NCBI GenBank assembly: GCA_028708815.1
Contig: JAQVYB010000013.1
Span: forward strand, 1 to 42,903
Source of the DNA: Kiritimatiellia bacterium
GTDB lineage: Bacteria > Verrucomicrobiota > Kiritimatiellia > RZYC01
Length of the DNA: 42,903 nt
Direction of reading: 5' to 3'
Shown here: positions 1 to 42,903 of the stretch, piece by piece
How positions within the stretch are numbered: the stretch's first letter is position 1
Layout: the number at the start of each line of letters is the position of its first letter
The notes under the pieces: generated by a model
What the model was told of the DNA's origin: nothing
The model's database searches: none
The model's input: only the letters and a program-made list of their open reading frames with translations
Program-made: the position numbers and the translations under genes

Positions 1-109
1 GCAAAAGAGCCCGGTTTTCACCAGCTATGGATCTCTGGCCACGTAATCGAAACGACTCGACTTAGCGGATGCGATTGACAGCACCACCACGGGTTCACTA
101 AGTACTTTG

Positions 110-1183
110 TCATACCCCCGCGCTTCCATTTATACACGCCTCAAGGAACTCCGCGGTGGTTTGAATATTGAAATATCTCCGCGCATAGTCGGATGCATTA
201 CGCGCAATCTTTATCCTCTCGACAGGATTTTGAAACAACCTTTCAACCCCTTTTAGTAGAGACAATGGTTGATCCACCTCACCAAGCATGCCGGTTCGTT
301 CATGCTGAACCACCGTTTCCGTTCCACTCACGCGCGCGACAACAGGCACACACCCGTGCGCCATGGCCTCCATGACTGCAATTGAATTTCCTTCAAACTT
401 TGTAAAGGACAGATAAATATCGGATCGCTCGTAATACGTCGCGAGTTCGCTCGGAGGGACGGCCCCAATAATACTAAAATAGCGGCGACGCCAGAAAGGA
501 ACCTTTTTCATATCATCAAACAACCATTCGTAATAAGGGCCATTACCTACGATGGTTAAATGAAATTTGACCCCCCGCTTCAACAACCATTCTCCCGCCG
601 GAATGAGTTCCGAACATCTTTTACCATAATTCTCAATACGCCCGGCATATAGAATTTCAAGGTGCTTACGACTCGGTCTTTCTGCATGTGCATCAGGCAC
701 ATCAACCCCGAGCAACAACAGCTTCGAAGGACTTTCCAATCGCTGATCAAGCAGTTCACAAACATGCTTGCTCACACCAAACTGAATATCCACGATGTCC
801 TGATTGTCCTTTGCGAGTTGGTAATAGTCTTCATGGTCGGAGTGACAGATCCCGAGAATTTTCAAAGAGACATTTTTGTTTTTTTTAGCATATCTCAGGG
901 CCTCATAGCCTCGCGGAAATTGATTGGGAAACACACAGGTGTCCCCCAGCGCTGCATAGGCGTTTCCCATCTCGGGAATCGACATGTTTTCTGCCGAGGG
1001 CAATTCCATAAAGGGTAGATCCCGAATCATCTCTCCAAGCTTTGTGGCATCCAGCTGTAACCCGCCATGCACCACCAGTTGAACATCATGCCCGACATTC
1101 GATAAAGCCCTGGCCAAGCGAAGACTGCTTACCTCTACGCCACCCACGGGAATACCATTACTAAATAAATACGAGAATTTCAT
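110..1183 (-). CDS. Glycosyltransferase family 4 (GT-B)
   Basis: 357-aa ORF; N-terminal GGVEVSSLRLARAL, C-terminal EGNSIAVMEAMAHGCVPVVARVSGTETVV typical of GT4. Confidence 0.88.
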   Translation of the reverse strand: MKFSYLFSNGIPVGGVEVSSLRLARALSNVGHDVQLVVHGGLQLDATKLGEMIRDLPFMELPSAENMSIPEMGNAYAALGDTCVFPNQFPRGYEALRYAKKNKNVSLKILGICHSDHEDYYQLAKDNQDIVDIQFGVSKHVCELLDQRLESPSKLLLLGVDVPDAHAERPSRKHLEILYAGRIENYGKRCSELIPAGEWLLKRGVKFHLTIVGNGPYYEWLFDDMKKVPFWRRRYFSIIGAVPPSELATYYERSDIYLSFTKFEGNSIAVMEAMAHGCVPVVARVSGTETVVQHERTGMLGEVDQPLSLLKGVERLFQNPVERIKIARNASDYARRYFNIQTTAEFLEACINGSAGV

Positions 1184-1197
1184 GGCAAGAAAATCAG

Positions 1198-1365
1198 TCA
1201 GATCGTTTTTTTATGAAGGATACATTGAATTTCCGCCAACACATTGGGAATCAAAGGCTGATCAATGATTGATTTCCTGAGATTAACCTTTTCGGGCGTT
1301 GATATCTCAAGCATTCCCCGCCTTTTTAATCGCGGTCCTTCCGGCAATAGCGCAGGAAATTTCAT
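1198..1365 (-). CDS. Possible small ORF (55 aa: MKFPALLPEGPRLKRRGMLEISTPEKVNLRKSIIDQPLIPNVLAEIQCILHKKTI)
   Basis: Open frame read directly on the minus strand just upstream of the GT4 gene; no recognised family; may be a remnant. Confidence 0.25.
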   Translation of the reverse strand: MKFPALLPEGPRLKRRGMLEISTPEKVNLRKSIIDQPLIPNVLAEIQCILHKKTI

Positions 1366-1381
1366 TGATTAATCACTGGGT

Positions 1382-1670
1382 TTAAATCCAAGCCGCCCAA
1401 ATGGGGAATAGAACATCCCGGTTAAAACGTTCCCGATTCCTGCCGCCACGGGCCTGGTGAATGAATTGCAGGAAGCGGGTTTTTAGGTCCTCCGCCAGAG
1501 CAATCGTCAGGTTGTGGCGAAAGTATGTTACGATGTTCGGCCAATGTCACTTAAGGAGTTGCACAACCTTCTTGACCGGATTAAGCCGTGTGGCAATCGC
1601 CTCTTTGCACCAAGCTTTAAAACTTCTTGTGGCAGCATCAACCTTTTCATATCTCCAAAAGGTTATTAAA
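1382..1670 (-). pseudogene. Decayed ISL3-family (IS204/IS1001/IS1096/IS1165) transposase C-terminal fragment
   Basis: Minus-strand conceptual translation FWRYEKVDAATRSFKAWCKEAIATRLNPVKKVVQLLK*HWPNIVTYFRHNLTIALAEDLKTRFLQFIHQARGGRNRERFNRDVLFPIWAAWI* resembles the ISL3 C-terminus (SRLxPxxKVAxxLKxHxxNIxTYFxHxITNAxxEGLNxxIQ...GxRNxxxF). One in-frame TGA and no start. Confidence 0.7.
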
Positions 1671-1678
1671 AGAAACGA

Positions 1679-2437
1679 CTACGAAAGCTTACGAAAACGG
1701 TAATAGTATCGGTATTCATTGAGGTATGAAGATTGATCGACCAGTTTAATTTCCAATGGCTGAAGACCGTTTATGCGGGCGTAACGTAGTAAAACATCGT
1801 GCCTCATAACAATCGGTTCCGTTTCAGTCGGCTTTTCGTGAAAACCTATTTGTGCTAATAATTCGCCCCCGTTTTTCAGCAACCGGGAAAATTCTCTTAT
1901 ACATTTTTTTAGATTATCGACATGATCCAGAGCGTTTACACAGAGAATTCGGTCAAATTCACCCTCAGGTAAGCCCGTATCTTCCCCTCGGGCATTAATA
2001 TAGGTAACACCATGCTCATTCAAAGGGAACCCGATCATTCGATAGACATCAAGCAGATGATCCAAACCATACTTTTCGCAATTTTTAAATCCTATCAACC
2101 CACATGTAGGACCACATCCCACATCCAACACCTTCATACCAGTAAAGCTATCGTCTCTCACATTGAGAAATCGTTTATACCGCTCAAAGCTATCGTCGTA
2201 ACAATTGCGCAGGAGCGCGACTCTGCGCTCCTCTGGCGTGGAGCAATTCTTGATTATTTCATTATACAGGCCTTGCCAAAAGTTCGACTCCTCCCGGAGT
2301 TTGATGCGGTAGCCCATAAATACTCTTCGCAATGGGCCTTTAATCCGGTTCCTGAAATACCAATATGGGGCCCAGCGCAAACAGACGAGTAAGCTGTGTA
2401 GCTTCTTTTTAATATCCGTGAAAGTCATTTGCCTCAT
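1679..2437 (-). CDS. Class I SAM-dependent methyltransferase
   Basis: VLDVGCGPTCGLIGF motif I, FDRILCVNALDHVDN, LLKNGGELLAQIGF. Confidence 0.85.
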   Translation of the reverse strand: MRQMTFTDIKKKLHSLLVCLRWAPYWYFRNRIKGPLRRVFMGYRIKLREESNFWQGLYNEIIKNCSTPEERRVALLRNCYDDSFERYKRFLNVRDDSFTGMKVLDVGCGPTCGLIGFKNCEKYGLDHLLDVYRMIGFPLNEHGVTYINARGEDTGLPEGEFDRILCVNALDHVDNLKKCIREFSRLLKNGGELLAQIGFHEKPTETEPIVMRHDVLLRYARINGLQPLEIKLVDQSSYLNEYRYYYRFRKLS

Positions 2438-2516
2438 TGCTCCAGAGAATTGATCCGCTACGCACTGGTATCATTGAACAACCTATCACACATAGATTAC
2501 AAGCACTCCCAGATGC

Positions 2517-3476
2517 TCAGTCCTGATTCTGACCCCTATGCAAGATGATCTTCCCCAGCAACCTGCCGGCAGGCAACAAGATTGCCGGGCTCGCCCACCC
2601 CACCCTCATACTAAACATCCACGCCATCCACGCTTCATTATAATTACCGGTCGCACAATTATGCTCACAAATCATCAGTCCTCTTGTTGAGTAAGTCCTT
2701 CGTAAACAGGTATAATACCTCCAGGCGTCACGAAGATAGCCACGGCTGACTTGGAGTGCTAATCTTTTAGCCATATACTCCTCGTTCTGAGCCGCCACCG
2801 GACGATATTTTTTCGAATCCTGACCTGGATGCACTCGATATTTTATTAATGGCTCACCTATATAGGCAATATTCCAGCGCGCCGCTATTCGAAGCCACAT
2901 GTTGAGGTCTGTCGCCAAACTCAACCTCGTGTCAAAATCGCCTAGTTGATCAATGACTTCACTCCTCATGATTACACTCGGAGCAACAATCCAATTATCA
3001 CCTTTGAAAACAGAGGAAAAGGCATCATCGCCCGATTTATATACGTGGCTTTCACGCAAACTGTTTAACGTCGGACCTTCTATAACTTCGTTACGCCCAT
3101 TTATAAATAATGCATCGGAGCAGACCATACCTATCCGGTCATGTTCCTCCATGAGCATCACCTTTTTCTCAAGATTCGCTCCCATCATCAGGTCATCAGC
3201 ATGCGCAATATATATGTATTTCTCATCCCGCCTCTGCCGAAGACATGTGTTAAACGTCTTTGTTAGTCCCTGATTTACCGGATTAAGCACCAGCTCTATG
3301 CGTCTTTTTGCTTCTTCCTCCTGCAGTATTTCCCTAGTACCGTCAGTCGAACAATCATCTACACAAACAATGCGCACATTTCGGTAGCCTTGATTTATGA
3401 CCTCGTTAATGGTCTGTGCTATATATTTTTTGACATTATAAGCTGGTATCACGACCAGTATACGATGCTCATTCAT
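2517..3476 (-). CDS. Glycosyltransferase family 2
   Basis: RILVVIPAYNVKKYIAQTI...VCVDDCSTDGT...IAHADDLM, classic GT2 motifs. Confidence 0.92.
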   Translation of the reverse strand: MNEHRILVVIPAYNVKKYIAQTINEVINQGYRNVRIVCVDDCSTDGTREILQEEEAKRRIELVLNPVNQGLTKTFNTCLRQRRDEKYIYIAHADDLMMGANLEKKVMLMEEHDRIGMVCSDALFINGRNEVIEGPTLNSLRESHVYKSGDDAFSSVFKGDNWIVAPSVIMRSEVIDQLGDFDTRLSLATDLNMWLRIAARWNIAYIGEPLIKYRVHPGQDSKKYRPVAAQNEEYMAKRLALQVSRGYLRDAWRYYTCLRRTYSTRGLMICEHNCATGNYNEAWMAWMFSMRVGWASPAILLPAGRLLGKIILHRGQNQD

Positions 3477-3504
3477 AAGAACCCTATATTTCTCATACAG
3501 CGAA

Positions 3505-4923
3505 TCACTTGCCTAACACCTTTAACAAACCATTATTCACCTTGCCTGGATAGCGCCACGTGATTTCTTCTGTACCATAAATGATGTGGTCCGCCGCCTC
3601 AACCCCCTGCATGAAGCTATGGTCCATATTTCCTGCTTCATACTTCCAAGCCCCAAAGCGGCCACGACTATATACTCCGTGTGCAAGCAAATCATTCAGG
3701 ACTTCATGTACGATCGCATCCCTATTTATGGTTGGAACCGGATATCCATATTCTGCACACATAGAATAATGATGAATCTGTTCCTTATTCTTGTTCGATG
3801 ATTCAGCTTCATCCAGGCCGAGACAGGGAAAAAGATGAGAGATTCCCGATAACGTATCCCTATCAAATGAATCGGCATTCAGCATCACATCTTCTCCCGG
3901 CCGGCTCGTTTCGCACATAAAGGAACACATCTCCGGCGACGGAGTGTGCGAACTTGAGAATAATGAAAACGGGGTAATCCGATAAAAGCACGCATCATCT
4001 GCAGGACAATAGATCCAGGTTTTGTCAGACATCTCTTTGGGAATACTGCGTTCAAGCCCGAGACAAGAGACATAGGTGTGTGAGAACCGTAACTGATCAG
4101 TCATTTGACTTAGCCTCTGCTCATTGCACATGCGGCAGAGCAGGTTCAACGGCGTTGATGATATGAGAACATCAAAATGCTCAACCGATCCGTCGGAAAG
4201 CGTCAATTCTTTGCTCTGGAGATTAAGCACCACAATTTGAGACTTCAGTCGAATTTTATCTGGAGGGATTTCTTTTGCGATGGCATTAAAGATTCTACCG
4301 GTGCCTCCATTTTTCGGAAACATAAACAGTGCGTTTGGCCCCCAATCAATATCATCAACACCCGCCGCCATATTCCGTTTAACCCGTTGCAGATCAACAG
4401 ACGGCACGCGATCACCCAGCCAGTTGGCCCCCATCTGTGAGGGATCGGTTGACCAATTTTTCCGATTATAGGGAATCATAAAATGATTTGCGATTCCCTC
4501 ACCAAACTGATCGTATATCCATTCTTTGAAATTGCTTGCTGATTTTTTCGGACTATCCCCCAACTTCTCAAGCCCGCCCAGGCATTCCTCTCTTATATGT
4601 TGCGGCAAATGCCAGAAATTATACTGAAATGGATACGGCACCCAACAACCATAAAGGCGAACCCATGATTTTCTTATGTGCTTATAATATCCATCTGGCA
4701 ACAAATGTTTAAGGAGGCGATCCATATATTCATAATGCGAATGAAGCACATGAACAGCAAAATCCCATGTATAACATTTGCTATCCCGAAATGAGGCAGA
4801 CAAGCCGCCAACATACGAATTCTGTTCGTAAATTATGTAATTCTGATGGCCCAATTCCTCCAACCTGTGTGCAGCCCCCAACCCACATGGACCGGCTCCA
4901 ATTATTACAATTCGTTTTCCCAT
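3505..4923 (-). CDS. FAD/NAD(P)-dependent oxidoreductase, UDP-galactopyranose mutase / protoporphyrinogen-oxidase-like
   Basis: N-terminal dinucleotide-binding motif RIVIIGAGPCGLGAAHRLEELGH; YVGGLSASF. Confidence 0.8.
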   Translation of the reverse strand: MGKRIVIIGAGPCGLGAAHRLEELGHQNYIIYEQNSYVGGLSASFRDSKCYTWDFAVHVLHSHYEYMDRLLKHLLPDGYYKHIRKSWVRLYGCWVPYPFQYNFWHLPQHIREECLGGLEKLGDSPKKSASNFKEWIYDQFGEGIANHFMIPYNRKNWSTDPSQMGANWLGDRVPSVDLQRVKRNMAAGVDDIDWGPNALFMFPKNGGTGRIFNAIAKEIPPDKIRLKSQIVVLNLQSKELTLSDGSVEHFDVLISSTPLNLLCRMCNEQRLSQMTDQLRFSHTYVSCLGLERSIPKEMSDKTWIYCPADDACFYRITPFSLFSSSHTPSPEMCSFMCETSRPGEDVMLNADSFDRDTLSGISHLFPCLGLDEAESSNKNKEQIHHYSMCAEYGYPVPTINRDAIVHEVLNDLLAHGVYSRGRFGAWKYEAGNMDHSFMQGVEAADHIIYGTEEITWRYPGKVNNGLLKVLGK

Positions 4924-5012
4924 TTATCTATTATCCTATTTCACGCCCATTTCATAGATCATCGAACCGAACAACTGAAACAAAAGAAATATCACCATTG
5001 ATGTGCAATGAA

Positions 5013-5891
5013 TTACGCAGATGGCATGTCCGATATCAACCCCTTATCGGATGCCATTGGAAAAAGCTCATCAAATTGTATACGATCAAAAACCTCGAGA
5101 TTCCCTCCGCGCGTGGCGTTTGCAATTAAAACACCTTTCCGATCTGCCTCCTTTTTAGCACGTTCATATGCACGTATATGACGATTTATATTAGGTGGAT
5201 ATATACTCTTTGAATTCCCCCTGTAATTCGGATGAAAGTGTCCCCGCCCATGCATCATATCAATACTCACCGGCTCGTCACCTTCAGCCGGTCCAGTATA
5301 CCCGGGATAATTGCAATCTACCCCGACAAGATAAATTTTTTTGAATCCCATATACAATGCAAACTGAAGGTGGTTGTACGTACACGTTGACCCCCAGTAT
5401 ATTCCTCTAAAGGGATCCCGCCCGAAAGAAGGAACCCAGTCATCTGATACCTCTTCCCATATATACCGATAATACAGGGCATTCTTAAAGTATCCACCAT
5501 TCCTCAACACCTCTTGATGAAGAAAGACACAACTATTCTCAAGATGCATTCGGATGTTTTCAGAATTCTGCATAACATAAGATGTTTCTACTGCTGTATA
5601 AAACGTAGGCCGCCAATCCGTATCAGAAAACGCAAGCCCGATATCATTCGATGCAAATGTAAGTTCCTCTTTTAGTTTATCCAAATCCTCAACACACAAA
5701 CTCGGCCCGTTCCCCACAATAAAACACCGCCCCCCTGGATATTTATTTTTCAAGGCATACAAACGGCGATCATTGGTTGACAATGGCAACCCAATCCTGG
5801 ATGCAAAATGTGATACCCCCATATAGCGAGCCAGGAAATTGTAGTATCCGCCACAAATCGAATATATTGTGTCAAGGCAGCTTCTAAGCAT
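5013..5891 (-). CDS. DUF115 / 6-hydroxymethylpterin diphosphokinase MptE-like (Maf-related) protein
   Basis: GGRCFIVGNGPSLCVEDLDKLKEELTFASNDIG and KIYLVGVDCNY motifs of DUF115/Maf-type proteins. Confidence 0.8.
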   Translation of the reverse strand: MLRSCLDTIYSICGGYYNFLARYMGVSHFASRIGLPLSTNDRRLYALKNKYPGGRCFIVGNGPSLCVEDLDKLKEELTFASNDIGLAFSDTDWRPTFYTAVETSYVMQNSENIRMHLENSCVFLHQEVLRNGGYFKNALYYRYIWEEVSDDWVPSFGRDPFRGIYWGSTCTYNHLQFALYMGFKKIYLVGVDCNYPGYTGPAEGDEPVSIDMMHGRGHFHPNYRGNSKSIYPPNINRHIRAYERAKKEADRKGVLIANATRGGNLEVFDRIQFDELFPMASDKGLISDMPSA

Positions 5892-5914
5892 TTGATTTGT
5901 GGCCCATAAAGAAA

Positions 5915-7816
5915 TTACAGTTCATTATACTCATTTAATTTGATCAAAGCTCGGCAAGCCTCTGCATTATTATTCAAATGCCCGCTCCATATTTCCGGAA
6001 CCCAGGAAAATTGTACTTCAGATAGCACACAAAGCACTGAATCCCAATCAATCTCTCCTTCCCCTATCTGCAACCCTTCGCCATCAATCCCTTTTGCATC
6101 CGATATGTGCACATGGCGGACGTATGGAAGGCATTTGCACACGTAATTTTCCAATAACTCTCCGCGATAATTGCAATGCATTTGTGCATGGGCCAAATCC
6201 AACGTCATTCCACAACCAGCATATTCGCATAACCATGAAAAATCTTCGGCATAGGCAAACAGATTCTGAAACCACTGACCGCCCAGATACCAGGGACGGG
6301 GCGGCAAATTTTCCGGAAGTAGCTGACAGTCACGCCCTTCAAGACGCATAAAATTCTCTGCGGCTACAGCAAGTAACTCCGACCGTTTTTCGACGGGCGC
6401 ATCCATGCTCATCCCTCCAAGGTGAAAAACAATGCCGGGTTGACCACTAAAACGCTTGCCCAACTCAGCCGCCTTATCAATCGTGCGCTGGAATATTTGT
6501 ATCGTATGCTCGCGCTGCGATAACTCATCGGCACTCAAATCAAGCAGGCGCCCGGCGTCAAATTCCGGAGCATGGACAATTAAACGCTGCGAATATCGAT
6601 TTTGTAACATGCCGGCGTCGAAATTCAAATCACTCGTGCTGAAATGCAACTCTACCAACATTGGATTGTGCTCAAGAACAGTGTCAAGGTCATGAAACCG
6701 GGCTTTCAAACCCCACGGGTGCTTGAATAAAAAGGTCTTATTTTTTTCTTTCTGGACAGGTGGCGTATCAAGATCCGCATCTACGAATACATCGCCTTTG
6801 CATATGTCGCGTTCTAGCGTTCTGCCCAGCAAGTCGTTGTATCGCTGCGGAGACAGCCCCTTGCCCGGACCTTTGACCTCCACCATATCAGATGTTACAA
6901 CAGTACCCTTTATACAATCACATGATGCAATCAAACTTTTCCGAAACACCTGTTGGTTGAGCTTCTCCATCGTTGACATGCCTTTCTCATGTCTCACAAG
7001 TGATTTTTCTGCATTACGAATATCGCGGACAAGACGTGCAAAGCCACTCGGCTCAAGACTGGTCGCATGATCAGGCCCGACCAAAGTCCTATCAAGCGTC
7101 AGGTGTTTTTCTATAATGCATGCTCCCAGCGTTAATGCGACCAATGGCATGGCAATGCCCCGCTCGTGGCTACTGTAACCGACCGGAACTCCATACTTTT
7201 TCAGCGTTTCGATATACCGCAAGTTCAGATTCTCAAATGGCGCCGGATAGGTGCTTACACAATGCAATATAGCGACAGCATTAGTTTTCTTCGACAACCA
7301 GCGCATTGTATAGTCAATCTCTTCTGCAGTCGCCATTCCCGTTGAAAGAATTAATGGTTTGTTCGATTCAGCCAGCTTTTCAACCAAAGGCATATTAACC
7401 AAATCGGCGGAGGCCACCTTGTACGCAGGAGTTTTAAGTTCTTCAAGAAACCTGAAACTTTCTTCATCAAACGGCGTACACAAAAACGTTATTCCATTGT
7501 CTTCACAATGCTGCTGAATACAGCGAAAATCATCCAGTTTTAATTGTGAGCTCTGCAATTGAGGCAACAGGTACTGAAAAGCCCATTCGGCCAAATTTGG
7601 ATTGTTCAGCAATTCCTCCGGATAGAGTTTTTCCAGATCGCGCAATTGAAATTTAACCGCATCGGCACCCGCCTTGACAGCCGCGTCAACCAACTGTAAC
7701 GCCATTTCCAATGCTCCATTATGATTAATCCCTGCCTCGGCAATGATATAGCACGGAGCGTCACCTCCAACCAGCCGACCGCCAATCTTCATTTGCTTCT
7801 GCTCGTTATCACTCAT
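5915..7816 (-). CDS. neuB: NeuB-family nonulosonic acid synthase with SAF domain, fused to a C-terminal xylose-isomerase-like TIM barrel
   Basis: CYIIAEAGINHNGALEMALQLVDAAVKAGADAVKFQ...IIEKHLTLDRTLVGPDHATSLEP (NeuB), KSLIASCDCIKGTVVTSDM (SAF), then ~270 aa with VFHLGGMS...LLPENLPPRPW...GMTLDLAHAQMH...HVHISDAKGIDGEGLQIGEGEIDW...PEIW. Probable start MSDN, overlapping the neuA stop (ATGAGTGA). Confidence 0.9.
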   Translation of the reverse strand: MSDNEQKQMKIGGRLVGGDAPCYIIAEAGINHNGALEMALQLVDAAVKAGADAVKFQLRDLEKLYPEELLNNPNLAEWAFQYLLPQLQSSQLKLDDFRCIQQHCEDNGITFLCTPFDEESFRFLEELKTPAYKVASADLVNMPLVEKLAESNKPLILSTGMATAEEIDYTMRWLSKKTNAVAILHCVSTYPAPFENLNLRYIETLKKYGVPVGYSSHERGIAMPLVALTLGACIIEKHLTLDRTLVGPDHATSLEPSGFARLVRDIRNAEKSLVRHEKGMSTMEKLNQQVFRKSLIASCDCIKGTVVTSDMVEVKGPGKGLSPQRYNDLLGRTLERDICKGDVFVDADLDTPPVQKEKNKTFLFKHPWGLKARFHDLDTVLEHNPMLVELHFSTSDLNFDAGMLQNRYSQRLIVHAPEFDAGRLLDLSADELSQREHTIQIFQRTIDKAAELGKRFSGQPGIVFHLGGMSMDAPVEKRSELLAVAAENFMRLEGRDCQLLPENLPPRPWYLGGQWFQNLFAYAEDFSWLCEYAGCGMTLDLAHAQMHCNYRGELLENYVCKCLPYVRHVHISDAKGIDGEGLQIGEGEIDWDSVLCVLSEVQFSWVPEIWSGHLNNNAEACRALIKLNEYNEL

Positions 7817-8510
7817 GGTGGTCTCCTGCACAAAGGCGCTGCATTATTTTCTCTGCTTCAATAAAATCATCTTCAGCATCAATATCAACAGCACTGTCTG
7901 GAGGCATTTCGTACAACACAATACGCCCTCCGAGGCGATTCTGAAACTGCCGTAGAACCCTCGGTTTAAACACATAAATTGAACCATTCTCGTGATACAA
8001 GGGAGATAACTCCTGATGACGGGGACGCGCTCTATAGTCATAGTTTAACGAGACAGCTTTCCCTTCAGACTTTTTCCAAAAAAACTTCAGAATGGGAACA
8101 ACGGAAAGCAAACTGTCTGCCTGACTCTTTTTAAGCATGGCAACAGCATCATCAACATCACTTCTCCGCCTTACTGGCGAAGTACACTGAAGAAAAACAA
8201 CAATATCCGGCTCATACCCCTCTTGTTCACAAAGCCGCTCAAGAACGTGAGACAAGGCAGCCTCAGAAGTTGCCGAATCCCCGCTAATGACCTCGGGCCG
8301 CTTGATCACCTCTGCGCCCCACGTGCACGCAACATTGGCAATTTCATCATCGTCCGTTGAAACAATGACACGGCTTACTGCTTTGGCCACAAGGGCCGCC
8401 TGAATAGTCCAGGCAATCAGTGGCTTGCCGGCAATCATTCGAATATTCTTGCGAGGAATTCCTTTTGATCCTCCACGTGCAGGGATAATTGCCAGAACCT
8501 CTTCTTCCAT
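7809..8510 (-). CDS. neuA: Acylneuraminate (nonulosonate) cytidylyltransferase
   Basis: VLAIIPARGGSKGIPRKNIRMIAGKPLIAWTI...STDDDEIA...LQCTSPVRRRSDVDDA. Confidence 0.92.
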   Translation of the reverse strand: MEEEVLAIIPARGGSKGIPRKNIRMIAGKPLIAWTIQAALVAKAVSRVIVSTDDDEIANVACTWGAEVIKRPEVISGDSATSEAALSHVLERLCEQEGYEPDIVVFLQCTSPVRRRSDVDDAVAMLKKSQADSLLSVVPILKFFWKKSEGKAVSLNYDYRARPRHQELSPLYHENGSIYVFKPRVLRQFQNRLGGRIVLYEMPPDSAVDIDAEDDFIEAEKIMQRLCAGDHHE

Positions 8511-8620
8511 ATTCTTATTTTTCCAATCTGGTTAACAAAAGCCGCTGTCACCGTGATGGTGTGACGGTATTACACAGGTAACGTCTCCACGTAATCACAA
8601 CAAAGATCAAAGCCCCCCCC

Positions 8621-9937
8621 TTACAATCTCAAATCAATCGACTTTTTCACCGGGCTCCCAGTTCCCTTTTCCTCTTCACCCTCATCCGACACCCGATCTC
8701 CGGTCTCAGGCACCCGACATCCGACATCCGACCCCTGATCTCCAACGTCCGACCTCCGACCTCCGACTTCCACCTTCGGCGCCCCTCCCCACAATCTTTT
8801 CACGTCCACAAAACATCCATATACACCATTCGCTTCCTTCGGCTCCCATAGCCAGATTCCTGATTTGTCGGTATCATACATATCATATACCGCTAACAGG
8901 CGCCCCGGTTCGACCTCGGTAATATCACAGTAACCCGATGTTTTCACATCAGCCGAAGTCAGATTCAATGGGCTACCCCACGTATGGCCAGCATCCGTAC
9001 TGAAATACAGAATGTTTCCGGGGCGTCCCGTTGCCAGAACCAAGACGCCATTGCTCATCAAAACCAATTTAGGCATAACGCCCTTGATCTTCAATCGCTT
9101 GTGTTCCCACGTCACTCCACCATCCCTGCTACGGGCTTCCAGCAAATCAGCCATCGCCTGTGGTTCTGCATAGATACTTTTCGTAATATCATGCCCCGTT
9201 CGCATGATACATAATAATTCTCCATTGGGCAGAATAACCATCGCAGATTCATTCGGACCCTCTCGTCCCCATGGCGAGTCAGATGCATCAGCAATCGTGG
9301 CGAGCACCTCCCAAGTCAAACCACCATCTTTTGACTTGGCGCATTCTACATGCCTTTTGCTCCCCGTTCTTTCAACATAGCCATCAATAAGTAATTCCCC
9401 ATCAGCAAGACATAGCCCGCGCGTGCTTGTTCCTATTTTTCCAGGAAATTTCATAAAACCGGACTCTGGTTCAGCGCCAGCCTTTCCCCAAAAGGCCTTT
9501 TTAATGGGTTTCGACGCTTGATGAAACCATAAATAATCATCTCCCATATTAAATAATCCACAACGTGTTGATGACTCTGGCGGATTCCATGGTGTTTCCT
9601 CTACTCTGTATAAATCGTGCCCAGAGATCCAAGTTTTTCCTCCGTCCCGAGAAATGATGGGACTGCTGCTTAATGAAGCATCATGGCGCGTTCGTGACAA
9701 GCCGTCGCCAATCGTAAAGAAATAGCAATGAATCTCACCACTTGGAAATTGCAGCAAGAAAGAATGTGATGCAAAGCCCCAACCCAATGATTTCGCACTT
9801 TGCACAATCGGGAACTCACTGCTTTTTGTGACAGCAACACCACTTAAGAGCGAAATATTTCGCGTTACGCATCCTGAGTTAAAAAGAATGAAAAGGATCA
9901 ACAAAGTGATGCTTATACGCATCGCATTTATTCGCAT
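8621..9937 (-). CDS. Sialidase/neuraminidase-like BNR-repeat lipoprotein with heptapeptide-repeat C-terminal tail
   Basis: Signal peptide with lipobox ILFNSGC; Asp-boxes SRDGGKTW, SKDGGLTW, SRDGGVTW, STDAGHTW; tail RRSDVGDQGSDVGCRVPETGDRVSDEGE encoded by 7-bp repeats. Confidence 0.82.
   Translation of the reverse strand: MRINAMRISITLLILFILFNSGCVTRNISLLSGVAVTKSSEFPIVQSAKSLGWGFASHSFLLQFPSGEIHCYFFTIGDGLSRTRHDASLSSSPIISRDGGKTWISGHDLYRVEETPWNPPESSTRCGLFNMGDDYLWFHQASKPIKKAFWGKAGAEPESGFMKFPGKIGTSTRGLCLADGELLIDGYVERTGSKRHVECAKSKDGGLTWEVLATIADASDSPWGREGPNESAMVILPNGELLCIMRTGHDITKSIYAEPQAMADLLEARSRDGGVTWEHKRLKIKGVMPKLVLMSNGVLVLATGRPGNILYFSTDAGHTWGSPLNLTSADVKTSGYCDITEVEPGRLLAVYDMYDTDKSGIWLWEPKEANGVYGCFVDVKRLWGGAPKVEVGGRRSDVGDQGSDVGCRVPETGDRVSDEGEEEKGTGSPVKKSIDLRL
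8676..8765. repeat. 7-bp-period repeat array, CCGACNT flavour (AGGTCGG on minus strand), inside the sialidase-like ORF
   Basis: ccgacac ccgatct ccggtct caggcac ccgacat ccgacat ccgaccc ctgatct ccaacgt ccgacct ccgacct ccgactt read in strict 7-bp phase. Confidence 0.9.
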
Positions 9938-10003
9938 GTCGTCAAACACACATTTTTGCCATTTCGGCATTAGGAAATATATGCCTCTTCTTAGTTGCAT
10001 AGT

Positions 10004-11029
10004 CTATTGACTATCCCACCAATCAAGCGCTTCAGCAAAACGTAATGCAAAAGCTTCCGGAGTATAATTCTGTTTATACCTGGAAATGCAGGCCTCTTGT
10101 TTATGCACATTCCAATCACCCGAAATAGCGTTCTCTATGCATTCTGCGAATTCATCAACATCTTCTTCAGGCACATATACTCCCAAATCCCCCAACAACT
10201 CCCTGATGCCTCCTACATCAAAAGAAATCACTTGTTTCCCAAGAGCTAGAGCTTCCATTGCGACTTTTGGCATTGGATCATCCCGGCTAACAAGTAAGAG
10301 ACAACGCATTCGTGAAAGAATATAGGAAGGATCTATCACAGGACCAGTAAAGACAACGTTACGCTCAACATGCAAGGCTCGTGCCTTATTCATAAGAGAA
10401 GGATAGGAGTACTCGCCCAGGCCAAGTGCTCCCACCCAGATGAAAAGTGCACTCTTATGTACTGAAACGACTCGGCTAGCTATTTCGATGAACAAGTCCG
10501 CCCCTTTTCGCTCACAGGCCATTCCGCAAGACACAAACCACAAAGGCAGACTGCATAGCTCTATAGTCTCGCCAATAAGATTACGATCCTTTGTTATATT
10601 AGGCAAAACCCATACCCGCTCTTCAGCAATACCGTACTTCTCTATAAGTAGATCACGGCCTGCTGAACAAACGTGAAAATGTACGGTCTGACGATCATAT
10701 ACGACCCGTCGTACAGCTTTGTATGCCAAAGCCTTTTCAGCATGCCACTCAGTCTCATGCCAATATACTGCAATCTTCTTCCGCATTATCTTGGCCAATT
10801 TAAAGATTCTGAAAGCATTCTTCTCAGCCAACGAATATATCCCGTCAAAAACAACAAACTTCGACTTCAACAGAGCCCGTATTCCCAGTCTTCCTGAACG
10901 CGCCCATACAAACCATAATATCACACCTTTATTACGGCATTCGTCCTGCGCAAACCAAAGAGAATCGAGCGGTGTCCCGCCGGCCTTTCTGTGGTGAGAT
11001 ACCACCATGATGTCTACTCTCCGCACCAT
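10004..11029 (-). CDS. Glycosyltransferase family 4
   Basis: MVVSHHRKAGGTPLDSLWFAQ; VVFTGPV; DDPMPKVAMEALALGKQVISFDVGGIREL. Confidence 0.87.
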   Translation of the reverse strand: MVRRVDIMVVSHHRKAGGTPLDSLWFAQDECRNKGVILWFVWARSGRLGIRALLKSKFVVFDGIYSLAEKNAFRIFKLAKIMRKKIAVYWHETEWHAEKALAYKAVRRVVYDRQTVHFHVCSAGRDLLIEKYGIAEERVWVLPNITKDRNLIGETIELCSLPLWFVSCGMACERKGADLFIEIASRVVSVHKSALFIWVGALGLGEYSYPSLMNKARALHVERNVVFTGPVIDPSYILSRMRCLLLVSRDDPMPKVAMEALALGKQVISFDVGGIRELLGDLGVYVPEEDVDEFAECIENAISGDWNVHKQEACISRYKQNYTPEAFALRFAEALDWWDSQ

Positions 11030-11931
11030 TATTGCCTACGACTCCAGTGTTGAATGCTGTCGAACTCAACCTTCTCAAACACGTCAATACAGCTATCTTT
11101 GCCGGCATTCAAAACGCTCCGACCATTTGCTTCAAATACGTCTTTTGCATGTCGAAATGCCTTCTCCTGCTTCTGTACCGCAGGCACACCGATCAGGTCC
11201 CCGACCCTGTAATAATCATCTCGTACATGAAGACCGCGGACCAGATGTATATTGTCTTCCGTAATCTCAATCTTACCAGGAGGAAACAACTGTGGTAATA
11301 CACCATAGTTGAAATCCAAACCAATAATGTAAACAGGATCACAACCCAGAAAGAATGCCAATTGCAGCATGATATACGTCACCGTGTTTCCAAGATAAAC
11401 GACCGACGCGAAATCTTTTGAGAATTGCGGATAATTCTCGTTCCAATATTGGCCCGTGCATTTCGCGCCACAATTGAAATAAGTGAATCCCGAACGGCAC
11501 CCCAAAACATAAGCGTTATGCAAAGCAGCCAGTTTTGTTGTCCCCGTAAGTTTTCTGATCTCAGAAGCTCTGAGTTCCGTTTGCTCCATGTCTTCGGTAA
11601 CATAATAAGTGGTCTTCATTCCCCATTGATCGAATTCCTTGTATATACCGTTGCATCCGATAGTTATTTCATTCTTCAGTTTTGGAATATCCATCCTGCT
11701 CAAACTGGGCCCATTTGCAATAACGAAGCAACGCTGTCCAGCATGCTTGTTATGTAAAGCCGCAAGCCGCAAGTAGTGGCCATCAACCGTCCACCTGAAT
11801 GGATTCCTGCTTACGCGAACAAAATGCGGAAAGTACTGGTATTGTGCCAGCAGTAATCGGATATAGCCCACAGGCTGCATGTAGCGTGGAAACCTGTTTT
11901 TCCAAAATATCGAGTTCTGTCTGCGTTTCAT
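11029..11931 (-). CDS. DUF115 / MptE-like (Maf-related) protein, second copy
   Basis: AGQRCFVIANGPSLSRMDIPKLKNEITIGCNGIYKEF; PVYIIGLDFNYG. Confidence 0.8.
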   Translation of the reverse strand: MKRRQNSIFWKNRFPRYMQPVGYIRLLLAQYQYFPHFVRVSRNPFRWTVDGHYLRLAALHNKHAGQRCFVIANGPSLSRMDIPKLKNEITIGCNGIYKEFDQWGMKTTYYVTEDMEQTELRASEIRKLTGTTKLAALHNAYVLGCRSGFTYFNCGAKCTGQYWNENYPQFSKDFASVVYLGNTVTYIMLQLAFFLGCDPVYIIGLDFNYGVLPQLFPPGKIEITEDNIHLVRGLHVRDDYYRVGDLIGVPAVQKQEKAFRHAKDVFEANGRSVLNAGKDSCIDVFEKVEFDSIQHWSRRQ

Positions 11932-12123
11932 AAGTGTTTAGCTATCCTGGTTAATCGACTTCAGTGCTTGAATTCAAGCGATCATTGGATCGCCGCCGGC
12001 TGTTCCCTGCTGCATCCTTCTACACACACCTGTTCTTTACATAAGTGATTCTACTCTAAAGCGGGCCGCCTTCTTTGCGCGCCAACGCCCGGCCTTGCCT
12101 CTTCGTCTCTGACTTAGAGGAGA

Positions 12124-13197
12124 CTAGTCATCCCCAAGCTTGCTCGCATGTTCCTGCTCAAAGAGAGCGATCTGATCTGCTATGGCAATCCTGCGTTGAG
12201 CGGAACTTCCCGATTTCACAATGCACGATCCACTAAAAACATCGCGAATAATCGCATCCGATACGCTGCGCCGAAAGTGGTGGGTATCTCGATAATCATT
12301 CAAGCAAGACACCATAGCTCGTTGAGTGGAGAAATCGTGCACAACGACATTCGGCATCAATGAACAGTCATCAATTACAAGGCGGCGGAATTCAAAATAG
12401 TTTGGAAGAATGTCTCCCATCAATATAAAGTACAATGGTGTCACAGGAAAGAAAACAAGATCAAACATTACATCCGGATTCTCGTTTATTTCAACACCAA
12501 TAGTTTTCATGAAATTATTAGTCATCTGATCAACACTACACGCACCAGCATGGTTAAAACGGAGGTACTTGTTCTTTTCATAGAAATTCCATACAGCGTC
12601 GGCACCACATTGAGAAGTCTCATCCCAACTGTTTATAGTATCAATATCTGTCACAGGAAACTTGTGACCCAAAATAATTCGATACGCATAATCAATAGAT
12701 GTTAATGTATTATCCATATTGAGCATATATTGAGCACTGTCGAAGATATTCTTGCGATATAACTCCTTCGGGAAATTGCCATGTTTAGTTCTTAATGCCA
12801 TTGAGTTTGTACGGCCATAAGCCCACCAATACATATCAATCATACACCTCTTTGTCTTTTTTGCCTTCAATGCGCAATTCAGCGTATAACCAAACTCTGC
12901 TGCGGTACCTCCCGAAATCGACAATCGTATCCACTCACCTCCCAATACTTGATTCATATAACTTGCTCGAAAGTTTTCAGTTAATGATGACCCCAGAAAT
13001 ACCGAATCATAATCATGTTGATGGATTAATGACGAATTTTGATAGCGCTGATTGCTGGAGTATTGAGGAGGATAGAGAACCGGCAGTCTAAAATAGGATA
13101 GAGGATCAATGATATAGTTCAGAACTGCTACCATCACAACGACAACGAACGCTGTAGCAACGAACGAAAAAATAAGCAACCTATCGGCTTTGTGCAT
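12124..13197 (-). CDS. SGNH-hydrolase-like partner of MBOAT acyltransferase (AlgJ/DltD-like role)
   Basis: N-terminal TM; DYDSVFLGSSLTENF (GxS block); 7 bp downstream of the MBOAT gene on the same strand. Confidence 0.65.
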   Translation of the reverse strand: MHKADRLLIFSFVATAFVVVVMVAVLNYIIDPLSYFRLPVLYPPQYSSNQRYQNSSLIHQHDYDSVFLGSSLTENFRASYMNQVLGGEWIRLSISGGTAAEFGYTLNCALKAKKTKRCMIDMYWWAYGRTNSMALRTKHGNFPKELYRKNIFDSAQYMLNMDNTLTSIDYAYRIILGHKFPVTDIDTINSWDETSQCGADAVWNFYEKNKYLRFNHAGACSVDQMTNNFMKTIGVEINENPDVMFDLVFFPVTPLYFILMGDILPNYFEFRRLVIDDCSLMPNVVVHDFSTQRAMVSCLNDYRDTHHFRRSVSDAIIRDVFSGSCIVKSGSSAQRRIAIADQIALFEQEHASKLGDD

Positions 13198-13203
13198 AAC
13201 AAT

Positions 13204-14691
13204 CTAAAACTGATAATAGATGAATACACTATTGCGCTGCAGAGCAAGCAAAGACACCGAAAATATGCAACCCGTGACAACACCCAGAACAATATTCAGA
13301 ATAACAACAGAGCCATCTCTGTACTCCGCTATCAGTTGTTTTCTGTAGCAGAAAACACCATCTGTTATTCCTGCAACATTTGGCATAAGGAATACAATGA
13401 TCGCAGAAACGACTATCATCGTGATTGCGGGGAATCTTAAGTTATAGAAGTGACTTACGCTCTCCGAAGGAGCACTCAGAAGGGCATCGAAGAGTACCAC
13501 CGCCCCTCGGAAACTCTCTGCACGAAAAAAAACCCACGCTAAGGTTACCACGGTTATTGTTATGAAACCACACAGCACGTTATACAGCTTCATTGCTCCT
13601 AATTGTTGAGGCATCTGCCTAATTATTTTTCTCCACAAATGGTTGATAATCAGAAATACTCCATGTATCCCTCCCCAAACCACAAAGCTCCAACTCGCTC
13701 CATGCCATAAGCCACCGAGCAACATGGTTACGAATAAATTGACATAGCGCCTAGTGGATCCCTTTCTATTTCCCCCAAGTGAAATATACAGATAATCTCG
13801 AAGAAATACTGACAATGTAATATGCCATCTTCGCCAAAACTCGATAATGCTCCCTGACTTGTATGGGGAGTTAAAGTTCATCGGCAATACAATCCCCATC
13901 ATCGCAGCCGCACCGATTGCCATATCGCAATAACCAGAAAAATCAAAATATATTTGCCCTGAATAAGAAATTACTGCAATCCATGCATCTCCACATGATA
14001 TGTGACCAGAATGTTCAGCCGCTCCAAAAACAGGGGTTACATAAAGAGCTAACGTATCCGCTAGCAGCACTTTTTTTGCTAATCCCAGAACAAAAATAAA
14101 ACCGCCATAAATCAACGACTCTCTGCTGACACAAACGCCATTCTTCCGCATTATCTGCGGAATAATTTGTTTATGATGAACAATCGGCCCTGCAATTAGT
14201 TGGGGAAAATAACAAACAAACAACAAATACTTTAGAAAACCATGCTCCTCAACATCACCTCGAAAAGCATCAACCTGATATGCAATTTGCTGAAACGTAA
14301 AGAAGGAGATACCTATGGGCAGAATAATCCCTCCGAGGGTCATTGATGTTCCAACCAAATCATTTAGGATTTCAGTAAAGAACGTTGCATACTTATAATA
14401 TCCCAGTAGCAGGAGATTGATTGCAACAGCAAAATACAGACCAATCTTTCTCCTCCCTGCGCCATATCGAATATCATTTCGGATGAGAAGAGAAATCAAA
14501 AAGTTGAATACCACTGACCCCAAGAGTAAGAACAAAAAAACAGGATTCCAAGCCGAATAGAAGACTAGCGACATGAAAACCAAATAATGGATTAGCCAAG
14601 ATGATCGCCCTCTGTATTGTAAAAGTGCAATACCTCCTAGAACCACTGGCAAGAAAACGCAAATGAAAATATACGAACTAAAAACCATCAA
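13204..14691 (-). CDS. MBOAT-family O-acyltransferase (AlgI-like)
   Basis: Multi-TM; PIGISFFTFQQIAYQVDAFRG, FWRRWHITLSVFLRDYLYISLGGNRKG, LLGGLWHGASWSFVVWGGIHG. Confidence 0.95.
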   Translation of the reverse strand: MMVFSSYIFICVFLPVVLGGIALLQYRGRSSWLIHYLVFMSLVFYSAWNPVFLFLLLGSVVFNFLISLLIRNDIRYGAGRRKIGLYFAVAINLLLLGYYKYATFFTEILNDLVGTSMTLGGIILPIGISFFTFQQIAYQVDAFRGDVEEHGFLKYLLFVCYFPQLIAGPIVHHKQIIPQIMRKNGVCVSRESLIYGGFIFVLGLAKKVLLADTLALYVTPVFGAAEHSGHISCGDAWIAVISYSGQIYFDFSGYCDMAIGAAAMMGIVLPMNFNSPYKSGSIIEFWRRWHITLSVFLRDYLYISLGGNRKGSTRRYVNLFVTMLLGGLWHGASWSFVVWGGIHGVFLIINHLWRKIIRQMPQQLGAMKLYNVLCGFITITVVTLAWVFFRAESFRGAVVLFDALLSAPSESVSHFYNLRFPAITMIVVSAIIVFLMPNVAGITDGVFCYRKQLIAEYRDGSVVILNIVLGVVTGCIFSVSLLALQRNSVFIYYQF

Positions 14692-14717
14692 AGAGCCTAG
14701 GGTTTTACTTTCGCCGC

Positions 14718-15707
14718 CTATTTAGCAGAATAGATCTGCTCGATGATTAGCATTACTGCCAAAGCATCACGTGTGTTCCCAGCGGTAATTGCTTTATCCT
14801 TTTCAATGGAGTCAAGAAACAGATTAACCTCTGATGTCCATGACTCGTCGGTGTGATAGATGATGTGTTCTTCGCTTTCAAAGGCCACTCGGGGATCATG
14901 GGCCTGATTGCGTTTGATGGCCAGATCTTCGTTGCCATAGGCTCCGGATGATGTCTTCAGACCGTTTAATACCAAGGCACCGCCTTCCAGAAAGACTTCC
15001 AGCGAAAACAGGTACCGCCACTGCGTCATGGTTGAGTGTAAAGAGGCGCAAATACCCGTTTTACTGCTGCGTAAATTGGCAAATACATTGTCTTCTATGC
15101 CATCCATCTGCCAATACAGATTGGACACCATCGCCTGTACTTCGTCGAAGCCACCACCTAAATACAAAAGCAGATCCAGCATGTGAATGCCCTGGTCCAG
15201 CATGATGCCTCCGCCCGCCATCTCTTTGTTTGCACGCCACCCCTTGAAATAGTTTTCATCCACTTCTTTGCCATAGCGCCCGCGCATCCAAAGAATCCGC
15301 CCCATTTCCCCACCATCTACCATCTGTTTCATTTTCTGGATGCTGGCATGGTGCCGGTGATTGAATCCATACATCAGTTTTTTTCCGGAGCGTTTTTCCA
15401 CTTCGATAATTTCCCCCACCTCTTTGGCGGTAAATGCTGGCGGCTTCTCGCAAAATACATGTTTACCCGCCTCAAGGGCGACGATGGTATAGGGCTTGTT
15501 ATATTTATTCGGCGTGCAGATGAACACGGCATCAAGGTTTTCATCACGCAGCAAGGCCTCAACCGACGCGTAAACCGTTACATCACCTCCCATTTCCGGC
15601 GCACAGGCATCATAAACACCGGTCAATTGTCCCAATCCAGATTCGCGAATAGCCCTTTCGCGAATCTTCCCCATCTTCCCATATCCAATAATTCCACAGC
15701 TAATCAT
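14718..15707 (-). CDS. Gfo/Idh/MocA-family oxidoreductase
   Basis: CGIIGYGKMGKIRERAIRE; VFICTPNKYNKPYTIVALEAGKHVFCEKPPA. Confidence 0.93.
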   Translation of the reverse strand: MISCGIIGYGKMGKIRERAIRESGLGQLTGVYDACAPEMGGDVTVYASVEALLRDENLDAVFICTPNKYNKPYTIVALEAGKHVFCEKPPAFTAKEVGEIIEVEKRSGKKLMYGFNHRHHASIQKMKQMVDGGEMGRILWMRGRYGKEVDENYFKGWRANKEMAGGGIMLDQGIHMLDLLLYLGGGFDEVQAMVSNLYWQMDGIEDNVFANLRSSKTGICASLHSTMTQWRYLFSLEVFLEGGALVLNGLKTSSGAYGNEDLAIKRNQAHDPRVAFESEEHIIYHTDESWTSEVNLFLDSIEKDKAITAGNTRDALAVMLIIEQIYSAK

Positions 15708-15803
15708 TTCTTCTGATCCTTTTCTACTACTCTCATCACTCGATATGAAGGTCGTTCACAGAACGAAATCAGAGCACCCAATGTAATCTAACTAAGCAAA
15801 AGA

Positions 15804-16919
15804 TCACGAAATTTGCTTCCTATGAAACGCTGCTTTAAAATATGTATAAAGATGTCGGGGCAATAATTTCTTCAAGAAAACAACAGGATAATGAAAAACA
15901 GCCCATGAGAATATGCGCGAGAAGCGCAATACTCTCCATACCAGTCTTCTGTAAATACAGCGCAGCAAAATCCAAACGCACTGAGGATGCTTTTTAATGA
16001 ACCATGCCATTTCAGAAATCAACTTTTTGCGCTCTGCGAGGCTTATCACATTCGACGCATTCCAAGCTTCGCAATAAAGCTCCATAATCCTTTTTACATG
16101 AAACCTTCGCCCCTGTCTGGACATTGGCACATTCGCAAGCACAATCTGGCGGCTTTTAATATCCATCCATGCGCGCCGTGCACCACTTGCTCCGCTAGCA
16201 ATCCCTCCCGGATGTATTCGATAAGCACTTGCCTTCATATCAATGTAACCCGCAGATCCCTGCTGTGTCGCAACAATAGCCAACCCGCGATCTCCATAGG
16301 GCATTTGCGTAAACCAATCAGGCATTGACGCGATTGCTGAACGCCTGAGCATCAGCGTCGCCGTAGGCGGTGTAGAATGCTTGCTCATTGCAATTTCATC
16401 ATGCGACAAATCCCTCTTCATTTCCTGCGGCAAGGGATCATCGTCTATAATGGTTCCTCGCTCGTCTACCTTTATCCTGTCATGAAAACATAATGCATAC
16501 TCCGGATGCGCCTCCAGAAAATCCACCTGCTTCTGTAATTTCAACGGATCCGTCCAGTAATCGTCCCCCTCGCATAGCGCGATATATTTTCCGCAACAGG
16601 CGGCGAGAGTTTCATTTTGGTTAAACATCGCAGGATTCACATATCGTTTTCGATGAATATTATTTCTATTTCTTAAGAACAATCTGATATATTCTGGATA
16701 TTTATCTGCATACATCTGGCATAATTCACGAGTCCCATCAGATGATCCGTCTTCCCCAATACATATCTCAAAAGGGAAATCGACCTTCTGCATGAGTATC
16801 CCATCCAACGCTTGCCTAATGTAGGCCGCATGCTGAAATGTTATGACAAACACGCTCAACATTGGCTCTTGCTTTATGCTACAATCTAGCACTTTTTCAA
16901 GCCGCTCTATATTTTTCAT
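15804..16919 (-). CDS. Glycosyltransferase family 2
   Basis: MLSVFVITFQHAAYIRQALDGIL...ICIGEDGSSDGTRELC...ALCEGDDYWTDPLKLQKQVDFLEAHPEYALCFHD. Confidence 0.92.
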   Translation of the reverse strand: MKNIERLEKVLDCSIKQEPMLSVFVITFQHAAYIRQALDGILMQKVDFPFEICIGEDGSSDGTRELCQMYADKYPEYIRLFLRNRNNIHRKRYVNPAMFNQNETLAACCGKYIALCEGDDYWTDPLKLQKQVDFLEAHPEYALCFHDRIKVDERGTIIDDDPLPQEMKRDLSHDEIAMSKHSTPPTATLMLRRSAIASMPDWFTQMPYGDRGLAIVATQQGSAGYIDMKASAYRIHPGGIASGASGARRAWMDIKSRQIVLANVPMSRQGRRFHVKRIMELYCEAWNASNVISLAERKKLISEMAWFIKKHPQCVWILLRCIYRRLVWRVLRFSRIFSWAVFHYPVVFLKKLLPRHLYTYFKAAFHRKQIS

Positions 16920-16989
16920 ACATATTCCGAATATATGTATGATTTTTTAGTATCTGTATTGTTCAATAGCAGGTGTTGTGCGTTAATCA

Positions 16990-17868
16990 TTATTTCGTTT
17001 CCATGCGCTCGCCAGTTGATAAAACATGACATCGGTCAATTCGCACAAGTGCATCCAGAGCTTTCACAACCATGAACTGGTCATTTTTTATAACACATGA
17101 TCCTACAGCATACTTTTGATATAGATTATTTATAAACTTGTTTTCAACAACAGTTGCTGCATAGACGACATATTTCCTCCCACTCAGTTCTACACTAACA
17201 CCAAGTTTATTACTTGAGAACGCTCGGGTAGTTGTTACAAATTCACGTGCCGTCGTATTCTTTAGATCAACACATATTAAATCATCTTTTCTTCTCGAAT
17301 AATATGTGGGTTTACCCTGCTGAACCTTTCCCTTAAACTCAAAATCAGTTGCAATTAGCTTTTCTAAACCGACTGAAAACACATCCTTTTCGACCTGAAA
17401 GATAAATGAATACAATAACGTTAAATCCAAATCATCCGTAACATCAAACGTAACTTGGTGAATAATGTTTCCAGTATCGACTCCTTCATCCATATAATGA
17501 AGTGTTGCGCCGGCTTTTTTATGTTTCGCCAATAGGCACTCATTAAGCGGATGCATTCCCCTGCCTAATGGTAATGCAGATGGGTGTATGTTGATAAATT
17601 TCTTCTCCTTATGAAACTGGCCAACCGGGAGTATGTAAGGGCAGCCAGCTGAAACACATAGATCGTAATCTTCACGACGTAAACGCTTCAAAACCTTTTT
17701 TTTGTCGGAAATATCACATATTTCCATATTCACATCCGGAAAATCGCACGATTTAATTAAAGCTTTTTTCACGGCAAATGCTTGGACTAAAGAAATTCGT
17801 TTATGCTCCAACAATGCTCGAAGGATTAGTGGTCTGTTCCCAATAAATATAGTTCTATATTTTTTCAT
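16990..17868 (-). CDS. Formyltransferase family (methionyl-tRNA formyltransferase-like / possible sugar N-formyltransferase)
   Basis: FINIHPSALPLGRGMHPLNECLLAKHKKAGATLHYMDEGVDTGNII. Confidence 0.8.
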   Translation of the reverse strand: MKKYRTIFIGNRPLILRALLEHKRISLVQAFAVKKALIKSCDFPDVNMEICDISDKKKVLKRLRREDYDLCVSAGCPYILPVGQFHKEKKFINIHPSALPLGRGMHPLNECLLAKHKKAGATLHYMDEGVDTGNIIHQVTFDVTDDLDLTLLYSFIFQVEKDVFSVGLEKLIATDFEFKGKVQQGKPTYYSRRKDDLICVDLKNTTAREFVTTTRAFSSNKLGVSVELSGRKYVVYAATVVENKFINNLYQKYAVGSCVIKNDQFMVVKALDALVRIDRCHVLSTGERMETK

Positions 17869-18001
17869 AAAACAGCTCCTGTTTTAGTTCATTTCTGAGA
17901 ACGTTTAAACAAGACGATTTATACCTGCTGTAGAAACAAGCTCCATATGCGACTAGACGGTGTGAGCAAATCGTAAAAATGAAGTTTTCTGGACAACGAA
18001 A

Positions 18002-18988
18002 CTACGGTTTATGCCAACGCTTAACTTGATTAAATATTTCTTCCATTGTATCGAGACCATAGCGTTGATCTATTGGCAAACAGACCAAGTCGGTGGCAAG
18101 CCGCACTTCCATGCCATTTTTCGGAGCGCGCTCGATAACTCCACGCCAGAATGTTGGCACAAAAACGCCGTTTCTGATCAACTGCATCTTCAATTGCTCG
18201 CCATTATTCACTAGCAGCGGGTAGCATAATGGAACCTGCAATCCTGACAGAGGCAGATGTAGCTTATTCAGGTGCTTTAACTTAGCATCTATCCACATAT
18301 AATTTGTGCGACGGCAATTAGCAGCATAATCATAGTCAATACCGCTTAATAAACAACGAGAGAGATTCGACATCCCGAGGATCGGAGCCGCTTTTAAGGA
18401 ATCCTCAATCTCCAAGAAGGATTTATACCCAGCCCTTGTTCCTTGGTCAACGGCTCGGAGCAAGTGTTCGCAACGTTGATATGAAACATCCCGTTTAAGG
18501 GCCTCAAATGGAATTTTAGCTGCATATAAATATGATCCATCAGGCACCCCAAAATATTTTCTGGCTGAGTTAAAACTAATAGTTCCAGGGACTTGGCGCT
18601 CGTAAAACGCTTGAGTATTGTCAATTATTACTGGATGGGATGCCATTCTGGCTAATTCAATTGAGGACACTTCCTTGAGACCAAAATAGTTAACATAGAG
18701 AACAGCTGTATCCGCATCTATTATTTCTTCATGAAGAGGATTAAGGCAGTCGTTAATACAGTAAAATATTGGCTCAATCCTCATTTTTTCAACTATATCC
18801 AAGACGGCATCGCAAATGTAGTGCGGAAGATACAGCTTCCTACACCCCAGATACTTCAAAACCAATTCCAGAGCATTACGCCCAAAATTCAAAGCCAAGG
18901 CATCTTTGTGATACTCGCCACCCGCTTTTGGCATCTCCAAGCCAAAATAACCGCCAATGGTCGACGCTTCAGTTCTCGACGAGGTCAT
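18002..18988 (-). CDS. PLP-dependent aminotransferase-like protein (DegT/DnrJ-like fold)
   Basis: NFGRNALELVLKYLG; VLYVNYFGL; VIIDNTQAFY; FNSARKYFGVPDGSYL (candidate PLP lysine). Confidence 0.65.
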   Translation of the reverse strand: MTSSRTEASTIGGYFGLEMPKAGGEYHKDALALNFGRNALELVLKYLGCRKLYLPHYICDAVLDIVEKMRIEPIFYCINDCLNPLHEEIIDADTAVLYVNYFGLKEVSSIELARMASHPVIIDNTQAFYERQVPGTISFNSARKYFGVPDGSYLYAAKIPFEALKRDVSYQRCEHLLRAVDQGTRAGYKSFLEIEDSLKAAPILGMSNLSRCLLSGIDYDYAANCRRTNYMWIDAKLKHLNKLHLPLSGLQVPLCYPLLVNNGEQLKMQLIRNGVFVPTFWRGVIERAPKNGMEVRLATDLVCLPIDQRYGLDTMEEIFNQVKRWHKP

Positions 18989-19667
18989 ACTTGTCCAGCA
19001 TGGTCGTTATAGTTTCGAGTGAATTGAACATCATCACATCTATGATTGACAGGCCAGGGACGAAAGTTCTGCTGGTCTGATTGTAGGAAATCTCCTGTGT
19101 CTTAAGAAATTTCAATTCTATTCCCCTACTCTGGAAAGTTGCCCGCTCATAAAGCTCCACTCCCCCGATGCTATTAACGTAGCGCTTTGCACCCCGTTTT
19201 TCGCATATGTGCATAACTTTCCCCTGTCCTCTTAGACCATCATTCTTATCTATGGTCGATGACACAACAATATCAGTATCAATTTGGAGATAACCACACA
19301 ACAAGCGCAAACATTCTTCCAAATAAGCTGAAAGATTGAAGCTCTTGGTGGTCAAGGCTGCCTCAACAACGGGATAGGCTTCTTTAAAATATGGCGCTCT
19401 GGCATATACTTGAGATATTGTTTTTAATATCTTTGGACGGTTATCACCTACGCAAATATCATTAATCAATTTATTCGAGCTCGCGCCATGAAGCTGCAAA
19501 CTTATAAAATGTTCTTTCCCTTTTATTAGTATGCGGTTACGCGCGATCCATCCTTGTTTGATGTAAGTTACATCGTCATAGATTATAAACTCATCTACCG
19601 CATTTATTAACTGAAAATAACCAATATACGGGAAAAAATAGGGTTGCATAATGGCGATGGTTTTCAT
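18969..19667 (-). CDS. WbqC-family protein
   Basis: MKTIAIMQPYFFPYIGYFQLINAVDEFIIYDDVTYIKQGWIARNRIL is the WbqC N-terminal signature; start trimmed to this Met. Confidence 0.88.
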   Translation of the reverse strand: MKTIAIMQPYFFPYIGYFQLINAVDEFIIYDDVTYIKQGWIARNRILIKGKEHFISLQLHGASSNKLINDICVGDNRPKILKTISQVYARAPYFKEAYPVVEAALTTKSFNLSAYLEECLRLLCGYLQIDTDIVVSSTIDKNDGLRGQGKVMHICEKRGAKRYVNSIGGVELYERATFQSRGIELKFLKTQEISYNQTSRTFVPGLSIIDVMMFNSLETITTMLDKYDLVEN

Positions 19668-19809
19668 GAGATTTTGTTGGTACGTTGTTCTATTTCCAAC
19701 CACTAATAATCTGTAGTTATCACTAAGCAATACCTACACAAGAGATTTGATCAGTGGTTCTTCTCCATTTTCGTGTATTGTCGTGTTTATCTATCTCTCA
19801 GGATTCACC

Positions 19810-19942
19810 ACTCAACCAAAAACCACAACCATCGAACCAAATCGCATATCCCGACTCGCATAGGAATGTCAGGAGACCACGAACATAATCTCAAACTTGT
19901 AACATGCAACTTGAAACATGTAACCGCTAACCAAGAACAATC
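19810..19942. repeat. 7-bp-period repeat array (AACNNNN); supplies the end of the downstream-reading DegT ORF
   Basis: aacttgt aacatgc aacttga aacatgt aaccgct aaccaag aacaatc (19894-19942) in strict phase; more degenerate from ~19810. Confidence 0.8.
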
Positions 19943-21030
19943 CCGCATATCCGCTCCACATCCTCACCAGGCAAATCGGGATACATGGGAAGGCAAAGGA
20001 CAGACTTCGATGTTTTTTCGGCTACAGGCAACTTTTCTCGACCAGCAGAGGGCAAACCCCGATAGGTCGGGAAATTACTGATCAGCGGGTAGAAATATTT
20101 TCGCGCGTGGATGTTCTGCTTTTTTAACGCATCATAAACCGCATTTCGGCTGCGAGCAAACAGAGCTTCATTAACCAAGATGGGAAAATAACTCCAATTG
20201 CGCGTTAATCCATCGATCTCCTGCAAACAGCGAATACCCTTTGCACCACTCAGACGATCCATATAGCGTTGAGCCACGTCCTTCCGCTGTTCCAGAGCCT
20301 TATCCATCCGCCTGAGCAGACAAAGACCAAAGGCTGCCTGCACTTCGTTCATTTTCCCATTGCTCCCCGGCCCAACAACCGTTAATTCATCAGCAATGCC
20401 GAAGTTTTTCAAGTAATCAATCCGCTTTTTCATCACCGCGTCATTGCTAATGAGTGCACCACCCTCGATCGTACTGAATACCTTGGTCGCATGAAAACTG
20501 ATCATGGAAAGATCGCCATACCCCAGCAGAGATTTTCCTCGCCATGTTTCCCCAAAAACGTGAGCCGCATCGTAAAACACTTTCAGCCCATAGATATCAG
20601 CTATACGCTGAATTTCATCAACCGCACAGGGGGTCCCATAGGTGTGCACCGGCAAAATACAGGTGGTTTCCGGGGTAATCAGCGACTCAATTTTCCGGGG
20701 ATCAATATTGTAGGTCTCTGCATCAATATCGCAAAAAACCGGGGCACAGCGGTTCCAATAAATGGAGTGTGTGGTTGCCGGGAAACTGAACGGCGTCGTG
20801 ATCACTTCCCCCGTAACTTTCAGCGCCTGTAATCCAATCTGCAGTGCCACTGTTCCGTTACAGAACAGCGAGACGTATTTCACCCCAAAATACTCCGCCA
20901 ATGCCGCTTCCAACTGATTATGAAACGGCCCCATGTTGGTTAACCGCTTGTTATCCCATATCTCTTTCAAATAGGGGATAAACTCTTCCAACGGCGGAAG
21001 CGTGGGGGATGTTACATATATTGATTTCAT
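19927..21030 (-). CDS. DegT/DnrJ/EryC1/StrS aminotransferase
   Basis: FCNGTVALQIGLQALKV; VFYDAAHVFGETWRGKSLLGYGDLSMISFHATKVFSTIEGGAL. Start trimmed to MKSIYV. Confidence 0.93.
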   Translation of the reverse strand: MKSIYVTSPTLPPLEEFIPYLKEIWDNKRLTNMGPFHNQLEAALAEYFGVKYVSLFCNGTVALQIGLQALKVTGEVITTPFSFPATTHSIYWNRCAPVFCDIDAETYNIDPRKIESLITPETTCILPVHTYGTPCAVDEIQRIADIYGLKVFYDAAHVFGETWRGKSLLGYGDLSMISFHATKVFSTIEGGALISNDAVMKKRIDYLKNFGIADELTVVGPGSNGKMNEVQAAFGLCLLRRMDKALEQRKDVAQRYMDRLSGAKGIRCLQEIDGLTRNWSYFPILVNEALFARSRNAVYDALKKQNIHARKYFYPLISNFPTYRGLPSAGREKLPVAEKTSKSVLCLPMYPDLPGEDVERICGIVLG

Positions 21031-21043
21031 TTCTGTTTCCCGA

Positions 21044-22147
21044 TCAGTTGACGTTCGCAAACAACACCGTCTCTTCAGAATGCATGGTTGCATGCTTCAG
21101 ATAAAACCTATAATCAGGGCAGTATTGGTCAATCAGCCGAGGCAATCGGACAAAATCTTTGGGTGAGTGATACAGGCAAATCGCCAGTTTAGGATGCATT
21201 GATCGAATGGTATGTTCGGCCCCTAAAAGAGCATTCCCTTCAGCACCCTCGATATCCATTTTTATAAAATCCACTTTTTTGAGACCGGTCTGTGCGACAT
21301 AGTCATCAATTGTGACAGTTTGAGTTTGAGTATCAAACCCATCCTTATGCTCCATACTAACACTACTACCAGGCCCATTATCTCGCACATAAACGGATTG
21401 CCCAGATCTATTCCAGAGCGCTTTTTCAGCAATGGTCACACGTTTTTCCAGATCAAAATTGAGCTCCAGATTCTTGCGCATGATTTCCAAGTTAGATGGA
21501 ACGAATTCAAACACATGCACCGCTCCGGATGCTCCCGCTTTATTGGCAAAATAGGTGGCTGTATCGCCATAGCACCCCCCCCCATCAATCACTACATCCC
21601 CCTCTTCTACAAACGTTTCGGATGGATAATGTGCATATTGCTCAATTTCAAACAAGGTCACAGCACCACGCACATACAACCCGCCAAGGATCCCATATGA
21701 TGAAAGATCGTGGCGGGAAAGAGTCCACCCCATAAAATCTATGTCGATGGTATCGCTAGGGTCAGCCAGCGACTTCAGCTCCGTCCTTTTTTGCTTATAC
21801 TCCTTAGTACCAAGCGGAAGCCTAACGCCTTTGTATCCCATAATGCGATAAGCGATGATTTCAACAAGCAGATCGCGGGATTCATCGTCTGCAAGTCTCG
21901 TGCTCAACCATTCCAACTCAGGGATCAGGTTCATCCACCGATGCAGTGCATCGGTGTTTGGCCGTTGCATCCAGGAACGGTGGTAATAACCCCAATGCCT
22001 CATAAACCTTCGACTCTGCCATTTCATCCATTCAATAAGCGTCAACGGTTTCTGTGGGCCAAACCGCACCTCATCATAATTATCCCTGTATTCTGCGAAT
22101 TGGGCCCATTCAAGGCGACGATACAATTTTTCGGCAAAGGATTTCAT
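21044..22147 (-). CDS. FkbM-family methyltransferase
   Basis: GDVVIDGGGCYGDTATYFA; HVFEFVPSNLEIMRKNLELN; VDFIKMDIEGAEGNALLGAEHTI. Confidence 0.9.
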   Translation of the reverse strand: MKSFAEKLYRRLEWAQFAEYRDNYDEVRFGPQKPLTLIEWMKWQSRRFMRHWGYYHRSWMQRPNTDALHRWMNLIPELEWLSTRLADDESRDLLVEIIAYRIMGYKGVRLPLGTKEYKQKRTELKSLADPSDTIDIDFMGWTLSRHDLSSYGILGGLYVRGAVTLFEIEQYAHYPSETFVEEGDVVIDGGGCYGDTATYFANKAGASGAVHVFEFVPSNLEIMRKNLELNFDLEKRVTIAEKALWNRSGQSVYVRDNGPGSSVSMEHKDGFDTQTQTVTIDDYVAQTGLKKVDFIKMDIEGAEGNALLGAEHTIRSMHPKLAICLYHSPKDFVRLPRLIDQYCPDYRFYLKHATMHSEETVLFANVN

Positions 22148-22174
22148 ATTTCTTTCTAAATTTCGCGGAGCATC

Positions 22175-23482
22175 TCACGCAATCGCCTGCACGGTCGCCA
22201 CACATGGCCAAACCGTATCGGCCCAATTCATGTGGTCAGCAGTTATTTCCAGCGCGAGTGCGTTATCAACACGAACGAGGCATTGCTTGTTTTCAGTATC
22301 GCTTATAATGACGGTTACCGTGTGGTTTCCCATCTTCAAATTCATACCCAGAATATCAATACGGCAAAGGATGGTCTGTCCGTTTAACCCATGCAGCGAA
22401 ATAGTACCATTCCCTTGACCGATTAAATTGGCTACCGGCCTGATTTCCTGATTGTAAATATACACTGAGAGATTTGCATCTGTTACGTTACTACACATCG
22501 TTACTAAAACTTCTAATATACAAGGCTCACCGCTTTGCAGCTTCTGGACGGATGTTCCGTTGTGATTAAAAAGCTGTACCGAATTGATTATGGCCCCCCC
22601 CGTTCCCGACAACTTTCTTTCTGCGGCAGAATAATGGTTTAAATATCTGCCTATTCCTGCGGCCGTATCAGCCCCATGGTATTCGGCCACCCCGTGATTC
22701 ATCAGCATAATGGAGTTAGATATACGCGAAACCATAGGCATTGAATGAGAAACGAAAATAACCGCGCTTCTCCGCATAATTTCGGACATACGATTCAAGC
22801 ATTTTATCACAAACCCCATATCTCCGACAGCCAACACCTCATCAATAATCAGCACATCTGGATCCATTTGTGCAGAAACGGCAAAACCAAGGCGCACCTT
22901 CATGCCGGAGGAATAATTTTGAACAGGCATATCGATGAATTCTTTGATCTCGGCAAAATCAACAATCGCATCAAATTTCGCATCGATTTCCTTCTTGGTG
23001 AAGCCCAGCACCGCACCTTTGTTGTAGATGTTTTCGCGTCCAGTCAAAATGGGATTAAAGCCGGCCCCCAGTTCGATCAACGCTCCAATGCGTCCACGCA
23101 TTTCGATGCGCCCCTGATCAGGTTTGATAAGTCCATTGAGCATTTTGAGCAGGGTGGATTTCCCGGCGCCGTTGTGTCCGATCAGCCCCAGACATTCCCC
23201 GCGTTTGAGTTCGAACGAAATATCTTTAACCGCCCAGAATTCGTCGCGGCGGAGCCGGGGTTCGTAGTTATTTGTTCTTGGTTCTTCGTTTGTGGTTCTT
23301 CGTTCGGAGGACGTTGTTTGTTGTTTTTTGCCACAGGTCAGCTCTGTCCATATATCCTGCGCCCCGTAGATCAGGGAGCGTTTGAGGGATTTGCAGAATT
23401 TCTTACTGACTCCTTCAACCCTTACCAGGGTTTCGGAGTCAGTAGGTTCTTGGTTCGTTGTTCTTGGTTCGTTGTTCGACAT
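22175..23482 (-). CDS. wzt: Polysaccharide ABC transporter ATP-binding protein (Wzt-like, with C-terminal domain)
   Basis: GLIGHNGAGKSTLLKML (Walker A), NYSSGMKVRLGFAVSAQMDPDVLIIDEVLAVGD; Wzt_C-like C-terminus; contains repeat-encoded NNEPRTTNQEPTDS and SSERRTTNEEPRTNNYEPR. Confidence 0.92.
   Translation of the reverse strand: MSNNEPRTTNQEPTDSETLVRVEGVSKKFCKSLKRSLIYGAQDIWTELTCGKKQQTTSSERRTTNEEPRTNNYEPRLRRDEFWAVKDISFELKRGECLGLIGHNGAGKSTLLKMLNGLIKPDQGRIEMRGRIGALIELGAGFNPILTGRENIYNKGAVLGFTKKEIDAKFDAIVDFAEIKEFIDMPVQNYSSGMKVRLGFAVSAQMDPDVLIIDEVLAVGDMGFVIKCLNRMSEIMRRSAVIFVSHSMPMVSRISNSIMLMNHGVAEYHGADTAAGIGRYLNHYSAAERKLSGTGGAIINSVQLFNHNGTSVQKLQSGEPCILEVLVTMCSNVTDANLSVYIYNQEIRPVANLIGQGNGTISLHGLNGQTILCRIDILGMNLKMGNHTVTVIISDTENKQCLVRVDNALALEITADHMNWADTVWPCVATVQAIA
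23262..23330. repeat. 7-bp-period array (GTTCNTN) inside the wzt ORF, first coding segment
   Basis: Minus strand: gaacgaa gaaccac aaacgaa gaaccaa gaacaaa taactac gaacccc. Confidence 0.85.
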
Positions 23483-23688
23483 ACTGTTCTTGGTTCGCTA
23501 AATCGTTCGTGGTTCGCTAAGTCGTTCGAGGTTTGTCGTTCGTGGGAAATGTTCGTTGTTCGTCGTTTTTCGTTCGTCGTTCGGGGAAAATTGTTCGGGG
23601 AATTTGTTCATTCAGGGTTCAACAACGAACTACAAACTAAGAACGAAGAACAAAGAACGAAGAACTACGAACAAAGAACGACGAACTC
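23440..23688. repeat. 7-bp-period arrays (GTTCNTN then, after an orientation flip near 23610, GAACNAN) spanning the wzt 5' end and intergenic region
   Basis: tacaaac taagaac gaagaac aaagaac gaagaac tacgaac aaagaac gacgaac (~23630-23686) preceded by GTTCNTN copies in the opposite orientation. Confidence 0.85.
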
Positions 23689-24064
23689 ACATCGGTTTCG
23701 AATGAGTTTTCAGATATTTAATCAGGCCACCGATTTTGGCGTTAATGCTACCCGCTAATTGGTATAATTCTTGAAAGGTCTGTTCCGTTAGATAGTTCTG
23801 ATCTAAGGCAATATACAATTCGCTCTGTACTTCGGTGCACGACCTCTGCGCATACCCTAAAAAGCGAATAAATTCCGGATTGCTTCCCGCATCGTATCCT
23901 TCAGCAATATTATGCATGACCGACCCTGCAGCACGCGTAATTTGATCTTTTAAGCCCCAATCTTTTGCAAAATTCGCTCGGCGAGTCAGGCTATAGATTT
24001 CCCGCGTTAAGATTCGAGCATCCTGCCAACCTTCTATTTCCTCAAATTTTCGAATCGAACCCAT
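23687..24064 (-). CDS. Four-helix bundle protein (S23 / 23S rRNA-IVS-encoded family)
   Basis: EGWQDARILTREIYSLTRRANFAKDWGLKDQITRAAGSVMHNIAEGYDAGSNPEFIRFLGYAQRSCTEVQSELYIALD, signature of the family. Confidence 0.93.
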   Translation of the reverse strand: MGSIRKFEEIEGWQDARILTREIYSLTRRANFAKDWGLKDQITRAAGSVMHNIAEGYDAGSNPEFIRFLGYAQRSCTEVQSELYIALDQNYLTEQTFQELYQLAGSINAKIGGLIKYLKTHSKPM

Positions 24065-24079
24065 AAATCAAAACCTACC

Positions 24080-24116
24080 ACAATCCAAGAACCAAGAACT
24101 ACGAACAAAGAACCAA
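24080..24116. repeat. 7-bp-period repeat array (AACCAAG/AACTACG)
   Basis: atccaag aaccaag aactacg aacaaag aaccaat. Confidence 0.75.
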
Positions 24117-24311
24117 TGCCTTCATCTAACATAATAAATACTTTTTTTTTCTACCACCCGCTACGCTTCCGCCGTCGCTCTACGAGCTATGGCGCGACAC
24201 GAGAGGGCACGGAGGGCACGGAGATCCATTAGTGCGATTATTTGTTCTTCGTTCGTTAAAGCTGATTCGTTGGTCGTGGCTATCCTCCCCAACCAAGAAC
24301 TGAACACATCA

Positions 24312-25709
24312 TTATGTACAGGCAAAATAGCCACCGGTCTTTTTACTTCCGCGACGCTCGATTTTTCCTTCATAAATGAGCTCAGCGATATACCGATCGA
24401 CGCTCCGTTCCGGGATTTTCAATTTCTCAACGATCATCTTTCGCTGTATTCCCGGAAGTTCATCAATTATTCTCAGAACATCTCCATTTAACGCGCCATT
24501 TAACGCGCCATTTAACGCGCCATTTAACGCGCCACCGCTTGACTGCTGTAATTCGCCATTCTGTTCCGGCAACATGAATTTGATACGAAATCCTCCCGAG
24601 AAGTTTTCAAACATCGGCTCGGGCAAACCCGCCTCTCGGCAAAATTCCAGTATGCGATGGATTCCGCTTCCATATCGCTCGATTAGACCTACGTCATAAA
24701 ATATCTGGGCTATCAGTTTGTTTCGGGGTTTGGACGCGTGCTCTGGATCAAGCAACTCTCTAACCTTCATGTTATAAGGTAGAAATCCGGGACTCCACAC
24801 CTGCAAAGCATCTTCAAATATTTTTATCTGGATATCAGCGGTGTCGCCATAATCTCGATGACAAATGGCATTAACCACTGCCTCACGCAAAGCAGCGAGG
24901 GGATAATCCCAAATTTCTTTGCGCTGTGGGGCGCCAGTCATTTCAAACCGGACATGCATGTTTTTTTTGATGAACTCAACGGTCTCCTCTACCTGGGCAA
25001 TAAGAGAACCGTCAATGATTCGATTGTCCATGATGTGCACCTTCTCACGCAAACGGCCAGCATGCACCACCGCTTGTGTTAATGGCGATTGAGGATTTTC
25101 CCCGAAAAGCAGAATCGCGGCGCGAGTAATTTCATGTTCTGATTTGACAAGCTCCAACTTCATCAAAACTTGCCAAGGGTCTTCTTTCCCTGAGAAGGAA
25201 CGGCGGCCTTGCGCCGTGGCTTGATGCATATATCCCAGCACACCTTCGAGGTTAATATCCCCCTTGCTCTTTCCCTGGACGACTACCGCATCCATGCTCG
25301 AACCGGTACTGTGCATATGCATTTCCGCAATTTCGGATGGAGTCATCTGACGAGTTGTGCTTCCTGCTCGCCGATAGCAACGTCCTCTCGTAGCAATCGG
25401 CTTTAACGGAAACTCAGGAACAGATAATAGGAGTACCTCCCCCTCTGGCATTAAAATCCGTTCTGCATCAGGGATAACCGAAGGCTCGGTAGCAACAGCA
25501 ATTCGATTCACATAATCGCGCAACACCTCTTTACCGAAACTCTGCCCGACAACCAGGCCTTGATCGTTTACTCCGATCAAGATCATTCCACCACGGGTAT
25601 TGGCAAAAGCAACCGCTGTTTCAATGACCTCTTTCCCAAATGCTCCTTTGAATTCAAGCACCTCGGATTCGCCCTGTTTTATGATGTCTGCAATCCTATT
25701 CATGCCCAA
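24312..25709 (-). CDS. AlbA_2 (Schlafen-type) DNA-binding / ATP-binding RecG-like transcriptional regulator
   Basis: ESEVLEFKGAFGKEVIETAVAFANTRGGMILIGVNDQG; ALREAVVNAICHRDYGDTADIQIKIFEDALQVWSPG; C-terminal wHTH-like segment. Confidence 0.88.
   Translation of the reverse strand: MGMNRIADIIKQGESEVLEFKGAFGKEVIETAVAFANTRGGMILIGVNDQGLVVGQSFGKEVLRDYVNRIAVATEPSVIPDAERILMPEGEVLLLSVPEFPLKPIATRGRCYRRAGSTTRQMTPSEIAEMHMHSTGSSMDAVVVQGKSKGDINLEGVLGYMHQATAQGRRSFSGKEDPWQVLMKLELVKSEHEITRAAILLFGENPQSPLTQAVVHAGRLREKVHIMDNRIIDGSLIAQVEETVEFIKKNMHVRFEMTGAPQRKEIWDYPLAALREAVVNAICHRDYGDTADIQIKIFEDALQVWSPGFLPYNMKVRELLDPEHASKPRNKLIAQIFYDVGLIERYGSGIHRILEFCREAGLPEPMFENFSGGFRIKFMLPEQNGELQQSSGGALNGALNGALNGALNGDVLRIIDELPGIQRKMIVEKLKIPERSVDRYIAELIYEGKIERRGSKKTGGYFACT
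24486..24533. repeat. 12-bp perfect tandem repeat, 4 x ATTTAACGCGCC, encoding (GALN)4 in the AlbA_2 protein
   Basis: Direct reading; protein GALNGALNGALNGALNG. Confidence 0.97.
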
Positions 25710-25744
25710 CTCAAATGCCGGTTCTGTCTATGAAGTATAATATA

Positions 25745-25786
25745 CAACCAGAAACTACGAACCATAAAATGAACGACGAACGTTGT
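25745..25786. repeat. Short 7-bp-period repeat tract (AACCAGA/AACTACG/AACCATA...)
   Basis: aaccaga aactacg aaccata aaatga acgacg aacgttg. Confidence 0.6.
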
Positions 25787-25789
25787 CCG

Positions 25790-26638
25790 CTACGCGGACA
25801 TTCTCTCAATCACAATCGGCATCGACAACCGATAAATGATTAGTCCTGCAAAGCACAACACCACACAAGCGCCCACGGTAATCCAATATTCCGGCAGCAT
25901 CGTGGGGGCCTGGCCTGCCAGTACATCACGGGAGGTAACGATCAGGGGGGTTGCAGGGTTCAGGCGGGCAATCCATCCGATTAAACCGCTATTGGGAACC
26001 GGATAGATAATCGGGGTGAGAAAAAACCAGAAGCGCACCACAAAAGGAATCAAATAGACCATATCCTCAAACAGAAGGGCAACGGGTGTGAGCAAAACCC
26101 CGATGACATATCCGCAAAAAGGAGTGGCCACCAACACAACAGGAATCAGCAAAAGCCAATTGGTGAATGGCATGTGGTACCAGAGAAATACGGGGACAAA
26201 AACAACCAATTGCACAAAGGTGTCAAACAACAGCTTGGCCAATCCGGTGACCAGCAGGGCTTCACGGGGAAATTGAAGCTTAGTCAACATCCCGCGTTCT
26301 TTATTCACAGCCTGAATAGGCGCGGAAACGCCCTGTGTAAAGGCATTCCACATCAGGGTTCCTGCAAAAACATAGACGGGATAAGGAATGGTGGTGGTCC
26401 CCACATTCAATACGTTCTGTTTGTTGAGAAAGACCCAGATAAACGTATTGACGATCACCGGGACAAACATCCAGAGCAATCCCAGAAAGCTCATGCGGTA
26501 CTGGCCTTTGATGTCGCGCTTGAATAATGCAATGGCCAATTCATGGGTCTGGGGTGAAAACAAATCACGTACCAAATCCTTGAGCAGTTGAAGCGGATTT
26601 TTCAGCCCCGATTCCGGGGAATAGACGGTGATTTTCAT
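25790..26638 (-). CDS. wzm: Polysaccharide ABC transporter permease (Wzm-like)
   Basis: LFKRDIKGQYRMSFLGLLWMFVPVIVNTFIWVFLNKQN; ABC-2 permease topology; ends ARLNPATPLIVTSRDVLAG. Confidence 0.92.
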   Translation of the reverse strand: MKITVYSPESGLKNPLQLLKDLVRDLFSPQTHELAIALFKRDIKGQYRMSFLGLLWMFVPVIVNTFIWVFLNKQNVLNVGTTTIPYPVYVFAGTLMWNAFTQGVSAPIQAVNKERGMLTKLQFPREALLVTGLAKLLFDTFVQLVVFVPVFLWYHMPFTNWLLLIPVVLVATPFCGYVIGVLLTPVALLFEDMVYLIPFVVRFWFFLTPIIYPVPNSGLIGWIARLNPATPLIVTSRDVLAGQAPTMLPEYWITVGACVVLCFAGLIIYRLSMPIVIERMSA

Positions 26639-26642
26639 TTTA

Positions 26643-26858
26643 TGCAGTTGCAGGTTACAGGTTGCACGTTACAGGTTGCGGGGTGCAGGTTCTTGGTTCA
26701 TTGGGTACTGGTTATACGTTACGGGTTGCAGGTTCTTGGGTCTTGGTTCGTGGGTCTTTGTTTTTGGTTCTTATGTCTAATGTCTTTGGTCTTGAGTCTG
26801 ACCATTGGTTCTTGGGTCTAAGGTCTATGGTCTAATGTCTTGAGTCTAACCGTTGGTG
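26643..26858. repeat. Long 7-bp-period array (about 29 degenerate heptamers, GGTTRCA -> GGTTCTT -> GGTCTAA flavours)
   Basis: caggtta caggttg cacgtta caggttg ... cttgggt cttggtt cgtgggt ... ctaaggt ctatggt ctaatgt cttgagt; phase held with a few 1-bp slips. Confidence 0.92.
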
Positions 26859-26911
26859 CTTCACTCCGTGTGCTCTGTGCTCTCCAGTGACTGAAAGGAA
26901 CGGGTGGTTAA

Positions 26912-27152
26912 CCTCTTTTGCGTTCCCTGCGTTCTTTTGCGGCTGCTCCTGGCATGGAGGCCCATGCCTCTCCCTAATTCGGAGGTCTTATTCGTTGCTT
27001 TCTTCATTCGTTGGGATCATTCCTGTATATGCCAGATGCCCGCGGGCCGCGGGCGCTCCCACTTGCCTCAAGCTCTGTGGGCTCTGTGTTCTCCAGTGAT
27101 CCCGCACTTGCGGGGGAACGAGTGGTTAATATCCTTTTTTCTACCACCCGCT
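26912..27152. repeat. Copy 1 of a ~235-bp mosaic repeat block with GC-rich palindromes
   Basis: Near-identical to 31524-31754; contains GGCATGGAGGCCCATGCC and GCCCGCGGGCCGCGGGC. Confidence 0.92.
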
Positions 27153-27162
27153 TGCTGCTTCG

Positions 27163-27837
27163 CTAAAGTTCCGGAAAACAAACATCATTCGCACCATATC
27201 CTGCCTGCTCTTCGTGCACGGCATCGTAAATTTTTTGCGCGGTTTTTTCGCCGAATCCTTCGAGCGCGGCAATATCATGGGAGGAGGCCTGCGCGATGCC
27301 TGCGACACTTCCGAAGCGCCCGATCAGTCGCTCGGCCCGTTCGGGTCCTATTCCCGGCAGCCCCTGCAGGATGTAGAGTTGCCGTTTGTGTTTTGTTTTG
27401 GGTCGATAGCCCGAACGTTTAATGCCACCTTGTGCCATCCATTGAAGCTGATTCCCGGTGTATATCATCAACCGTGCCGTTTCTTCCGCATCCAATGATC
27501 GCAGCACGGGTATTCCCCAGATCAAACTCAGACTGATCAATGCCCCCTGCATGGATTCACGCGACATTTTGGAGTGCGCCAGATCGTTCGACTTTCCTTC
27601 AATAATGAATGCAGCCTTTTCTGGAGCCATGCTTAAACGTTCTGCCTGCCGGAAAAGGCGTCCATCTTTTATGGACTCTGCAAAGTCCAGTAGCGTCTTA
27701 CGCTCAAATAGCACGTTCTTTTCCACTCGATAGTCACCGGCCTTCAAGGTATCCATAACCACGGTAACCTGGTCCCTTTTTTGCAGAAACTCAATCACAC
27801 CAGCCTGTGATTCGCGATGATCCGCCGTGATCTGCAT
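27163..27837 (-). CDS. ERCC4/XPF-MUS81-type nuclease with C-terminal helix-hairpin-helix
   Basis: ITADHRESQAGVIEFL; GDYRVEKNVLFERKTLLDFAESIKDGRLF (GDY...ERKxxxD); C-terminal LPGIGPERAERLIGRFGSVAGI / LEGFGEKTAQKIYD. Confidence 0.9.
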   Translation of the reverse strand: MQITADHRESQAGVIEFLQKRDQVTVVMDTLKAGDYRVEKNVLFERKTLLDFAESIKDGRLFRQAERLSMAPEKAAFIIEGKSNDLAHSKMSRESMQGALISLSLIWGIPVLRSLDAEETARLMIYTGNQLQWMAQGGIKRSGYRPKTKHKRQLYILQGLPGIGPERAERLIGRFGSVAGIAQASSHDIAALEGFGEKTAQKIYDAVHEEQAGYGANDVCFPEL

Positions 27838-27897
27838 TTGTCTTTCAGTCCGTCTCTCTGCAACCCGCACACGCACTACGAAAGTCCGTGCTGCCCT

Positions 27898-28395
27898 CTA
27901 ATCATCAATCTGAAGAATCCGGCGAAGAAAGGCTCTATCGAGTGCATCCTTTTCGCGATAGGTTTGCTTTGTTTTCCATAATAACTCAGCCGATGCAAAT
28001 GGCACGATAACACCGTCCATTTCTGTTTCAGCGATCATCCCCTGCGCATCATTAAAACTGATTCCGCAGGCTTTTCCCATAAGATCTACCGTGATCTCAT
28101 CATTGATACGAACAACCACATACTTTTCGACATCCCCTGGCTCAACATCGCGAGCGGCTTTATCCATCAATTCAGCGGCAAGCACTTCGCAGACACGTTT
28201 TACATTTTCTTCGGAATCATCAATAAGCAAATCAATATCCATCGTGGTACGCCGCAAACCGAGTTCGACCACAGCCATCCCGCCAATGATAACATATCTT
28301 GCGCCAATGGCATTTAAACCACGGGCCAGTTTAATAATGTCGGTCCGCGTAGGGACACGCGTTACTTCATTATGATCATCTGATCGGTCCACCAT
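27898..28395 (-). CDS. Nucleotidyltransferase-superfamily protein
   Basis: ARYVIIGGMAVVELGLRRTTMDIDLLID. Confidence 0.8.
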   Translation of the reverse strand: MVDRSDDHNEVTRVPTRTDIIKLARGLNAIGARYVIIGGMAVVELGLRRTTMDIDLLIDDSEENVKRVCEVLAAELMDKAARDVEPGDVEKYVVVRINDEITVDLMGKACGISFNDAQGMIAETEMDGVIVPFASAELLWKTKQTYREKDALDRAFLRRILQIDD

Positions 28396-28706
28396 TTCTC
28401 CGCATGTTCATGTGATTCAAATCGAAAGACCCCCTTGGGCCACGTCACATTGGACGCACCCAGCTCATTCACTAGAGTCTGCAACTGATACCCTTCCTTG
28501 CTATCCACATCCTCTGTACGCCGTTTCCCAACGGTCTTTTTCGGAACATCGTCCCATTGCTCATGCGCAGCCCGGGTTTTCGCAAGACAGGCCGGCGTTC
28601 CTCTGGCGGCTACAGACTCGCGCAATTTATCTCCCCACGTTTTTTCCCGTCGTTGTTTCTGCCAGACTGCCTGACGTTCCAGCATTTGTTTCACGCCATT
28701 ATTCAT
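28362..28706 (-). CDS. Small accessory protein lying between two nucleotidyltransferases; apparently two accessory-like halves
   Basis: N-half MLERQAVWQKQRREKTWGDKLRESVA and C-half WPKGVFRFESHEHAEKWWTDQM each resemble small proteins commonly paired with such NTases; overlaps both neighbours. Confidence 0.65.
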   Translation of the reverse strand: MNNGVKQMLERQAVWQKQRREKTWGDKLRESVAARGTPACLAKTRAAHEQWDDVPKKTVGKRRTEDVDSKEGYQLQTLVNELGASNVTWPKGVFRFESHEHAEKWWTDQMIIMK

Positions 28707-29208
28707 CGAGAAATCGCTCTTTAAATGTTGCCCACTTTCCTTCTAAACCGTGTTTATGAGCCAAAGCAGCAAGGTCATATTCAGTAACAGCATGTGCTTC
28801 CAATAAGGCCAGTACTCGCATCCGATCCTTGGCGCGTCCAACACTCAGCGCTATTACGGCCAGGTAATCTGCTCGAACCACTCGCACATCCAGTCCATCT
28901 ATATCAGCGATTTCCGCGTTAGCCATCGCTTCTTTTGTTAGCTCGTTAAAGGCAGGTATAAATTGGACCGGCCACGCACCCACTCGAATCGCTTCTCCCT
29001 CAGGATTGTAACCCCGTTGTTTACAGAACTCATAAATTGGGCCCAACACCGCAATGCTATCATCGTCTTTGGTTGCGATCAGAATGTCAGCATCCAGCGT
29101 GAGCACGGCCTCAGTGTATCGCATTTGTGCAACCGCTCCAAATACGGCATAGTTTGTTATAACCTGCGCGTCCATCATTTCATCTATAAGCTGGATAAGT
29201 TCTTTCAT
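28699..29208 (-). CDS. Nucleotidyltransferase-superfamily protein
   Basis: VITNYAVFGAVAQMRYTEAVLTLDADILIATKDDD. Confidence 0.75.
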   Translation of the reverse strand: MKELIQLIDEMMDAQVITNYAVFGAVAQMRYTEAVLTLDADILIATKDDDSIAVLGPIYEFCKQRGYNPEGEAIRVGAWPVQFIPAFNELTKEAMANAEIADIDGLDVRVVRADYLAVIALSVGRAKDRMRVLALLEAHAVTEYDLAALAHKHGLEGKWATFKERFLDE

Positions 29209-29257
29209 CTTGAGACTATGCGATAGAGATTCCGGGTTCTATGCCAACCACTAATTT

Positions 29258-29470
29258 TCACTGATCGGCATTCCATCGGTCAATTTGATCTCTAAACAAC
29301 CGGAAATCATCCAGCCGTTTTGTCGCCAGAGAGAAAAGGATCTCCGGCTCGATCTCTTCGTATTGGTGGACTATAAAATTACGGAAGCGCACCATGTTTC
29401 TGAAAGGTTCTGCATCAGCAATCACATGCAGGGCGACCAGTTTATCCATAGCTTCCGTGGCTGTGGCCAC
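29258..29470 (-). CDS. HEPN/HepT-like protein, apparently lacking its N-terminal half
   Basis: MVRFRNFIVHQYEEIEPEILF carries the RX4H HEPN motif (RNFIVH); only 70 aa, GTG start. Confidence 0.7.
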   Translation of the reverse strand: MATATEAMDKLVALHVIADAEPFRNMVRFRNFIVHQYEEIEPEILFSLATKRLDDFRLFRDQIDRWNADQ

Positions 29471-29488
29471 GGGATTTGGCGCGAATAT

Positions 29489-29551
29489 ACAACAGCGATG
29501 ACGCTGTTGTTTAACTAGCAGCCCTCGGGAAAAGCCCGACAGGCTGCTAGT
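29489..29551. repeat. Double-hairpin element, copy 1
   Basis: ACAACAGCG-ATGA-CGCTGTTGT (9-bp perfect stem) followed by CTAGCAGCCctCGGG-AAAAG-CCCGacAGGCTGCTAG. Confidence 0.88.
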
Positions 29552-30170
29552 TCAAACATGATTTTCTGATACGCTTCTTAACGGCGTCCCATGATTGTCC
29601 GGTAAAATCCACCGGGTCGGGATCGTTTTCGGCATCATCGAAATAGAGCAGTGATTTTTCCACATGCCAAACGTTGGCGGTTCGATATTTTTCTTCAAAA
29701 AAGCTCAGCATTTGTTGGATGGAAAAATGATCGAGAAGAGCCGCATAATCCCAGAAGTCCTTTTTGCTGCCCCGGTTGGCAATGGCGTTGAGTTTCATCG
29801 CGGCTACATCAGCAAGGCTGGCCATGCGAATTCCCTGCTGTTCGTCTATGGGTGCAAGCAGCGGATATTTATGGGCGATCACGTCCAGTTTTACATTTAC
29901 CAAGCATCCCCGAACGGTATTCTCCTCGACAGAACTATCTCTCAATCCATGACTATCGCGCAGTTGCTCTGCGAGGCGACTTGCATTGAAGTCTTCATGC
30001 GTAAACAGATCAATATCCACAGAGCGTCTGTGTCCAAACCGCAACGCCAACGATGTTCCGCCAACGAGATAAAATGCGTTGAGATGCGGATCGAGCATCA
30101 GCACTTCCAGTGCCTTCATCAGTTCTGGTTGAACGGTATTTGTGAACACGTTTAGTGACTCCATGTGCAC
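29547..30170 (-). CDS. AbiEii/AbiGii-type toxin-family nucleotidyltransferase
   Basis: FYLVGGTSLALRFGHRRSVDIDLFTHEDFN; SLADVAAMKLNAIANRGSKKDFWDYAALLD. Confidence 0.88.
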   Translation of the reverse strand: MHMESLNVFTNTVQPELMKALEVLMLDPHLNAFYLVGGTSLALRFGHRRSVDIDLFTHEDFNASRLAEQLRDSHGLRDSSVEENTVRGCLVNVKLDVIAHKYPLLAPIDEQQGIRMASLADVAAMKLNAIANRGSKKDFWDYAALLDHFSIQQMLSFFEEKYRTANVWHVEKSLLYFDDAENDPDPVDFTGQSWDAVKKRIRKSCLN

Positions 30171-30457
30171 AGGACGCTTTTCTTTTGATGCGCTCTGAAT
30201 TGATGCCTATCTATTCCGAAAACTGTGGAAAAATACGCGATTGTTTTTTTGTCCAGATCTGGAGATTTGATTAAAGCCCCACGGATTTGGCTGTTTGTGT
30301 AACAGGCTTGAATAAGGCCCACATCCTTTTTTGTCCCCCGGTCCATCACGCGAGCGATGATGAATGGAGCATTTCGGTCCATGTCCAGTTTGTCAAAAGC
30401 AACATCCCAAAAGAGGGACGGTGAGAGTTGACTTTTTATGGATTCCTTTTTTTTCAA
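30152..30457 (-). CDS. DUF6922-like small protein, probable partner of the AbiEii-type protein
   Basis: LSPSLFWDVAFDKLDMDRNAPFIIARVMDRGT; TTG start overlaps the neuB2 stop (TTGA); 3' end overlaps the AbiEii start. Confidence 0.7.
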   Translation of the reverse strand: MKKKESIKSQLSPSLFWDVAFDKLDMDRNAPFIIARVMDRGTKKDVGLIQACYTNSQIRGALIKSPDLDKKTIAYFSTVFGIDRHQFRAHQKKSVLCTWSH

Positions 30458-31371
30458 TTCAGGCGTCTCAATTTTGCTGCCACTGCTTTTTCGGAGTCGA
30501 ACACTTTTTTCACACCATCGCCGAGGGCTTCCTGAATGATGCGGATGTCGCGCACGAGACGGATCAGTCCGGAGGGTTCCACGGAGGCGGCCTGGTCGGT
30601 GCCCCACATGGCGCGATCCAGGGTGATATGGCGTTCGACCAAACAGGCCCCCAGCGTTACCGCCGCGAGAGTGGCCTGCAGTCCCACCTCGTGTCCGGAA
30701 TACCCCACCGGGACGTTATATTTTTTTTGCAGGGTTTGAATGACATTGAGGTTCAGTTCGCCGACCGGACAGGGATACGTGCTGGTGCAATGGGTCAGAG
30801 CAACCCGGGACCGCCAGGCGTCTGCCTGGCCTTCTTCCTCTTTGCCGACCAGACGGTCGGCGGTCCCGGCCAGGCGTTGCACGGCGGCCTCAATCTGTTC
30901 GACGGAGGACATGCCGGTGGAAACAATCAAGGGGCGCCCGGTCTGTTTATAACGATCCAACAAATCCATATCCGTGATACAGGCCGAGGGCACCTTGTAC
31001 GCCATCAGATTGAAATGCTCTTCCATGAGTTCCACGGAGGGAATATCCCAACAGGAGACAAACCAGTCGATTTTCTTTTCGGCACAGTAGCGTTCGATTT
31101 TCTGATAGTCTTCGACGCCGAACTCCATCTTCCAGCGATACTCCAGATAGGAAATATAGCCCCAGGGCGTTTCCCGCATGCGGCTTTTCTGCTCTTCGGG
31201 CACACACACATCCGGATTGCGTTTCTGAAATTTGACGGCATCACATCCGGCCACACAGGCGACATCAATCAGCTTTTTGGCCGTTTCCAGGCTGCCGTTA
31301 TGATTGATGCCTATCTCGGCGATTACATAGCAGGGATTTCCCGTGCCGATTGTTTTATTTCCGATTTGCAT
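30454..31371 (-). CDS. neuB: NeuB-family nonulosonic acid synthase, short form without SAF domain
   Basis: CYVIAEIGINHNGSLETAKKLIDVACVAGCDAVKFQKRNPDVC...VERHITLDRAMWGTDQAASVEPSGL; ends at ~305 aa. Confidence 0.92.
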   Translation of the reverse strand: MQIGNKTIGTGNPCYVIAEIGINHNGSLETAKKLIDVACVAGCDAVKFQKRNPDVCVPEEQKSRMRETPWGYISYLEYRWKMEFGVEDYQKIERYCAEKKIDWFVSCWDIPSVELMEEHFNLMAYKVPSACITDMDLLDRYKQTGRPLIVSTGMSSVEQIEAAVQRLAGTADRLVGKEEEGQADAWRSRVALTHCTSTYPCPVGELNLNVIQTLQKKYNVPVGYSGHEVGLQATLAAVTLGACLVERHITLDRAMWGTDQAASVEPSGLIRLVRDIRIIQEALGDGVKKVFDSEKAVAAKLRRLN

Positions 31372-31433
31372 GTTATTTACCCTGTTTTTGTTCCTTTTAT
31401 TCCACCACCCGTTTGGGGAAGAGGATTACCGCA

Positions 31434-31515
31434 GACCATAGACTATAGACCCTTTGGTGATAACCATAGACTATAGACCGGAGACGAAGAGACCATAGAC
31501 CAAAGACGATAGACA
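31434..31515. repeat. 7-bp-period repeat array (AGACCAT/AGACTAT)
   Basis: agaccat agactat agaccct ... agactat agaccgg agacgaag agaccat agaccaa agacgat. Confidence 0.85.
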
Positions 31516-31523
31516 GACGCGGC

Positions 31524-31754
31524 CCTCTTTTGCGTTCCCTGCGTTCTTTTGCGGCTGCTCCTGGCATGGAGGCCCATGCCGCTCCCTAATTGCGAGGTCT
31601 TATTCGTTGCTTTCTTCATTCGTTGGGATCATTCCTCTACGGGCCAGATGCCCGCGGGCCGCGGGCGCTCCCACTTGCCTCAAGCTCTGTGGGCTCTGTG
31701 TTCTCCAGTGAACAACGGGAACGAGTGGTTAAACTCTTTTTTCTACCACCCGCT
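31524..31754. repeat. Copy 2 of the ~235-bp mosaic repeat block
   Basis: Same orientation and near-identical to 26912-27152, differing by small substitutions/indels. Confidence 0.92.
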
Positions 31755-31757
31755 GCG

Positions 31758-32447
31758 CTAGAGGACACGGAGGGCGCTGCGGGCGCGTTCCAGATCGTCG
31801 GGCGTATCGATGTCCAGCGATGCCTTTTCATCCATGACGAAGGCTCCTGTTTTTTCGGGCAGGAGGGTTCCCCGCTCCAGCACAATGCGGGAGCGGCACA
31901 GATAGATCGCCCCATTGATCTCATAGGCCGGCGGAAAATCCTGACGGCGCAGGTAGCCGGATGGAATGGACATGAAGGGTTGGAGGCGTCCTTCTTCATC
32001 TATTTTTCTCGTTAGGAAGGGATGCGTTTCGGCTTCGCATATACTGACGACGGCATCGGCTTTTTTTTCGTGCAACAGTTGAACGGCGGCATCAATATGA
32101 CGGGCCGTTCGAAATGGAGAGGTGGGCTGCAGCAGGCATGCGAAATCCGGCAAGGCTCCTTCATCCTGTTCGATCCACTGCAACGCGTGCTGAATTACGG
32201 GAATATGGGCGGAGCCGTCACGCGCCAAATTTTCCGGGCGCATAAAAGGCACCTCCGCGCCGGATGAACGGGCTACATCGGCAATCTCTTCATCATCCGT
32301 GGAGACCAGCACACGATCAATCGATTGACTTTGCTGCGCGGCCTCTATGGTCCAGGCAATAAGTGGTTTTCCTCCCAGATCCACGATGTTTTTCCGGGGA
32401 ATCCCTTTGGAACCGCCACGGGCGGTGATTAAACCCAGAATGCTCAT
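31758..32447 (-). CDS. neuA: Acylneuraminate cytidylyltransferase, second copy
   Basis: ILGLITARGGSKGIPRKNIVDLGGKPLIAWTIEAA...STDDEEIADVA...LLQPTSPFRTARHIDAA. Confidence 0.92.
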   Translation of the reverse strand: MSILGLITARGGSKGIPRKNIVDLGGKPLIAWTIEAAQQSQSIDRVLVSTDDEEIADVARSSGAEVPFMRPENLARDGSAHIPVIQHALQWIEQDEGALPDFACLLQPTSPFRTARHIDAAVQLLHEKKADAVVSICEAETHPFLTRKIDEEGRLQPFMSIPSGYLRRQDFPPAYEINGAIYLCRSRIVLERGTLLPEKTGAFVMDEKASLDIDTPDDLERARSALRVL

Positions 32448-32638
32448 TTGCTGGATTCTCTAACACATCTATTCTGCATGGCCTGAGGCTCCGGTGGCTT
32501 GAGCTGCTGAAGCAGATGGGATGTTTTATCAAGCCATTCCACTTTTTGCGTGAAGGATAAATGGGATGCGTCGCGCAGGTTCATGCGTTCAACGGTGTCC
32601 CACGAGGCATATGCCCAGCTTTGCCTGGTCTCCGTCAT
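32444..32638 (-). CDS. Small helical protein paired with a nucleotidyltransferase
   Basis: MTETRQSWAYASWDTVERMNLRDASHLSFTQKVEWLDKTSHLLQQL; ATGA overlap with the upstream NTase stop. Confidence 0.65.
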   Translation of the reverse strand: MTETRQSWAYASWDTVERMNLRDASHLSFTQKVEWLDKTSHLLQQLKPPEPQAMQNRCVRESSK

Positions 32639-33138
32639 GATGGCGATGCCTGCTCCTGAGTTGTAAGACATGAAATATCGAGCAGATCCTTTGGACGACC
32701 AGCCTTTTTTTTCATTTCCAGAAGCGTGTTTTTCCGAATAATCGGAACACCAATCCCATTCAAATCGAAAACAACCGCATTCCGATATTCTTCATCGAAA
32801 TCAAATGGCTCCTTCGCAAAGAGATCCACCACGGTATCCCGATGAACATCACTGATCATGGAAAAAACAACCATTCCTTTGTTCTCTATCCATTCCCTGC
32901 GGTTTCTTTCATCAGAAAAATCAACCGCTTGTACCGGAACGCGCGGATAATAATTCAGCCCTGTTAAAACATCCATTGCACGCTTGATATTCTCCATTTC
33001 CAGATCCAACACGATATCCACATCGTGCGTCAAACGTACATACCCGTGAGCAACCACGGCCAATCCACCAACCACAAGGTAACGAACACTCGAACGATTG
33101 AAATCGCCGAAAATCTGTTCTAGCGTTGCTTTCTCCAT
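32635..33138 (-). CDS. Nucleotidyltransferase-superfamily protein
   Basis: VRYLVVGGLAVVAHGYVRLTHDVDIVLDL. Confidence 0.85.
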   Translation of the reverse strand: MEKATLEQIFGDFNRSSVRYLVVGGLAVVAHGYVRLTHDVDIVLDLEMENIKRAMDVLTGLNYYPRVPVQAVDFSDERNRREWIENKGMVVFSMISDVHRDTVVDLFAKEPFDFDEEYRNAVVFDLNGIGVPIIRKNTLLEMKKKAGRPKDLLDISCLTTQEQASPS

Positions 33139-33242
33139 AACAGGCTGTATTTCGCGGCAGGCTTCGCCCCTGTCAAATCCCGGCTGGAATTCTCCCTGCT
33201 CCGTTTCTTGTAGCGTTTATCAGCAACTGAACACGTTCCTTG

Positions 33243-33725
33243 TCAGATCAGCTTCCGAATCAGTGGATTGTTCAGAAGCGCTTCCAGACGGGCGCGATAC
33301 TTTTCGGCCTGCGCCAGACGCTGCTTCAGAAAGGCCACTCTTTCGGAGTTTTCCCTCGATTCTTCCAGTAGACTTCTGCTGCGTTGAATCTGATATTGTG
33401 CGGAAACCAATTTTTTGTTGACGGAGGCCAGCAGCCCATTGTTCACGATCTGGCTTATGTCGGTGATGGCCTCGTAATAGTCTTTTCGATCGCCCTTCAT
33501 CCAGACTTTGTGGAGGACACCCCAGCTTTCGAGTTGGCGGCAGGCAATGCTTGCGCTGGCCTTGCTGATGCCGAGGCTCTCGGCAATGACATCCAGGCAG
33601 GCAGGTTCGGGTGACATGAAGAGAAGCATGTAGATTTGGCCAAAGAGACGGTTGAATCCGAAGGTCTGCGCGGTACGCCCCCCCGCCTCAATCATTTCGT
33701 ATGTAGCACTTTCCAAAGGCTTCAT
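33243..33725 (-). CDS. GbsR/MarR-family transcriptional regulator
   Basis: LFMSPEPACLDVIAESLGISKASASIACRQLESWGVLHKVWMKGDRKDYYEA. Confidence 0.87.
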   Translation of the reverse strand: MKPLESATYEMIEAGGRTAQTFGFNRLFGQIYMLLFMSPEPACLDVIAESLGISKASASIACRQLESWGVLHKVWMKGDRKDYYEAITDISQIVNNGLLASVNKKLVSAQYQIQRSRSLLEESRENSERVAFLKQRLAQAEKYRARLEALLNNPLIRKLI

Positions 33726-33882
33726 GACAGATTCCGATCATTTAGAACTTTCTAAACATAGCGAATGGCGGGGGGTTTTGTCAATGGCCTCTGTGGAGAA
33801 ATTTGCGTGTCGGGATGAATTGAAAAAACAGGACTTCTCCATGCAATCCGTGGTGAGCCACACGGGGGCAATCCGATGGTTT

Positions 33883-33940
33883 TTCCCAACGAATGGGGAC
33901 CGCAACGAATGGAGCGGATGATGTTCCCAACGAATGGGGA
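33883..33940. promoter_or_regulatory. Cluster of CAACGAATGGRG motifs upstream of the GbsR-type gene; candidate operator or repeat fragment
   Basis: TTCCCAACGAATGGGGA twice (33883, 33924) with a third partial copy GCAACGAATGGAG at 33902; internally inverted (CCCA..TGGG). Confidence 0.45.
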
Positions 33941-33955
33941 ACTGAGCGGGTACCA

Positions 33956-35662
33956 TTACGGTTCCGAAGTTTTCGCTACAGCGGTTTGCGGGTGGAGTCG
34001 CGCCAAAACATGCTCCATCACCCGGTGAATGCTGGTGGTTGCCGCAAACTGTTGGCAGGCTCGCATGCGCATGGCGTTTCCAACATCCTCGCGGGCGGAA
34101 GGCGAGATGACCAGTCCTTCAAGCCGCTTCGCGTAGGCATCGAGGTCACGCTCGGAGAGGGCGTGCGGTGGTCCGATCAATGCGGCGGCGATGCTTTCGG
34201 CATGGGCATTACCCCACTTCATGGCCACCACTGGAAGTCCACAGGCCATGGCTTCCATCACGCTCTGCGATCCACCTACGGGAAACTCACAGGCGTATAT
34301 ATTCAACGTTTTCAGGATGGCGGCGGGCATCAGATGGCGACCGACAAAGCGAACGCGGCCTTGCACGCCTTGCTGCTGAAAGCCTTTCATTTTGTCCGGA
34401 AGGGGGCCGCAACCGATCGGCACAAACCAAACACGGGGGTGCTTTTTCATCATTCCAGCGATCAGTTCCAGGTATTCCGACGAGAGGCGTTTATCCAAGT
34501 GGTTACTCAGGGTGCCAACCAGTATGGCGTCCTCCGGTATCCCCAGGCGGGAGCGGGACACCGGGGGTTGGCCGTCGATCACGTCAAAATCCACGCCTTT
34601 GGGCAGCACAATGCGCTCGCCGTCCGATGCGTCCCAATTGCTTTCACGTTCCAGATTTTCCGGGTTATCAACAAACATACAATCCAGACCCGCCCCATAA
34701 TAGCTGCTGCCGATATGGATCCCGGCCTTCACCGGAACGGCGGCGGCATAGGCTGCGATCCAGTCGATGGGACAGGCCATCCCGCTTTGAAAGAGAGCGA
34801 CATCCACCTGGTCGGCGTCCAGGCGCATGGCCAGTTGTCGACCGGTCTCGATGCAGGACCATTTTCTGGACATCAATACGACCGGCACATTCAATTGTTT
34901 CAACGCATTCATGGTGTGGGCCCCGGTGATTTCAGAGTGCCCGCTCACGCACCCGAACGGGAACCCCGGGTTCTCCCGGGCGGAGAGGTTTTCAGAGACA
35001 TACACACTCACCTGAAATTGATTTCGATCCAGATGACGGGCATATTGAATCACCCGTCGGGTATACGCCACCACGTGATCCACCAGATTCGGCACCACCA
35101 AGGCGACGCGAATAGATTCCGAAGAAGACCGTGGAGCCCGCCGCGTTTTTCTGGTCAATCCCGAGTCCATGGCGGCCACCGCATAGAGTTGGCCTGTTTC
35201 CCGCAGGATATTCGGAGATCGGATCAGTTCAAAACAGGCCAACCCATCGAGGATATAGGCGGCCGTCATGGCTTCCATCCCCAGGTTGGGGTATCCGAGA
35301 CGGAAGGCGTCCCGGGCAAAATGGTAACATTCCCAGGCAGCGGTTTGTTCCTGTCCGGTCTGCTGAGCCAACCAAACGATATTGGCAATCACCGGCAACG
35401 GAACGAGGCCGAACAGGCGTCGACTATTGATCAACTGAGTGAGGGCGGCCAGGGGCTCACCCTGCTGGTAGAGGGCCCCTGCACGAAATACAATACCCGC
35501 CACGCGCTTTTCATCGCTTTGCTGGATCAGGAGGCTTTGCGCAATGGATGCGAGATTGTGCCCCTCATATGAACGTATCAGATCATCCAGCAGGAGCAGT
35601 TGTGTTCCGGTCGCCATAGATACCCTTGCACCCTCTTCCCCTTCTTCGAAAACAAGCCTCAT
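33956..35662 (-). CDS. Glycosyltransferase (GT-B/GT4-like C-terminal half) downstream of fliD
   Basis: VALVVPNLVDHVVAYTRRVIQYARHLD; VGTLSNHLDKRLSSEYLELIAGM; FPVGGSQSVMEAMACGLPVVAMKWG. Start could be the internal MATGTQ. Confidence 0.8.
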   Translation of the reverse strand: MRLVFEEGEEGARVSMATGTQLLLLDDLIRSYEGHNLASIAQSLLIQQSDEKRVAGIVFRAGALYQQGEPLAALTQLINSRRLFGLVPLPVIANIVWLAQQTGQEQTAAWECYHFARDAFRLGYPNLGMEAMTAAYILDGLACFELIRSPNILRETGQLYAVAAMDSGLTRKTRRAPRSSSESIRVALVVPNLVDHVVAYTRRVIQYARHLDRNQFQVSVYVSENLSARENPGFPFGCVSGHSEITGAHTMNALKQLNVPVVLMSRKWSCIETGRQLAMRLDADQVDVALFQSGMACPIDWIAAYAAAVPVKAGIHIGSSYYGAGLDCMFVDNPENLERESNWDASDGERIVLPKGVDFDVIDGQPPVSRSRLGIPEDAILVGTLSNHLDKRLSSEYLELIAGMMKKHPRVWFVPIGCGPLPDKMKGFQQQGVQGRVRFVGRHLMPAAILKTLNIYACEFPVGGSQSVMEAMACGLPVVAMKWGNAHAESIAAALIGPPHALSERDLDAYAKRLEGLVISPSAREDVGNAMRMRACQQFAATTSIHRVMEHVLARLHPQTAVAKTSEP

Positions 35663-35707
35663 CCCATCACGAATGCGACGATCCCTTTACCCTGAAGACC
35701 CTGTTGG

Positions 35708-37180
35708 TTAACCGAAATTCGCCTCGAACCAATCCAGTTCGGAATTGAAGGTTGCTTCGGCTTCTTCCATAGCTGTGAAGGTTTCGATCAAGCGATCCTG
35801 ATAATCATCCAGGCTCTCCTCCTCCTCTGTGATTTTTTCCGAGATTTCGGTCAGTTTATCCTCGAGGGCGGCGATACGCCGGGCGATTTCGCCGGTGAGG
35901 GATTGGCTCATGGAGTTGGAATAGCTGTAGAAGTCGCTCGCCAGTCCGTGCACATATCCTTCGGTTGAATCATACACACCCCGGAACAGCTGGGCCGTCA
36001 CATCAAATTCATTTTCCAGCATGTAGTCCAGCTTGTCTTCATCACTGAGCACCAGCACATTGTCCTCGCCCGCCGTCCAGATACCAATATCCTCCAAACT
36101 GTCCGCAATGCCGGTCCTCCCATCATAGGTGTATGATGCATTGGTGGCGTTTAAATAGGGATACTTACTGGCCGTGGCCTGCAGGCGGATATTCCGCTCC
36201 ATCGCCGCCACCGAGCTATCATTATACAATTCCCCCAGCGCGGTGATCGATGCCCCGGATGAGGTTTCGCCGCTTAGCGGCTTTTGGGTAAAATACCGGA
36301 TCTTTTCGGCCAACGCATTGTACTTCTCCATATAGTCGAGAATGGCTGCCTTGGTGTCCTCTGTGTCGTGATTAACGGTTAACCGAACCGCAGACGTGGT
36401 GGTCTCCTCTTCCAAATCCAGGCTCACTCCGGTAATCACATCGCCAATCCCGGTGTTGCTGGAACGGGTCACGGCGATGCCGTTCACGGTAAAGGAGGAA
36501 TCCATGGCCTCCACCAACTCATTCACAAACCCCCCGGACGAATTCAGGACCCCTATACTTTCGAGCGGGCCTCCGATCACATCCGACATGTTTATTTCGG
36601 TGGATCCCGTATTCTCCCGGGAGACCACCAGCCGCCCGTCCAGAATCGACGCAGATACTCTATTCGCCGCACTCATGGACGTGGCTGCCGTATTGATTTT
36701 TCCGACCAGCGTATTCAACGTTTCCGTGGATCCAATGGTTACAGTTTGCCCTTCAATGGTGAATGACGCCCCTTCGGAAAGGATCCCGGAGGCCACGAGA
36801 TCGGTATTGGCCGTGCCGCCCGGAACCAGGTCGGACGCCTTACTGCCCCCCACGCTCTGGGACTGCGCCAGATTGTCAATCAGGATGGTATAGACATTCG
36901 GTACAGCCGAGGAGGAGGCTGTGGCCGTCAATTTTGTTTCATCCGACGAGGTAGCGGCCATCAGGTTCCAGGTTTCCCACTCTCGCAAGGTATCCAGAGA
37001 ATCTGTCAAATCGCTCGATAATGTGGCGATTTCATTCCATGCCTCCAAATCATAATTGACCTCCGTCTGTTCTTCCTCAAACGAGGTCAGGGTATAGCCA
37101 CGCGCCGCCACCAGTTTGGCAATGGTGTCCTCAATATCGATTTTCGATTGCAACCCGGAAATGGTAACTGTTCCCGACAT
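35708..37180 (-). CDS. fliD: Flagellar filament capping protein / hook-associated protein 2
   Basis: MSGTVTISGLQSKIDIEDTIAKLV; EKYNALAEKIRYFTQ; C-terminal TEISEKITEEEESLDDYQDRLIETFTAMEEAEATFNSELDWFEANFG. Confidence 0.92.
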   Translation of the reverse strand: MSGTVTISGLQSKIDIEDTIAKLVAARGYTLTSFEEEQTEVNYDLEAWNEIATLSSDLTDSLDTLREWETWNLMAATSSDETKLTATASSSAVPNVYTILIDNLAQSQSVGGSKASDLVPGGTANTDLVASGILSEGASFTIEGQTVTIGSTETLNTLVGKINTAATSMSAANRVSASILDGRLVVSRENTGSTEINMSDVIGGPLESIGVLNSSGGFVNELVEAMDSSFTVNGIAVTRSSNTGIGDVITGVSLDLEEETTTSAVRLTVNHDTEDTKAAILDYMEKYNALAEKIRYFTQKPLSGETSSGASITALGELYNDSSVAAMERNIRLQATASKYPYLNATNASYTYDGRTGIADSLEDIGIWTAGEDNVLVLSDEDKLDYMLENEFDVTAQLFRGVYDSTEGYVHGLASDFYSYSNSMSQSLTGEIARRIAALEDKLTEISEKITEEEESLDDYQDRLIETFTAMEEAEATFNSELDWFEANFG

Positions 37181-37332
37181 GACCTTTTCCTTTCAGCCCG
37201 TTCACATTAAATCCGCAGTCACTTCACCTCATCAACGGCATCTTCTGCCGCCAGGTGTTGCCCACTCACTCATTAGCGGCATATAGCACCTGCTCCTCCG
37301 GGCCTCACGGCCATGTAGCAGGATCCTTGCCA

Positions 37333-37364
37333 CAAAAAAGAGTCCGACCGAATCGGCCGGACTC
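37333..37364 (-). terminator. Rho-independent terminator after flagellin gene
   Basis: Minus strand GAGTCCGGCC-GATTC-GGTCGGACTC (10-bp stem with one G-U) followed by TTTTTT. Confidence 0.92.
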
Positions 37365-37391
37365 TCAGAGAAAGGAAGTGCTTCAGAACGC

Positions 37392-38354
37392 TTATCCGAG
37401 CATCTGCAACACGCCCTGCGGCAAGGCATTGGCCTGAGCCAGCATCGCGGTACCCACCTGCACCAAAATCTGGTACTTCGAGTACTGCGTGGTTTCATAG
37501 GCCACGTCCACATCGCGAATCCGACTTTCCGTGGCACGCGCATTCTCTTCGTAGCTGCGCAGGCCGCTCAGGGTCTGCTCCATACGCCGAAGTTCCGCAC
37601 CAAGGACCGCTCGTTTCGAGCTGATATAGTCAATGGCAATATTCATTTTGTCTACGGCACCCTGGGCAACCGACTGCGTGGAAATGCTGAGATTCGCACC
37701 GCAGATCACACTGGCCCAGCGTACCGCCCTGGCACCCGTACCGGAACCAAGCAGCGTCATATTGACCGAACCATAGCTGTAGTTCACGTAAGAGCCGATC
37801 ACGGCAAAATTGGTCGCCGTCAGATTCAGTTCATCCTCCTTAAACACCATATTGCTGTCCGGACCGACCTGCAGGTAGACGCTGCCCGCCTCCACCCCAT
37901 CACCCGTCATGGTGGCCACGCCATTGCCGCCGCGGAACAGATACAGGCTGTTGAACTTGCCTGCCGCCGTCGCACCGCTGGTGATGCGCGTGATTTCCTT
38001 CTGCATCTGGCCAAACTCCTTCTGCAGATTATCACGGTCCACCTGGCTCTTGGTACCATCATTGGCCATCACGGCAAGTTCTGCCATACGGCCCATCATG
38101 TCGTGTATTTTCTGCATCCAGGAATCGGCTGTTTGCAGGTAATTGATCTTGTTTTCAACGTTGGATGCCGCTGCCGCCGTATTGCGATACTGCGTACGCA
38201 GGCGTTCGCTCATGGCGATACCGGAAGGATCATCGCCGGCATTGTTGATACGGAGTCCCGATGACAGCTTGGACATCGAGCTGCGCAAACTGGATACGTT
38301 TGCGTTGTAGTTTTTCCAAACAGAAAAGGCTGGAACGTTATTGTATACTTGCAT
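37392..38354 (-). CDS. fliC: Flagellin
   Basis: SSLRSSMSKLSSGLRINNAGDDPSGIAMSERLRTQYR N-terminus and ENARATESRIRDVDVAYETTQYSKYQILVQVGTAMLAQANALPQGVLQML C-terminus; SD AGGAGG before ATG. Confidence 0.97.
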   Translation of the reverse strand: MQVYNNVPAFSVWKNYNANVSSLRSSMSKLSSGLRINNAGDDPSGIAMSERLRTQYRNTAAAASNVENKINYLQTADSWMQKIHDMMGRMAELAVMANDGTKSQVDRDNLQKEFGQMQKEITRITSGATAAGKFNSLYLFRGGNGVATMTGDGVEAGSVYLQVGPDSNMVFKEDELNLTATNFAVIGSYVNYSYGSVNMTLLGSGTGARAVRWASVICGANLSISTQSVAQGAVDKMNIAIDYISSKRAVLGAELRRMEQTLSGLRSYEENARATESRIRDVDVAYETTQYSKYQILVQVGTAMLAQANALPQGVLQMLG

Positions 38355-38566
38355 GGTTATTCCTCCTTGAATAATTGCTTGTTTTTGTTTTTCATCATCT
38401 TGCGTCGTCCTTGACGCATAACCCGCTTCTTCCCTTCATCCCGACCTGCGAACCGGCGCGAATCAAACCGATTCCGACCGCAAACTCTTTCGCTCTTTCT
38501 CCTCCTTTCCTTTCCTCGCTGCCCAGTGCCCTCAGCGTATATTCTTACTTGTCCTTGCACTGATAC

Positions 38567-38593
38567 TGATCGGTTGCCGGAGAGAAAACTTAA
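38567..38593 (-). promoter_or_regulatory. Sigma28 (FliA)-type promoter for flagellin
   Basis: Minus strand TTAAGTTT-N11-ACCGATCA compared with consensus TAAAGTTT-N11-GCCGATAA. Confidence 0.75.
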
Positions 38594-38632
38594 CTTTTGC
38601 TCCATCACAGGAAAAAAAAGAGAAGGAGTATA

Positions 38633-38848
38633 ATGGGAAAATCCGCAAAAAAACGACCATTAATCGTTATCAGGGAACGAGATATATATTTTTTGGCCGG
38701 CGGTAAAACTTGCCTTTCCCCCGTGGAGGATTTCACGAGCGTATTCGCTATGGTTACCCGGGCGGAAGGGCGGGACAAAGCCCATCAGGCTGCTGGAGAA
38801 TATTTTGTATTTTTATTTAATTCCGGTTCGACTCCGTGTGTACTATAA
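38633..38848 (+). CDS. Small uncharacterised protein (71 aa, MGKSAKKRPLIVIRERDIYFLAGGK...)
   Basis: SD-like AGAAGGAG 5-6 nt before ATG; divergent from flagellin. Confidence 0.55.
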   Translation: MGKSAKKRPLIVIRERDIYFLAGGKTCLSPVEDFTSVFAMVTRAEGRDKAHQAAGEYFVFLFNSGSTPCVL

Positions 38849-38887
38849 ACGCTTACCACTGTTATGGAACCCCTGAAAGGATCTAAT

Positions 38888-40360
38888 ATGAAGGAAACCA
38901 TACTCCCCGGCCACGAACAGCAGTCCAGTGATATCAAGTGTTCCAGTTGCGGGCGCTTCGTGGGTGCATTAACCCGCTGCCCCCATTGCGGCGCACGGGT
39001 CAACAAGCGCTTGAGCGTACGGGCCACACGGTATGCCGCCATCTTTCTCTCCGTGGTCGGACTGGGCCTTCTCTATTGGATGGCCATTTCCCAGAAAATT
39101 CCCCTCATCAAAATCGGCGACATCACCCCCACCATGAACTTCGCCTACGTGCGCATCGAAGGTACAGTCACCAGCGACACCCGCATCTTCAAGGAAAGCG
39201 GCCTGGTTCGAAGTCTGCGTTTTGACATCCACGACGACACCGGGGAAATACCCGTCACCGCCTACCAAACGCAGGCCCGCGAACTCATTGAAAAAGGACT
39301 GGTTCCACGCCCGGGCGATCATATCTCCGTTGCCGGAAGCCTCAGCGTGGCCGCCGATGACCGCATTCTGCTTCGCATTCAGGTGGCCGACCAGGTATCC
39401 CTCGTTCAGGAAGAACTCGAGCGCACACCCATTAACGAACTGACCCCCGAAAGCGGTGCCGTACTGATTGAAGGCACCATTGTCAAAGTCATGGCCCCGC
39501 AGCCCGGCAAAAAACAACCCTGGTCTATCCTGATTGCCGACGACTCGGGAACAGCCAACCTCTCCTTCTGGGAAGATGTCTATGCCGATATTGAAAACAA
39601 GAACAAGCTCATTCAAGGGCAGAATATCCGGCTTCGCTCTTCCATAAAGCTGTATAAAGGGAAAATTCAGCTTGGTCTGGCGCGGGCTGCCGACCTGGAA
39701 TTTCTCGACACCGCGCTGACCACACCCACCCCCGTAAAAATGCTGCAGCGGGCGGACGATATCACCATTGAAGAAATCACCGCCGATATGAAGGGACGGA
39801 CCATTGAAACCGAGGGGCGAATCATCCAGTTCCAGGAATCCCCCACACCCGACAAAGTCCCCTCGCGCATCGTCCTTGAGGATGGCACCGCCACGGTAAC
39901 CATTGTTTACTGGGACAACGTCGCCCAGGAGCTGGGCGATAAAAAGCCGGAGGAAGGCATTCGCCTGCAGGTCCGTGGAGTGGTGGACGTATATAAGGAC
40001 ACCGTCCAGCTCAAAGTCAATTATGCCGATCAGTTGGAATTTTACCAAATGCCCCCCTCCAAACCAGAAGCCAAACCCGACATCACCCTCATTGGTGAGA
40101 TTGGAGAACCCGGCGAAGGGGAAGTGGTGACGGTTTCCGGGCGGCTGGGCGCACCGAAATCCATCAAAAGCGGCGTGATCTACCCCGTTAAAGACAAAAC
40201 CGGCGCCATTCAGATGCTCCTCTGGGATCGCAATATTCCCGGTGAATTCCGCGACAACCTGGTCACCGGAAAAACCGTCACGGTAACCGGGACTCTCAAG
40301 CTGTATAAGGGCGAACTCGAGATTATTCCCGAATCGAGCCACGCCATTCGTATTCACTGA
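38888..40360 (+). CDS. Zinc-ribbon, single-TM, multi-OB-fold protein
   Basis: CSSCGRFVGALTRCPHCG ribbon, TM AAIFLSVVGLGLLYWMAI, then repeated OB-type units (VRIEGTVTSDTRI, VLIEGTIVKVM, IETEGRIIQFQ, VTVSGRLGAPK; each ending LKLYKG/VDVYKD). Start set at MKETIL after GAAAGGATC. Confidence 0.78.
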   Translation: MKETILPGHEQQSSDIKCSSCGRFVGALTRCPHCGARVNKRLSVRATRYAAIFLSVVGLGLLYWMAISQKIPLIKIGDITPTMNFAYVRIEGTVTSDTRIFKESGLVRSLRFDIHDDTGEIPVTAYQTQARELIEKGLVPRPGDHISVAGSLSVAADDRILLRIQVADQVSLVQEELERTPINELTPESGAVLIEGTIVKVMAPQPGKKQPWSILIADDSGTANLSFWEDVYADIENKNKLIQGQNIRLRSSIKLYKGKIQLGLARAADLEFLDTALTTPTPVKMLQRADDITIEEITADMKGRTIETEGRIIQFQESPTPDKVPSRIVLEDGTATVTIVYWDNVAQELGDKKPEEGIRLQVRGVVDVYKDTVQLKVNYADQLEFYQMPPSKPEAKPDITLIGEIGEPGEGEVVTVSGRLGAPKSIKSGVIYPVKDKTGAIQMLLWDRNIPGEFRDNLVTGKTVTVTGTLKLYKGELEIIPESSHAIRIH

Positions 40361-40380
40361 TTTCTCATCCGGAGGCTGTT

Positions 40381-41715
40381 ATGAGCGCATTTTTTATTGT
40401 TTTGGCATCCACCTTGGTAGGCACCGTTCTTTCCTGCGTGCTCGCCTGCCTGCCCGGGCTGCACGTATACAACATCATGGGCCTGCTGGTTATGTTCATC
40501 TACCTGCTGGCCGACTACCAGATCATACTGCCCCCCGAGGCCTACCTCCCCTTCATGGCCGGCATGATTGTCGGCTGGTCGATGCTCAACACCATCCCCG
40601 CCGTACTCCTCGGTGCGCCCGACGAAAGCGCCATCTTCACCGTGCTCCCCGGCCAGAAATACCTGATGTTCGGGCGCGGCTTTGAGGGGACCATGATGAC
40701 CGGCGTCGGCGGGCTGGCCGGCCTCTTCATCCTGATCTTCATCATGGCCCCGCTGGCCCCCATTCTCCTGCCCCTCCTGCAAAGCGTGTTGCGCCCCTAT
40801 ATGGGCGCCATCATTTGGGTCATTATCACCTTTATCATCATGTCCGAATGGCCCAAAGGAGGAAACACCGGGCCCGCCGGTTTCGCCAAATTTCTGGACG
40901 CCTGGAAGTCACTGGCGGCCGGCATTTTCACCTTTCTCCTGGCGGGATTCATGGGGTTCATTCTCCTCTATCGTTCACCCATCTCCACCGAAATGGCCTT
41001 TCAAAACATCATGCCGGCCTTTGTCGGACTCTTTGCCATTCCCTGGTGCCTGTTAAACATACTCAGCGCAGCCGATGTGCCGGAACAGCACATTGCCGAT
41101 TCGCTCGATGTGGACGCCGCCACCATTCTGCGCAGTGCCGCATCCGGCGGACTCGGCGGAAGTTTCGCCGCCTTTTTCCCGGTCGTCACCGGCGGTGTCG
41201 GGGGTCTCTTGGCCGGCCACGCCACCGCCCAGCGCGATGAGCGGGTATTCATCATGTCGCAGGGCGTATCCAAACTGATTTACTACACCGGTGCCTTCAT
41301 GTTTTTCTTTGTCCCCGGCCTTGGGCTGACCCGGGGCGGCGGGGCCTGGATTATGAAAGGCCTCTATACTCCGCAAACCTCCTATGACTACCTCATGATT
41401 CTCGGATCCATCGCCATTGCAGGCGGGATTTCCTACCTCATGATGGAACCGCTGACGCGGGGCGTCATTGTGTTGATCCGCAAATTCAATTACCGCCATA
41501 TCTCCCTGATTGCCCTGGGCATCATTGTCCTGCTCGTTTTTCTGGTGACCTCCTGGATCGGCCTGTTCATCATGCTCGTCGGCACCGGCATCGGGCTTCT
41601 ACCCGTTCTGTTCGCCTCGCGACGTCTGAATTGCCTCGGGATTCTGCTCCTGCCCATTGCCTGCAACATGTCGGGATTCGGTCCAACCATCGCCGCCTGG
41701 CTTCACCTGGTTTAA
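40381..41715 (+). CDS. TctA/DUF112-type membrane permease
   Basis: LVGTVLSCVLACLPGLHVYNIMG; GWSMLNTIPAVLLGAPDESAIFTVLPGQKYLMFGRGFEGTMMTGVGGLAGL. Confidence 0.8.
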   Translation: MSAFFIVLASTLVGTVLSCVLACLPGLHVYNIMGLLVMFIYLLADYQIILPPEAYLPFMAGMIVGWSMLNTIPAVLLGAPDESAIFTVLPGQKYLMFGRGFEGTMMTGVGGLAGLFILIFIMAPLAPILLPLLQSVLRPYMGAIIWVIITFIIMSEWPKGGNTGPAGFAKFLDAWKSLAAGIFTFLLAGFMGFILLYRSPISTEMAFQNIMPAFVGLFAIPWCLLNILSAADVPEQHIADSLDVDAATILRSAASGGLGGSFAAFFPVVTGGVGGLLAGHATAQRDERVFIMSQGVSKLIYYTGAFMFFFVPGLGLTRGGGAWIMKGLYTPQTSYDYLMILGSIAIAGGISYLMMEPLTRGVIVLIRKFNYRHISLIALGIIVLLVFLVTSWIGLFIMLVGTGIGLLPVLFASRRLNCLGILLLPIACNMSGFGPTIAAWLHLV

Positions 41716-41730
41716 AGAAAGGATGTTCGC

Positions 41731-42732
41731 ATGAAAGGTATCGCTCATTTTGCTTCCGGAGTAGCCGCTGCCACCTTCTTCCCCTGGACTTTGGCCGCGG
41801 CCCAGGAAGGCAATCCCATGTACTTCATCCTCGGTGGCGCCTTCGGCATCCTGCCCGACACCCTCGACTTCAAATTCTACCGCTTCTTTTACAAGCATGA
41901 GCTCTATATCGAGCCGGTACCCAACCAAACCACCCCGCAGGAAATTGCCGACCGGATAGCCGCCGGCGTCGCCCTCGCTATGGACAGAGAAAAAATGGTG
42001 CGCATCAAGCTCTCCACCATACGCCTCGGGGCCGACTACTGGCAGCAGTACACCGTGAAATTCGATGCCGAAAAACAGCAGGTTCTCGTAAAATTCGGGC
42101 CGGTCGTCAATACCGGCCAGGTCCCCGTCCCCGGCACCGAGCCCGAAAAAGGAGCCGTTGGCCGTGCCGCACTCCCCTGTCCCCTGCACATTACCTACGA
42201 TGCTTCTTCCAACGTGGACATCTTCGACGGACCGACCTTCGGATTCAAAAAAGACGACAAGAACGGCATGACCTTCCACTTTCTGCCCTGGCACCGCGAA
42301 TGGTCGCATGCCCTGACCATGGGCGTCTTTTTCGCCCTGCTTTTGCTGCCCTTCCTGGGTTGGCGGGCCGCCTTGGTCATCGTGGCCGCCTATTCCGCTC
42401 ACGTGCTGGAAGACCAGCTCGGGTTCATGGGCTCCAACCTCTTCTTTCCCTTCACCAAAACCAGAGCACAGGGTATTCACATCATGCGCTCCGGCGATTC
42501 CCTGCCCAACTTCACCACGGTTTGGCTCAGTTGCCTGCTCATGTTCTGGAACATGTACCGATTCCAGGCCGCACCACTCCACGCCATGGGCTTTTTCCAG
42601 ATTATCTTCTGGGGAGGGATCCTGCCTGTTGGATTCTTCTGGTTGGTGATGAAATGGCTCACCCGAAAAAACAAAGACGCCGGACACGAAACCATCGATA
42701 CCAGTGAATGGGAAGAGTCCGTCTCCGTTTAA
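41731..42732 (+). CDS. YdjM/DUF457-like membrane-bound metal-dependent hydrolase
   Basis: MKGIAHFASGVAAA; GAFGILPDTLDFKFYRFF; WHREWSHALTMGVFFALLLLPF; SAHVLEDQLGFMGSNLFFPF. Confidence 0.75.
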   Translation: MKGIAHFASGVAAATFFPWTLAAAQEGNPMYFILGGAFGILPDTLDFKFYRFFYKHELYIEPVPNQTTPQEIADRIAAGVALAMDREKMVRIKLSTIRLGADYWQQYTVKFDAEKQQVLVKFGPVVNTGQVPVPGTEPEKGAVGRAALPCPLHITYDASSNVDIFDGPTFGFKKDDKNGMTFHFLPWHREWSHALTMGVFFALLLLPFLGWRAALVIVAAYSAHVLEDQLGFMGSNLFFPFTKTRAQGIHIMRSGDSLPNFTTVWLSCLLMFWNMYRFQAAPLHAMGFFQIIFWGGILPVGFFWLVMKWLTRKNKDAGHETIDTSEWEESVSV

Positions 42733-42776
42733 ACGGCCGAATACCTCCGGATCCAGGCGTTTTTATGTGCCCCCCC

Positions 42777-42839
42777 CTAGCAGGCTGTCGGGCTTTGGCC
42801 CGCCATCCTGCCAGCTAACAACAGCGAATACGCTGTTGT
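42777..42839. repeat. Double-hairpin element, copy 2 (inverted relative to copy 1)
   Basis: CTAGCAGGCTGTCGGGC-TTTG-GCCCGCCATCCTGCCAGC then ACAACAGCG-AATA-CGCTGTTGT. Confidence 0.85.
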
Positions 42840-42903
42840 GTTTGAATATTCAGGATAGGCCTCTATACTCAACGCAGAGCAGTAAACAAAAGGATATCGT
42901 ATG

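Follow-up and report, generated by a model that had tools for sequence, protein, structure and literature searches.

A heptanucleotide repeat array read as the C-terminal tail of a sialidase-like lipoprotein in a Kiritimatiellia genome, and the association of heptamer arrays with PF05635 genes

In REP/RAYT systems, inverted copies of a short repeat, which also occurs scattered over the genome, lie on either side of one protein gene. The TAACTGA heptamers of Beggiatoaceae and other bacteria are dispersed across phyla, and a minority of them overlap the ends of open reading frames (ORFs), with in-gene arrays that include one at the C terminus of a glycosyl hydrolase (MacGregor 2015, PMC4679880). 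The heptamers GGGAATC and GGGGA(C/T)T of Xanthomonas and Nostoc are degenerate and genome-wide, with enrichment in noncoding DNA and around stop codons (Rehm et al. 2015, PMC4692102). The 23S rRNA intervening sequence (IVS) of Coxiella carries an S23p ORF of PF05635 type between inverted repeats, with 2 or 3 tandem GACAGAT heptamers directly upstream whose number varies among strains (PMC4990558). Borg tandem repeats, finally, are perfect, have units that are multiples of three in ORFs, and create low-complexity protein segments (PMC9879509).

Here we analyze a 42,903-nucleotide stretch of a Kiritimatiellia draft genome (contig JAQVYB010000013.1; "the window" below), in which a sialidase-like gene has a heptamer array in its 3'-terminal part:

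8621..10000, minus strand: ORF of a BNR/sialidase-like lipoprotein, 459 amino acids (Pfam BNR_2/BNR)
8686..8776, minus strand: degenerate heptamer array of 13 in-register units, coding-strand consensus AGGTCGG (CCGACCT on the plus strand)
8624..8788, minus strand: 55-residue tail (amino acids 405 to 459), missing from all ten aligned homologues

The ORF matches Pfam BNR_2 (3.7e-10) and BNR (5.7e-9), and a likely start at 9922 and a lipobox, LFNSGC, can be read from the sequence. A PDB search with the protein recovered weak sialidase-like matches only, and AlphaFold run on the protein alone gave no usable model (pLDDT 32). TRF run on the window reported period 7 at 8714-8775, and the lag-7 identity of the array reaches 50/70, compared with a maximum of 37 in 60 simulated sequences of 42.9 kb. 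The first-pass annotation of this DNA had described twelve CCGACNT-type heptamers translated in frame. We count 13 units, of which the first (AAGGTGG) is weak, so that 12 is a fair count, and the heptapeptides are exactly those that it gave, with the ORF ending in ...DVKRLWGGAPKVEVGG RRSDVGD QGSDVGC RVPETGD RVSDEGE EEKGTGSPVKKSIDLRL*; positions 8621-8780, where it placed the feature, comprise the array and the stretch up to the stop codon.

We found homologues of the sialidase-like protein in sixteen other genomes of the class, the nearest of them in other families at about 40 to 53% identity, and aligned ten. These end near window residue 404 (DVKRLW), from an exact match to a few dozen residues off, and none of the ten same-class homologues carries the tail. 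The closing codons of homologue L005, RRW-TGA (AGG CGC TGG TGA), align to RLW-GGA (AGA TTG TGG GGA) in the window. Because the homologues stop just before the tail, with the L005 stop exactly at the window GGA, the tail reads as lineage-specific, and by the L005 alignment the point where array-related sequence begins would be the ancestral stop position. The homologue ends and the L005 stop bear out the earlier proposal that the repeat had lengthened a real gene at its 3' end and so placed a charged tail behind the propeller, and the homologue alignment that had been suggested as a check places the start of the tail after about residue 404. Orthologues with other heptamer counts were not found, since no other searched genome has the gene with the tail, and no close orthologue without the array provides an empty site at which to place an insertion. 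The gene next after the sialidase-like gene in the window is presumably neuA, as its sequence reads, whereas in four homologous loci (L002, L003, L004, and L006) we take it to be a PseB/CapD-like dehydratase gene, so the array also sits at a change of neighbours.

Two further sites in the source genome carry the AGGTCGG/CCGACNT unit, in both cases a short way past a stop codon: one (contig C14) is 8 bp downstream of a FabH-like gene, and the other (contig C210) is about 50 bp downstream of an ATPase-like gene. As three exact units, CCGACNT is present in 21 of 146 genomes of the class; as four exact units, it is found in at least 117 stretches, drawn from named genomes that span more than ten phyla, with Xanthomonas, Sphingomonas, Bacteroidota, Verrucomicrobiota, Planctomycetota, Desulfobacterota, Cyanobacteria, Chloroflexi, Actinobacteria, Acidobacteria, Patescibacteria, and others among the matches listed. 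About half of the CCGACNT arrays are intergenic with a downstream bias, and the rest lie inside ORFs of uncertain reality; by simple ORF calls rather than curated genes, the intergenic arrays adjoin 60 downstream versus 36 upstream gene flanks (control, 47%; p = 0.003). The sialidase array, with a period of 7 well above chance and a unit found at several unrelated sites and in other genomes, thus fits the dispersed heptamer arrays of bacteria. It resembles the TAACTGA system in being dispersed, in spanning multiple phyla, and in lying in some cases at ORF ends, but most TAACTGA repeats lie immediately before starts, and the sialidase unit is a different one that is stop-free in both orientations. 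The Xanthomonas and Nostoc heptamers are likewise degenerate, dispersed, and near stop codons, with a different unit (PMC4692102).

The window holds further heptamer arrays built of other units, among them the following:

26643..26849, minus strand: composite array of GTTACAG and then GTTCTTG and GGTCTAA-type units, upstream of a Wzm-like gene
31433..31514, plus strand: AGACCAN array, upstream of the second NeuB-like gene

A 280-kb sample of the source genome outside the window contained no heptamer array at or above 40/70, a contrast biased by the choice of the window for its arrays. Elsewhere, 14 CATCCGG/CATCCGT units form a near-perfect array at L205 (142-238; G012:C168), on which a higher-order period of 21 bp is superimposed.

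Three results bear on what the tail means. First, pure CCGACNT/AGGTCGG units are free of stops in all six frames, and arrays of the composition of the sialidase array are open in 73% of shuffled-unit draws, compared with 23% for random DNA; with a stop-free unit, an open frame through the array therefore needs no selection and is weak evidence of function. Second, deviations from the consensus comprise 3 synonymous and 17 nonsynonymous changes in the true frame, compared with 8/11 and 5/15 in the other frames; over these 20 substitutions the true frame does no better than the others, and no protein-level constraint on the tail is seen. Third, changes of -2, -1, +1, and +2 units move the end of the protein from residue 459 to 426, 448, 433, and 455, respectively, leaving the sialidase domain untouched and altering the protein only beyond about residue 415. 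For the earlier statement that such an array could shift frame by slippage, no consequence is supported: the domain stays intact and no on/off switch results.

Since an open frame is expected, constraint is lacking, and slippage spares the domain, the tail is best read as a tolerated by-product; the array probably sits at a gene boundary where the stop was lost, and the tail probably has no function or switching role of its own. A dispersed, degenerate heptamer array would have come to occupy the boundary after the sialidase domain, where the homologues stop, and the original stop would have been lost at the junction, either with the arrival or growth of the array or through a single-base change, for example from TGA to GGA. 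Because the units of the array are stop-free, translation would then continue through it until reaching a stop that happens to lie 62 nt past it, and the protein would gain 55 charged residues of low complexity. We infer both this order of events at the stop and the production of the tail. The tail would thus be a tidy example of repeat DNA leaking into protein.

Where such an array came from is a separate matter, on which another gene in the same window bears:

23690..24064, minus strand: PF05635 (23S_rRNA_IVP/S23, four-helix) gene, Pfam 1.3e-31, with heptamer arrays by both ends
23621..23687, plus strand: GAACNAA array that follows the PF05635 stop codon directly
24085..24116, plus strand: second GAACNAA array, a short distance upstream of PF05635

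The two GAACNAA arrays adjacent to this gene have the same orientation. We examined PF05635 loci from the window (23690-24064) and from three further sets (L251-L280, L311-L350, and L391-L420). Across 57 genomes of the class, heptamer arrays were found at 33 of 70 PF05635 loci and at 5 of 70 PIN-domain loci in the same genomes; of the 65 array regions at PF05635 loci, 47 lay within 200 bp of the gene, compared with none of the 6 at the PIN controls, and periods of 5, 6, and 8 to 13 gave little or nothing. When 30 PF05635 loci from other phyla, all in named genomes, and two additional control families (Y1_Tnp and Schlafen AlbA_2) were added, arrays within 200 bp were present at 42 of 100 PF05635 loci versus 2 of 130 control loci (Fisher, 6e-16), and at none of the 30 Y1_Tnp loci. 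The association of PF05635 genes with heptamers is strong, period-specific, and found in many phyla. In the open-access literature, only the Coxiella paper proved relevant to this combination (PMC4990558), and to our knowledge the association is unreported as a general rule; for GGGAATC, the link found here goes without mention in the portions of Rehm et al. 2015 (PMC4692102) considered.

The flanks of PF05635 genes also have a consistent polarity. Of the 18 loci with arrays on both sides, 15 have flanks that are more similar in inverted than in direct orientation; upstream arrays are G-rich on the coding strand of the gene in 27 of 30 cases, and downstream arrays are C-rich in 28 of 34. The median score for inverted similarity between flanks is about 25 for PF05635, compared with 11 for both PIN and AlbA_2 and 22 for Y1_Tnp, the last serving as a positive control for mobile elements. 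PF05635 genes are co-directional with both neighbours at 58 of 87 loci, versus 15 of 46 for PIN (p = 2e-4). At an acidobacterial locus (L392), five GAGAGTC units, the gene, and four GACTCTC units follow in order between a gene that reads as a sensor kinase and one for an NtrC-type regulator; in a gammaproteobacterium (L403), a PF05635 gene preceded by about nine GTCTGAA units separates metK from ahcY. In Xanthomonas sp. Leaf148 (locus L405, 1330-1990), the single PF05635 gene found is situated between accB and accC; upstream of it are GGGAATC-type heptamers, and downstream of it are inverted ones of the ATTCCC type. GGGAATC arrays occur at dozens of sites in Leaf148, and three-unit runs in none of the 17 other genomes searched. 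Swapping arms between the orthologous loci L320 and L347 gave -32.5 and -45.4, compared with -44.6 and -38.5 for their own arms. An all-against-all search for near-identical PF05635 copies with different flanks recovered mainly orthologous loci and overlapping stretches, together with one same-genome pair in Nostoc.

These patterns suggest, by analogy, that PF05635 genes and their heptamer arms form a RAYT/REP-like element family; the likeness is that of a gene inside inverted copies of a dispersed repeat, while the REP/RAYT gene is a Y1 transposase and PF05635 is not. Such an element would consist of a PF05635 gene (IVP/S23, Avd-like) enclosed by heptamer arrays in inverted orientation, usually placed inside an operon and oriented with it, with a unit that varies from locus to locus yet agrees between the two arms. 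Its arm sequence would scatter as solo arrays, such as the one in the sialidase tail, and the 23S rRNA IVS would be a special case among the landing sites of the family; the Coxiella IVS lies inside rRNA, while the loci considered here are mostly between protein genes. That bacterial heptamer arrays are largely dispersed arms of this kind, with the IVS as one landing site, is an idea to which we give somewhat less than even weight. The association offers a handle on why heptamers, among unit lengths, recur dispersed in unrelated bacteria, and on the purpose of the widespread PF05635/S23 genes of unknown function.

For the sialidase array itself, an origin from a PF05635 (IVP/S23) element, as its solo arm or footprint, scattered as REP is with RAYT, is a reasonable but tentative proposal, less likely than not, that is compatible with the by-product reading, as it concerns only where the array came from. 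In its favour are the proximity and inversion statistics above, the PF05635 gene amid heptamer arrays in the same window, the AGGTCGG units in the PF05635 arms of two loci (L346 and L318), a CCGACNT array flanked by two PF05635 genes in another genome (G041), and the Leaf148 case, where a single PF05635 gene in GGGAATC arms accompanies dispersed arrays of that unit. Against it, no PF05635 remnant and no inverted partner array lie near the sialidase array, which no S23p gene adjoins as one does in Coxiella; the nearest PF05635 gene is about 15 kb away, and the PF05635 arms found in the same genome use GAACNAA rather than CCGACNT. Moreover, a PF05635 gene is present at only 5 of 146 CCGACNT-array loci, and within about 300 bp at 2, a rarity that weakens the claim that every array derives from such an element.

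An alternative to the by-product reading is that the array acts as RNA or DNA, through 3' structure, G-rich folding, an RNase III site, or protein binding, with the tail incidental. The preference of arrays for the 3' sides of genes and the ability of the arms of PF05635 loci to pair (z, -2.6 to -8.1) are in line with such a role, as is the description of quadruplexes formed by G-rich Xanthomonas and Nostoc heptamers near stop codons (PMC4692102). The sialidase array, however, has mostly GG runs and no partner arm at its site, and intergenic CCGACNT arrays downstream of genes are G-rich on the coding strand in 24 cases and C-rich in 25, so a strand preference of the G-quadruplex type is not seen; we regard this explanation as unlikely. 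Less likely again, and by a good way improbable, is that the tail is a selected disordered C-terminal extension of the kind proposed for Borg repeat proteins. The tail is charged and of low complexity, its setting is one of surface glycans, and in both systems nucleotide repeats yield low-complexity protein, but Borg repeats are perfect and in multiples of three whereas the sialidase units are imperfect and 7 bp long, the true frame lacks constraint, and the extension is missing from all ten homologues.

A contingency locus, in which 7-bp slippage would shift the frame and switch the protein or its end on and off, has in its favour that 7 is not a multiple of 3 and that heptanucleotide phase variation is known in Escherichia coli neuO and in Haemophilus. 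We consider it very improbable here, as the array follows the domain, gain or loss of units alters only residues beyond about 415, and the degenerate units reduce slippage; phase variation was rejected on the computed frames, in which a change in unit number does not switch sialidase expression. An assembly or frameshift artefact, conceivable for a draft of 272 contigs, is the least credible reading given the degenerate unit, the position of the array well inside a 42.9-kb contig, and an ORF unbroken through the conserved domain.

Heptamer arrays also encode parts of other proteins, in the window within a Wzt-type gene:

22178..23482, minus strand: Wzt-type ABC ATPase gene, with the N terminus and one loop encoded by GAACNAA arrays
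23259..23306, minus strand: heptamer array inside the Wzt gene (period-7 scan)
23446..23583, minus strand: Wzt 5'-end heptamer arrays, opposite in orientation to the array at 23621-23687

A relative of the same family (L192) has a Wzt gene without the loop array and with its own GAACNAA array at the 5' end, and L192 has a further, different array (CGCATCC) within the ATPase domain of a seemingly truncated copy; L192 and L202 (G002:C180) are two partial Wzt copies in that genome, in one of which a CGCATCC/CGAATCC array replaces a conserved ATPase stretch. In other proteins, from named genomes, an array follows a beta-lactamase-family domain at the C terminus (L106), sits at the N terminus of an HlyIII protein (L130), or lies around the boundary of two domains in an NAD kinase (L135). 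Array-coded protein ends are of an already known kind (MacGregor 2015, PMC4679880). At a further locus (L349, 2-1192, minus strand), a UDP-GlcNAc 2-epimerase gene that adjoins a PF05635 gene has an array-coded N terminus, TTPRSTLQAPRSTLK.

Wzm- and Wzt-like genes, adjacent in two relatives (L206 and L208), are 2.3 kb apart in the window. The gap (23483-25789) contains heptamer arrays and the PF05635 gene as well as a gene of the AlbA_2/Schlafen type; close to the 3' end of the latter, at 24484-24534, a perfect 12-bp repeat, CCATTTAACGCG, is present in 4.2 copies and encodes repeated GALN. The regions 5013-8510 and 30454-38354 of the window contain what we take, from names read off the sequence, to be two NeuA/NeuB-like pairs, Maf-like genes, flagellin, and FliD, a gene content that suggests a putative flagellin glycosylation island.
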